A stretch of DNA of 64,000 nucleotides, from the NCBI GenBank assembly GCA_030280995.1, contig JASXTE010000013.1:13977501-14041500 (forward strand). The letters are read 5' to 3'. The notes below the pieces were generated by a model that saw nothing but the letters and a program-made list of their open reading frames with translations, was not told the DNA's origin and ran no database searches. This stretch comes from Hemileia vastatrix (taxonomy: Eukaryota; Basidiomycota; Pucciniomycetes; Pucciniales; Zaghouaniaceae). Made by a program: the position numbers and the translations under genes. Below, one piece after another: positions 1-64,000 of the stretch; positions within the stretch are counted from its first letter, which is position 1; the number at the start of each line of letters is the position of its first letter.

Positions 1-3
1 CTT

Positions 4-346
4 TATCCTGTATGCATTCAGCAAGTACGAGATTTGGCTCTACACTTAATATTAATAATATAATGAAAGTATAACTCCAATACACTAGTAATATTAAAAA
101 ATTTACGGAATTATGATATCCACATATATAAAATGAAAAATCTTGCTCTGATCAATATATTGACTTAGAAAGTTATACTTCAATAAATTATTAATTTTTA
201 AATTGTAGCATTGTCCTGTATGCTTTCAGCAAGTACGAGACTTTGAAACAACTTAAAAATCAATAAATTAAAGGTAAAGTACAAACAATCTAATTATTAT
301 TATGAAAAGCAAAACATTATCCTGTATGCTTTCAGCAAGTACGAGA
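4..346 (+). repeat. Three copies of a 29-bp dispersed repeat
   Basis: A 29-bp word is present at 4-32, 212-240 and 318-346. It is nearly identical each time and contains the core CCTGTATGC, then A or T, then TTCAGCAAGTACGAGA. The middle is a small inverted repeat (TGCT, 3-nt loop, AGCA). Starts are 208 and 106 bp apart. Copies 1 and 3 also share the following AT-rich word ATATTAATAATATAATG, so the real repeat unit is longer than the core. The spacing is irregular and the flanks are eukaryotic transposon DNA. No function can be assigned. Confidence 0.8.
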
Positions 347-1500
347 TGATGTTTTACTTTTCATATTAATAATATAATGGTTGAGAAAGTATTAAAGAAA
401 TATAGAAAAATGATAAGCAAAACATGAACTTACATGTCTATAAAATCTTCTTCCATTTGTAGCTGATTGATCAAAATTAATTATAAAGTTTATTTTATAA
501 TCACTGTTTTAAAAAATAAATGGTTAGATAAATAAATTGAACATTTTTGATAAGGAATAAAGAAAAGTAAATTGACAAACAAATAAAAAAACTTTAAGTT
601 AACTGAAAAAGAATTTTTTTATAATGAATCGAAAGGGTACAGTAAAAGATACCATAAAAATAAATTCAGAATTAGAATCATTAGATTAACTTGTCAAAAG
701 TGTAAAAAAGTGTAACAAACCAAAATGATATGAAATGCAATAGCAAGAAAAATTTGCTTACCGGTAATCAGATAAGGTCAAGAAAATAGTACCAATAATT
801 CAAAATGATAAAGCAAAAATATGATTGATAATTTTTGAAAAAGGTAAGTGAGAAAGAGAAAGGAAAAATAAATTGGGTGGCAAACAGATGTATATATCAT
901 GAATTTTCACTGATCACATTTTCAAAAAAATGCAGCTCTCCAAGTCATATGATAAACTTCATCTAAATTCCAAGAATGATGTTGCCAAGGCACTTTACAC
1001 AGCATGATCATTTTTTCCTATGCATATACTAATTCCAGCTAGAATTTACTTGGCTGCATGTTGTACAGATGCACATTTGTGGAACACTGAATTTCACATC
1101 TAAAAAAAATTGACGCCACATAATTCTAGCTACCATGTTTCACGTAGCTAAAAAACATACACTCATCACATTTAAATTTACATTGCGCCAAAATTAATTC
1201 ATTTTTGAATTTTTTTAAAGGAAACTATAATGTGCACCACCTATTTCTAAAATATGAACCTCCGCACCATATTAAATTGGGAGACTTTTAATTATGCAAT
1301 TTTTTTGCCGTGACCTTTTTCCTGATCTTACTTGGTTCAAAATATTGAAACATGGCCAATGTTGATGAAAGAAACATTTGATTTTGTTTCTATGTGTAAC
1401 AATGGAAGGCTGTTTCTTACTGGCGAAAGAGTGTTGTATATTTTATTTGAACAAATTTTTATTTTTTTATGTATTTTATTTAAAAAATTTACTTTTTATT
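347..1500. other. Gene-free AT-rich stretch
   Basis: I see no convincing coding region or recognisable transposon. The AT-rich sequence carries only short weak inverted repeats, for example TAGCTAC..GTAGCTA near 1128-1151. It leads directly into the hairpin chain that starts at 1501. Confidence 0.6.
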
Positions 1501-2222
1501 GCAGCCAGATTTATACTGGCTGCTTTTTAGAAACCTTAATTTATGACCCAAGCCTTTGAAATTGGCTTGGGTCCCTTACATTGCAATTTAGTACTTCCAG
1601 CCAGGTTTCCCCTGGCTGGAAGTGTCTCTTTCAAGCAATCGAAGTCGCTAAAAGCGACTTCGATTGCTTGCTGTAATGTTTGCCACCCTCCCAGCTAATT
1701 TACTAGGCTGGGAGGTGGCCAAAGCAGTGTGCAACGCGCGTTGCTGCTGCAAGTAACGCGCGTTGCACAATCGCTACCATATTTCATGCAGCTGATATCA
1801 AGTCAGCTGCATGAGATATGCGCAGCATGTGCAATGCGCGCTGCATGCAGCAGAAACGCGCGTTGCATGCAATGCGCATTACTTGCAGCAGCAATGCGTG
1901 TTGCATGTGCTGCATGCAGTGCATTGCACAGCCAGTTTTTTTCTGGCTGTGCAATGCACACAGAGAAACCAAAGTCCCTGCAAGGGACTTTGGTCTCTAA
2001 AATGGAAGCGACTTTCCCTACCAGGTGCAATCTGGTGGGAAAGTGAGAGAAACGTTAGACCGAAGTTGTTTGAAAGCAACTTCGGTCTTAAAAACATTAA
2101 AAATCATAAAAAAAAAATGAGAAATGTAGAAAAAAAAAAAAATTAAAAATTAAAATGTGAGTAAAAGAAAAAAAATAAGTTCTAGTGATACCAAAAATCC
2201 AAGCTAATTTCATTTGGCTTGG
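1501..2222. repeat. Chain of about 13 consecutive GC-rich hairpins
   Basis: Neighbouring inverted repeats follow one another with little spacer: 1501-1523 (8-bp stem), 1545-1573 (10), 1593-1623 (13), 1632-1670 (18 perfect, 3-nt loop), 1682-1719 (13 with one bulge), 1728-1769 (15 perfect, TGTGCAACGCGCGTT), 1784-1814 (12), a nested imperfect set at 1817-1915, 1919-1959 (17 perfect, T7 loop), 1962-1998 (about 16 with a 2-nt bulge), 2011-2044 (13, one bulge), 2057-2088 (12) and 2199-2222 (about 6). Stems are GC-rich while loops and surroundings are AT-rich. Stem sequences differ from each other, although CAGCCAG recurs in several, so this is not a simple tandem repeat. An A-rich tract (2106-2175) lies near the end. 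Confidence 0.9.
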
Positions 2223-4376
2223 TTATTTAATAATTAATTTTTAATACATTAAATTTAAAATTCAAACACCATAAAATATATGAATTTTTTTTATATGAAT
2301 ATTATAAATTTAATCTACCTCTTTCTCATAATTATATTTATAATTTTGTTTTTTTAATTTTTGACATTTAAGTTTATTTTTTGGAAATACAAAATTAAAT
2401 TTTCAGCTAAATTTTTTAGTAAGGTAAAATAAATTATAAATTTGACATTTTGTAATTGAATAATGAAAAAAATTTTAAATTTATTTAAAAAATATTTTTG
2501 TTAGAAGAATACAAATATTTTAAGGGTAGAAATATGGTGCAAATTGTAAGTAAAAAAAATTATATTTTTTTTTGTGAGGGGTTATTTCTATTTTTAAAAA
2601 TATTTTTCAAAAACATTCATTAAATACTGAATTAAATTACTTTGAAACTCAAATTTTTTGTAAAATAATTAAAAATGAAATAATAATATTGTTGTATTTG
2701 ATATAAAATTTGAATTGGTAATATTAATGTCTCTTTAAGTAAATTTGAAAATCATTTAAAAAGACCATGTTGATAAGTACTTCATTTTTGATATACAATG
2801 GTTATATATATATCTTATATATATTTCTTGAGTGTTATTTTTATATACATTCAATAAAATTTGTAATATAAAATGCCATTTAATAATTAATTAATGTTCA
2901 ACTTAGTTATAACAACTTCATATTTAATACCAGCCACTAGTATTTACTTTTTAATTTAAAACTCCAATATAATATGAGAGTATCCTTATTTTGTCTGTAT
3001 GTAATGAACAACAATAACAGACCATAAATGAGTGGGTAGTTAATTACAATAAATAGTTGAAGAATAACCTATAAGAAATGATAAGTTTATCAAAAAGAGT
3101 ACATTAAAAAAATATACTTTTGAATTTTTTTTGATATAATTTGGGTAGTTAAATGAAAATTTAAATTATCAGACATCAAAATGGATAAAATCTAAAAGTA
3201 GTGTTTATATAATAAGCCTCATAAAAAAAAAGGATAAAAAATCTACTATGTAACTAAATTATTAAATATTAAGGTATTATTAAAATTATTGAAAAACTTA
3301 TTTTACAGTTATAATGAAATCTAAATGTGAAAATAATGGTGGGATAATAGTAAGACTATGTGGAAACACTTTAATTTATACATACTTTCAACTATGTTCA
3401 GATAAAAAAATTGTTAAAATTGTATAATAACATCTAGTTAATAGTGATGCAATTTTATTTAGATCAAGAATAAATTTTTCTGAGGAAAAACTAATTAAAT
3501 TGAGATATGGCCATCTCCTTTCAAGAGATAGAATAATAATAAAAATTTAAAAAATTATAATAAGTATTCTTAATCACCATTTTTGAAAAGTCTCTAGTAA
3601 AATTCATTATAATATATCATTCATTGATTACATTATATGGAGTTTCATCTTGAAGTAGTGATGTGCAGCTTTGAACTTATGTTATGAAAAACAAAAAAGT
3701 TAAAAAATATATAGTTATACTAATGAAAAAGCCAAAAATAAAAATACTATTATAAATTAAAAAAATAAAACTACATAAATTTTATTCTGCTCTAATGATG
3801 GAAGGGTACTATGTATGAATTTCCACATGTTAAATCCAAACCTGCTTTAAGGCTAGTTTACAGGTAGAGCTATTAAGTTTCCTTAAATTCTAAAAATAAC
3901 TTATGCATTTTACTAATTATTTTTTTCTTGTTTCTTTCCAAAGTTGTTAGAGTTGCTTAATTAATACTGTTATCTTGATTGTAAGATATATAATTTTTTT
4001 TGAATACATGATTTATTGTTTCAAAAATTATATTATAAATTTAAATCATTTATTTCATTTTCTAAAGCTTCATTGTCAAAGACACAACTCCATTTTCTAT
4101 TACTTAACAAATATATAAAATGTGATAGTAAAATTTAAGGAATTTTCTTTTTTAGAGGGTCAAACTATATTGTGAAGATTTTTATCTAGAAATTCTTGTA
4201 CTCTAAAACCAAATAATTTTCTCCCTTAAGTAAGCCATTTCAAAAATATGAGAATATAAACAAGAATATTAACTTATCTTATTTTTATTTTCTTTACTGA
4301 AAGTTTTAGTTCAATCCCTTTTTTTATATGACATTAGTATAAAAACATGGTTAAATGCTACTATATAATTAATTTT

Positions 4377-4378
<2 letters not shown>

Positions 4379-4410
<32 letters not shown>
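4379..4410. repeat. (AT)n microsatellite
   Basis: Fifteen perfect AT dinucleotides fill 4381-4410 and are followed by GAAATATTTAG. It is a simple-sequence tract with no gene nearby. Confidence 0.95.
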
Positions 4411-4417
<7 letters not shown>

Positions 4418-6123
4418 TTAGAACGTCATCCTTTTTTATTTACTTGAATAAATGGCTCAATTATAATACCCAACACTTATTAATGTTTCCCAAACTCAAT
4501 AACAAATTTCTCATATGAAATATTAGCTTCTAATATAAGAAGTTTATCTATAGATGATATTCAACATGTGATTTTACTTTTTAGATTCAGCTAAAATTAA
4601 ACAAAAGGAGAAATCATGCATATGTGTATAAATGGTAACCATATGTTACTTAGAGGATTGTGAAATTCACTCATCAGAATGGTTTAAGTATTAAAATAAA
4701 TTGAGGTCATTATTTTCTAGTATTTGAAACTAATTAGGAAATTATTCTAAAAATATATTTTAATGTGTATCATGTTTAAAAAGTTGGAAATATGATTTTT
4801 GAAAATTGTGAGTTTCTTATGAGATACCAAGCTTTAGTTTACATTGTTTCAAGTAGAATAGAATTTTAGTATTAGAAATTGAAAGCAATGTACCATTATC
4901 AGATTTTAACTGTGTTCTACTTATAGAATGATTACATAACATTAAACATTATTTAAATCAAAAAGGTTTAAAAGATATTTAGAGTTTTACCAAATTTCAC
5001 CATTTATTAATCTTTGATTTGAAAACAAACTATGATGTACACTCACTAGAAATAAGCAATCCCAATTTTAACATAATTTATCAATCCAAAAATAATGAGT
5101 CAATTAACATGAAAATATATATTATTTCAAAACCAATTCTCTAGATTTAAAATATGATGCTTTAATGAAAAATTATTACAAAACTTTAATGCAATGAAGT
5201 CTCTTAAAAAATTCAAAAATAGAATATCAAAACAAGTAATTTCTGCAAAAAAAACTACTAACTATTGTAGATAAAGCATAAAAATAAGTCATATTTTTTA
5301 AAAAAATGATCTAACAATATTTATTTTTGTTAAAAAAATCAAAACATTGTTAAGTTTGCTTGTTATAATAATGTTAAAATCCACTAAACATTATCTAAAG
5401 GTGGTAAAATATGTTAAAAATAAGTTGAATTTTATGAGATAAAAATCAACAATTTTGTATCATTTCCTGTTGTGCTATGACTTTATTCCACCCTTTTTAT
5501 CTGATTCTTCCAGTATTACTTTGCTATGATCACTAGTTTTCAAGTTAAAATTTACAAATGTTCATTATACTTGATAATATGAAAAATAACTCAAACTTTT
5601 ATAACTACAAAATAAGATTTTGTAACTCCTTCTTTCAATCAATATTTGAAGAAATTTTAGTTTATTTGAGTAATGATTTTAAGAATAACAAAAAAATTGA
5701 AATTCACAAGGAATTATTTCCAGAGACTATAATTATTTACTTGTGTAATGCATGAGCTACTTATCAATGATGTAAAACATCAGAAAAGTAAGTTATAGTT
5801 ATAAATCTACAGATTATACTGTTTCTGGTATATATATCTTCAATAAATCTTTTAAACTTATCTTAGCCTACATACCACACAATAGAAAATCATTATATTA
5901 AAAAAGGAAAAAATTCTATGATAATATCATAAAGAATGATAACCATGGATTAATATTCCATAAAAATGGTTAATAATATTTTAAGAGAACCTAAATCAGT
6001 ATTCTTTCATCAAAATATATCCTTTTTGTCTTTGTAATTTATTCCAAACAAATTTTTTGAAAGTTGAATCTATATATCTAATGCCAAAACCACTATTAAG
6101 TTCCCTCTTAGACTTTTTAAGAA

Positions 6124-6125
6124 AT

Positions 6126-6156
<31 letters not shown>

Positions 6157-6157
6157 T
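6124..6157. repeat. (AT)n microsatellite, interrupted
   Basis: An AT dinucleotide tract with a single ATGT interruption near its middle. There is no gene nearby. Confidence 0.9.
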
Positions 6158-8061
6158 ATTTATCAAAAATTGAAATAAAGAATAAAAACATAATTTTATT
6201 TACCTTTAATTATTTAAATATAGAGTATTTTCAGAATGCATTGTGGTTACTTGTGAAGGTTAGAAGATTTGAAGTTGGATTTATGAGTTTTTAGAAGGGC
6301 AAATATTGTAAAATTCTTTCATAAATATTTATTTCATAGTTTCAAATGTTGAAATCTACAAACTAATGGGATTTAAAATTATATTGAGATTTAAAATCTG
6401 TTTTCTACTCAAGTAAAATAAAATAAAATGATGATATCAAAATTAAAATTAAGTTTAAACTTTTGATATGCTCTATCTTCAATTTTATTGATAGTGCATC
6501 AAAAATTTAATAATATTTTTTTCCTTCATCACTTTTTACATAAAAGATAGTTTTATCATTTTATGAATTAAAGATTGCTTATATAAATTTAACATCTATG
6601 TCAACTGCTTATGACTATTAATCTATATAATAAATTTTTTAGAAGAAAAAATAACATCAGTATATACTGACTTTGAAATTATTCAATTTAAAATAGTTTA
6701 CAGGTAGATAATGAAGGGTGATTTCATTTTTGAATATGAACTATAGAAGTCTTATTTTATCAATTTTAATTCTTTTTGAGCTCAAATGTATCCACCGCAA
6801 CTTAAGTAAGAATAAAAATTATTTTTATTGAAATTTACATGAGAAAGTATGCCTATTATTCAAAATCAAACTTGCTCTAATGGTGTTTTTCAATCATTAT
6901 TTCCATTCATAACAATAAAAAACATTTCAATTTGCTGATGTTTTAGTTTTTGATATCCCCAAGTTTATATCTCAGGTGTACTATTCACAAAATTATTAAA
7001 AATATAATTTTCGAAATACATGATAAACTTGAAAGTGAGGGGGCATTAAATTTTTAAAAATGAATTCTAAATTCAGGATGGATAGTATTTTTTCTATTTT
7101 CACAAATGAACAATTTTTCGTTTCAATTAATCCAGAAAGAAAATTTTGTTGTAAGCATATTATATTATATTTATTATGATTTTAAATACTATATTTTCAA
7201 GATTTGTGTTTAATATTTCCTGTGAAAGTTAATGTTAATGTGAATTTAAAGTAAGCTTGAAGAAATTTAATCAATAGGCATATTGGATATTTAAAATAAT
7301 ATTTTGCTCCAATCTTGAATCATCCTGGGCTAAAAAATATCCCAAATAAGGTTTTTGTGGGTCAATTTGGATTTAAGTAGGATTAAGTGAGGTTTAATAA
7401 AGGACAGATAAAAGGCTAAATTCATTACTAGTGACTTTTTTCTCAAAATAGTTATAAAATATTTATCATTCTGGACTCAAGCTTCAATAAAGTTGAATTG
7501 AAACAGAGATAATTTCTAGCAGCACAACACCATATTTACAAAGGTGTAAAATACCTCAAATATTACTCATAATATAGGAAGGCAAGGAATCTACAAAATT
7601 CACATTTCAAACGAGGATTTATATTTTGAATTTGAAATTGAGAAATGGAATATTATTTTCCAATTTAAATATCTATTAGTCATTTTAACAAAAGTTTTCA
7701 GTAATCAGATTGAATTTTGATGGTATTTTGTTGTAGATTAATCATTTTGATGAGACATTTACTCAAAATTACTGGTTTCGTTTCTAATATTCCATGTGAA
7801 ATTCATTATGAATCTTTTTGAAAGTGAATAGTTGACATATTGGATATGCAAAAGCTTATGTTAGATCAAAGTGAGATCAAAGGGAGCTTAACTGATGATC
7901 AAATTAGGATTTTACAAGATCAAACGGTGATCAATGTAGGTTCATCTTGAGCTCAATCTGTGACAAATCTCTGACTAAATGTAAGGCCAAACAATTTCCT
8001 ACATGGTGATGATGTGTGCATAATTCAAGCATAGATTTGTGGCTCAACGGAGCTCAAGCAA

Positions 8062-8083
8062 GGGGTATTGCTAGCAATACCCC
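8062..8083. repeat. Perfect 22-bp palindrome
   Basis: The half-site GGGGTATTGCT is followed immediately by its exact reverse complement, with no loop, and the run of C continues to 8086. It lies 126 bp upstream of the ATG at 8209. The core ATTGCTAGCAAT resembles the TTGCTAGCAA words in the MITE at 21529-21788 and in the foldback near 42100. It could be a regulatory site or the remnant of an element end. Confidence 0.85.
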
Positions 8084-8162
8084 CCCATTTTTTCTGTGGT
8101 GATTCAGTGCTCAAGTCAGACATTGGGCAACTGACACCTTTTCTATTTTTCTATTCTTAGCT

Positions 8163-8170
8163 TATAAAAA
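8163..8170 (+). promoter_or_regulatory. Candidate TATA box of the 8209 gene
   Basis: TATAAAAA stands 46 bp before the ATG at 8209, in an otherwise pyrimidine-rich leader. The spacing would give a transcript start about 10-20 bp before the ATG, which is short but possible in fungi. It is a sequence match only. Confidence 0.5.
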
Positions 8171-8208
8171 GCCCATCTAATAATCAACATTTCCATCATC
8201 TTAGTATC

Positions 8209-9013
8209 ATGACTCAATACCACACTGTTCCCAGAGATCAAACAAGCTCTTTCTGCAAAAGTCGCAATTTCCATTGCACCTTTTTTAGACCTCAGGGGTA
8301 TGCCTCCTTTAGACCTTCCTGCAATCATTGTTTCAGATATCATAAGACTTGTAACACCTTCATAGATCAAAATACTGAGCCTACTGGCTTCATTTGCTTC
8401 CCTTCTAGCTCCACCAGTAGTGCTCCTATAATAACTACTACTAGTCCTACCAGCATTAATTCTTGTCCCATTACTGTCGTCCCTTACAAATCATCATCAC
8501 TTCCCACTTGTTTCAGGTGCAAAATATTCATTCAGCCTAGTGCTGCCCCTTCTTCTTCCCCAAGCTCCAATGCTTCTATGCATTCAGGCATCTCTACAGC
8601 TGCTTTGGACACAGTTAACATCTCCTCTTCATCAGCACGCCCCCATAACTTGTTAGCAAGTAAGTTCCTTTCACTATACTTATGCCTTCATTACCTACTG
8701 ACTCCTGATCTAACTTTTAGGCTTCAGCAAATCCATCTCCCTTGGATGGGTTCCTATTCCATTACCTTTTTTACATTCTATGCAAATTTTTACCAGACTC
8801 CGCCTTATTTATGATGCTATGTCTCTATCTTATAATCATGCACCAGCCTTTTCTGATACTGAGCTCAAGGCTTGCTATACCCACATAGAAATGATAGGTC
8901 AGCTAATGAATGAAATCAATTTTTCAACTATTCTTGGATTCCCCGCCAATCCTCATCACTTTTTCATGCCTGAAGAATGTAAAAGATATGCTAATAGCTT
9001 TAAAAAAAACTGA
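8209..9013 (+). CDS. Spliced two-exon gene, Cys-rich motif and Ser/Pro-rich middle, unknown function
   Basis: I do not recognise this family with certainty. Exon 1 is 8209-8659. A 61-bp intron (8660-8720) begins GTAAGT and ends TTTTAG, and exon 2 is 8721-9013. Splicing at phase 1 restores one frame of about 247 residues with no stop. Near the N-terminus cysteines are spaced C-x6-C-x14-C-x2-C-x6-C (residues about 16-50). This resembles a fungal Zn2Cys6 cluster that lacks its first cysteine, where a serine stands. A Ser/Thr/Pro-rich middle (about 65-145) has another CxxC. The C-terminal 90 residues look globular. The gene is convergent with the 3' end of Gypsy A pol (minus strand, ending at 9627). 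It is either an accessory antisense gene of that element or an independent host gene. A decayed possible relative lies at 46141. The open frame over a correct splice argues that it is real. Confidence 0.65.
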
Positions 9014-9626
9014 ATAACCCACTAGCACTTTCCCTATAAGCCTTCTTTTTCCAATATCTCTGTAAATAGTCTCTATTTCTGCTATGCCTTTAAATAAACA
9101 TACTAGACACAGCGCTATTGTTTTACACCTGTCTTCAATATTAGTTGTCTTTTAAATCTTGGAGCACCTAACTTTTCTCCCTCTACTTTCTTTAAAAGAC
9201 TTTAGACCCTTTAAAAAATCATAGAATAAACTTTAAACATTAAAATTTTACCCCCTTTACTGTAATACAAAAATACATGATGTACATAAGTTATTGAACT
9301 GTAGCGCACCCCATCTATAAATCATTATTCCACTCCTGGTTGATTAACCCATTGGCTAAATTCCCAGCCTCTTTTGCGTTTACATGGTACACATCTCCTT
9401 CAATCCATTTACCCACTTTTTCACGTCTCTTGAATGATGAAAATATAAGATTTCATTTTCTCTATGCCCTCATATGAGCGCTTATGTCAGTTTCCTGTTC
9501 AGCCATAGTCCTTCTAACTTTCAGTTAGCACCCTCTACCCATCACAACTGCATCAAAGATTTCTGTGAGTCCTCTTAGAAAAATAAACCTTAAACTTAAC
9601 TTGTTAGTTTAACCTCATCCCCAAGG
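9014..9626. other. Spacer between the 8209 gene and Gypsy A pol
   Basis: No coding frame is visible. AATAAA-like words (near 9090) could serve the 3' end of the plus-strand gene. On the minus strand, a purine run near 9170-9185 (AGAGGGAGAAAAG) looks like a polypurine tract, but I find no LTR start matching the 5' LTR of Gypsy A beside it. Confidence 0.4.
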
Positions 9627-9890
9627 TTATTCTGGTAGTTTTCCCTCATTCTGGAGACTATCCTGTACTACTGGAGCACACCTTGGGTAGAATCTTTTGA
9701 TCTGATCTGCTGCTACACACCACTTCTGTTCAGTACCATCCAATTCCTCCAGTAAATAAGACCCTCCAGTTATTTGCTTCCTTATCCTATAAGGACCATT
9801 CCATCCCTTAGCAAACATTTTACCCCATTGGCTTTCTAGACTTCTATTATAGACCAAAACCAAATCTCCTGGGTTCAATGGCTTCCTCAA
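9627..9890 (-). pseudogene. Gypsy A integrase C-terminal GPY/F-like domain
   Basis: An open segment of 87 residues contains the run PLNPGDLVLVYN, a tryptophan-rich WNGPYRI core and GGSYLLEELDG, typical of the SH3-like (GPY/F) tail after Ty3/Gypsy integrases. It helps bind target DNA or chromatin in active elements. It is separated from the integrase core by a stop near 9893. No chromodomain follows, in contrast to elements B2 and D. Confidence 0.8.
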
Positions 9891-9898
9891 TCTATGCG

Positions 9899-10760
9899 CT
9901 ATGCACTCATCCTAATATTTAACTGATTTGTCCTGGGCTGCATCATTCTATCATATGCCTTCTCCATGAACTCATCCTTGCTTTCAAGTTGTGCCACCCT
10001 TGCTAAAATTAAATCCTCAGTCAAGCACACTTGATCCCAATCACATCCTAGAAAAGATCCAGCCTCTAGATCAATAGGTAGTACCACTCTTTGACCAAAA
10101 ATAAGTTCATATGGTGAAAAACCAGTTGTCTTTTTAACTGAAAGCCTATCTGAAAACAAAACTAATGGCAAATAGTTCTTCCACTGTGCACCATTATTTC
10201 TACATAACTTAACCAGTGCATACTTTATAACTTCATTCCCTCTTTCCATCATTACTTCTGCTTCAGGATAATATGGTGTTTCAACTTGTAGCTTAGGGCC
10301 TATATCTTTGACTACATCTTGGAATTCTTCAAAAAATTAAGCACCTCCATCCACAGTTACCATTTTCATTACCCCATACCTATAAATACATCCTCTCTTT
10401 CAGAATTCAGCTACATTACTTGCCTTAAGGTTTACCAATGGCACCACTTTGACTAATCCTGATAGATCATCCTTGTATACTACCAAGTATTTAAAGTGCC
10501 CTTCATTTATATGAACTGCATGTAAGCTGATCCTACCAAAAACAGTATCTTTGCACATTGCTCTACCTTTCTCTTTTTACCTTCTGTAACTTCTGCGCTG
10601 ACATTCTGGATAAGATTTAACCCAATCCCTTACCTTGTTCTTCATATTGGGCCACCAGAATCTTTCATTGACTCTGCAATATGTCTCATCCTGACCTCTA
10701 TGACATAAATTCCCATAAAACTCCCTGAGTATTTTCTCCTTCCTTTCCCTATTTTGAATG
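9899..10760 (-). pseudogene. Gypsy A integrase core (broken)
   Basis: Minus-strand translation shows the zinc-finger end (YPECQRR) and the catalytic core. The first acidic position (a DAVHI-type segment in relatives) reads HAVHI, so the first Asp is lost. The second is present in VTVDGG, and the Glu is present in MMERGN. A run of about 117 residues (9899-10252) covers the C-terminal half, with FSPYELIFGQ. Several in-frame stops lie between 10253 and 10650. The element's integrase is therefore dead. Confidence 0.85.
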
Positions 10761-11300
10761 ACTTACCGAGGAAACAAAGACTGATTCCTCCATAAATTCA
10801 CAACTTTAATAAAATAGCTTTTAGCGCGCTTTCTGATATTGAACCAAACCTTTTCATCACAAAAATCTTTTCTACTACTATCTTCCAGATATAACCTTAG
10901 AAATTCTGCTTCCTCATCAGCAGGCGCCTCATCTTCAGAATACTCTCCATTTTCTGAATGAGTATTACTATCTTTACTTTCCCTTGAGTCATCTTTGCCA
11001 TCTGACTCTTCCGCTGTCTTGTCTAGCGTACACCTTGTTGATAAATTAACTTCAGCCCTCTCTAAATCCAGTTTCAGACTAACTTTGCTACAAAAATCCT
11101 TTGCGTCATAATTACCTAGTTTATTGTCTTTGCGGACTCTCTGTAACGTTACTAGTTTATATTCTTCACAGAGGCCTCTATCAAATCCTTTGTTACAATA
11201 ATCTATCCAACTTACTCATCTTTAATATTATTCAAAATCCTTGGCTTCCCAGTCATCTTCACACAACAGCCTTCTAGATAATGAATCTGGAATCATGAAG
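10761..11300 (-). pseudogene. Gypsy A RNase H to integrase linker, acidic region
   Basis: Decayed minus-strand coding DNA between RNase H and the integrase zinc finger. It includes an acidic Ser/Asp/Glu-rich stretch near 10900-11010. Stops occur in all frames. It is assigned by its place between two recognised domains. Confidence 0.55.
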
Positions 11301-11690
11301 GACTTCCCCAGCTCATGCACTAAGTCAAAAGTAAATAAATTAATCTGAACCACCCACCTAGTCATGGGTGCATCTGGTAAACTCTGGCTACTAATAATTT
11401 GCAGCAACAGTAGCGCATCAACCTGAAACTAAAAATGTTGCCTCCAAAGCATCCACTTTAGATTATTAAGTATTTTTTCCACTCTGCATAACTACAGCTT
11501 AGACTGAGAGTACCTAGACTCTACTTTATTAGAAGTCTTTTATTTGTAAAGGAAAGGTCTGTCATTAACTTCCTCATCCTCCTGCATCACAACTGCACCT
11601 ACTGCAGACACACTAGAATCCACAACTAGAGTAATTTTCCCAGTTCCTGGTCCATATTCCAATATTTTCAAAAGGATATCTTTTCTTACA
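11301..11690 (-). pseudogene. Gypsy A RNase H
   Basis: The minus strand carries the RNase H-like segment VVDSSVSAVGAVVMQ followed, after stops, by FDLVHELGKSF and a DSLSRR end. The same domain is better kept in copy 2 (53041-53464), where the corresponding words are VHKPGKSF and DYLSRRP. The domain degrades the RNA of RNA/DNA hybrids in active elements. It is broken here. Confidence 0.75.
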
Positions 11691-12700
11691 ATCCTTTTTA
11701 ATAACTTGAATGACTCTTCTCATTCCTCCGTCCAATCCCATACAACATCTTTCCTTGTTAAGCACCTTAAAGGTGAAGACAGAAAAGCAAAATCTTGAAT
11801 AAACATTCTTACATATGTACAGATGCCTAAAAACCCTCTAAATTCTGTTGTGTTTCTTGGTCTTGGCCATGTAAGCACCTTCTTCTTCTGCTTTTCAGCA
11901 ATGATCCTCCCTTCCTTGCATACCACATGTCCCACTATATCTAGCGCTGGAACACAACAAGAAAACTTGGAACCAGAGATTGTTAATCCTGTCTCCTCTA
12001 TCCTAAATAGCACTCTCTCCAAGGTAATCACATATTCCCAAACAAACCTTTTAATATATGGATTCTCCTCTAACACTTCCCCATCATAATCACTGACTGG
12101 TCCATTTATACTGCCATCATAAATAAAAATTCCCACATGCTCTGGAATTTCATCCTGCAGTATCCACATCATCTGCACTTGGTATACTGCCACAGAATTT
12201 GTTGTGCCTTGAGTAACCTTGTCTACCTGAAACATCCCAGTGGCTTTTCAAACATAGTCATGGGCCTGGATAATTTTTCCAATTCACGCTCATTGTATCC
12301 TCCCATGATATCACCTAATCCATAACATGCGTGGCCCAAAAAATAGTCTATTAACTCTTCTGGCTTTGGTGGAATTCCTGCATCTATTACCATAACCTTG
12401 TTCATCTCCCTAAGATCATGAACAACCCTCAGTTTACCACAGTGCTTAACAACACAAAACACTGGACTTGAATAACTAGACATAGACTTTTAATACAAGC
12501 CAGACCTTAAACTTTCCCTAATTGAGTCCATATACTCTTCTCTTATAGCCACTGGTATTAGAAAAGCCTTCTTCTGCCACGGAGCATGAGGTATAACTGG
12601 AACAATATAAGGTTTACCATAAGAGTGTTTCAAGAAACCTCTTTCCTCTTCAGAAAACACAATAGCCTTCTCCCTAAGAACCATAACATGTAATAACAAC
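11691..12700 (-). pseudogene. Gypsy A reverse transcriptase (broken, dyad altered)
   Basis: Three open minus-strand segments (12699-12490, 12483-12223, 12235-11720) together cover the RT. Visible landmarks are SYSSPVFCVVK, LRVVHDLREMN, ACYGLGDIMGGY, MMWILQDEIPEH and GFLGICTYVR. The catalytic dyad region reads GIFIYDGSI, where relatives have an F-I-D-D motif, so the first Asp has become Tyr (GAT to TAT type change, around 12110-12120). Frameshifts separate the segments. Confidence 0.9.
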
Positions 12701-12720
12701 TTCTTTTCTTCCTGAGATAA

Positions 12721-13113
12721 TTAATCCTCTGGTCCAAAATTAAAAATCTGAAGCCTTTCCATTGTGATTCTACTAGTAGGCATAAATTTAAGCAAAAAAT
12801 TTTTTAAAGGAGTATCATAATGATTTCTAGACAGCGCCGGCATCTGCAATAGTGGATTTAAATTAGGCATTGGTACATTTAATGGTTTAACCTTGACAGC
12901 TACTGGTTTATACTTTGATGCAGAACAGCGCTTGCTGCTTCCTTCATTACTTAAAATCAAACCCTTTCTAATATAACTACGGGTTTTACCTAAATCCAGT
13001 TTTTTCCTTTTCTTTTTAATATAATTCAAAAAAAATCCATCATCAAAGAAGTCAGAAAGCCTAGGTATAATACATTCTACAGTAGTATTACCAAGACACC
13101 TATGAAGAACCAC
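12721..13113 (-). pseudogene. Gypsy A protease-RT linker
   Basis: A 130-residue open segment on the minus strand, Lys-rich in its middle and ending NFGPED. I recognise this only as the linker that lies between the protease and the RT of this element type. It has no catalytic motif. Confidence 0.6.
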
Positions 13114-13199
13114 TTTATGTATCTCTTAATGTTAGACTGACTGGTCACTATCTGTGTTCCTCTCATTCTGGGAGATAGTAACACCTAAAATACCAGCAC

Positions 13200-13730
13200 C
13201 TAATGAAAATGATTGCTCCTTCCTGGTGGTTGCCCCATTTTATCCTCTGAGACTTCCTCATAAATCTCTCTTTCTTTCTCCAATCTTGCAGCTCCAGAGT
13301 ACTTAGTTTCCCAGCCACCATCCTTAGGCACTACTAAGACTGCTGTTACTGGAATACCATCATCACCCATAATCCTTATTCCAATAGTCTTATTCAAACA
13401 ATAATCAATAGTTGCAGAATAATAAATTAAAAATGGCATGCCTAAAACTGGTTTAACTACACCCATTGGAACATAAAAATGAATATCTCTTGTTGCTCCT
13501 GCAACTCTAGTGCATACATACTCTTCTACACCTAGAACAGGCAACCTACATCCAAAAAATCCTGCAACAGTGCAATCACCCTCTTTTACAGGAAGACCTA
13601 GCTCCATGGCATCATCCACTGAAACCACATTGATTTGTGAACCTTTATCCACTAACGCTCTAATCTGCTTACCATTTACAGTGATCATCAAATACCCTAA
13701 TGGTCCTGCATAATGTAGTGCCCTAGGCAA
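13200..13730 (-). pseudogene. Gypsy A aspartic protease (active site altered)
   Basis: A 176-residue open segment with a retropepsin-like fold signature: MITVNGKQIRALVDKGSQINVV at the front, and VKPVLGMPFL near the end for the second beta-hairpin. Retroelement proteases have D-T/S-G at the active site. Here it reads D-K-G, so activity is unlikely. It lies downstream of the CCHC knuckle as expected. Confidence 0.8.
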
Positions 13731-13787
13731 TCCAACTACTGGCTGAAATGACTGCTCCCTTAAATCAAATTAAGCGCAATCAGAAAT

Positions 13788-14743
13788 CTATTGCGTCCTG
13801 CACTTATCCACAATTCCGTTTTCTAAATCTGGCACTACTTCTGTCAGCATCCCCAATGGAACTGAAACTGTAGTTTCTAAACATTGCACAAATAAATTCT
13901 CAGCTGCCTTAGGAAAATAAGAGTGAACTGGGTGCTGCATTTCCTTTGCACCAGATTTTGCTCTCCCAGGTGGGTTCTTTGGAGTATTATGCCTTGCTCC
14001 TGGAATTCCTTCAGCAGGTACTGCCCTTTGCTGTACTACCTCCGGCTCCTCCATCATCAAAAGTTGTTCTTCTCCCTAATAATCAACACCATACCCACTA
14101 GGTTTCATACCGTCCATTTCAACATCTTCCATAGGCCCAGGTGTATTTTCTCTAGTATTATACTCTACTTCCTCCATATCCTCTGGATTTGCATACCTAG
14201 CACCAGCTCTTCTTGGCCTACTAATTGTTGGTGGGGCCATTATCTTGTGTTTTGCTGCAAAAATCTGCAGACACACTGCAACCTCTCCTTCTTTTACTTA
14301 AAATCCACCACTGTGCAAGTAACTGCAAAATTAACCAATTTTGCATCCTTTTCTTTCTTTTTGGCTTCGGGCTCCTTGCCCTTGCTTGACTTGCCCTCCA
14401 TAGAATTCTAATTAATATAATCAATGACCATGGCTTGCATCCCTTGATCCTTGTATTTAACAAGTTTAGTCCCATTTTCCAACATAATCAAAGTTCCATC
14501 TTTGTAAACTACCCTCTCTTCTTTATCCTTTTGAAGTGCATTACACCTCATCCTAGTATGCCCTTCTTTATTACAGTAGTAACATACCATAGTAACAAAG
14601 CACAATGGTTGGGAAGAGCTCTTGGGCCTAAAAACCTCCTTTGCTTTTTCTGCTTCAATTATTTTCTTCTCCAATTTGTCAATCCTAGCCATAACAGAAT
14701 CTGGCTGCTCTTTAGTTAAATCTTTAGCTTTAGGGGACAACAC
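13788..14743 (-). pseudogene. Gypsy A gag C-terminal part with CCHC zinc knuckle
   Basis: The segment 14743-14408 has a short coiled region and then CYYCNKEGHTRMRC, a perfect C-x2-C-x4-H-x4-C nucleocapsid knuckle. Two further frames (14276-14076 and 14060-13788) continue toward the protease, with shifts between them. The knuckle binds RNA during particle assembly in active elements. Confidence 0.8.
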
Positions 14744-14937
14744 CTGAGGAGAAAATCAAACATCAGACACATCCTTGTCCATTTCCTCATTATCCAAAGC
14801 AACTCTAACTGGGCAGCACTCAACTTGATGAAACTTTATTTCCGCTTCCACTGCTCTCTTTACTTCCTCTAATCCAGGTTACTTATAATTACCGTCCCTC
14901 TTCTTGACTAATTTCCCTTTGTTATCCAAGCACCTCT

Positions 14938-15519
14938 TCACCCAGTCTTCCACTTCTGGCGCTTACGCTTCACAAAAACAAGGTAAAGATGCATTATTAT
15001 CACTAAATTTTCATTAATGACAAAATAATCAACCATTAAATCAAACTCTTGCCTGAAACTTTTAAATTCTTTAGGGTCCAAAACACCCCCTCCAGCTTTG
15101 GCCTTCTTAGCCAAGACATCTAGATACTTAATCGTGTACCTAGTTTCCTCAGTAATCTTCAGCCATCTCTTAAGCATCTTTTCCTTTAGCGCTGACCAAT
15201 AACGCTCCTTGTGACCCTTTAGATCCTCCAGATAGTCCTTTAACTCATTTGATGCAAAGAACAATACTTGGCGCACCATATCATATTTTGTTGCTCCATG
15301 AACTTTAGCTGCTTGTTCAAACCTACGTAAAAGCTTCTTGGTATTAATGCCCGCAAAACGCAAGCTTTCATCTTTACACCTGATAATCATAGTTACCCTC
15401 TGCTGAAAAGACGCTGTTGTTTTGGGAAATTTAAACCTCTCCTGACATACCCTAGATGCAGTCTCAGTAGCTTCCATCTTTGAAATAAAAGAATCAAGAC
15501 AAAATCCAAAAATAAACAC
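14938..15519 (-). pseudogene. Gypsy A gag N-terminal/capsid region
   Basis: A 193-residue open segment. Its central part (LLRRFEQAAKVHGATKYD, VRQVLFF, MLKRWLKITEE) is the retrotransposon gag fold. The same segment is repeated with many changes at 52298-52576 (LRRFKQAVEVHG..), which proves it is repeated element DNA. It precedes the zinc knuckle and follows the LTR and primer site. The final part diverges after a probable shift. Confidence 0.8.
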
Positions 15520-15704
15520 ACACTTGATAATTTAACATGACTATATCCACAATACAGTCCTACAATATCCTCTGATAAAGGCTATTGATCCACTTGTTGT
15601 AGAACCTATGACTCTTCTACTCAAGCTCCAGCTTGATTAAGCCTTCTTGACAAAACCCTCAAAACCAAACAATCTAATCCAAGCACTAGTTATAATTAGG
15701 CCAC

Positions 15705-15719
15705 TGTTGGGACACCAAT
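15705..15719 (-). promoter_or_regulatory. Candidate primer-binding site of Gypsy A
   Basis: On the minus strand ATTGGTGTCCCAACA follows directly after the LTR end (..TCTTCA). Copy 2 has ATTGGTGTTCCAACA in the same place (51916-51930). A TGG start complementary to a tRNA CCA end fits a primer site. I cannot name the tRNA. Confidence 0.6.
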
Positions 15720-16400
15720 TGAAGAGAGTTCTAAATTACTAAGCAGTAGACACAATGTGAGATGTGTTGGTTCTTCTTTTCAATTTCTAAAAAGAAGTGC
15801 CTGCCACTCTTATTTTAAAAAAAGCACAATAATGTGTAATACTAGTATCTGACTAGGTAGTTTATGAGTTGAGAGATGAGTTAAAAGATAAGGAAAAATA
15901 AGTATTACTATCTGGATATTTCTATTCTTAATAAGCGCTAATATCCACAGCTACTCCCTCTTGAAGAACTCTCTACAAATATGCCTCATTATAGCAATAA
16001 AATAACTCCAATAATAGTTTATCCTACTGAATCTATATATTCTCTCTTTGTTGCACTTTTTTGCTAAACTATATGAAATACACACACAGACACACAAACT
16101 TTTTTTCAGAGTAGTCACAAAATAAACAAAATTGCTATATATCACAATATATTTTGAAAGTATATAACATGAAGCTCTTATTTTCATAATAAAAATGACT
16201 GATCTCAATAATAATTTTTACCTCACTCTTCTCCCTACTCCTATAAGATAGCTTTCCTTCTTATATTTTCCAGTGCTCCAGACAAAGTTCCCTAGTGGAT
16301 CTCCAGTGCTGTTTCTATCACCACATTAGTAAAACACTAACTAATTAATTAGTAAACTAAATACACCATTTGTATCAACTACAGCACTTAAACATACCCT
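15720..16400 (-). repeat. Gypsy A 5' LTR (outer end uncertain)
   Basis: On the minus strand this precedes the primer site. It matches the LTR of copy 2, for example AGAGTGG(C/A)AGGCACTTCTTTTT and the terminal TAGAAC..CA. The outer end could not be fixed. A candidate TGT start lies between about 16330 and 16400. No ORF inside is convincing. Confidence 0.6.
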
Positions 16401-16879
16401 AAGCCTACTAAAACTAGTATTTACTGGTTTCACTCATGTTCCACATGCCCACTTATAATTGTACCTTTGTATTGTTTCAGAGCTACTTCCTGTGTTGTCA
16501 CCTTTCAGTGCTGATCCTAGTATTTTTGACTCTTGGGTGATTTTATGATTGAGTCCCCATTCTCCTTGTTTCATTACTAAGTCCATAGTTCTGAAAATTG
16601 ACTTAACTAATTAGCCTCTGAAACTTACATTACCTATTTCAGTAAGTTACCACACTAGCCTTGGTGCAGTATACTATGTATTTGAGGCCTTCCTTGTGCC
16701 ATAATTCCTTCCTTAACGTATAACACACAATCATTGGAAAATACAAATCCATAATGTTAAGAGCTTGAACTCCTAAGTTGATAATTCTTTTATGTGGCAC
16801 ATCCCCCTGAAAAATCTGAGCGCACAGACCCTAAATCCCCTTCTGTGATTTTCTTGTGCTTTGTTCTTTTAAAACCATA
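16401..16879. other. Unassigned sequence between Gypsy A LTR and Harbinger fragment
   Basis: I see no coding region or recognisable repeat. It may be the rest of the LTR or the internal part of the truncated Harbinger copy that follows. Confidence 0.4.
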
Positions 16880-18612
16880 ATTAAATATTTATAATAGTGC
16901 TATCCTCTGTGCTATGCTTATACTTTTTTCTTCCTGGGATACACAAGCTGATTGGTAGAAAAGATAAGTTACCTGCAGTGGGCATACCACAGCATTCAAA
17001 TTCCTTAACAGATTTATTAGCTTTAATGCATTCTATGAAGAAAAATTTATTTTTGGAGCCATCTTTAAGTTGATACTTGAGTTTCATCTGATTCAATACA
17101 AAATTGTACTCAAGAGCCTTCTCCTCTTTCTTTATCTCAAATTTTTTCAGCTAAAAGTCATGTGATACCTCATCCCTCAGTAAAAAAATCTCAAATTTCT
17201 TCTCCAATCTTTTACTCTCCCATCCCTCTTTAAAGAAAGGTCAAATTTCTTCTCCAAGTCTTGTGCCCTATCATACCTGCATAAAGAGGGCTTTATAAAT
17301 GATTTTGAAAGCTAAGATTATATCTTGAAAATTAAACTTTACATAGAGTAAAAAGAAATTTTAACAAAAGAAAAGAGAAGCTAACTTAACTATTAAGAGG
17401 TATGCTATTACTTACAAGATACACACTTCTCCAGAAAATAATTAATGGAAGAAAAATCACTTTGGGAAAAACTATCTCTGTTTCATATTCTTTGAATGTT
17501 GAAATTCAGAAGAGTGGATGGCCTTTACTTTTTTATGGAGGTAAAATTTTCCTCTTCATGATCAATGCTAGCTTCATACTTGCTTAATTGTGGCTCCAGG
17601 GTTCGTTCATTGAACTTTTTAGAAATAAGAAAAAGAAATGTAAATAAAAAAAATTAAAAAACTGGACAAGAAATAAAAGCTCACTTGAGTGAGCTTAATT
17701 TGATTTATATTTCCATAAAGATCTATAGAAAAGATATCTTAATTTGTGGATATCAAATAAGGGGAGTCTTGAGTAGAAGAGGAAGGAAAAAGATTTCTTT
17801 TGACATCATGTTCAAAGATATAATCTTCTCCATCCAAAATGTTTTAAGGATTAAAACCAGCTCCCTCTCTTAATATGGAATCCATCTCTTTATAGTAAGG
17901 ACATAAAGAATCAAGTTTTCCATCTATAGATTTGATACCCTTATATCAAAGTCAGTAATACCAAAACCATTGTAAGATGAAAGAGTCTTAGCCTTCTTAT
18001 ATTTTGCTTGATAGTGCTTGAAGCATTTATACATCTGTTTAGGAAAAAGATAAATCCTTCCTATTGCCTTGTCTCTTAATTCATGGGCCATTAAAAGATA
18101 TCCATTGACTTTTTATGCAGGGGGCCATCCTACTTTTGTTTCATTCTCAGTACCAAAACAAGAGTCATGATTAGCTTTAGTTTTTAGCCAGTTGATGAAT
18201 ATAAGGTGACCATCTTTTTTTAGTTAAAAGCTATTTGATTTCTCAGCTGAATGAGGGAGGGAGAGAGTAGTGGGATTTGAAGAAAGACATGTGGAAGCCT
18301 GAATTTGAGAAGATCTATGACAAAGAGGCATGTTGAGATATTTGAAGATGAAAAGGAGAAGAAATAAACAGATGAGAAGGGGAAGGGTTGTTAATATATA
18401 GAATGAATAGACAGGATGTGATTATGACAGAAAGTAGTGCAGTATGTGATTATGAAAAATTGGGGATAAAAATGTTAGGTAGAAGTAAAAATTGAAAGAT
18501 AAAAGGCCTAATAACCTAATTATTAGCAAAAATAATTGAAGAAGATAATTGGGGTGTAATGAATTTTATCCACAATTTATTTAATTGAAGATCAGTCAAC
18601 ATTGATACCCCC
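16880..18612 (-). mobile_element. Truncated PIF/Harbinger copy 2
   Basis: The outer end is at 18612, where the minus strand reads TAGGGGGTATCAATG. This matches the TIR of the large copy at 37246 (TAGAGGGTATCAATG), and similarity continues inward. Only the Myb/SANT-like gene is kept and no transposase is found. On the outer side the element abuts an LTR (18613-18941), so it inserted into that LTR. Confidence 0.8.
16900..18331 (-). pseudogene. Harbinger Myb/SANT-like gene, copy 2 (decayed)
   Basis: Read on the minus strand from the ATG at 18331, it follows copy 1 (37652-39055) almost codon for codon: MPLCHRSSQ, then a DGHLIFINWLKTK segment, GRIYLFPKQM, and near the end NKFFFIECIKANKSVKEFE. There are several in-frame stops and small indels. 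After KEFE (about 16985) it departs from copy 1. Because the two copies carry different stops, each shows which stops of the other are secondary. Confidence 0.8.
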
Positions 18613-18941
18613 TAATATATATATTTCATTAGCTAATTAATTAAATTTTTAAGACAAATTTATAATATAAATTTGAAATTAATTAACTATGTATTTATTA
18701 ACATTAAAATCATAAAAAATGTGCCAATTTTTTTATAGAATAGAGTAAATTTATTATGTTTATTTAAATGTATATACAATTAATAATAAAGTAACATAAA
18801 ATTAATTTAAAATGTTGTTATAAAATTCTATTTAATATGATATTTAATTTGTATATATAATTGAAATACATTTACTCTCTTATTTATGTTCAAGTAATTT
18901 AACATAATATTTACTGGACTCTTAGTATAGTCTGGCTGAGA
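18613..18941 (-). repeat. 3' LTR fragment of old Gypsy B element
   Basis: The minus strand starts TCTCAGCCAGACTATAC after a purine-rich tract (18942-18960), matching TGTCAGCCAGGCTA in related LTRs at 26214-27342 and 36071-44722. The other side is cut by the Harbinger copy 2 end at 18612. It shares the long AT-rich body with those LTRs, for example the TACATAAAAAATGTGCC word. Confidence 0.8.
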
Positions 18942-21453
18942 CTCCCTCCCTTTAAAAAAACAATAAAAAATGCTAAAAATTTTTATTCTTATACTTTTCC
19001 AAAAGAGAAGAAAGGTTAGAAAAATTCCTTTCCAGGTATCCATGTATCATTCTCAGATGATTTATTTTTATATCTCGATAAATATTTGGTACCTTTTTCA
19101 GAAGTTACAATTCTATCATTTAGAATTTTACCAATTTCTGAAGTTTCTGTGAATTACTGAGGATTTTTCATAGTTCCTTTATTTTCTTTTAGAACATAAG
19201 TCACTTTTAGAAGTGTAAGGTTTAAGCAGGGAAATGGGGAAAGCAGGATTTATCTATCACATAGAGAATATAATACCACTTCTACTTCACTATCACCAAC
19301 CATTCTTTTAAAAAGAAATGGTCCTACTAAAGGATCTTGAAGTTTTCTATTTCCCTGTGAGTTGAAGTGGACTGAAGATACCAGCACTTAATCACCATTT
19401 TTTAAATGTGTATACTTTATAGGATTTATCCCAACATTTTTTTCATAATCAAATGCCTTATCAACACAAATTTTAACAAGTTTTCTGCATAGTTGTTTCA
19501 TTTTCATAAATTATTTTACAGCAGGATGTAGATCCTACTTTAAAAATTTATTATTGAGATTTTAAGCAGGAGTTTTTGGGACATAACCTAGCCAGATCTC
19601 AAAAGGCTTTTTTTCAGTGACAGAGTGTAAAGTGCTATTATAAGCAAGTTCAAGACCTGGAAATAGAGTAAAAGAGTCATTAATAAATCTTTCATTGTGG
19701 TTACACTCTAATCCAAAGGCACAATAACTTTTAATCATATTCTCAAGAGTTTGAATCATTCTTTCAACTAAACCATTATTATGGGGATGGTGAGCAGTAC
19801 ATAATTTCAACTCACAGCCACATATATCCATAAATGAAATAAAATATTTAGATGTATACTTTGGGTCTCTGATAGAGATAATGGCTTTTTGAAATCCAAC
19901 AATATAAAACATGTATGATCACCACAAGAAAGTCAAATCTTTGGTGGAAACATCTTTATTGGTGGGAATAAATTTGGACATTTTGGTGAATCTATCTACT
20001 ATTACTCAACAAGAATTAGAACTGTCTTTATCTGCTACAAGAAGACCAGTGACAAAGTCAATATTAATGATATGTCATGTAGAATAAAGTGCTTCAATAT
20101 TTTGTAATAATCATGCTCTTTTATCTGTTAATCTTTCAGATTTTTGGAAGGAATCATAAGATATAACATATAATTTTGTGTCTCCAGACATATTAGCCCA
20201 CCATGCAGAATTTTTTATTGTGAAATGATTTTTTCTAGATCAAAATAACCTGCTAATATGTCATCATGACAAATTTTTAAGATGCTTTCCTTCGTGGAAG
20301 AATGAATTACAATAAAATTAGTAACTTTTCTTCTGTAATACATATAACCATTATCAATGGAATACTTTCATTTAATCAAAGAAATTTGGTACTTTCGAGG
20401 GAGAGTTTAAATCAATGCTTGAATTAAAACATTTTTTAGATCATTTAAGATTGTAAATAATTTATGTAAATTAGAATCTTTTTCATATGAATCTAGAGGT
20501 AATTGCGATAACTATTCTTCCATATCATCAATCTATATACCCTGTATATGAATTGTATCATCTTCAGGTACATAGGCTGGATTGGAGTCATGATTTGGCA
20601 GAATTAATCTAGTTAGCATATCTATATTGAAATGAGAACTTCCAGTCCTGTGAATAATTGTCATCCTACCCCTGTACTCATGAAAAGATATTAGCCACCT
20701 AAACATATTTTTATTTGGTGTTTTTAGGTTTAAGAGAGATTTCACTGCACTACAATCAGTAACCAATTCAAATTTTTGGTCATCTAAATAGTAATTAAGC
20801 TTCTCAAAAGCACATACAACTGCTAAAAGTTCTAATTGAGTGGCACCATATTTCAACTAACTTCTCCTTAGGGTGCTTGAAATATAACAAATCACTACCT
20901 CTTAATTTTATCATTAATAAATTGTTTCTGATGAAGAGCAGCTCTTAGTCCAACAACAATTGAATCTGTGCAGTTAACAAAAGGTTTATTGAAATTAGGG
21001 AGAGCAAGGATTGGTGCAGACAATAATTTTTTTCGAATGTATTAAATGCTTTCTGTGTGTCATAATTCTAGATAAAAGCAATATCTTTCCTGGTTAATTT
21101 TTTAAGAAGTAAAGCTATGACTTGTTAATTTTTTATATATTGTCTATAATAGCCACAAATTCCCAAAAAACCTTGCATTTCTCATACAGAGGTTGATACT
21201 TTCACATTTTTAATTGAAGAAACTTTGTTCTTATCAATACAGATTTGTAAACATGACACAACATGACCTAGGACTTTCACAGATTGAAAATCAAATTAAC
21301 ACTTTTTCAAGGATAATTTTATGTTAATGTCACACATATTTTGGTAGAATCTACTTTAGTGATTTAAATCTTCATCAAAAGTTTTAGAAAAAACTATAAT
21401 GTCATAAATATAGAACATTTACCATCATTCAATTATTTTTTGATAAAAAGTAT
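18942..21453 (-). pseudogene. Old Gypsy B (B-old): RT C-terminus, RNase H, integrase, tail
   Basis: Minus-strand order is RT end (from 21453), RNase H (20856-20533, with TDCSAVKSLL and FNIDMLTR), integrase (about 20350-19562) and tail. The RT dyad reads YIYD (21390-21400) where YIDD is expected. In the integrase the first Asp is kept (NIDFVTG). The second is lost, because the usual SDRD reads SIRD in ISIRDPK. The Glu is kept (LVERM). Many stops are present. The RT is continued at 30625 on the other side of element B2. The reading ..MMDNT joins here to TFYQK in frame once the 5-bp target duplication is removed. Confidence 0.9.
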
Positions 21454-22455
21454 TTTCAGCCAGTCTAATAGAATTACCCAGTAAATAATTAATTATTTAC
21501 TATAGTAGAGCTACACCTTTACCTCTCACACCACACAATATGGGGGTTTAATTGCTAGCAAGTCCACAAATTTGGACCCAAAATTACCACAGATTGAACA
21601 CACATTGAGCTATTGATAAAGGAACCATACAATCGGGGATTAACACCACTCAGTAGAACAGATTTAGGTGGGTTTTCAAGTAGAGTTCAGTATGGGTTCA
21701 GTATTAGTTCATTCTGAGTTCCATCTGAGTTCCATCTGAGTTAAGGATGTGGACTTTCTAGCAAGTCCACCCCCTATATTGTGTATTGTCATATTATTAG
21801 TTATACTTAATTTATAAATTACTTATAATATTTTTTACTAATTAAAAAGTCAAATGAAGTAAATATATAATTATAATTTTTACTCATTTTTTCCTTGACA
21901 GAGTCCTCATAAAAGCTGGAAAATAAACTAAAACTATAAAAATACTAAATATTAAATCAAATATTTTATTTTACTTTGACATTTACAGAAACTTAAAATA
22001 AATCAAATAAATTATAATTAATATTAACATATACAGATAAATACTGTATTTGAATACATTCTTTATAGAACCACTTTAATTATTGGAAGGTTCTATCTGT
22101 AGAATTGTCCTTTCTCTGATACTCATGTATATAGAATACTGGTTCTGCAGTTTCTCTCCTTTTTGTCTATATAAGGCCTCTAAATCTGACTGTTTTGTTT
22201 CTTTCCATACATACTTTACAATCAAAAATTATATTTAAAAACCCACTCTATTACTACCATTACTGCCTTAGTATTTACAACTGCATATTTCTAAGTCTTT
22301 AAAGTAATAATAATAATAATCTTTTTACCTTTCATTGAGTAATAATATATAATGAGAAAAAAATAAGTACTTATATTGAAATTCTGAGTCTTCCTTCACC
22401 TTTCATTGCCATTGGACCACCAAAAAATCTTCTGGACCAAATGAACCCCTTGACA
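21454..22455 (+). repeat. B2 5' LTR (interrupted by a MITE)
   Basis: It starts TTTCAGCCAGTCTA (consensus TGTCAGCCAGGCTA) and ends CCCCTTGACA. Without the 260-bp insert it is about 740 bp, the same as the 3' LTR (738 bp). The two LTRs differ at many positions, so the insertion is not recent. Confidence 0.85.
21529..21788. mobile_element. 260-bp MITE in the B2 5' LTR
   Basis: The 3' LTR lacks this block, which defines the insert. Ends are imperfect terminal inverted repeats: CACCACACAATATGGGGG at one end and, reverse complemented, CAATACACAATATAGGGGG at the other. A 3-bp duplication TCA (21526-21528 and 21789-21791) fits. Near the right end GTGGACTT..AAGTCCAC forms its own hairpin, and AGCAAGTCCAC is also present near the left end. 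There is a short direct repeat GAGTTCCATCT. There is no ORF. A 3-bp duplication with CA.. ends would suit a CACTA-like or Harbinger-like parent, but the superfamily is uncertain. Confidence 0.75.
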
Positions 22456-23759
22456 ACTGAGGCCCTTTCAAAGTAGTTGTCAACCTATCATTATCTTGAT
22501 TCCTGCAACCAAGGAACCATTGACTCCAAAACCTATAGAAAATTTTTGGACAAATATTAAAAAAGGAATGTCAAAGGCATGAGACTAACTTTTTTTCTGT
22601 GACTTGAATTTGAAAATTGCCCCAAATTTATGGTTTATATAAGTGTAATTGTCCTAAATATTTGTAGTGACTATAGTGGTTATTTTTTAGGACCTGAGAA
22701 GGCAGACTACTACTAGTTCTGATGCTAGCCTTGAAATGGGACTGAATATGCTAATACAGAAGTGAGACTAACTAGACTAACTATGTTGGGGGTTCCAAAA
22801 GTGAGAAGGGCAGGACTGACTATTCTGAGCTAGAAGTGAGACTAAGAGTAACTGGATTACTTTATAAGTTGTCCAATGAGGAGTGCTCCACAGTGCTTGC
22901 CCCATATAACCCCTTAATGAAATATCCCTGCTTCTGTCTCTTACAACTGCATAGGGCCCACAGCACCTCTACAGAGCACATAGTTCTCCTCCTCCTTGCC
23001 CATAAATAAAAATCCTAAAATTATTATTTGTAGATCTCACTCTGCATATTTCATTATATAATTATATCTTTTTACTCATCACTCTGTAGTTGGTATTAAA
23101 TTACTCAAATTAGAGGGGAGGTGTTAGGTATATAATATTGTTTTCTTAGTTAACCAAGATAGAGCAACATTGTTATTGGTCCAAGAAGTAATATAATTTA
23201 ATTTATTTAATTAAAAAACTATATTATTTTAATATTTCAGTAGAAAAATTGTCTTGATAATTAAAATATTATTTTATTATTTCAGTTGAAAATTAGTCCT
23301 GGTAATTAAAATAATAATAATATATAAATTAATTATTTGATTAAAAAATTATATTAATAAATTATTTCATTTTAAATTTGGTCCTGGTAATTTAAAAATA
23401 TACAATATATAATTTAATTATTTTGTTCAGAAATTTTATAAATTATTTCAGTTGATTATTGGTCCTGATAATTAATATATTATTTTGTTTTTTCAGGTGA
23501 TTTTTTAAAAATCCTGGTAATAAATAATATCAATATCTTATTAAATTAATTAATTAAAAAACTGTATTAATTAATTATTTCAGTTTATTTTTGGTCCTGA
23601 TAATTGATATATTTTCATTAATTCAGTTGATTAGTAGTCCTGATAATTGATAATAAGCTTTAATTATTTTTTTATTTCTTATTTTTTTTAACAATAAAGA
23701 ATAATAACTAAAAAAATATTAATATTTTTTCTTCCTCTTAGCTCAAGTTATACAAAAAA
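22456..23759 (+). other. B2 untranslated leader with degenerate tandem repeat
   Basis: No coding frame is seen between the 5' LTR and the gag start. 22456-23130 has no recognisable content, except that AGAGGGGAGG followed by TGTTAGG (about 23112-23128) looks like a polypurine tract plus LTR start, possibly from an older insertion. 23234-23650 holds the repeat described separately. Confidence 0.5.
23234..23650 (+). repeat. About seven degenerate 35-80 bp units, each with TTTCAG and CCTGRTAATT
   Basis: Units begin near 23234, 23276, 23364, 23440, 23490, 23574 and 23616. The core is TATTTCAGTTGATTATTGGT followed by CCTGATAATTAA, with varying AT filler between cores. Some units read CCTGGTAATT. 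The units look like a 3' splice site followed about 16-20 nt later by a 5' splice site, but this may be chance in a TA-rich repeat. Confidence 0.7.
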
Positions 23760-24936
23760 TGGCTGAATTAAATCTCTCTACTTCCCATGAAGAGTAATTA
23801 AATCTTATTGATTATGATGCAAATTCTGTAAGATCTCCTTTGACTAAAATATTCTCTTAAATTAATTAATTAGTAAACCAAACAGGATGTATAGATGCAG
23901 GAGGTAGAAATCATAAAGGAACATCCTCCCCTGGACTCCAAGTCCCAGTTACTCCCCCTAAAGGAGCTTCCAAAAGGATTCAAAATATAAATATGCCAGT
24001 TCAGCAACAGATAAAAAACCTGTTAACTCACATCAAGTAGTTGAAGTCAGAGAACCTCAAAAAAATGGAAAAATTAGAGTTTTTAAAAGAAAAAGTAAGA
24101 ATCATAGAGACTTTTCTTCAAGAGAAGAAGAGACATCCAAAAGTAGCAAAACCCCCTCCACTGATGTCTCCTCAACAACACAAAAAAGTAGAAGTGTCAA
24201 AATCGCAATGGGAATGGCTGAACACCCAATGGAACACCCTTAACGCTCACAAAATGCAACAGGCACCTCAAGCAGGACCCTCCAGGCCCCAAAATTTCAA
24301 TTTCACCCCTCACTCTTACCAAGGAGGCAGAAGAAATGAAAAAAATTGTATTCAAATAATGCCAAAATCATGGTAAGGCCTTCCATTGAATCTCAATTTC
24401 CTTTTCTTGTTACTGATTCAGTTCCTCCACTCTGTGATGGGAGACAAAACTTTGAGACCAGGAGAAGCTGTTTATGGCTGAAAAATTAATCAATGTTCTA
24501 CTCATGTAAATACTCTTTTAGTTTTAATTTCTACTTCAATGATAAATCCAGAGATGGAAATTATAGAAGAATCAATTGATCCTGAAGTTTATAAGACTCT
24601 TGAAAATTACTCCATCTCTCTGTTGAGAAATGCTCCTGGTGTAGCAACTATTAATGATCAATATTTGAGAGACTTAATTATTGCAATAACCGAATTCTCC
24701 AGGGGGCCTTCTTCCTTTATTAATACATGTAATGAAGTTCTTTTAAATAACAGGTATGAATCTAGGATTTTCTTCCAAAAACTTCAGTGGAGAAACCCTC
24801 CAACTACCAACAAAAACTTCCTGAAAAGGTTGGTAAACCCTCTGCCCCTGTTGCACCTAAAAAATATGCAACAAAAACTTGCTTTAAATGCAGCAATCCT
24901 TGGAAGAAAGGCCATGTTTGTGACAAGAAAATAAAC
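23760..24936 (+). pseudogene. B2 gag region with CX2CX7HXC knuckle (decayed)
   Basis: It begins at an ATG (MAELNLSTSHEE then a stop). Open stretches at 24041-24376 (coiled Lys/Glu-rich, then Gln/Pro-rich) and 24539-24934 follow in shifted frames. The knuckle CFKCSNPWKKGHVC is at about 24880-24920 in the frame that continues into the protease. The corresponding segment of element D (58617-58928) has CYKCNKHWAKGQKC. Part of the capsid region seen in B-old and D is missing or unrecognisable. Confidence 0.75.
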
Positions 24937-25560
24937 CTTGTTGAAAAAACAGAGGAGCCTACTGATGAAACAGTTGCGCTAGATGATACTTCAAGTGATT
25001 GTGCTAGCAACATCTATTATGGGGCTAACCAGCAAATCTTGATTCTGGAGGAAGATATTCAATATTTAAAAAATATTGACATTGATGAAAATGATTTGTC
25101 CACAGTTGAAGATGCTGAAATCATAAAAAATCTTGAAGACAAATCAATTATTATTACCCCTCTCAAGGCACCAGTCTTGATTAATGGAAATAAATATGAG
25201 GTTATTTTGGATTCTGGTGCTGGAGGAAGTGTATTATCTGAAAAAGAACTTGCTTCAGTTGATCAACATTATATATCAAAACTTATGCCTATCACTTCTG
25301 AATATTGGAGAGGTTATGGCTCAGTTTTTTCCCCCATTGGTAAATACAAAGCTACAGTATTTTTCAAATATAACCATGGCTTTGTAAGAGCTATGCATGG
25401 CTTTCTGGTTATAAAAATGATAGCTTAAGCAATTTTTTGATTGTGGGAAATGATATATTAACTAAATATGGTATTAAACTTGATCCCTCAAACCAATGCT
25501 TTGTAATGGGGCTGAATGGGGAGAGAAAATTTAAAATTTCTCTCCCAAAAAATAATTAAC
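24787..25560 (+). pseudogene. B2 knuckle plus aspartic protease
   Basis: A 213-residue open frame (24787-25428) runs from the zinc knuckle through an acidic linker into a retropepsin-like domain. The active site is intact (VILDSGAGGSVLSE, D-S-G). The segment WRGYGSVFSPIGKYKATVFF is shared with D and B-old. A shift near 25425 breaks it before the LILGND-like end, read here as IVGNDILTKYGI in another frame. Confidence 0.85.
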
Positions 25561-25618
25561 ACCAGGACTGAAGACATGTCATTCTGTAGTTCAATATAAA
25601 GGAAGATCTACAAAAGAA

Positions 25619-26208
25619 ATGCCTGCTGTTCTGTCTGAAATAGACACAGCTTCTTTTTTAGAACAACTTTCTGGTGAGGAAAATGATTCCATCATTCAGT
25701 TGATAAATTCTTTTCCTATGGCCTTTGCTCATGGGTCACATGGGCTAGGATTGGTAAATAAAGAGATGAAGATTTTATTATCTTTCCCATTAACTGAAAT
25801 ACCATCTAGTTTAAAAAAAGATGCTTTATCCTGCTTCCCAAACAAAGAGAAAAGATATTGAAGACGATATCTCTACCCTTTTAAAAATGAATATTATTGA
25901 AAAGTTAGTTGAAACACCTAAATATTGTGTTATCTCACCAGTCTTAATATCCTATGAGAAAGAAAAAGCCAGGCTAATGTTTTGACTATAGAGAATTAAA
26001 TACTTATACAGTAGATGATATCTATCCTTTACCCAGAATAAGCTCTATCAATGCTACCTTAAAAGGTTCTAAATATATCAGCTGTTAAGATTGTAATAAG
26101 GGATATCACCAGGTACCTGTTGAGAATAATTCACAGAATTTTCTAATAATTTCTACTCATATGGGTATTTATAAGTATATTAGGATGCCATTTGGCCCCA
26201 AAAACACC
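25619..26208 (+). pseudogene. B2 reverse transcriptase, N-terminal half
   Basis: 25619-25861 holds the pre-RT segment (FPMAFAHGSHGLGLV). Then follow KYCVISPVLISYE, a DYRELNTYTVDDIYP-like stretch and MPFGPKNTP, with several stops and shifts. The gene is interrupted exactly after CCTTC (26209-26213) by the solo LTR 26214-27342 and resumes at 27348. Confidence 0.85.
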
Positions 26209-26213
26209 CCTTC

Positions 26214-27342
26214 TGTCGGTCAGTCGTCTAGAAGAGATAAGATAAGAGGGAAGAAAAGAGAGGAGGACAAGAAGGAGATAGTATTTTAGAAATAAAAGAA
26301 ATAAAAACAATTGAGATTATTTGATTTATTTGAGAGAAAGCAACGACGAGTGATTTGAGAGGTGACAACAAAATTGGTTTTATTAATATTAATATTATTT
26401 AAGTAAGAGTTTCTGCGCGGCAAACAATATAATTACTATCAGACTTAAGGCAACCTTTAATTTGTTATTTAGAATTTTTAATTAGAATTTAATACTAATA
26501 AAAATAATAATAAGCGTAATAAATTTATCTTTAAATTGTTGAGTGTGTAATAAGTGATGAGGCTACAGGGGATTATCCAAGGCCCTTTTATAGGCAATGG
26601 GTCCTCTGAAGCGCCACTATATTTGTAAATACTACAATTATAATAGAATAAAACAAGTATATCAAAGAGTAAGTGAAACATAACAATGTAGAGAAAAATA
26701 TGAAACAAATAATTAAAAACCCCAATTAAGAATCCAATTTTCCCGCCATTAATTCTCAAATCAGTAAGTAAAAATAGTGAATAACTAAACAAGCCTGGAA
26801 CATAGTAACTATGAGAAAAATCATTCAAAACAGATGGTACAGTCTGATTTAAGGATTTTTAAGTGAAACAAAAAATATTCTGACGCAACAAATATGTAAT
26901 TTATTTCAATTCAGTATTAATTAGTTTTTCCTGACACAATTATAGGTCAATAGAAGCGTCATTATTTATTGTTTAATATTATAAGAAATGATATTTAATA
27001 TATAAATATAATTAATTAATTTAATTATATTATAAGTAAATTTTACACTTATAATTATAATATATGTTTTTAATTAATTAAATATAAATTTATAATTATT
27101 AAATACATAAAAAATGTGCCATTATTTGTAGAATATATTATATTATGTTAAATTTAAATGTATATAAAAAATTTATATAACCAATAAAATTAATATAACA
27201 CTTGTATGTAATAAAACACTTATATAATTTTATTATGCAATAAAATATTAATTTATATACATTAAATACAATTCTTACCCCCTCTTTCAGGTCTTATAAG
27301 TTACATATCATTTACTGGACTCCTGGAATAGCCTGGCTGACA
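26214..27342 (-). repeat. Solo LTR (family F) inside the B2 RT
   Basis: It is bounded by a perfect 5-bp duplication CCTTC (26209-26213 and 27343-27347) and has ends TGTCGGTCAG.. and ..GGCTGACA. On the minus strand it starts TGTCAGCCAGGCTATTCC, resembling the LTRs of the B family. Its 1129 bp include a well-kept GTGATGAGGCTACAGGGG word that is shared with the copy at 36071. It has no internal region, so it is a solo LTR left after LTR-LTR recombination. Confidence 0.95.
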
Positions 27343-27347
27343 CCTTC

Positions 27348-27840
27348 ATTTTTTCAGAAAATTATGGATAACACATCCCATCAAAAAACAATTGAAGGAT
27401 GGCTAATGGCTACATTGATAAGATCATTATATTCTCCAAGACATTTGAGGACCACCTTCACCACCTATGTAAAGTTTTCCATAAAATGGATGAGATAAAT
27501 ATGACACTTGCTTTGAAAAAAATGCAAATTTGTGTTTCATTCTTTGATAATGCTTGGTCATGATGTCTCAGGATTACAGATATGTGCTGACCAGAACAAA
27601 GTGGCAGCTATAAAACAGGTAAAAGCTACTACTACAGTTAGAGAGCTCTAAAGTTTTGTGGGAATGTGAGGATACTATAGACAATATGTTAAAAATTATC
27701 AAGTCATAGCATTACTTCTCACCCAATTAGCTCAGAAAAATGTTGCTTTTGTCTGGAACAGTGAAAGACAAAGAGCTTTTGACATTATGAAACATTATTT
27801 GATGTCAACTCCAATTATTGCTTTGCCTGACTCTACCCAA
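27348..27840 (+). pseudogene. B2 reverse transcriptase, C-terminal half (dyad altered)
   Basis: It resumes with a KIMDNT..HQKTIEGWLM reading. A single-base deletion at about 27409 is followed, in the next frame, by YIDKIIIFSKTFEDHL. YIDK replaces YIDD, so the second catalytic Asp is Lys. Thumb and connection motifs follow (LALKKMQI, LGHDVSGLQIC, GYYRQYVKNY). Stops are present. Confidence 0.85.
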
Positions 27841-28346
27841 CCATTTGTTTTATACACTGATGCCAGTTTTACTGGCCTTGGTGCTTTTCTCCATCAAAAA
27901 TAAGCTATAAATTACAAAGTATCAGAAGTGGCAATTTTTTATATTTCAAGAACCTTGAGAAATAGTGAATTGAAATATGGTGCCACTCAACTTGAGTGTT
28001 TTGCAGTTTTGTGGGCTCTGGAAAACTAAATTATTATCTAGATGACCAGATATTTGAATTTGTCACTGAATTAAGTGCAGTGAAGTCCCTCTTAAACTTG
28101 AGAAAACCTAACAGACACATGTTCATATGGCAGTTGGCTTTTCAAGAATACAGAGGAAGGATGACAATAATTTATTGTGCTAGTATTTTTAACTCAAGTG
28201 TGGATATGTTATCAAGGCTACCTTTTCCAATTGATGAATCTAATCCTTCATATGATCCTGAGGATGAAATAGCTCACATTCAAGGGATATATGTGGTTGA
28301 TATGGAGGAAGAACTATTACAGCTTATTCTGAACTCATATGATTAG
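27841..28346 (+). pseudogene. B2 RNase H
   Basis: It starts with FVLYTDASFTGLGAFLHQK. Then YGATQLE, the segment LNYYLDDQIFEFVTE, SAVKSLLNLRKPNRHMF, EYRGRMTI and VDMLSRLP are typical of Ty3/Gypsy RNase H. The usual TDC segment reads TELSAVKS, so that acidic residue is lost. There is a frameshift around 28000-28030. Confidence 0.85.
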
Positions 28347-28445
28347 ATAAATGAATTAAAAAAGCTGTGTACTATAATAAATTATACAAAGAATGCTTCG
28401 ATACAAGCATTAATTAAAACACTCCCACCAAAGTACCAGATTGCT

Positions 28446-29285
28446 TTGGAAAAAGGAACATTTTCAGTTGATGAAGGATATCTATATTACAGAAGAAAGT
28501 TGAGTAATTTTATTTTTATTTCTCCCTCTATGAAAGAAATCATCTTGAAAATTTGTCATGATGACATATTTGCAGGACATTTTGATCATGAAAAAACAAT
28601 GATTAGAATTAAGAACACTGCTTGGTGGAATAATATGTCTGAAGAAATTAAACTATATTTTGAATTCTTTGATTCTTGCGAGAAATCAAAATGATTAACT
28701 GGGAAAAGAGCTGGATTTATGAAACAAATTGAATCTCCTGATGCACCATGGCAAATTGTAAACATGGAATTTGTAACAAGACTTCCAATTTCCAGGAAAG
28801 ACAGTTATAAATCTTTCTGGGTTATTGTGGGAAGAATTACAAAAATGTGTAAATTCATCCACACTCAAAAAGATGTTTCCACTAAAGAATTAACCTTCTT
28901 GTGGTGGTCTCATATGTTTAATACTGCTGGATTCTCAAAATCCATAATCTCTGACAGAGACCCTAAATTTACTTTTGAATCTTAAATGTCTCTGATGGAT
29001 GTTTGTGGTTGTGATCTGAAGCTTTCTACTGCCAATCACTCCCAGACTGATGGATTAGCTGAAAGAATGATTCAGACTCTAGAGGACATGATAAGAAAAT
29101 ACTGTGCTTTTGGCCTTGGGTATTAAGACAATGACAGATTCACTCATGATTGGGTTACCTTACTTCCTGGGTTGAAATTTGCTTATAATAGCACAGTTCA
29201 TTCTGTTACTCAAAGAAAGCCTTTTGAGCTCTGACTTGAATATGTTCCAAATACTCCTTCCCAAATTCTCAATAATAAAATACTC
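28446..29285 (+). pseudogene. B2 integrase (first Asp replaced by Glu)
   Basis: The zinc-finger region (FAGHFDHEKTM) has lost one Cys (FFDSCEK). The core reads VNMEFVTRLP where related element D has MDF, so the first acidic residue is Glu. SDRDPKF and TDGLAERMIQ keep the second Asp and the Glu. Three in-frame stops (28691, 28983 and 29124 areas) break it. The C-terminal core FTHDWVTLLPGL is well kept. Confidence 0.9.
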
Positions 29286-29288
29286 AAA

Positions 29289-29852
29289 ATGGATTTACAT
29301 CCTGGTGTAAAATCTTTTTTTCAAATGCAACAACTTTGCAGAAAACATGCTCAAAAATATATTGAAAAATCATTTGAATATGAGAAGAAGAGATGGGACA
29401 AATCCCATAAAGAATACAATTTTAAGAAGGGTGATGAGGTGTTAATTTCTACAGTACACTTCAATTTACAAGCTAATAACAAATTGAAAGACCCATTTGT
29501 TGGTCCATTTGTTGTAAGAAGAATGTTTGGTGATAATGCAGTTGAAGTTATTTTGTATTCTCCATATGACAGAAAAAATCCTGTTTTTCCAATATCTCTT
29601 TTAAAACCTTATACATCCAATAGTAATTTGTTTCCCAAAAGGAGGGGAAGACCAAAAAAGACCCCTAATAAAATCACTGAGACAGAAGAAATTGATAAAA
29701 TTCTAAATGACAGAATAGTTACTGCTGAAAAAGGTACAGAATACTTATTGAGATTAAAGAATAAATCTTCTGAATATGATTCTTGGATACCTGGGAAGGA
29801 AATATCTAATCTTTCTACTCTGCTAAAGAAATATAAAAAGAAAAAATCATAG
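29289..29852 (+). pseudogene. B2 integrase tail: GPF/Y domain and chromodomain-like end
   Basis: A 187-residue open frame. KKGDEVLIST and KLKDPFVGPFVVRRMFGDNAVEV form the GPY/F (SH3-like) part. PVFPISLLKPY follows, then a basic AT-hook-like RRGRPKK. The end (IDKILNDRIV..YLLRLKN..YDSWIPGKEI) fits a short chromodomain, which in such elements binds modified histones and steers integration. It is the longest undamaged block of this element. Confidence 0.85.
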
Positions 29853-29874
29853 CATTTTTTTTATTGTTTTTTTT

Positions 29875-29886
29875 AGAGTGAGGGAG
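29875..29886 (+). promoter_or_regulatory. B2 polypurine tract
   Basis: AGAGTGAGGGAG stands directly before the 3' LTR start TGTCAGCC, the position where plus-strand priming is expected. Confidence 0.8.
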
Positions 29887-30624
29887 TGTCAGCCAGGCTA
29901 CTAGACTTACCCAGTATATAACTATTTATTTATTATATTAGAGCTATGCCTTTACTCTTATATTATTATTTTTACTTACTTTATAAATTACTTATAATAT
30001 TTTTTACTAATTAACAAGTAAAATGAAGTAAATATATAATTCTAATTTTTCCTCATTTTTTTCATTGCCAGTGTCCTCATGACAGCTGGAAAGTAAAATA
30101 AAACTATAAAAATACTAAATATTAAATCTAATATTTTTTTTTACTTTGAAATTTACAGATTCTTAAAATAATAAAAAAAATTATAATTAATATTGACATA
30201 TACACTTAAATACTGTATATGAGTACATTCTTTATAGAAAAACTTTAATTATTGAAAAATTCTATCTTTAGAATTGTTCTTTCTCTGATACTAATGTATA
30301 TAGAATATTATTTCTACATTTTCTCTCATTTTTGTTTATATAAGGCCTCTCAATATGGAATTTTTCTTCTATTCTATACTTACTTTACAATCAAATATTA
30401 TATTTACAAACACACTCTATTACTACTATTTCTACCTTAGTATTTACAGCTGCATATTTCTAAGTCTTTAAAGTAATAATAATAATATTCTATTTAATTT
30501 TTAATTGAGAAATAGCATATAAAGAAATAAAAAAACACACTCATCTTAAAATCCTGAGTCTTCCTTCACCTTTTACTGCCATTGGACACCAAAAAATCTT
30601 CTAGACCAAAAGCACCCCTTGACA
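29887..30624 (+). repeat. B2 3' LTR
   Basis: It starts TGTCAGCCAGGCTACTAG and ends CACCCCTTGACA. It aligns end to end with 21454-22455 once the MITE is removed. It contains a TATATAAGGCCTCT word (30335-30348) that could be the promoter of the element. Confidence 0.9.
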
Positions 30625-33600
30625 TGTATTATCCATCATTTTTTGAAAAACTGAAGAGGAGTTTTTAGGGCCATATGGCATTCCAAAATATTTATATATT
30701 CCCATGTGAGAAACAATGAGCAAGAAATTTTGGGAGTTCTTTTCAACAGGTATTTGATTATAATCCTTATTTCCATCTAGATAACTAATAAATTTTTCAC
30801 CTTTTAAGGTAGCATGTATTAAGTTTTTCTGGGTAAAGGATAAAGATCATATGCTATGTAAGTAGTCAGTGCTGAATATTTCCCACATAATCTAGCTTCA
30901 TCTTTTTCATAAGAGATTAAAACTGGTGAGATGAAACAATACTTTGGGGTAACATAAACCTTCTCAATTATATTTATTTTTAAGAGGGTAGCTATATTAT
31001 CCTCAATATCTTTTCTCTTTATGGGAGAAGCAAGGTAAGGTTTTTATAAGGCTAGGAGGAATATCACTCAAGTTACAGGATAAAGAATATTTCATTTGTT
31101 CCTTAACAACTCTGAATTAATGAGATCCATGAGAAAAAGCAATAGGAAAAGATTTAATCAAGGTAAATATAGAATCTTTCTTTTCATAAGTTAAATTATC
31201 ACCAAGCAAAGCAGTGTTTATTTTAGACAATAAATTATGTATTTATTCTGTTGATCTAACTTTACATTGAATCAATGAATTAAAAACTTTTAACAGGTGT
31301 GCAGATGGGTTTTAAGAGGAAGAAATATTTAATATCCTTTTTCTATTTGTGCTCCATTTGAAACACTGGTTTTCGGGATAAAATTTGATATGAAACATGG
31401 TTAAAATGTCTTTTTCCATAATAAACCAATTGCTTAAGTTGTCATTTTTCATAACCACAAATTCAGAAACAGCTCTGAAAAATCCACCATTATACTTAAA
31501 GAATACAGTGGTTTTTTAATTTCCAATGGGACATAAAACAGAACCATAACCTCTCCATTTTTTAGATGTCAAAGGTGATAACTTACTTTTAAAAAATTCA
31601 TCCACTGAAGCCAGTAATTTATCAGATACTACACTTTATCCAGCACCAAAGTCAAGAAAAAACTCGAAATTCTTACCATTTTTGATAACAGATGCTCTAA
31701 AGAGAGATATTAATATGGAATTTTTAGTAATATCTTTTATAATCTCAGCATTTTCTATTGAAGATAAATACAAGTTACAAACTTCAGATGATTTATCTAA
31801 ATATTAGACATCTGGTTCCAACATTAGAACTTCATTTCAAGAATCATTTTCATAAGAGATATAACTATCACATTCACAAGAGGAGTCATCAAGGTCAACT
31901 GCAGTATTTTTAAGCTTCCTCAGTTATTTCAAAAAGATGAATTTTCTTGTCAAAAAGATTTCCTTTCTGCCATGATTTATTTTATTAAAAATGAAGTATT
32001 TTTGCATATTTCTTTGGTACGACTGGGGAAGAGGGTTTACCAGGTTTTTCTGTGAGTTTTGATGAAGATTTTTGCTGATCATTAAAGGATTTTAAAGGAT
32101 AAATCTTTAGTTCATATTTATGGTTAAGTAGTACTTCATTAAGACTCTTTAGGAAATAAAATTTTCTATTAAATGCTCAATTCTAGCTACAATCAAATAT
32201 GTGAGAGATTTTGGTAATTAATAGAGAGTTTTCTCTCTCCAAATATCATAAACTATTTTTAGATCTATAGCTCTAAGAATCTTGGTTATATTCATAACAA
32301 AAACAATTGGTTTATTAGAAGAAGGAGATGTACAAATAGCATTCTTAAATAATCTTATTTGTGCCAAACTGAATTTTGAACCACCAAATTTATTCTCAAT
32401 TAATGTTTTCAACTCATTCCATGTATAGTCATTTTTTTACAATAAAACAAATTCATACCACATCAAGGCTCCATTGGTAAATAAAGAGATTAACATAGAA
32501 AAAATTTCTTCATCTGGAAATTTATAAGAATGCTTTAAAATATTAATTCTCTGAATAAATTGTTGCCAGTCAAATGAAGAATATCCATCAAAGGGGAGTT
32601 TTCGATTAAGCTTAGTCAAATTCTTATTGCTACTAGGATTTTCAACTTTAAGGTTTGAATTATTCATTTTAATCAGTTCCTGAAGCCTGGAAAGATGTTC
32701 ATAAATTTAATTATTCACAGAAGCAGCTGGTTCATCATGAGTATTAAAATATATTTTTTTGATCACAAAAGATTTCATAGACTCATTGTCAGATATCTTA
32801 ATGGCCACATAAAAAGGAAAAGAGGAGATTCATTTTTCAGGAAGTTTACCTTTATTTCTAGTAGAAGTATGAGAAGTATTTTTTATCACTTCATAATGTT
32901 CATCTGGAATAACTGGTAATTCAGAGAAGTTTTTCTCAAGATTAGACAAATTTTTTTTAATTTAGGAATATAAGAAAGTTGATCATTAATTTTTGCAAGA
33001 GATGGAACATTTCTGTCTTCCTTTACTATGAATTTATTGCCCAAAGCTTGGAAATAAATTCTCAATTTTTTCAATTCACTGTGTAAGGTCTTATTATCAA
33101 TTTTTAATAAAGTGTATCATCTATGAGGGGTTTCCATTCAATAATAACTTTATTCATATGTTGATTTTTATCTGAAAGTGATCTGTGATCGATTTTTAAA
33201 ATGTTCTGTTGCGCAATTAAATGATTCAAGGTGTCTTTTAATTTAACATAATCTGTATCTTCTACAGAAGAACTTACTTTAAAATGTAAATGCAAATTTT
33301 CTACTCTTTCATTTTCGTGCTTCAATAGATATTTTAAAACTTTGTCTCTTATAACACTAAAACAAGGAGATAATTTTAGAATATTTTCAGAAGTTTTTTC
33401 AAGCAAGGCATAACATTCAGATGCAATAGAATAACTTTAAATTGAAAAAGTAAGATTTACTAAAGAAGTTGAAATTAAATGTATAGCCTAATCAAATGAA
33501 AATATTTATTATTACATCCTTTGGGCTACTTATAACAGGAAGTTTTTTTTGAGAGGTTAAACAGTTCTTTTACTACTCTCAACAATATTACCTGAATAAT

Positions 33601-33763
33601 CAGACTTAGTATTGTACATACCAACATGCTTATCAAAAAGGTTACTCACCATGGAAGAGGAGGGAGCTTCTCCTTGACCCAAGCCTTCTTTTTCCTGCTT
33701 CCATGTTAAGGACGGGAATTTTGAGGTTGGTGAATAGTTTTCCTTAATGGGCCAAGTTGACAA
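30625..33763 (-). pseudogene. Old Gypsy B (B-old): gag, protease and RT N-terminus
   Basis: Minus-strand order is gag N-part (33763-33557), coiled gag (33406-32886), capsid (32667-32437 with YSSFDWQQFIQRIN, then 32412-32218), knuckle region, protease (about 31750-31450, D-F-G instead of D-S/T-G) and RT start (31000-30625, PKYCFISPVLISYE). It breaks off at 30625 after ..MMDNT and continues at 21453. Stops are frequent. No 5' LTR of this element was found above 33763. Confidence 0.85.
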
Positions 33764-34506
33764 GCTAGAGGAGGTTTCATATTCTGCTGGTAATGGTTCA
33801 TAATATGATCCAATTTCTGTTTCTCTACCTACATGGTCTTTGAGGTCTGTTGAGGCTGATGTTTATTTGGCTGCATAGGGTTATGTTGAGCTTGGCTGAG
33901 TTTTAACATCTCTTGCATCTGATCACATAGAGTATTCACTCTGGCTTTGTATCTCATATTTTCTGTTTTTTTCCTTTATATGACTTGAAAGGTTGTTTAC
34001 CTGCTAATTATTTAAAAACAATAATCAAAACAAAATTATTTTTTATTGAATGTAATTTTTTAGAAAAAAAACCACTAATATTAAATTGGGACAGAATACA
34101 AATATTATGCATGTCAACCAAAAAAATATTAAATAACAAATTACTGGCAAAAATTGGGACTAAACACTATGTGTTATTATTTTCAACCAATCTATCAGTA
34201 TTAATGACAATTAATTTAAAAATAATCACAAATAATGATCTTCTAGGACTAAGAGGGTTGCTCTTTTATTTTCAACTAGGAATTTTTTTTTTATTTTGTT
34301 GATTATTTACATGGAGTGACTCAGAAAAAATTGCCAATGACACTTTTATTGCAATAATAGCTCAATTTATAATTTCAGGTTTAAAGGTCAACTTACTATA
34401 GTGATTTTAAAATCAAACTGAAATATATAATTTTTAAGTATATATATAGTGTTAATTCAAAAACCTGGTTCAAATCATGGCGGCAGTAAAAATTTAATTT
34501 TAGCAC
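33764..34506. other. Unassigned AT-rich DNA before the family E LTR
   Basis: An open plus-strand frame at 33985-34302 is Lys/Asn/Phe-rich and has no recognisable motif. I consider it chance. 33780-33960 may still be gag leader of B-old. Nothing else is seen. Confidence 0.4.
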
Positions 34507-35606
34507 TGTAGAAAGACTCTTACAGTTGCCTTGCTGTAAGCAGAATACAAGGAAGTTGGATAAAGAAAAGAAAACCCTGTCCCTTTAAGTGAAAAAAGTT
34601 TACAATTATCTAAGCAAATAAGTATAATTGATAAATAAAGACCAGTTGACTATTTGAAAATAAGAATTTGAGAGGTAAAATTGGTGCTCTTATAGTTTTG
34701 ATGAAGAAAAGACATCAGTAAATTTTTACCAGATAAGTTATATAAATGATTGAATTTTTATATTTTTGATAAGTTTTTATATTTTTGAACAAGTGTTAAA
34801 ATCAATTCCTTGAATACAAGACCTTTAAAATGAGTCCCTAAAAGTATATGTCAATGTGTTGTGGAATAATATTTATGAATTGTTATATAAAAGTGTTATT
34901 TTTATAAGGGTATTACAAATTTTTAAATGTTATGTTAATATAAGATGGTAGATGTTGATATGCATTATTGGTTATTTTTTATTAAGATGTATTCCTCCTT
35001 AGATATCTATTCTAATTTTGAGTCTACAGCTTTAAATATATGCAAAGTTAGGTCACATGCTCTATTTTTCCTTCCCAGATTGTCCCATAGCTTGTCCTGA
35101 GTATCTCAGAGTGTGTATGGTGCTTTTACAGACTTCTGGAATCAATTAGAGCCTAAAAACCTTGATAAAAGACTGGAAAAGTAAAGATGATAAATCTATT
35201 TTCCCTCTATTTTCCCAACCAATTTTATAAGTCAGCAATGCCCTATTCATCAAATTAAAAATCATCAAAGCTAAGTAAATTATAAAAAATCAAAAACAAT
35301 CAAAAATATTCATAAAATTATTGTTGTTAGTAGAAAAATAGTGAAAATTCCTTAAAAATTTTCAAAGGTTCAAGACTCCTGACTTTCATTTTCATGTGTT
35401 AATAATTCTCTACTTGAATCTCATGACTGTTAAATATTTATTCAATCTTAACTTGAAAAATTAACACTTTTAAAAAGTATATGACCATCCATTCTTTCAA
35501 ATAAAAAATTATATAATATTAGATTGGCCTTTGTAATCCTCATAATATGCCTCCAAGAGCATCCTTAAATAATCCTTAGTTCCATACTAATAATTAGGCT
35601 GCCACA
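34507..35606 (-). repeat. Family E LTR, copy 1
   Basis: Plus-strand ends are TGTAGAAAGACTCTTAC.. and ..GGCTGCCACA, followed by TCCTCCCTC. On the minus strand that is a purine tract GAGGGAGGA directly before TGTGGCAG, so this is a 3' LTR in minus orientation. Two more copies (50261-51366 and 53488-54590) share the TTACAGTTGCCTTGCTGT and AACCCTGTCCCTTT words and the same length (1.10 kb). Confidence 0.9.
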
Positions 35607-36070
35607 TCCTCCCTCAAAAAAAAGTATTTCCAATTCTTAAATTTGCATATTTGATTAAACACATATTCATCTTCTATTCAACCTCTTCCACCATCTACTA
35701 CAATCCACTCCTGAAAAATAATTTCACTTCATCTTTACACCAAATAATCACTATAAAAATGTCTTTAAAAGATCCAACTTTCTCATGTGAACTTTGCACC
35801 GAATACCAGGTTCCTTGACTGATCTCTAACCATGGTCTTCCTTGAAGAACTGCCAGTGATCTTTACAGGCTTAATAAAATAAAATGTAACTGTACAATTA
35901 TTCCTTACAGAAAAAAACTTTATAGTGGCCCAGCCACTCTTCCTGATCCAACAATCCCCAAAATAAGACCATCAAAAATCCGCACTTTCTTCAGAAATAT
36001 AAAGGCCAAAACAGCTTCATCTTATTAAAAATCTAATCTTGAGCTTTGTACTCCTTCTCAAGATACTAAT
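35607..36070 (-). mobile_element. Family E internal region, part 1
   Basis: It follows the polypurine tract and matches 54591-54690 (the CATATTCATCTTCT area). It ends in CTAAT (36066-36070), the target duplication of the next insertion. The internal sequence continues at 44723. No protein domain could be identified on either strand. Confidence 0.65.
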
Positions 36071-37245
36071 TGTAAGCCAGTTGTCTAGAAGAAGGAGAAT
36101 AAGAGGGAAAAATGAAGAAGAGGAAAAGAAGAATATAAAGAAAAAGGGTTTACAAAGGTAAAAGAAATGAATTAATAAAAAGAATTGAGTTATTTAAAAA
36201 AGGCAATGACTAGTTCTTGAGGTTGACACAATATTGAGGGTTTATTTAATTATAATATATTTATTTTAATAAGTATTTATCTTCAATTCAGGAAAAAAAA
36301 TTACTATTATTAATAGACTTACTGAAACCTTGATTATTTATTTACTTTTTAAATTAGATTTATAATGCTAATAAAAATAAAATAAACATATTGTATTTAA
36401 AAAATATATTTAAGTTGAGTGTATAATAAGTGATGAGGCTACAGGGGGCTACCCAAGGCCTTTATATAGGCAAGGGGCCCTCTGAAGTGCCATAATAAAG
36501 TATATACAAAGAATAATAAAAACATAATAACAAATAACTAATGTTGAGTAAATGTAAGGGGAAAAATTAACTAAGAGACATGAGTTAGAGCCCAGATATC
36601 TACCAATTTAAACTCAAACAGTTAAAATAAGATTAGTGAGTAATTAAATAAGTTTGAGACACATAAAAACAATTAATTTAATTTAAAACATGTCTTTTAA
36701 TATTTTAAGTAATAACCAAGTTAAATGAAACATAAAAAATAAACTTATTTTAACATTTAAAAAAATTTAATTACTTAATTTATTATAAAACATAAGAAAT
36801 TAATTATTTTAATTGCTTTTATTAGAGTAATAATTATTCTAAATTTAAAAAAATACTTATTATAACAAGATTACTAAATTTTAGAATAAAACATTAATAA
36901 TTTATTTAATAAAGTGTTTTAACTTGTTTAATACTTTGATGACACAACTAGAAATCAAAAAAGCGCCCAATATTATTGTTTAATAACATATGTAAGGTTT
37001 TATTTAATATATAATTATAATTAATTAATTTAATTACATTATAAGTTAATTTTATACTTATAATTATAATATATTTTTATAATTAATTAGTTACTTATTT
37101 ATATTTATTAAATACATAAAAAAGCGCCATAATTTATAGAATATAACATTTATTATGCTTAATTTAAATGTACATATAATTTATATAATATTTATTTTAC
37201 TTATATAATTTCATTATGCAATATAATATTAATTTATATACATAA
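36071..37245 (-). repeat. Solo LTR (family F), left part
   Basis: It starts TGTAAGCCAGTTGTCTAGAAG, like the copy at 26214. It continues after the Harbinger insert at 44642-44722 and ends GGCTGACA. A perfect CTAAT duplication flanks the whole LTR (36066-36070 and 44723-44727). Without the insert it is about 1.25 kb. Confidence 0.9.
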
Positions 37246-37651
37246 TAGAGGGTATCAATGTTGACCAATCCATAATTGAATTAATTGCGGAAAATAATCT
37301 GCATACCCCAATTATCTTCCGCAATTATTTTTGCTAATAATTTGGTTATTAGACACTTTATGTGTCAATGTTCACCTCTTATCCAACATTTTTTTACTCA
37401 ATTTTTCATAACCACATCTTGGACAACTTTCTGTCATAACCACATCTTGAACTACTTTCTGCCATAACCACATCTTGGAATACTCTCTGGATATGGCTTC
37501 TACCTTGCTGCACACTCAAATTCTCATCCCATCCTTTCCATTCTATCCGCTCAGAACCCCTCACCATCTCATCTGCTTGTTTCTGCTCCTTTTCATCTCG
37601 CTATCTCATCTGCTTGTTTCTGCTCCTTTTCATCTTCATTTATATTTTAAC

Positions 37652-39055
37652 ATGCCTCATTGTCCTAGATCTTCTCAAAGGTAGCCATAACCCAGTTGTT
37701 CTTCAAATCCCACTACTCCCTCTTTCCCCCGCTCAGCCGAGAAATCTAAGACCATTCAATTAAAAAAAGATGATCATCTCATTCTTATCAACGGGCTGAA
37801 AACCAAATCTAACTATGATTCTTGTTTTGGTACTGAGTGTTCAACTAAAGTAGGATGGACCCCAGCATCAAAAGATAATGGCTATCTTTTAATGGCAAAT
37901 GAATTACAGAATAAGACCAAGGGAAGGATTTATCTTTTGCCTCAACAGATGTCTGAACGCTTCAAGCATTACCGAGCCAAATACAAGAAGGCAAAGGCTC
38001 TTTCATCTTCCACTGGTTTTGGGGTTACTGGCATTGATATAACTAAGGGTATCAAATCCATAGACAATAAACTTGAATCTTTATGTCCTTACTTTAAAGT
38101 GATGGAGGCAATTTTTGGAGAGAGAGCCGATGTTAATCCTGTAAACATGTTGGATGGAAAAGATCCTATCTCCGAACATAATGTTGAAGCAAATCTTTTC
38201 CCATCCTCTTCCTCCACTCAAGCCTCCCCTAATTTGAATGAGACAAATTTAGATAGCTTTGCTGTAGATCCTATTGGTGATTTAACCCATCCAAATCTAA
38301 CTCAGGTCTGTTTCTTTTTTCTTTTATCTTATCATTTCTATTTTTTATTTACTTATATTTTTCTTATTTCTTAAAAGGCTGATGAACAAACCCAGAATCC
38401 TCAAATAACTGAGTCTGAAGGTAGTGACAATGATGAGGAGGAAAATATGACCTTGAACAAGAAGCGTAGGGATTCATGTAGTCTAAATTTCCACTCTCAA
38501 ATAAGACAAAAAAGTGATACTTCATCACAAACCCCTTTTTTGTCTATGGAACAAGTTTTAGAGAAACGTGATGCTGGTAAGTGATACCATACCTCTTATT
38601 AATTTACTCTACTTTTCTTCCACTTTATATTAATTTTTATTATCACTCTAGAACAAGTAGAAATTGCTAAATAGACTCTAAGCTTTGAAAAGAAGAAATA
38701 CAAGCTCTCTTTAAGGAGGGATGAAAGGCTACAAGATTTGGAAGAGAGGAAGTACCAGCTCTCTTTACGGAAAGATGATCGGGCCCAAGATTTGGAGGAG
38801 AGGAAGTAAGAGCTCTCTTTACAGAAAGATGGCCGGGCCCAAGATTTGGAGGAGAAGAAGTTTGAGTTAACTCTAAGTATTGAAAAATCAAAAAAAGAGG
38901 AAAAAAAACTCGAACATCAAAACCTATTTGAGCAGATGAAATATAAGTTTGATCATGAAGAAAATTCCAAAAAGAAAGTTTTCTTGATAGAATGTGTTAA
39001 AGCTAATAAGTCTGTTGAGGAAATTGAAAGTTTAAAGAAATTGTTGGATGACTAG
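37652..39055 (+). pseudogene. Harbinger Myb/SANT-like protein gene (three exons, four stops)
   Basis: The frame from the ATG at 37652 runs through exon 1 (to 38305), intron 1 (38306-38377), exon 2 (38378-38576), intron 2 (38577-38651, starts GTAAGT) and exon 3 (38652-39055). All splice phases agree. The N-terminal third holds a Myb/SANT-like DNA-binding domain (DDHLILINGLKTKSNYDSCF.. to ..KHYRAKYKKAKALSSSTGFG). The C-terminal third is a charged coiled coil built of 18-residue repeats. In Harbinger elements such a protein binds DNA and helps bring the transposase to the ends. Stops are at 37682 (TAG), 37688 (TAA), 38672 (TAG) and 38807 (TAA). Three of them could each come from a Gln codon by one C-to-T change. 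The second copy on the minus strand (18331) has different lesions. Confidence 0.88.
38684..38870 (+). repeat. 54-bp tandem repeats coding for an 18-residue coiled-coil unit
   Basis: Units start at 38738, 38792 and 38846, with an older unit before them. Each encodes a variant of LEERKYQLSLRKDDRAQD. The period is exactly 54 bp, so the frame is kept. The repeat extends the coiled coil of the Myb-like protein. The stop at 38807 lies within one unit. Confidence 0.9.
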
Positions 39056-39209
39056 TTTTTATTATTTCTCTCACACTTCAACTTTTCATATTTATTTGTA
39101 CATAAAGTTTACAATAATTTCCTGTATTTCATTACTCTATCAATCATTAGTTGAATTTTTGTATTTTAATGATAAATATTTTTTTTAAATAAAATTTTTA
39201 TGTCTCCTT

Positions 39210-39640
39210 TGAAAATTTGACCATCCTCCACCCCTGGATTTTTTTTGAAGTAAGGGGTGGGTATCACCAAAATTCTTTCATGTCATGAATCTTGAAAGTC
39301 TTATATGAAACTTTGGCTTTACTACTCCCTGCATTTTACTGGTATCCCCAAAATTCTTACATTTCAAGAATTTCACAAGTCTTATAAGAAATTTTGGCAA
39401 AACCCCCCATGGATTTTATTGAAGTAAGGGACGGGTATCACCAAAAAAATTTCACCAAAATATTTACAAGTCAAAAAAATTCTATATCTGTTTTAAAAAA
39501 TTGGCAATACACTCCTCTGCATTTTGTTGAAGCAAGGGGTGGGTATCACCGAAATTCTTCTAAGTCATCAATTTCACATGTCAGATTTGAAAATTTGGCA
39601 ATACCCCTCCCTGAATTATATTGAAGTAAGGGGTGGAAGT
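39210..39640. repeat. About four tandem units of roughly 100 bp
   Basis: Each unit contains CATTTTATTGAAGTAAGGGG, then TGGGTATCACC, then AAATTCTT.., a GTC..AATTTCACAAGTC block and TTTGGCAATAC. Units begin near 39214, 39327, 39403, 39509 and 39606 (partial). It lies just after the Myb-like gene, inside the Harbinger element, and is noncoding. Confidence 0.8.
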
Positions 39641-39936
39641 CATCTAAATTTAATATAATTACATAAATTATTAAATAAATATCTAATATATATCAATTTC
39701 TCTAGTTTAAAGTAATGACAATTCCTCAAGCCAAAATGCAGATCAAATCTAGAAACAAAAGTTTGGGAATTTCCACAGGTATAGGCTAGAGGAACCCCAT
39801 GAAACAAACAAATGTTATTGTGATTACCTGTTATACAACCAAAGGTCATTTGCTCATCACTTTACTTGAGCAAATTGATATATAAAAAATATTTGTTAAA
39901 AATTTATGAAAAAATATAAAATTTTTGAAGACAACT

Positions 39937-41305
39937 CTAATCCCCATACTTTTTGGATCTAGATAAAGTTTTTTTTAATTGATTAACTTTACCTTCTTTC
40001 TTTACCTTGTTGATTCTTTGAATCAACTTATGACTGATTTGAAATGAGCAACCAAAATGTGTTAAATCTTGAAAGGATTCCAAACCAGGAGGAGATTTGG
40101 TTGTTTGATGATTAACCTTAGAAGAATTCCGAATAGTTTTGATGATACCATTTCCCAAACCAAAATCAATGATGCACCAGTGGTCTGGAAAATATAAACC
40201 ATGTCCTTTGATTTTAGCTGGAGATGTTATTGTTTGGCCAGTTATCGGATTGATATATGAGAATATACCAAAAGTAACAAAGTTGGCGTTATTCCTATTG
40301 ATATGAATCCTAATGTGGAATCCAGAATGATTGATAATGACATTAGAAAATAAAAGATATTTTTGTCTGATATCTTCCCATTTGGAGTCACACCAATTTG
40401 GTATTCCAACTTTGGTTGCAAGTTCATGATTTTTTTCAAATGATTTATTACAGAGCTTTTTGAGTCAAAGAGCAAGAAAAGAGTTAAAGGAAGGTAGAGT
40501 TTCCCATAAGCAAAAATCTTCATCTTTTTGAGCTTTAGTGATATTCTTGACCAACAAATATATGCCTATATAAATGAAATAAGTGAAATGATTTTAAGAA
40601 TGGAAAAAAATTATTAGATATTCCAAGAGAATATCCTTTAACAAAACCTGGTCTCCAACCAAATCCAATCATGATACCACCCAAAAAATTTGTATTCCTT
40701 ATAGGTAATCAAGCCAAAGCCATTTGATAAAGAGTTATGATAAGATCCAATAGTTGATTAAAAGATTCATCTTTTACACCATCAAATGAATGAACTTTCA
40801 AAATGATTTGAACCTTATAAGTATTACTGATAACTGCAACAACTTGATCATCACCAAATTCGCTTAGATATTTGATATCTTCTGGTAATTTTTTCAGATA
40901 TTCATTTTTTTATCTACTTTAGTTTTATGAAAAAAAATGTTTCGGATATGAAGAAAATAACTTTCACAGAGAATTTTTTTTTCAGATATCTTTTCTTCTG
41001 ATAAAACTGATTATATTTAATTTTTTTTGATGATTTAGATGAGGAATTTTTTTTTCAGATATCTTTTCTTCTGATGAGACTGATTATGTTTATTTTTTTT
41101 GGATGATATAGAAGAAGAATTTTTTTTTTCAGATATCTTTTATTCTGATCAGACTGATTATAGATAATTTTTTTGATGATTCAGAAGATGATTGTATGGA
41201 AGTTGATTTTGAAGAAGATGATAGAGATGATTAAGATGAAAATGATAAAGAGGATAAAGATGAAGATGATAGAGAAGTAAGGGGTAAATCTGAAGAAGAA
41301 GACAT
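39937..41305 (-). pseudogene. Unrecognised third gene inside the Harbinger element
   Basis: I do not recognise the family. On the minus strand an ATG at 41305 starts a Ser-rich, acidic segment (MSSSSDLPLTSLSSSS..). It is followed by charged repeats and then by a globular part with few interruptions. 40925-40575 reads KKLPEDIKYLSEFGDDQVVA.. to GFGWRPGFVKGYSLGIS with one TGA. 40570-39937 reads in a second frame ..VGIPNWCDSKWEDIRQKY.., INPITGQTITSPAKIKGHG, FPDHWCIIDFGLGNGI, LTHFGCSFQISHK and a basic end, with one TGA. The frame change near 40570 is an intron or an indel. The globular part totals about 310 residues. It is unlike Myb, transposase or retroelement proteins known to me. It may be a captured gene or an element-borne accessory gene. 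Confidence 0.6.
40971..41195 (-). repeat. Three 73-bp tandem units
   Basis: Each unit holds GAATTTTTTTTTCAGATATC, TTTTCTTCTGAT, AGACTGATTAT and GATGAT..AGAAGA. Units start near 40971, 41044 and 41118. It falls within the N-terminal part of the third Harbinger gene, where it would encode repeated charged segments, though stops are now present. On the plus strand each unit contains TTTCAG. Confidence 0.8.
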
Positions 41306-41770
41306 TTATTTTATCTGAAAAAAATTTAAATGTCAAAAAAAAATTCAACACATATTTTTTTAAAAAAAACTCACGTAATAATATGTTTTAAAATAAAATA
41401 TAAAGCAATATCCTTTTGAAAAATTAAAAAAAAATTTAAAAATTTTCAGTAAAAATTATTTCAAAAAAAAATACAAAATAAAAAACCTGAAGTTTGGTTA
41501 TAAAAAACCTACACAGAAAATCCTGTCAAAATAATAAAAAAATAAAAATAAAAAAATAAAAGAAAAAATCTGTAAAAGAAAAATCAGAACAAATAAAATT
41601 AAAAAAAAATTAATTCAGTAAAATTATTTGTAAGAAAAATTAAAAATTAATATCTAAACCTTTTTTGTTTTGTAATTTACAGGGAAAAACCTTAACAGAA
41701 TGTAATAGTTTTTTTTTCTTAAAATATGCCAAAAAAAAAAAGTTACATTTTAGTTTGTTTTTTAAAAAAT
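41306..41770. other. A/T-rich spacer in the Harbinger element
   Basis: Low-complexity A-rich and T-rich DNA with no coding sequence. It leads into the C-rich arm of the foldback. Confidence 0.6.
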
Positions 41771-41771
41771 A

Positions 41772-42660
41772 GGTGCCCCTCTTTAACTCCCATTACAGTC
41801 CCCTTTCCCCCCTTTCTTTCTCTGAAATCACCTCTAAATTCCCTCCCTCCTTACCTCAAAACCACCCTCAAATCCCCTCATTGCCTGTCTCAAAATCCCC
41901 CTGAAACACCCTCCATAATTGCCACAAAACCCCCTAAACTCCCCCCCTTAGTTACCTTAAAACACTTCTTTTACCCCTCTTTATATGCCCCAAACCCCCC
42001 TCCTTTCCCCCCCTCTTTAGCCACTTTAAACCCCCCCATTTAGGTCCCATCCCCCCCCTCACACTCCCCTTAAGCCTTCTCTAGCCCCTCCTCCTCAACA
42101 AACAATTGCTAACAATTGTTTGTTAAGTAAATGAATCATTAGCGATTCGTTTACTTAGCAAACAATTGCTAGAGATTGTTTTTTAAGTAATCAAATCAGT
42201 AGCAATTGTTTACTTAACAAATGATCATTAGCCATTGTTTGTTAAGAAGGAGGTGGGGTAGAGGTGGCTAAAGGGAAGTGGAAGGGGGGAAGGGGGGTTT
42301 TGAGATGGGTAAAGAGAGGAGAAGGGGGGAGAGCTGAGGTGCCTAAAGAGAGGGTAAGGGGGGGTGATGAGGCGCCTAAAGAGAGGGGAAGGGTGGGTCT
42401 TGAGGCACCTAAAGAGGGGAGAAAAGGGGATTCGGTACAGGCAAGGAGGGTGAAATAAGGGGGTCTTGAGGAAGGTAAAGAGAGAGGAAAAAGGGTGAAG
42501 GAGAGAAAAAAAAAGAAAAAAAGAGAAAAAAGAGAAAAAAAAGTTAGTCTAACCGTGAAAATAAAAAAAAAGGACTTACAAAAAAAAAAACAAAAAAAAA
42601 ACAAAAAAAAAAAAAAAAAAAACAAAAAAAAAAAAAAAAAAAGCAAAATAAAAAAATTCA
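41772..42660. repeat. Foldback: C-rich arm, five hairpins, G-rich arm, A-rich tail
   Basis: The left arm (41772-42090) is C-rich on the plus strand, with repeated CCCCTCTTTAGCCAC..AAACCCCCC phrases. The right arm (42247-42480) is G-rich and, reverse complemented, shows related phrases (CTCTCTTTAGGCACCTCA..CCCCCC). The arms are therefore inverted, degenerate minisatellites. Between them are five successive hairpins: 42097-42124 (12-bp perfect stem AACAAACAATTG), 42125-42156 (13 with one wobble), about 42158-42181, about 42185-42217 and about 42216-42245. Two stem types alternate (AACAAA.. and AAGTAA..). An A-rich tract follows (42480-42660). Long frames read through the arms are low-complexity artefacts. 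Confidence 0.85.
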
Positions 42661-42996
42661 TGATTAGCAAATTAAAAACAAGCAAAAAGAAAAAAAAATA
42701 CTTACCTGGTGAGATGAGTTGAGAAAATAAAAGTAACAAAAATATTTGAGTGATGTTTGAGGAGAGGATGAAAAGGATATGAGTGATGAATGAAAAAAAA
42801 AATCACTGACAAAATATGTGATTTCAGAAAATATGCAATTTCATGTTGAGCTGGTGAAATAAAACCAATGAGCGATCCAAAAAAAAGATATTCACCATAA
42901 ATTCCAAAAAAAAAAAATGAATATGCAACAAACCAAAATACCAAAACAAGTGAATGAAGTACACAAAGAGGACATTTGGAGAGTAAAAAAAATAAT

Positions 42997-44310
42997 TTAA
43001 AAGGGTGGTGAAGAGAAACGTTGGAGAGTAATAGGCATAATGACAGAGTGTATGCTGGTTGAATAAATGTTTTTTGATTCAAGGGAGGGGAGATCCAGTG
43101 CTGGTTCAGGATCCTCTTCTTCATAAAGATCATTCCACTCATCCTTTATATCAGCTAGGAAATTTTGGAGTATTATGCAAGTCATGATCCAATGATTTGA
43201 AGTTTTGATCTCCAATTTTTTTTGAAATTGGATTCTGAGCTCCCGAAGACTAGAAAATCGTCCCTTTAAAATACCTATAGCATGTTCAATTTGTACTCTT
43301 GATTAGGCAAGGTGATAATTAAAGGCAGTTTTGGGGTCATTTTCTAAGGTTGCACCACAGAAAGCAGGTATAATGTACTTTCCACTTGCATATGCTGAAT
43401 CTGCAAGGAGGTACTGAGATTCGTCAAAGTATGAGTCAGGGTTTTGAGAAATCCTCATTCTTTGGAAGATGGAAGAGTCATGACATGAGCCAGGGCAGCC
43501 ACTATGAAAAGCAATTAATTTTTTATTGACATTGCATACAAGTTGAACGGCAATAGAGTATCTAGAAAGAAGATAAAAAGTTATTTTATGAAGGATGAGA
43601 AATCAGAGAAGATTTTGAAGAAAACTTTTTTTTCAGTCACAATAATGGTTCCCATCATGAGCAGGTATTTGACTCAAAGGTATAGTTGTGCCATCAGAAA
43701 ATCCTACACAGCCAGGGAAACCTTCAGCTTGCATTACTTGAGAGGATTCAAGTCGCTGTTCTGGAGTTGGCCAAGCAAGTGTTTGAGACTTGAGGGAAAG
43801 GATAGCAATAATACAGCGCTTGGTGTTTAATATCACAGTACCATATCCTATGTTAAAGAGATTATCCAAACGTCTTACAGCAGCACCGTTTCCATTTGAG
43901 CCAAAGTGAAATAGTGCAACAGTAAGTTGGATGGCAGAATTACGCTGTTTGTTATGGGAAGTGTTATGAAAGATAGGATGATCGGAGATGAGTTGATAAA
44001 GTTTGAAGAAAGAATCGGCAGAAGTTATAAAAAGTTGGGTCAAGTTTAAATGAGGGATGTTCAGAATGGAAGCCAGATCATATTGGGAATCATGATAAAG
44101 ATTTGGCCCCCTGGTGATGATGTAAAACTTTTTGGAAAGAAAACACATATAAGCTAAAGCATATTCCAAATCAGAGTCAGATTTATAGTAAAGAACTAAA
44201 AGAAAAGTAATAGCATTCATTGTTGAGTGAAGTAGCTTCCTAGTAGAGAGGTGTTTCATTGTTACCGGTGGAAGGGTTATGTGATGAGGGAAGTTGGAAT
44301 TCACCTCCAA
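42997..44310 (-). pseudogene. PIF/Harbinger DDE transposase (near-complete, triad kept)
   Basis: The minus-strand frame starts at the ATG at 44310 and runs 225 residues. A gap of about 75-90 bp near 43560-43640 (probable intron ending TTTCTAG, plus one lesion) leads into YSIAVQLVCN and on to 42997. The catalytic residues of the DDE_Tnp_4 type are all visible: Asp in CVGFSDGTTIPL, Asp in YLLADSAY and Glu in VQIEHAIG. PGSCHDSSIF and ILKGRFSSLRELR are also typical. One in-frame TAA lies in HLA-stop-SRV (near 43303). The total of about 410 residues fits the family. It cuts and joins the element ends. It is convergent with the Myb-like gene. Confidence 0.9.
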
Positions 44311-44524
44311 ATGTGCAGTTGGGGTGTGTAGATAGAAAAAAAACTTAAGTGTTAGCCATCAAAATTAAGTAGCATAGAGTGAGGAAAGACTTAAGGATGG
44401 CATCAGCAATTATGAGTCATGTGACTTTCTTGCAAATCCATCATGGATGAGATGAGTTTGGGATCTGGAATTAGGAATGGAAATTGGGGTTTAAGAGGCG
44501 GGATAATGCATTATTGCGGATTCC

Positions 44525-44554
44525 TTATCCACTAGCCCCGGGGCTAGTGGATAA
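44525..44554. repeat. Perfect 30-bp palindrome near the Harbinger right end
   Basis: The half-site TTATCCACTAGCCCC is followed without a loop by its exact reverse complement. Next to it a longer inverted repeat (TCCACAATTA at 44561-44570 and TAATTGTGGA at 44608-44617) reaches to the terminal repeat. At the left end AATTGCGGAA and TTCCGCAATT (about 37282-37326) form a comparable subterminal hairpin. Such subterminal structure could be a transposase or Myb-protein binding area. Confidence 0.85.
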
Positions 44555-44641
44555 AAATTTTCCACAATTAATAATTTCTGATCCTGGAAAAAAAAAATCC
44601 TGGTCCCTAATTGTGGATCCCTGAGCATTGATACCCTCTGA

Positions 44642-44722
44642 TAATTATATTTATATGATCTCTTTTTATTTCGAGTAAATTGAAATAACATTAACTGGGA
44701 TCCTGGTATAGCCTGGCTGACA
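44642..44722 (-). repeat. Solo LTR (family F), right part
   Basis: It continues 36071-37245 after the Harbinger insert and ends TATAGCCTGGCTGACA. It is followed by the CTAAT duplication (44723-44727). Confidence 0.9.
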
Positions 44723-45865
44723 CTAATCCTATCATTCCTGTTTCTCCCTTCAGCTTTTCTGAGACCCTATTTCCTGGCTCTAAGAGTTTGTCCAATATTT
44801 AATCTTTTTAATTTACCTAATAATTCTGAATCAAACTACAATTTGCTTCCATCTCATAAATTTTCTTCTAAGATATGAAAATCATCAATAATGATGATGT
44901 TTTCCAAGTTCAGATTGATTAAATTAATAATAATCCAAAGGTTTATAGATATATCTTTCTAGACTTTTGGTATGACATGAAGAGAAAATTTTTAACATAT
45001 TTTTAAGAAACCCCTGCTAATAATCATGAAGATCTTATGAAGAGAAGAATATTAATGCAAAATTTTGTTACTGATGTTGAAAGATTTCAAAAGTATTATA
45101 TATTTTTACTGATCTTATCTTATTTAAAATTTTAATCGTTTAGTGCTGATAAAATATGTTGTCTGGTTGATCCAATTTTTATGTCTGAATTTAGTTGATA
45201 TAATTTTGAAATAAATTTTAAATAAACCATATTTTCCTTTTGATAATTCCACTACTGAAAGGAAGGTTTAAATCCCTTCAGACTGCCCTCTGCCAATCTC
45301 TACTTTATCACAGCATGAGAGAGTGGGTTCCTCACCCACTGAGCCAAATACCTTGATTCCATTCTTGCCATACGTTCATCCAAGATTCCACCTAAATAGT
45401 CTACCAATGAGAACCACTAATATTCCAACTTCTATGATTCAGAATCACAACATTCAAATAATTTTCCAACTATTTAAATCCCTCCTAAAATTTTGTCAGT
45501 ATTTTTTATATTTGCCAGACTTTCTTAGCACCTTTATTTTCAGCCTTTAACGATCTCCACTAATAACCTTTAAAATCTCAATCTTTCTTTAACCATAATA
45601 AAATGAATTCATTTTACGGAATCTTCATTTTCAATGGTTGGTTGTATTATATCCATCAATGACTGAGTGGTGCAAATGAGTGAGCATCAGTATGAGTACT
45701 GATGAACCAGTAATTAATTAAAAATGACTGAACTGAATATCCAAATAGATTAACATTATCTTCTAAAACCCTTGGGGAGAAAAACCTTGAATTGATTACC
45801 TGTTTATATTCTTAATGGAATACCCATCAGAAAATCCCTACATAAATTTTAAATATAAAGAATAA

Positions 45866-46030
45866 ATTTCCAGTTTAAGGTCATGGGGGACCAAAGATTG
45901 ATGAATTTCCAGTTTAAGTTCATGGTGGAACAAAGAGATATATTGTTGTTTATTTCCATTTTATGGTCATGGTAGACCAGTTCCACAATATTATAGTTTA
46001 AATTCTTGGAGGACCAAATATTTCATCAAT
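45866..46030. repeat. Four imperfect 40-bp units with GGTCATGGTGGACC
   Basis: Units begin near 45866, 45904, 45951 and 45992, with the phrase ATTTCCAGTTTAAGGTCATG then GGGGACCAAA. The GGTC..GACC part is itself a short inverted repeat. It lies just upstream of the decayed gene at 46141. Confidence 0.8.
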
Positions 46031-46140
46031 TCCAAATTCCTACTGGTGTCCTTGAGCCCAAATTTTTCCTCTATACTTTTTTTCCATTTTATATCCTCCT
46101 ATCCAGGTTATCTTTTCCATACTAATTATCAACTTTTCAA

Positions 46141-46590
46141 GATGACTCCTTCAAAATTCACTACTGCTAAAGATCAAGCCTGTGAATACTGCTCATTTAT
46201 CCATCAAGAGTTCACTTATACCTGTGACCTGAAAAAATAAACCTACAACAGGGCCTCTTCCAAATTTTTTGAAATACAGAAAAAGTTTCTGGCCTCAAAT
46301 ATGGTTCATTTCTATTTCCAGCAACCAGCTTGCCTCCCACTGCCATATTTCTACTTCATCTCCTAAATCCTCTACCTCTAAAAATCCTGCTCTTTTTAAA
46401 ACTTCTGCCTTCTTGAACATTTCTTCTGACTCTAAATCTTTGGGTCCTCCTCCATCTGCTCTCTTTGCTGCTCCATCTATTCAATCAAGGATCTCTTCTG
46501 CTATCCCTAGAATCATTACTGCTCCTAAAGCTATGTTTAATCCATCTATATCTAAATCTTTTCTGGATTTTTCTCCTTCTCTATAAACTA
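46141..46590 (+). pseudogene. Decayed Cys-motif gene in family E, possible relative of the 8209 gene
   Basis: The ATG at 46141 starts MTPSKFTTAKDQACEYCSF.. with a C-x2-C pair, then a stop after 32 residues. A Ser/Pro-rich sequence follows in another frame (46269-46586: SSPKSSTSKNP.., PPPSALFAAPS..). The start MT..DQ..C and the following Ser/Pro-rich region parallel the gene at 8209, where the first Cys of the pair is Ser. In both places the gene is on the strand opposite to its LTR element. The similarity is short and might be chance. Confidence 0.4.
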
Positions 46591-47013
46591 TCTCTCCACC
46601 ACCTATCACAGAGCCTTTACCTCCCTAACCTAAATTCAGCAGCACCCATTTTCTTTCTTCATTTACTTCTTCAAAATACCCGTTGTGGTACACATCTTGC
46701 AGTAATGCAGAAGTGTCCAAATTCGCAGAAAATGCAACCAATGGGTAGCTAGGGAGGATGTTTACTGAAGCCCAACAAAGGAGTTTTCAAAAGCACAGAG
46801 AAATTAGAGTCACTGCACATATTTTTAGTGTACTATGGATATACGAGAAGTGGCAAGTAAAAGATAGAGTAAAGTGCATACTGGACTATAAGACAAGAGG
46901 GTATGGTATTTACTTGTGAAAATCACAGTTAGCACTAGATGCATACTATAGACTTAGGAAGCAGAAAAAAACAAGGGTATGGGTTTCACACTTAGTGAGA
47001 TGCAATGGAATTT

Positions 47014-49367
47014 TGTCTGTTTATCTAGTATATAAGTGTCAGCCTAAATATCCTTAGGACTGAGTATTTCTTATGCTTAAAATAAGATAACCTTAACTAG
47101 ATTAAGCTTATATCTTAAAAATAAGGTTAAAATAATAATATATATTATTTTATGATATATATATATAATTATTATTCTATTATATAATTTATAATAGTTT
47201 AAATAGCTTATCCATGGCCTAATAATACTTATTAAGGTGTTAATGGAGTCAAAATATACTTATCTTAAGTGATATGAAGTAATTATTGACATACATAAGC
47301 TTATATGTATACATAAATCTCATATTCAGTGAAATATGCAGTATATTATGTATATTTAAGTATATAAGTGGGTTTTAGCCCCTTAATAGCCTATAACCTT
47401 TGTTTTTCTGCTTATTTTAGGTCATATGGACGAAATCAGTGGACTCACAATGCCTACAGAAGCATAGACACCTATATCAGGCGCATACACCCAGTTTGGA
47501 CAACTAAAATTACTTCCTTGGATGGTTATTCACGGATTTATGGGTTGGAAATATGTTTTTGGGTTAATGTGGATGCTTGGGGATGTTATTGGGGGCTTGG
47601 ACATTTTATTTGTTTCCTTTATATGCTTTTAGTTTCATTAAATCTCTTTTTGATCTTTTATTTTACCTGTTTCTTTATGGTATCCGCTTTTATCTGGGAT
47701 TTCTATTTATGGTATGACTCTGTGTTATTATTAATAGTGATGGAGGGTCCTTACTGGAGGTCTGGGTGTTGAAACTGCTTGAAGTGGACGCCATGGGGAG
47801 GTGATGGGCCCTCACAGTGCTGTAATTGCCGGGGATAGCAGTGACATCATCTGGATTGAAGGTCTGTGCACTCCAGTGGATTTGGGTATAAGTAAGGAGG
47901 GATTTTGACGGTTTATTATCATCATTCAATTACTACACTTCAAATAAACATTACACTACAATTATTAACATTCAGAAATATATTATAAAGCCCTTATAAA
48001 TTGATATTATCTTTATAATAGCTATAACTATATTTTATTCTTCTATTTTCCACCACTAGCACGCGTTTAAATCCAAGTATTGTGAGTTTTATTTGAGTAT
48101 AACTATTCTATTAGTCTTCCCCTGAGGTTTAATCACTAAATCATTTATTAATAAGTAGTAGGACCATAAAATAACACTATTATATCATACTTATATACTA
48201 GACTGTACTGACAATAAGTATGATTTAATAGTATTTATTAATGGTCCTACTACTTATTGATAAATGATTTAGTGATTAAACCTCAGGGGAAGACTAATAA
48301 AATAATAATACTCAAATAAAACTCACAATACTTGGATTTAAATGCGTGCTAGTGGTGGAAAATGGATAAATAAAATATATTTATAGCTTATATAATGATA
48401 ATATCAATTTATAAAGGCTTTATAATATATTTCTAAATGATAATAATTGTGTTTAAATGTTTAATTGAATTTTAGTAAGAAAATGATTATCAATAACCCG
48501 TCAAATCCCTCCTTACTTATACCAAAATCCACAGGAGTGCACAGACCTTCAATCCAGATAATGTCACTGCTATCCCTGGAAATTACAGCACTGTGAGGGC
48601 CCATAACCTCCCAATGGCGTTCACTTCAAGAAGATTCAACACCCAGATCTCCAGTAAGGACCCTCCATCACAATTAATGATAACACAGACCCATACCATA
48701 AATAGAAAATCCAGATAAAAGCGGATACCATAAAGAAACAAGTAAAATAACTAATACAAAAGGAATAAAATGAAACCCAAAGCATATAAAGGAAACAAAT
48801 TAAATGTCCAAGCCCCCAATAACATCCCCAAGCATACATATTAACCCATCAATGACCTCCCAACCCAAAAATCGGTGAATATCCATCCAAGGAAACAGAT
48901 TAAGTTGTCCAAGCTGAGTACATGCACCTGAAATAGATGTATATGCTTCTGTAGGTGTTGTGAATCCACTGAATACGTCCATATGACCTAAAATAAGCAG
49001 AAAAAAAGGTCATAGGCTGTTAAGAGGCTAAAACACACTTATAGACCTAAATATACATAATATACTACATATTTCACTGAATATGAGATTTATGTATACA
49101 TATAAGCGTATGTATGTCAATAATTACTTAATATCACTTAAGATAAGTATATTATGACTCCATTAACACCTTTAAAGTATTATTAGGCTATGAATAAGCT
49201 ATTTAAACAACTGTAAGTTATATAATAGTGTAATAATTATATATATATATAATATAATATATATATTATTATTTTAACCTTATTTTTAAGATATAAGCTT
49301 AATTTACTTAAGGTTATCTTATTTTAAGCATAATAAATACTCAGTCCTAAGAATATCTAGGCTGAAA
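47014..49367 (-). repeat. Outer LTR of family C/D, minus orientation, split by another LTR
   Basis: On the plus strand its end TGTCTGTTTATCTAGTAT lies at 47014-47036 and the rest at 48214-49367. This corresponds to the reverse complement of the LTR end seen at 63690-63721. The inner LTR 47037-48213 is inserted 23 bp from this end. It ends at 49367 with GGCTGA. Confidence 0.85.
47037..48213 (+). repeat. Inner solo LTR of family C/D with perfect target duplication
   Basis: It starts TGTCAGCCTAAATATCC and ends GTACTGACA (1177 bp). It is flanked by ATAAG on both sides (47032-47036 and 48214-48218). Because it lies inside an LTR of its own family in opposite orientation, the two form inverted arms of about 1.15 kb. 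It carries an aromatic-rich open frame (47368-47772). Confidence 0.92.
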
Positions 49368-49430
49368 AGTACTATGCCTGGAAACAGGGCATCCACATGT
49401 GCAGACCTTGCACATTCACTCTTCCAACTC

Positions 49431-49877
49431 TACATGCACCTGAAATAGATGTATATGCTTCTGTAGGTGTTGTGAATCCACTGAATACGTCCATATGACC
49501 TAAAATAAGCAGAAAAAAAGGTCATAGGCTTTTAAGAGGCTAAAACACACTTATAGACCTAAATATACATAATATACTACATATTTCACTGAATATGAGA
49601 TTTATGTATACATATAAGCGTATGTATGTCAATAATTACTTAATATCACTTAAGATAAGTATATTATGACTCCATTAACACCTTTAAAGTATTATTAGGC
49701 TATGAATAAGCTATTTAAACAACTGTAAGTTATATAATAGTGTAATAATTATATATATATGTATTATACACATACATATGAGTGTTTTAACCTTATTTTT
49801 AAGAGATAAGCTTAATGTATTTAAGGTTATATTATTTTAAAAATAAGAATCATTCATTCCTGGAGATACCTAGGCTG
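49431..49877 (-). repeat. Partial LTR of family C/D, mosaic duplicate
   Basis: 49431 to about 49757 repeats 48919-49245 with a single base difference over roughly 330 bp. Beyond the (AT)n tract the sequence diverges strongly and instead resembles the LTR start of element D (62548). The start at 49431 is abrupt, so the copy is truncated. Confidence 0.85.
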
Positions 49878-50260
49878 GCATATTTAGATGTAAGCTGCTA
49901 CTACTTAGCGCTGGCAGAAACTTGTTTGAGAAATAAGGTAGCACTGGAAGAACAAGTGGGTCAATAAGCAGTGCTCAACAATAGAAGAAAAAGAAGTGAG
50001 ACTTAAAAGGAGGGTATTGAATCAGGGCAAAGAGTTTCACAATTAGTGGGTACTTATATAGCAATCACAGTTTATTACAATAGGTATGGAAGGTGGTACA
50101 GTACTTATTATATAGTTAGTGATCTCAAGGAGTATAGGTTATGTATGAAAAAATAAAGCATCAGACACAATAGTAGATTTACTATAGTGTTTCAAGCACT
50201 ATAAAGGCCAGGGATAATTCTTAAAAATGTAATTAGATTAATGACATACTTAATTACCAT
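49878..50260. other. Unassigned element-like sequence
   Basis: There is no coding frame. Words such as TTTCACAATTAGTGGGTACT and ATCACAGTT recur loosely at 46900-47000, and TGTTTCAAGCACTA resembles TGCTTCAAGTG in the family A LTR near 51630. It is possibly decayed family A LTR DNA. Confidence 0.35.
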
Positions 50261-51366
50261 TTTAGAATGACTCTTACAGTTGCCTTGCTGTTAGCAGAAT
50301 CAAAGGGAGTTGGATAAACTGTAGAAAACCCTGTCCCTTTGAGGAAAATAAGAGTTCTCAATTATCTTATCTATAGCTTCTAATTGATATAAAATGACCA
50401 ATAAAATATTTTTAATAAAAATTTTGAGATGTAGAATCTGTGTTCTTTATAATGAGGTTGATAATCACAACAGTGAATCTGTATTTAGAAAAGTTATATA
50501 AATGATTGAATAATATATATTTTTTATGAAGCTTTTTATTTTTATAAGATTTAGTTTTTAAGATACGATACCTGAGGATGAGAATTTATAATGGTAACCA
50601 ATATGTTATTATTGATGATGATGAGTAAAATTAAGAAATTTTTATATAAAAGTGTTATATTTATAAGGCTATTTCAATTTTATATTTTATTATGAATATA
50701 ATAATGGATTGTTATATATGCCTTGTTGTGGTTGGTTGTTGTATGATGGTTTTTAAGATTCTATGATTATGTCTAATTTTTTTTCTACAGGATTTACATG
50801 CATAGTATGTCACATGTCCTACTTTCCCTAACTGGAGCATTCCAGAGCTCATCTGGAGATCCCTGGAGTTAGTACCAAGTTTTTCTGCAGCATTCCAGAG
50901 CTGGTACAGAGTTCCAGACTCAATTACAACCTTTAAAATATCAATAAAAAATCTAGAAAAATCACAGATGATAGAGCTACATCTCCTTTATATTCCGCTC
51001 TAATTTTTGTAACCTGTGCAACCCTATTTACCTGATAAAAATATCAATGATAAGCAAATTATGAAAAATCAAAAATAATAATAAAAATTTATTAAATTAT
51101 TGAAAATTCCAAAAAAATTCCTAAAGGTTCTTGAGACTCCTGGATTTAATTTCCATGCTTTTGTAAACCTATACTTGCATTTCCTGTCCGGTAATTAATT
51201 GTCCAATCTTGACCTGAAAAATTTACCCCTTTTAACCACTTTTAATATTCAATTTATTTAATATAACCATTTTGAAACTATATTGTCCTTTCCAATCTCA
51301 AAAACTGTTTCCCAAAAGTTTATTTTTAATAAACTTAAGTGCCTTAAAAAATTTTAGACTGCCACA
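50261..51366 (-). repeat. Family E LTR, copy 2 (probably solo)
   Basis: Plus-strand ends are TTTAGAATGACTCTTAC.. and ..GACTGCCACA (1106 bp). It is followed by unrelated DNA rather than the TCCTCCCTC tract, so it is probably a solo LTR. No perfect target duplication could be recognised. Confidence 0.85.
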
Positions 51367-51379
51367 ACATTTGATATTC

Positions 51380-51915
51380 TTGTATTAGCACTGATCTTAA
51401 GTAGAAGAACCAGTAGGGGAAGGAATCATAGGAGAAGGACACTGAGCATGCATGTATATAAAACAGAACTCAATTTTTAAAAGTGAGAGTGTGTAGAAAT
51501 TTAGATTGAAGTAGATTTATTATAAATAAGAAATATAGATATTTATTTTGTACACATCAGGTGTGCATACCAGAAGTGGTGAAGTAGAGTTATTTTATTA
51601 CTACAGTAAGGATAGTATTAGATAGAGTGCTTCAAGTGTGAGTGAATGAGAATAATAGGACTTACTGATAATGGATCTAGAAAAAATATAGATAAATTTT
51701 ATTAAAATATATTATTTCTATCTTTGAAGAAGATCTATATAAATCCATTCCACTTTCTTCCCCAAAAATATATAACCACACTTATAATACATGCTTTCAC
51801 TGTCTTCAAATATTAGAGTGGAAGGCACTTCTTTTTTAAATTATTTTAAGAATGGAGAAACAACTCATCTTGGATTGTTTCTATATCTTAATATCATAGA
51901 ACTTTTCTTTCTACA
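51380..51915 (+). repeat. Family A LTR, copy 2 (left end uncertain)
   Basis: It matches the minus-strand LTR at 15720-16400 in AGAGTGG.AGGCACTTCTTTTT and in the last 60 bp. The left end could not be fixed. A TGTAGAAATTTAG near 51493 is one candidate start. Confidence 0.55.
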
Positions 51916-52297
51916 ATTGGTGTTCCAACACTAGAATACAGATTGTAAGTACAGTTATTTTTTAGTTTTTAGTTTTTCAGGGTTTTGTAAAGAGGACGTA
52001 ATCAATCTGGAACTTTGAGGAAGAGTTATAGTGTCTACTAAAATTGAAAAAAGCCTTCATCAGAGGATAGAATAGGGCTTTATTAAAGAATAAAGTCAGT
52101 ATAAGCTTTTAGTGCTTATTTTTTATTTATATTTCAGTAGTAGAAGGTAGAATAGAAACTAAAACTACTACCTTTAAAATTACACAGGAGAGGTCAAAGT
52201 TTCCTAACTTTAAAGTGCAATTACCACCTAGGGTTCTTACAATAAATAGGTGCAAGGATGAAAGCTTTCAATTTACAGGAATCAACACTCAAAGTTT

Positions 52298-52720
52298 TTG
52301 AGGAGGTTCAAACAAGCAGTGGAAGTTCATGGAGTATTGGATTATGATATGGTGCACCAAGTATTGTTTTTTGTTGCTAATGAATGTAGGGAAAATCTAG
52401 AGAAACTGGATGGTCAGGAGAAATGCAATTGTAAAGGGCTAAAAGAGCAGATGTTAAAAAGATGGCCTAAAATCACTGAAGAGACAAGTTATACAATTAA
52501 GGACCTAGATGTCTTGGTAAATAGGGAAAAAGCTAAAGGGGGTATCAGAGACCGTAAAGATTTTAAATCTTTTTGACAAGATTTTGATCAGGTAGTAGAT
52601 TATTTGGTCAGTAACAAGGATTTCAGTGACACCAATGCATCATTAACTTGGTATTGTGAGGCATTAGCACTTAAGGTCAAAGATTGGGAAAAAAGGTGTC
52701 TTAATAATTAAGGAAAATTA
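52298..52720 (+). pseudogene. Family A gag, copy 2
   Basis: The reading LRRFKQAVEVHGVLDYDMVHQVLFFVANE and onward parallels the gag of copy 1 (15519-14938). In-frame stops and a shift end the open stretch at 52576, and similarity continues to about 52720 (VSNKDFSDTNASLTW). The zinc knuckle is missing because of the deletion. Confidence 0.8.
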
Positions 52721-52929
52721 GTTAGATAGAAGAAGGGGGATTATAGGTATCCAGGGTTGGGGGAAGTAGAATCATCAGTGGAAGCTGAAATAAAATTACA
52801 TTGGGTAGAGTTCCAAGCAGATAGGCTTTCTTTGGAGGATTTAGTTTTCTCCATTAAGGCACTTGAAAAGAAAAGATGATGTATAAGATTGTAAAGATGA
52901 ATGTGAAGAATAATTTTAGTTTTTAAAAA

Positions 52930-53464
52930 GAATTTTAGGGAAAGACATTCCTATAAAGAAACTGGAATATGGACCAGGTGCTGGAAAGATTAATCTAGAA
53001 GTGGATTCAAGTGTGTCTGCAGTAGGCCCAGTTTTTATGCAGGAGGACAAGGAAAGAAAGGATAGGTTTTCCTTTATGAATCTAACAATTTCAAGAAGGT
53101 GGAATCAAGGTACTCACAGTCTAAACTGGAGTTATGTGGAGTTGAAATGATTTTGAAGAATTTAAAATGGATGCTTTGGGCTCAACATTTTGAGTTTCAT
53201 ATTGATGCGCTGTCATTAGTGCAGATGATTAGTAGTGCAAGTTTACCAGATGTGACAATGACTAGATGGGTAGAGAAGATTAATTTATTTTCCTTTGATT
53301 TAGTCCATAAACCAGGAAAATCTTTCACAATGCCAGATTATTTATCTAGGAGGCCATTGTGTGAAGAGGATTCTGAGGAAAAAGAATTTGAAGAAGATAA
53401 GAAATGGATAAATGAACTAGGTTATTGTTATCAGAGGCTTAAAAATAAGAATAATGTTTTCTGA
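52930..53464 (+). pseudogene. Family A RNase H, copy 2
   Basis: It begins with EYGPGAGKINLEVDSSVSAVGPVFMQED, then, after a shift, an open frame of 121 residues (53099-53464) with SRYSQSKLELCGVE, FHIDALSLVQMI, RWVEKINLFSFDLVHKPGKSF and DYLSRRP. This is the RNase H and tether region in better condition than in copy 1. It stands directly behind gag DNA, so it could not be made as part of a working polyprotein. Confidence 0.85.
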
Positions 53465-53487
53465 AAAGATGTAAAGCTAATGAGCCA

Positions 53488-54590
53488 TGTTGGAGAAATA
53501 CTCTTACAGTTGCCTTGCTGTAAGAAGAATCAAAGGGAGTTGAATAAACCAAAGAGAAACCTGTCCCTTTAAGTAAATAAAGAGTTCAAAATTAACTAAG
53601 CTATAGCCTATAATTAATATGAAATGAAAAATACACAATTTTTTAATAAAGGTGTTGTGATTTAGAATCTGTGTTCATTATGATAAGGGTAAGAAACACA
53701 AGATTGAAGTTGTATTTATAAAAGTTATATATATGATTGAATAACATACTTTTATGAAGCTTTTACTTTAAGATTTAGTTTTTAAAATCATAAACATGAT
53801 GATGAGCCCTTTAAACGGTACCCTATAATTGAATATTTATGATGATTAGTGAAATTAATAAATTTTTATTTTTATAGAGGTATTACAATTTTATAATTTG
53901 TTATGAAATATAATTAATTATTGTAATAAATTCATTATTGGTTGTTGGTTGTATGATGTTATTATTTACCCTTTTTATCTAATTTTGATTCTACAGGCTT
54001 TATATGCATAGTAATTCACGTGCCCTACTTTTCCTAACTGGAGCATTCCGGAGCGCATACAGAGATCTCCAGAGTTTGTACAGAACTCATCTGGAAAATT
54101 CTGGAGCTTGTACAGACTTCTAAACTTAATTAGAACCTTTAAAATACAAATAAAAAATCTAGAAAAACTACAGATAATAGAGCTATTTCTCTTCTATATT
54201 CCACACAAATTTTTGTAGCCTGTGCAGCCCTATTCACCTAGTAAAAATTATCAATGTTAAGCAAATAATGAAAAATCAAAATAATACAAAATAATTTATA
54301 AAATTATTAAAAATAGTAAAAAAATTGAAAAAATTAAAGAAAAAATAGTAAAGATCTTAAGTCTCCTGAATTTAATTTTCATGCACTTTTGGACCTATAC
54401 TTCCATTTCCTGTCCAGTAATTATTTGTTAAATTGCAACCTGTAAAATCAACCCTTTTTAACCACTTTTAATACTTAATTTATTTAATTTAAATTTTAAA
54501 ATTAGATTGGCCTTTCCAATATCAACAATAACTCACAGAAAAATCCTTTTATTTAAACTTTAGTGCCTTACTAAAATTTTAACTGCCACA
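53488..54590 (-). repeat. Family E LTR, copy 3
   Basis: Plus-strand ends are TGTTGGAGAAATACTCTTAC.. and ..AACTGCCACA (1103 bp). It is followed by TCCTCCCTCCAA, the reverse complement of a polypurine tract, so it is a 3' LTR in minus orientation. Confidence 0.9.
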
Positions 54591-55001
54591 TCCTCCCTCC
54601 AATGAAGAATGTCCCCATTTTTTAAACTTGAATAATTGATCTTTCATATATTCATCTTCTCTTCATTCTCTTCAACATGAAGAAATTATGAGGTTAAGTT
54701 TACTATTGAAATTTTTTTTAATATTGTGATTGAAATATTCCATAGAGATTATTTTATTTGATTGTTTTTTTCTTCTTCAAAAATTTAATACTTTAATTAT
54801 TTAATTCAATTGGTGCTGATAACTGTTATTTTCTGGTCAATTTTAACACTTTTTATTTGTCATATAATTTTCATAATTTTAAATAAAAAATTTAATAAAC
54901 TGTAGTGGCTTATGTTGATTCCACTACTGAGAGAAAGGTTTTTATTTCTTCAGACTCTCCTCTACCAGTGTCCATTGTTCTTCAAAGAACAAGAGAGTGG
55001 G
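54591..55001 (-). mobile_element. Family E internal fragment, left of element D
   Basis: 54591-54690 matches 35607-35700, and 54735-55001 matches 45080-45325, so the middle of the internal region is deleted. It ends GAGAGTGGG, where element D is inserted, and continues at 63722. Confidence 0.75.
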
Positions 55002-56179
55002 TTTTAGCCAAGGTATCCTCAGAACTGATTAATTATAATTTTTAAAATAAGATAACCTTAATTACATTAAGCTTATAAGTTTACATTAAGGTTAAAATAC
55101 TTATATATATGGCTATAATACTTATATATATGTAATTATTACACTATTATATGACTTATAGTTGTATAAATATCTTATCAATAGCCTTATAATACTTCTT
55201 AAGGTTTTTTTGGAGGCATAATATATACGTATCTTAAGTGATATAAAGTAATTATAGACAGCCATAAGCTTATATGAAAACATAAACCTCATATTCAGGG
55301 AAATATGTAGCTATATTAAGTATACTTAGGTCTATAAGTGGGTTTTAACCTCTAAAAAGCCTATAACCTTAGCTTTTCTGCTTATTTTAGGTCATATGGA
55401 GGTATTAAGTGGACTCAAAATGCCTACATAAGTATATACACCTTTTTCAGGTGCATATATTTAGTTTGGACAACTTAATCTGCTTCCTTTGATGGATTTT
55501 CAAGGATTTATGGTTTGGGATATGATTAATGGGTTAATATGGATGCTTGGGGATGTTATTAGGGGCCGGAAAAGTTGATTTGTTTCCTTTATTTTCTTTG
55601 GGTCTCATTAACTACTCTTTGGATGTGTTATTTTACCTGTTTCTTTATGGTATCTGCTTTCATCTGTTTATTCTATTTGTGGTATGGGTCTATGATATCA
55701 TTAATTGTGATGGAGGGTCCTTACTGGAGATCTGAGTGTTGAAAATTCTTTAAGTGGACGCCATGGGGAGGTTATGGGCCTCACAGCTCTTTAATTTCTG
55801 GGGAGAGCAGTGACATCATCTGGATTGAAGGTCTGTGCACTCCAGTGGATTTTGGTAAAAGTATGGGAGGATTTGATGGGTAATTGAACATCACTAACCT
55901 ACTAAAATTCAAATAAACATTATAAAAATTATTATCATATATAAATATATTTCATAGAATTTATAAATTGATATTATCTTTATATAAGCTATAACTATAT
56001 TTTATTTATCTATTTTCCACCACTAGCATGCAAAAAATCCAAGTGTTGTGAGTTTATATTGAGAATAACTATTTTATAAGTCTTTCAATAATATTTAATC
56101 AATAAAAAATTTATCAATAAGTAGTAGGGCCATTAATATTTACTGTTAAATCATACTTAGATACTAGCATACACTGACA
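55002..56179 (+). repeat. Element D 5' LTR
   Basis: It starts TTTTAGCCAAGGTATCC (consensus TGxxAGxCTAGGTATCC) and ends ACACTGACA. It aligns with 62548-63721 and with the C/D solo LTRs at 47014-49367. A short aromatic-rich frame (55547-55735) lies in the same LTR region as the frames at 47368 and 63056. Confidence 0.9.
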
Positions 56180-56671
56180 ATTGGGGGTCTTTCCTTAATT
56201 ATTACTTATTATTTAGTATAAGCCTTAGGACTTAATTATTACTCTAGCATATATAATTAAAACCAAATATTTGGGTCTGCAAAATGTTAGTGGGTCATTA
56301 TAGCTCAGAAATTGTGGAAATAACCCATATAATAATTGTACTAATTTTTTATAATAAAAATTAGGTATTTACAGTAGTAACTGTACCCAATATATACCCA
56401 ATTTTACCTGGTATTTGGTAACCAATATTACACCCAATTAAATTGGTTAGCTAATTATTCACCCTTATAAATGTCTAGTTAAACTTATTTTTTAATATTT
56501 AACATATTTTTTTTGAATTTTTATTATATTTAATTTAAATATAGGAAGATAAAAATTCAGTGTAAGCTCCATTGCTTTTATTAGTAATTATAGTACTAAT
56601 ATATTTTTTCTACTAATTAAAATACAGGTTTTTTCTCTTTTAGAAGTGAAGAATCACTTATTTAAGTCATA
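56180..56671 (+). other. Element D leader, primer-binding region
   Basis: The sequence directly after the LTR is ATTGGGGGTCTTTCC, the place where a primer site is expected. I cannot match it to a tRNA. The rest is AT-rich and noncoding up to the gag ATG at 56672. Confidence 0.5.
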
Positions 56672-58928
56672 ATGAGTTCTCGACAGGATAATTTAAGTGA
56701 TAAACCTGCTTTTAACACCAGGTCTTATTCTAAAAACACTGTACCAGGACATTACTATGGAAGGCCAATCCTACCAACAGCCAGAAGAAATGAGCATAGA
56801 AGAAAGGGATTCCTTATTAAAAAATATCACTATAAAAAAGACTTAACCTCCTCTTCAGGATCAACTGTCCCATATGGCATAACAGGTTCTGAAACTGGAA
56901 GAGTCCAGATCTTCCATACTAAAGAAGGTGGAACATGTGCAAAACCACTGCAGGATAGGATTGCAGAAAATGAACCAAACTTTGTCAGAGCTAAAGGGAG
57001 TGCAGCCAAATCAGCAAACCCCTACCCAAGGAGGATCAAGTCAGACCCATGAAAATATCTTTGTAGAGAAATGTAAGTGAGATTGGCTCCATCAGCAGTG
57101 TGCAAGCCACAATTGCAACAGGGATCCACCCCTCACCAGAAAAACTTTGCTCACCCTTACAGAGGAAAGAAAAAGTGAAAAAATTCAGGGCTTTCTCCTA
57201 TCCCTTGGTAAGTAGATTACCCTCTCAGATTGAATAAAATACTAATGATTACAACATAGGTAATTTTATTGATGTAAAATCTGTCCAGAAAATTGAGGAG
57301 GACTTAAGACAATTAGGTTTTGATGTAGATACAGCTGATTTATCTTTTTTTAATAACAATAGTACTTTTTACAATAATAATACAGTTAACCCTCAGTTGC
57401 CACCACTTATTAGTGAGTTGAGAACCTCAAAAAATAGTGAAGAATATGAGAAGGAAGAAGTGGAGTTTTTTAATAATAACCCAACTGTCCATAGAAAATT
57501 TTCAGCATTATGGAATAGAATGACTGAGTGTGAGGAACAAATAATTAAGCTCACAAGTGAAAAATTTTTTTCCTTGAAATTGAATATTTCTTAATTGGAA
57601 ATAAGAAATAAGGAATCAGAGAAAGTAAACTTTACTCTAACTCTTAAATAAGATTCCTTAAGTAATAAATATAGTGAACTTTACAACAAATTCTGTGAGA
57701 TAGAAAAATTGTATGAAGCACATTTATTGAAATATGAATCAAGAACAAAAATATCTTTTTCACAAACAAATCAAAGTGTCTCTAATTTGTTACAAAGAGT
57801 AACTAAGGTTGAGCTTGAAACTTCCAATCTAGTAATGAATCAGGAAAATCATAAGTATACACAGTATAATAATAATCCTTTCATTTAAAAAAATGAATCT
57901 CAATCATTTCCAATTCCACCACAAGTAAAACCATCTGGTGGAAGTGTCAAGTCTGAGAAGACAAATGTAGGTCACAAATCCCTGCAAGAGGAAATACAAG
58001 ACCATTTATCCAGAGTGAATGATTTATTCAATTTACCTAAGATTAGTGAGATTAAATCCAATTAGAAGAGCTGGCCAAAGATTGATCAGTACCCAAATAA
58101 TGACGGAGAAGCCAGCTCTGATTGGCAGAATTTTATTCAAAGAATTGACAATTTAAAATTCACACATAAGTTACCAGATGAAGAAATAACAGCAAATCTG
58201 ATTTCTTTATTTACGGATGTTTCTTTATTATGGTTTTAAGCTGTATTAAGTGAGGGTAATTATTACTCCTGGGCTGAATGGAAACACCTGATTGGAAAAA
58301 AAATTGGAGGTTCTAAATTCAGACTAACTCAGAAAAGATTATATGAGAAAACTAGGTATAATCTGTTGAATGGTGAAAAAACAATTGAATTTTTAATGAA
58401 TTTTAATTAAATATTAAAATCCATTTAGCCAAATATGGGTTTTAACTTGTGGAAAGATAAAATAATATATAAATTACCTATATCTGTCATAGACATTTTT
58501 TAGCTAGAACAATGAGGGTAAATGAATACTCTGAATTTATTAATATTTGTAACAAAATATTATTGAACAATAAGTATGAAGCAAGGTACACCACTTATAA
58601 ATAAAAAAATGAGCCTGTGAAAAATCAGAATTCAAAAGCACTGCAGGAAGAGCAGAAAAAACCTACTGCACCTGTAGTACCTAAAATATATGAGAGTAAT
58701 ACTTGTTATAAGTGTAATAAGCATTGGGCTAAAGGTCAAAAATGTGATAAAAACATAAATATTGTTGAAAATCAGAATGAATCTGATAATGAAACAGAGA
58801 AAAGTAAAGATTCAAGTGATTATGACAGTAATATCTCATATAGTGATGAAAATGAAGTTTGTATTTTGGAAGATTATTTGACCATCTTTGAAAATCCAAT
58901 ATTAAGTATGGAATCAAATGAATCTTAA
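56672..58928 (+). pseudogene. Element D gag with zinc knuckle (decayed)
   Basis: It starts MSSRQDNLSDKPAFNTRSY.., a basic Ser/Arg-rich N-terminus (open to 57052). A long coiled region (57397-57880) follows, then the capsid core (58070-58600: DWQNFIQRIDNLKF, PDEEITANLISLFT, GGSKFRLTQKRLYEKT), and finally CYKCNKHWAKGQKC within 58617-58928. The core matches the minus-strand B-old gag (YSSFDWQQFIQRIN..). About six stops, mainly TAA or TAG, break it. Confidence 0.85.
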
Positions 58929-59530
58929 ATGAATTTTGAGAATGCTGAAATCATTAAGGATATACAAGCTTGTAACTTAAAAATGACACCTTTTATGGTT
59001 ACAGCAAACATTTCTTGAGTAAATGTTAATATAGTATTGGACACAGGAGCTGCTGGTTCTGTTGTTTCTGAAAATAAATTACAGAAACTTGATAGTGATT
59101 ATAAGTCAAAGCTTGAAACCCTTCAAAGTAAAAATTGGAGATGTTTTGGATAATTACTGCACCCCATTGGTAGATACAAAGCTTCTGTTTTCTTTAAGCA
59201 TCAACATGGTTATGTTAGAGTAATTTATGACTTTGTAGGAATTGATAAACTAATTTTAGTAGCTGTTTTATCATTGAAAACAACATTCTGAATAAATTTG
59301 GCGTAAAATTAGACCCTGCTAATAATAATTTAACAATTGGAATGAATGTTAAAGTAAAATTTAAAATAAAGTCTTTTAACACAGTCTTACACATTGAGTC
59401 AGTCATAGATATTCCTTGCAAAGGAAGATAATACAATGAGATGGAACTTCTGGAAACATAAATTTTAAAAGCATCATTTGACACTCAGATGAATGAAACT
59501 GAGAAGAAAAAAAAATTTGGACTTAATTAA
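58929..59530 (+). pseudogene. Element D aspartic protease
   Basis: VNIVLDTGAAGSVVSENKLQ gives an intact D-T-G active site near 59035-59065. The following NWRCFG..PIGRYKASVFF matches B2 (WRGYGSVFSPIGKYKATVFF). Stops at 59018 (TGA), at 59152 (TAA) and in the C-terminal part break the frame. Confidence 0.85.
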
Positions 59531-60470
59531 ATTATTTCCAATAGCTTTTGCACATGGGACCAATGAGCTTAGCCTTATAAAAGATCATGAGATGAAGATG
59601 AGTTTAACCTGTGATATAGATGATATTTCTGAGAGTCTTAAAAAGAAACCATAAACTTCTTCACCAATGAAGCGGTAAGACATAGAGGATAACTATATGA
59701 TGTTATTAAAAATGTATATTTTTGAGAAGGTTGAAACTACACCAAAATATTGTGTAATATCACCAGTGCCAATTTCTTATGAACAAGATAAAGTAAGACT
59801 GTGCAGTGATTATAGAGCATTAAATAAATTTACAGTAGATGATATTTATCCCTTTCCAAGGATTTCCTCTATACATGCTACCCTTAAAGGTGCTAAATAC
59901 ATTAGTTGCCTAGATGGAAATAAAGGGTACCATCAAATTCCTATTAAAAAGAATTCAAAGATCTTTTTGTTGATAACAACACATATGGGAGTATAAATAT
60001 ATGTCAGAATGCCATTTAGAGCATAAAAAACTCTCTTTCAGTATTTGAGAAGTTAAGGAATAAAACATTCCATAATGAAATGATTGAGGGACGGTAAATG
60101 GTATAAATTAATGACATCATAGGGTTCTCTAAGATATATGATGAAAACTTAATCCATTTAAAGAAGGTATTTCAAAAGATAGATGAAATAAAAATGACCC
60201 TTGCTTTAAAAAAATGTAACATTGGGTTAGAGTCTTTAAAAAATCTTGGTCATATTGTATCTGTCTTACAAATATGTGTAGACCATAATAAGGTAGCTGC
60301 AATCAAGAATATTGGAATTCCTTAGAATGTAAAGGATATACAATCTTCTATTGCTATGTGTTGTTAATAAAGAAAATATAAAAAGAACTACCAAATAATT
60401 TCTGCACCATTGACCACACTGATAAAGAAATTAGAAGCTTTTATTTGGAATAATGAATGAAAATAGGCTT
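59531..60470 (+). pseudogene. Element D reverse transcriptase (dyad altered)
   Basis: The open part 59697-59996 reads TTPKYCVISPVPISYEQDKVRLCSDYRALNKFTVDDIYPFPRIS and on to GYHQIPI, the fingers and palm of Ty3/Gypsy RT with the first catalytic Asp (SCLDGNKG). After MPF the frame has stops. The dyad reads INDIIGFSK with a stop before it, so YIDD has become (stop)-I-N-D (around 60104-60115). GHIVSVLQICVDHNKVAAIK follows. Confidence 0.88.
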
Positions 60471-61030
60471 TTTATAAGTTGAAAGAATTATTGATGACAG
60501 CTCCTATATTATGATTACCAGATTTTCAATTACCTTTTGTATTATATACTGATGCAAGTTTTATTGGTTTGGGTGCTGCTTTGCATCAAAAACAACTTAT
60601 TGAAGTTAAAATGTCAGAAGTATTAATTTTCCATATTTCACATACTCTAAGAAGTAGTTGATAAAAGTATGGTGCTACTCAACTTGAATTTTTGGCAGAA
60701 GTATGGGCTCTTGAGAAGCTACATTATTACCTTGAAGACCAAAAATTTGAGTTAATAACTGAATGTAGTGCAGTTTAGTCACTCTTAAACATGAAAACTC
60801 CTAAAAGACATATGTTTAGATGGCAATTAGCTGAACAAGAGTACAGAGGATGGATGACTATTACACATAGAGAAGGAACTTTACACTCTAATTTAGATCT
60901 GTTATCTAGAGTACCTCTACCTAATAATGATGATAATCCAGCTTATGTTCCTGAAACAGATATTATTAACATTTTTTGGAGTTTATATTGTAGAACTTGA
61001 GGAGGAATTTATGCAATCAATTCTGGATAA
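60471..61030 (+). pseudogene. Element D RNase H
   Basis: [71 protein letters not shown] and [11 protein letters not shown] are typical. The first Asp, the Glu and the last Asp are kept. The middle TDC segment reads TECSAV, a change of Asp to Glu. Several stops are present. Confidence 0.85.
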
Positions 61031-61959
61031 TTATGCTTCAGATCCTGAATTGAGTAAACTTACTACAATATTGAATGAACCATTTAATGCTTCAATTAGT
61101 GTTTTGATATAAACATTACCACAAAAGTATAGGGAAGCATTAGAAAAAGGAAAATTTTTCCATGGAGGATGGTTTTATATATTAAAGGAATAAATCAAGG
61201 AATGTAATAGTAATTCCCCCTTCAATGAAGGAGTTAATGTCAAGTATATGGCATAATTATATACTAGTAGGTCATTTTGACTTCCATTAAACATTAGCCA
61301 GAGTAAAAAATACTGCTTGGTAGATTAACACGTCCAATGATTTTCAAAAATTTGTTGAGACATATGATCCTTGTCAAAAACCTAAAAGATTAAAAGGCAA
61401 AAGAGCTGATTTATTACAACAAATTTAGCAACCAAAAGCTCTATGGGAAATATTCAACATGGACTTTGCAACAGGTTTTCCAATAGCAATACATAAGAGT
61501 TATAAATCCTGCTGGGTAATTGTAGATAGATTTACAAAAATGTGTAAATTTACTCCTACCCACAAAGAGCTTTTTGCAAAGGACTTAGCTTTTTTATGGT
61601 GGAAACAAATATTAAATATAGCAGGATTCCCCAAATCAATAGTTTCAGACAGAGATCCAAAATTTAATTCTGAGTTCTGCACATCACTTATGGATGTTTC
61701 AGGGTGTCAATTAAAACTTTCTACATCAAAACATCCACAAACTGATGTACTAGCGGAAAGAGTGATAATAATTTTAGTAGATATAATAAAAATATATTGT
61801 GCTTTTTGTCTTGAATTTAAAAAAAATGACAAATTCACTCATGATTGGGTAACACTTATACCGGGTTTAGAATTTGCATACAATAGTCCAGTACATTCTG
61901 TAACTGGCAAAAAGCCATTTGAGTTATGGTTGAGTTATAAAATTGGTGCCCCCTCTTAA
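61031..61959 (+). pseudogene. Element D integrase (catalytic triad kept)
   Basis: The zinc-finger region (VGHFDFH.., DPCQKPK) is partly lost. The core 61459-61959 is one open frame of 166 residues with all three acidic residues: FNMDFATGFP, SDRDPKFNSEF and TDVLAERV. FTHDWVTLIPGLEFAYNS and TGKKPFELWL complete it. It is the least damaged integrase in the window. A stop at 61427 separates it from the zinc finger. Confidence 0.9.
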
Positions 61960-61980
61960 GATCTTAATAAATTACCTAGA

Positions 61981-62364
61981 TTGGATATCCATCCAGGTAC
62001 AAAATCTTTTCTTCAAATGCAACAATTATGCAGAGAGCATCCTCAAGAATGTATAAATAAGGCATTTAAGTATGAGAAGAAAAGATGGGATAAAGCCCAT
62101 AAAGAGAAAATGTTAAAAGAGAATGATAAAGTCCTTATTTTTACACTACATTTCAATTTAAATCCAGTATTTCCAACTTCTCTTATAAAACCATACCATT
62201 CTAATGATACTGTTATATTTTCAAGAAGATTGGGAAGGCATAAACAGAAACCTGAAGAAATAGTTGAAAAACCAGAAATTGAAAAGATACTTAAAAAGAG
62301 ACACCTTTCAAAAGATAAGGGAGTTTATTATTTATTAAGGTTTAATAAAATCAATTTAATATGA
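61981..62364 (+). pseudogene. Element D integrase tail lacking the GPY/F core
   Basis: The open frame DIHPGTKSFLQMQQLCREHPQE.. matches B2 29289. Directly after LHFNL it continues NPVFPTSLIKPY, whereas B2 has 36 extra residues there (the DPFVGPFVVRRMFGDNAVEV domain). The loss is exactly in frame. The chromodomain-like end (IEKILKKRHLS..YYLLRF) is kept but cut by a stop. Confidence 0.85.
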
Positions 62365-62534
62365 CCAGTGGATTCCAGAAAATAAAATTTTTGATCTTAA
62401 AATCTCTTGAAAAAGTTTAAATCCATATAATCCTGTAAAAATTCAGAATATATTTAATAGAAAATTAAAAATTTATTTTTCTATTCACTCCTTACTTATT
62501 AATTAAATCTCTTAACATTTTATTTTTATTTTTT

Positions 62535-62547
62535 TAGGGGGGGGGAG
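62535..62547 (+). promoter_or_regulatory. Element D polypurine tract
   Basis: AGGGGGGGGGGAG stands directly before the 3' LTR start TGGTAGAC. Confidence 0.85.
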
Positions 62548-63721
62548 TGGTAGACTAGGTATCCCCAGGATTGAGTAATTCTTATTTTTAAAACAAGATA
62601 AGCTTAATTACATTAAGCTTATAAGCTAAAATTAAGGTTAAAATACTTAAATATATGGTTATAATACCTATATATATAATTATTACACTATTATAGGACT
62701 TATAGTAGTTTAAATAGCTTATCAATAGCCTTATAACAATTATTAAGGTGTTAATGGTGTCATAATATACTTATCTTAGTGATATTAAGTAATTAAATAC
62801 AGAAATAAGCTTATATGTAAACATAAACCTCATATTCAATGAAATATGTAGTTATATTATGTATATTTAAGTCTATAGGTGGGTTTTAACCTCTAAAAAG
62901 CCTATAAACTTTATTTTTCTGCTTATTTTAGGTCATATGGACGTATTCAATGGACTCTCAATGCCTACCCAAGCATATACACCCTTTTCAGGCACACATA
63001 TCCAGTTTGGACAACTTAATCTGCTTCCTTTGATGGATTTTCACAAATTTATGGGTTGAAATATGATTACTGGGTTAATATGGTTGCTCAGGGATGTTTT
63101 TGGGGGCTTGGAAAGTTGATTTTGTTCCTTTATATTCTTTGGGTTTCATTATATACTCTTTGGATGAGTTATTTTACCTGTTTCTTTATGATATCTTCTT
63201 TCATCTGTTTATTCTATTTATGGTATGGGTCTATGATATCTTTAATTGTGATGGAGGGTCCTTACTAAAGTTCTGGGTGTTTAAAAGTTTGAAGTGGACT
63301 CCATGGGGAGATGATGGGCCTAAACAGTGCTGTAATTTCTAGGGAGAGAAGGTGACATCATCTGGATTGAAGGTCTGTGCACTCCAGCGGATTTTGGTAT
63401 AAGTAAGGAAGAATTTGAAGGGTTATTGGTCATCACTTAATTACTACAATTCAAATAAAGATTATTAAAAAATTATTATCATATTTTTAATATATTTTAA
63501 GGCATTTTTAAATTGATATTATCTTTATATAAGTTATAACTATATTTTCTTTATCTATTTTCTACCACTAGCATGCAAAAAATCAGTGTTGTGAGTTTAT
63601 TTGAGAACAACTATTTTATTAGTCTTCCCCTGAGGTTTAATCACTAAATAATTTATCAATAAGTAGTAGGACCATTAATATTTACTATCAAATCATATTT
63701 AGATACTAGCATACACTGACA
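62548..63721 (+). repeat. Element D 3' LTR
   Basis: It starts TGGTAGACTAGGTATCC and ends ACACTGACA. It matches the 5' LTR end to end. It includes open frames at 63056-63268 and 63094-63342 that correspond to those in the other LTR copies. Confidence 0.92.
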
Positions 63722-64000
63722 GCAGGCATCCCTAATGATCCAAATACTTGATCTTATTCCCATTGAGCTGAATACTTTGATTCCATTCTCACTGAGACAA
63801 ATACTTTTTATTCCATTCTCATGAGCAAAAAACTTTTATTTCACTCACTTTGAGCCTCATACTATGATTCCATTCTCACTGGGATTCCTACTCAGCCAAA
63901 TATAATGATTACATTCTTGCCATAAGCTCCTCCAAGTTCCACCTAAATAGTCTACCAGAGAGACCCACTAAATCTAAATCCTAACCTTCTTGTATTTTTC
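63722..64000 (-). mobile_element. Family E internal fragment, right of element D
   Basis: It continues the family E fragment from 55001. CCACCTAAATAGTCTACCA matches 45386-45404. It contains the 29-bp repeat expansion listed next and runs off the window. Confidence 0.75.
63738..63925. repeat. About six 29-bp tandem units
   Basis: The consensus unit is GAGCCAAATACTTTGATTCC followed by ATTCTCACT. Units diverge by several bases each. The equivalent place in the other family E copy (45338-45370) has only one unit, so this array grew after the copies separated. Confidence 0.85.

Follow-up and report, generated by a model that had tools for sequence, protein, structure and literature searches.

The question raised by the locus analysed here is how thirteen adjoining hairpins, whose stems differ in sequence, have come to lie in a row and to stay paired. 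The hairpins follow one another back to back in positions 1501-2088, about 590 bases of the window (the whole stretch of DNA that was analysed, 64,000 nucleotides in length), and a 14th, isolated one lies at 2199-2222, so that the coordinates and the number that the initial annotation had given, about 13 hairpins in 1501-2222, were about right. The GC content is 49% in the chain, as compared with the window average of 30%. The gaps between the 13 chain hairpins are 0-21 bp, with the hairpins taking up most of 1501-2088, and because the gaps are so short there are few places within this interval for overlooked decayed copies.

The chain is real and lies far beyond chance. The annotation had named folding against shuffled sequence as the test of its claim, and in this test the MFE of 1490-2230 is -383.5 kcal/mol as compared with -203.6 +/- 5.3 kcal/mol for 20 dinucleotide shuffles (z -34), with 0 of the 20 shuffles being as low. 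In a local fold, where the pair span was at most 80 and the reference was one mononucleotide shuffle per segment, 1441-2160 is the most extreme of 264 overlapping 720-nt segments, having -197.5 relative to shuffle, while the median is -8.6 and the best segment clear of the chain has -51.7. The claimed chain is also borne out by two hairpin scans over the 64 kb. An ungapped scan with minimum values of 9 for the stem score and 35% for the arm GC gives 13 hairpins, 9 of which are inside 1545-2088, and a composition-corrected scan gives 14, again with 9 inside 1545-2088, as compared with 1, 0 and 0 hairpins when the latter scan is applied to three block shuffles of the window. Upstream, in 600-1500, there are 4 eroded hairpins against 3.45 expected, and thus the chain is not measurably continued in that direction.

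It is noted that the hairpins are not unrelated to one another, as had been thought. Ten of the 14 can be placed in two families, A (H01, H03, H05, H10 and H12) and B (H02, H04, H11, H13 and H14), three GC-rich palindromes make up a third family, C (H06, which is C1, C2 and C3), and H07 belongs to none of them. Along the chain, H01 (family A, core CAGCCAG/CTGGCTG; 1501-1523) has a stem of 8 bp and a loop of 7, H02 (family B, GACCCAAGCC; 1545-1573) has 10 perfect bp and a loop of 9, H03 (family A; 1592-1624) has 13 perfect bp with an end wobble and a loop of 5, and H04 (family B; 1632-1670) has 18 perfect bp and a loop of 3. H05 (1682-1720), with about 14 bp and a 1-nt bulge, is assigned to family A as a weak member. 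Then comes the C block, in which C1 (family C, TGCAACGCGCGTT; 1728-1769) has 18 bp with one G.T, and C2 (1830-1867), which is inverted relative to C1 (1730-1769 and 1828-1867 being 88% complementary), has 13 pairs including one T.G and one C.A, with a further mispair adjoining the loop beyond these 13 pairs. The unclassified H07 (1777-1820; 18 bp, one T.G) lies between C1 and C2, and C3 (1868-1905), having two G.U pairs, is a 38-bp tandem copy of C2. After the block, H10 (1919-1959) has the family A core within an outer stem of C-like sequence, with 17 perfect bp and a loop of 7, followed by H11 (family B; 1962-1998) with 16 bp, a 2-nt bulge and a loop of 3, H12 (assigned to family A; 2011-2044) with about 15 bp, of which one is a wobble, and a 1-nt bulge, and H13 (family B; 2057-2088) with 14-15 bp and one T.G. 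An A-rich spacer of about 110 bp (2089-2198) separates H13 from the outlying H14 (family B; 2199-2222), which is like H02 in stem and loop and has the opposite orientation and a short core stem, with a longer imperfect stem spanning 2193-2228. In 2089-2230 the GC content is 18% and CpG is absent.

The relatedness is seen in two tests. When all hairpin pairs are compared, with C2 and C3 entered as one piece (1842-1918), 15 of 78 pairs exceed arm-shuffled hairpins in similarity at p<0.05 (the resolution of p being 1/201), where about 4 are expected. For the ten hairpins that remain when H06, H07, C2 and C3 are set aside, 12 of 45 pairs have a score of at least 10, as compared with a null mean of 0.9 and a null maximum of 6 in 400 sets. 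The division into A and B ranks first among all 126 equal splits of the ten hairpins; the labels were picked after the pairwise test, but the ranking nevertheless covers every equal split. The order of the labels is A B A B A, the C block, A B A B and then B, with A and B hairpins adjoining, and their alternation alone is not significant (8 runs, p 0.17).

Moreover, the hairpins are evenly spaced. The centres of the 13 hairpins are 46.7 +/- 4.2 bp apart despite the hairpin lengths of 23-44 bp, giving p 0.001 in a broken-stick null (mean deviation of 10.6 for a random gap distribution) and p 0.005 in a gap permutation. The even spacing and the families, that is, regular units that are homologous to one another, therefore point to a tandem array of units of about 47 bp, and the exclusion of tandem duplication in the initial annotation is not supported, since such a pattern is that of an old tandem array. 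Similarity between the spacers is not evident by eye, and of the interval 1501-2088 Tandem Repeats Finder picks out only 1830-1907. As a remark only, the centre of H14 is 138 bp past that of H13, which is close to three units and agrees with two lost hairpins.

We now consider how the stems have changed, the evidence for which comes from paralogous hairpins within one locus. In family B (four of the five members aligned, the too short H14 being omitted), 7 of 14 pairs are changed on both sides, and pairing is 91% as compared with 79% in shuffles; the covariation score is reached by 0 of 500 shuffles, a count of this kind not being a probability. The members differ at 34% of the stem sites, while only 2 of 44 cells in the 11 outer pairs are non-Watson-Crick. 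In 66 pairwise comparisons of these 11 pairs, which are not independent of one another, there are 21 two-sided and 3 one-sided differences, where independent arms of equal divergence would give 7.7 and 29.7, respectively, and where the choice of hairpins by their pairing brings a bias toward two-sided differences. Transversions number 7 among the two-sided differences and 0 among the one-sided ones. Of the seven pairs with two-sided changes, at least two (CCGAAG to CCAAAG; TCG to TTG) show a CpG transition in each arm and carry less weight, because a genome that is losing CpG could yield both changes by chance. For family A (three of the five members aligned), the core is invariant, one pair varies in three ways (G-C, C-G and A-T), and the covariation is not significant, with 81 of 500 shuffles as high. 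In family C (all three members), which has one two-sided change and several non-pairing cells, the covariation is not significant either, 169 of 500 shuffles being as high. The initial view that the pairing is not random thus stands for the chain as such, and it is supported that pairing was kept or remade while family B diverged, but this does not extend to families A and C.

The mispairs are of a restricted kind. In the ten of the 14 stems that are ungapped, Watson-Crick pairs make up 136 of the 143, and the remaining seven are G.T (6) or C.A (1); the count leaves out the three stems with a bulge of 1-2 nt (H05, H11 and H12) and H14. The number of transversion mispairs among these pairs is zero, a value that depends on the chosen stem limits: in C2, a T-with-C mispair, in reversed orientation, lies one pair past the stem limit and is followed by one good pair. 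Drift of the arms is disfavoured because drift should leave transversion mispairs, and there is none among the 143 pairs.

Based on these data, the reading that we prefer, with a probability of about one half, is that template switching has acted on an old, decayed tandem array of hairpin-centred units of about 47 bp. Under this proposal, an array of such units, each with a hairpin at its centre, would have arisen in nuclear DNA, and the copies A, B and C would then have diverged, with most of them retaining their own pairing. If replication came to a halt within a hairpin, the newly made strand could fold back and copy the opposite arm, as in quasi-palindrome correction or template switching. 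A substitution in one arm would thereby be passed to the other arm, and with the mirroring of neighbouring sequence the stems would be lengthened. Two shared words may be traces of this mirroring: the outer stem of H10 has the C-block word TGTGCAATGC, present at 1828 and 1948, with its reverse complement at 1921, the C block being the left neighbour of H10, and the left flank of H12 has the B-arm part AAGCGACTT, present at 1652 and 2006. Arm copying is favoured because it would produce two-sided differences in single events and would draw outer stems from neighbouring sequence. The two-sided excess expected of template-switch products is present in family B and not significant in families A and C. 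In yeast, template switching has been documented to homogenise arms (PMC8604942, PMC3820800), and for RNA stems it has been proposed to do so (PMC8794818). The G-C/U-A excess that is predicted for intrastrand switching (PMC8794818), a bias and no strict requirement, is absent here; the orientations in the ten ungapped stems are GC 35, CG 40, AT 34 and TA 27. It should also be noted that a template-switch array would not require a cellular function.

By contrast, it could be proposed that the chain is transcribed into a structured RNA, either a multi-hairpin noncoding RNA or a small-RNA precursor, with the stems kept by selection. The pairing, which is the sole positive evidence, makes such an RNA or small-RNA source possible, while we consider it unlikely as the explanation of the chain. 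The two-sided changes in family B would be expected from it, and so would the mispairs of the ten ungapped stems, which on the + strand are 6 G.U and 1 C.A, but this 6-to-1 excess is not significant (two-sided binomial 0.125). Similarly, the + strand has an MFE of -336.4 with 13 G.U and the - strand one of -325.9 with 7, but relative to shuffles the two strands are alike (z -20.8 and -22.6), so the strand preference is weak as evidence for an RNA. The loop lengths differ between hairpins, and the stems, at 8-18 bp, are on the short side for Dicer. In a rust fungus, small-RNA loci have been described at stem-loops and at long inverted repeats (PMC4578785). No Rfam family matches the window at its gathering score; the 19 weak Rfam matches in 1-2400 (E up to 1), each having at most about half its gathering score, were dismissed as evidence of a known RNA gene, and no tRNA or tmRNA gene was found. 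Coding was also considered, and the open frames 1699-2046 and 1796-2146 appear to be by-products of the repeats.

A somewhat less probable proposal is that the chain is a young palindromic satellite, in which hairpin units were recently duplicated from an already diverse set without any maintenance. The chain has a CpG o/e of 0.66 as compared with 0.13 in 17-64 kb, a difference that young DNA would show in a genome that depletes CpG, but the value is also raised, to 0.46, in the neighbouring 1-1500, while ranging from 0.13 to 0.19 in 8-64 kb. The raised CpG in 1-2088 may thus be the sign of a non-transposon stretch and not of a young age. The proposal is also in line with a second hairpin tandem at 42097-42243, where five AT-rich hairpins lie about 30 bp apart, between a C-rich flank on the left and a G-rich one on the right. 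One of them is perfect and four have wobbles or mispairs, with 3 mispairs in 55 pairs being neither G.T nor C.A, and in contrast to the chain it has the look of an ordinary palindromic tandem in decay. What argues against recent duplication is the rarity of non-Watson-Crick cells in family B in spite of its divergence, which implies that the pairing was kept during divergence or originated repeatedly and independently.

Less probable still is that the chain is mobile, either as a hairpin element or as a foldback transposon array, similar to double-hairpin elements, for although two hairpin types adjoin in it, and retrotransposon fragments and a foldback with 792-nt arms (47403-49005) are present in the window, no family has a clear copy elsewhere in the window and neither a target-site duplication nor a terminal repeat was recognised by eye. 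Scans of the window outside the chain, allowing at most 2 mismatches (A and B) or 3 (C), give no clear copies, the look-alikes being 1036-1056 and 14686-14707 for A, 28427-28450 and 40392-40416 for B, and none for C. In blastn of the chain against 2401-64000, the best 12 rows consist of matches in the A-rich spacer, apart from one of 13 nt that is at chance level. In plasmid records there is no match to the chain, and in viral contigs there is none for one B hairpin, the sole query, neither plasmids nor viruses being a likely home.

The mitochondrial location that characterises double-hairpin elements is not found here: the window has retrotransposon protein fragments (aspartyl protease, integrase, RNase H and chromodomain), which presumably resemble proteins of myrtle rust, and from these fragments in its flanks we infer that the chain is nuclear. 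A fragment of a TET-like 2OG-Fe(II) oxygenase (PF20515, E 4.5e-16) is present at 39937-40464 on the - strand. The low GC, the CpG depletion and the abundant Gypsy-type elements agree with the description of the genome of Austropuccinia psidii (myrtle rust) in outline (PMC8063080), and the host is probably a rust-like fungus with a CpG-depleted genome. For one integrase pair (A1), there are 0 confirmed relatives among 132 pattern matches in bacterial and archaeal genome contigs. A fungal-type retrotransposon protein at 29235-29849 has an 82% relative (P0001; 1 of 9 protein matches) on a 977-bp contig binned in an 'uncultured Paraburkholderia' genome, which is probably fungal contamination. The foldback at 47403-49005 has arms that are 88% complementary with 19 nt between them, and related copies are near 55.3 and 62.9 kb; 48919-49218 and 49431-49730 form a direct repeat of at least 300 nt, 100% identical and 512 bp apart.

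Other repeats are present in the window as well. Positions 1-350 have three copies of the 26-nt CCTGTATGCNTTCAGCAAGTACGAGA, for which bacterial and archaeal genome contigs gave no match; two copies lie at the tips of imperfect hairpins that are long and AT-rich (184-270 and 284-382), with arms that differ from each other while the tip is conserved. At 39215-39648 there are four diverged copies of a unit of about 58 nt, at least one of which forms a CCACCCCT/AGGGGTGG hairpin, and at 23198-23652 there are AT-rich repeats with a common TTTCAGTTGA...GGTCCTGATAATT motif (six copies, family D19), where the fold is no better than shuffles (z +1.0).

Several known systems are similar to the chain in part. 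Tandem satellites with palindromic monomers have regular spacing and related units, which the chain shares together with its internal 38-bp tandem, while in the chain the monomers have diverged so far that only 1830-1907 is detected as a tandem, and the pairing persists. Quasi-palindrome correction likewise makes the two arms of a short inverted repeat alike, can yield stems that pair perfectly and changes both sides in a single event, but the accounts of it (PMC8604942, PMC3820800, PMC8794818) are centred on single inverted repeats or stems, whereas the chain is a regular row of 13. The mitochondrial double-hairpin and repetitive hairpin-forming elements, as summarised in PMC2800124 and PMC7218506, are likewise short, GC- or AT-rich, repeated intergenic hairpins that also occur in fungi; they are spread over many intergenic regions, whereas the chain is one regular array in which at least one family has stems that diverge in register. 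The inverted-repeat and microRNA-like loci outlined in PMC4578785 also form hairpins, in a fungus of the rust group, to which the host of the chain may belong; there, small RNAs have been mapped to the stem-loops or long inverted repeats. In the titles and abstract openings of the literature searched, no nuclear hairpin chain of this kind is described, its existence elsewhere still being possible, and in the main text of PMC12774611 the terms 'hairpin', 'inverted repeat', 'satellite' and 'palindrom' do not occur.

Finally, we tentatively suggest, with a good deal of doubt, that the chain might belong to a class of nuclear hairpin chains, namely phased arrays in which the hairpins are kept while the sequence turns over in register, either as a self-perpetuating product of arm copying or as a selected multi-hairpin RNA, and which might be repeated elsewhere in the genome, as in the AT-rich chain at 42097-42243. 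If this is true, one short locus would be a natural record of stems that stay paired while changing, which bears on the question of whether compensatory change arises from selection or from the copying of one arm onto the other. With 13 adjoining hairpins, their diverged relatives and the loss of CpG as a possible clock, the question may be tested by comparing strains or haplotypes.
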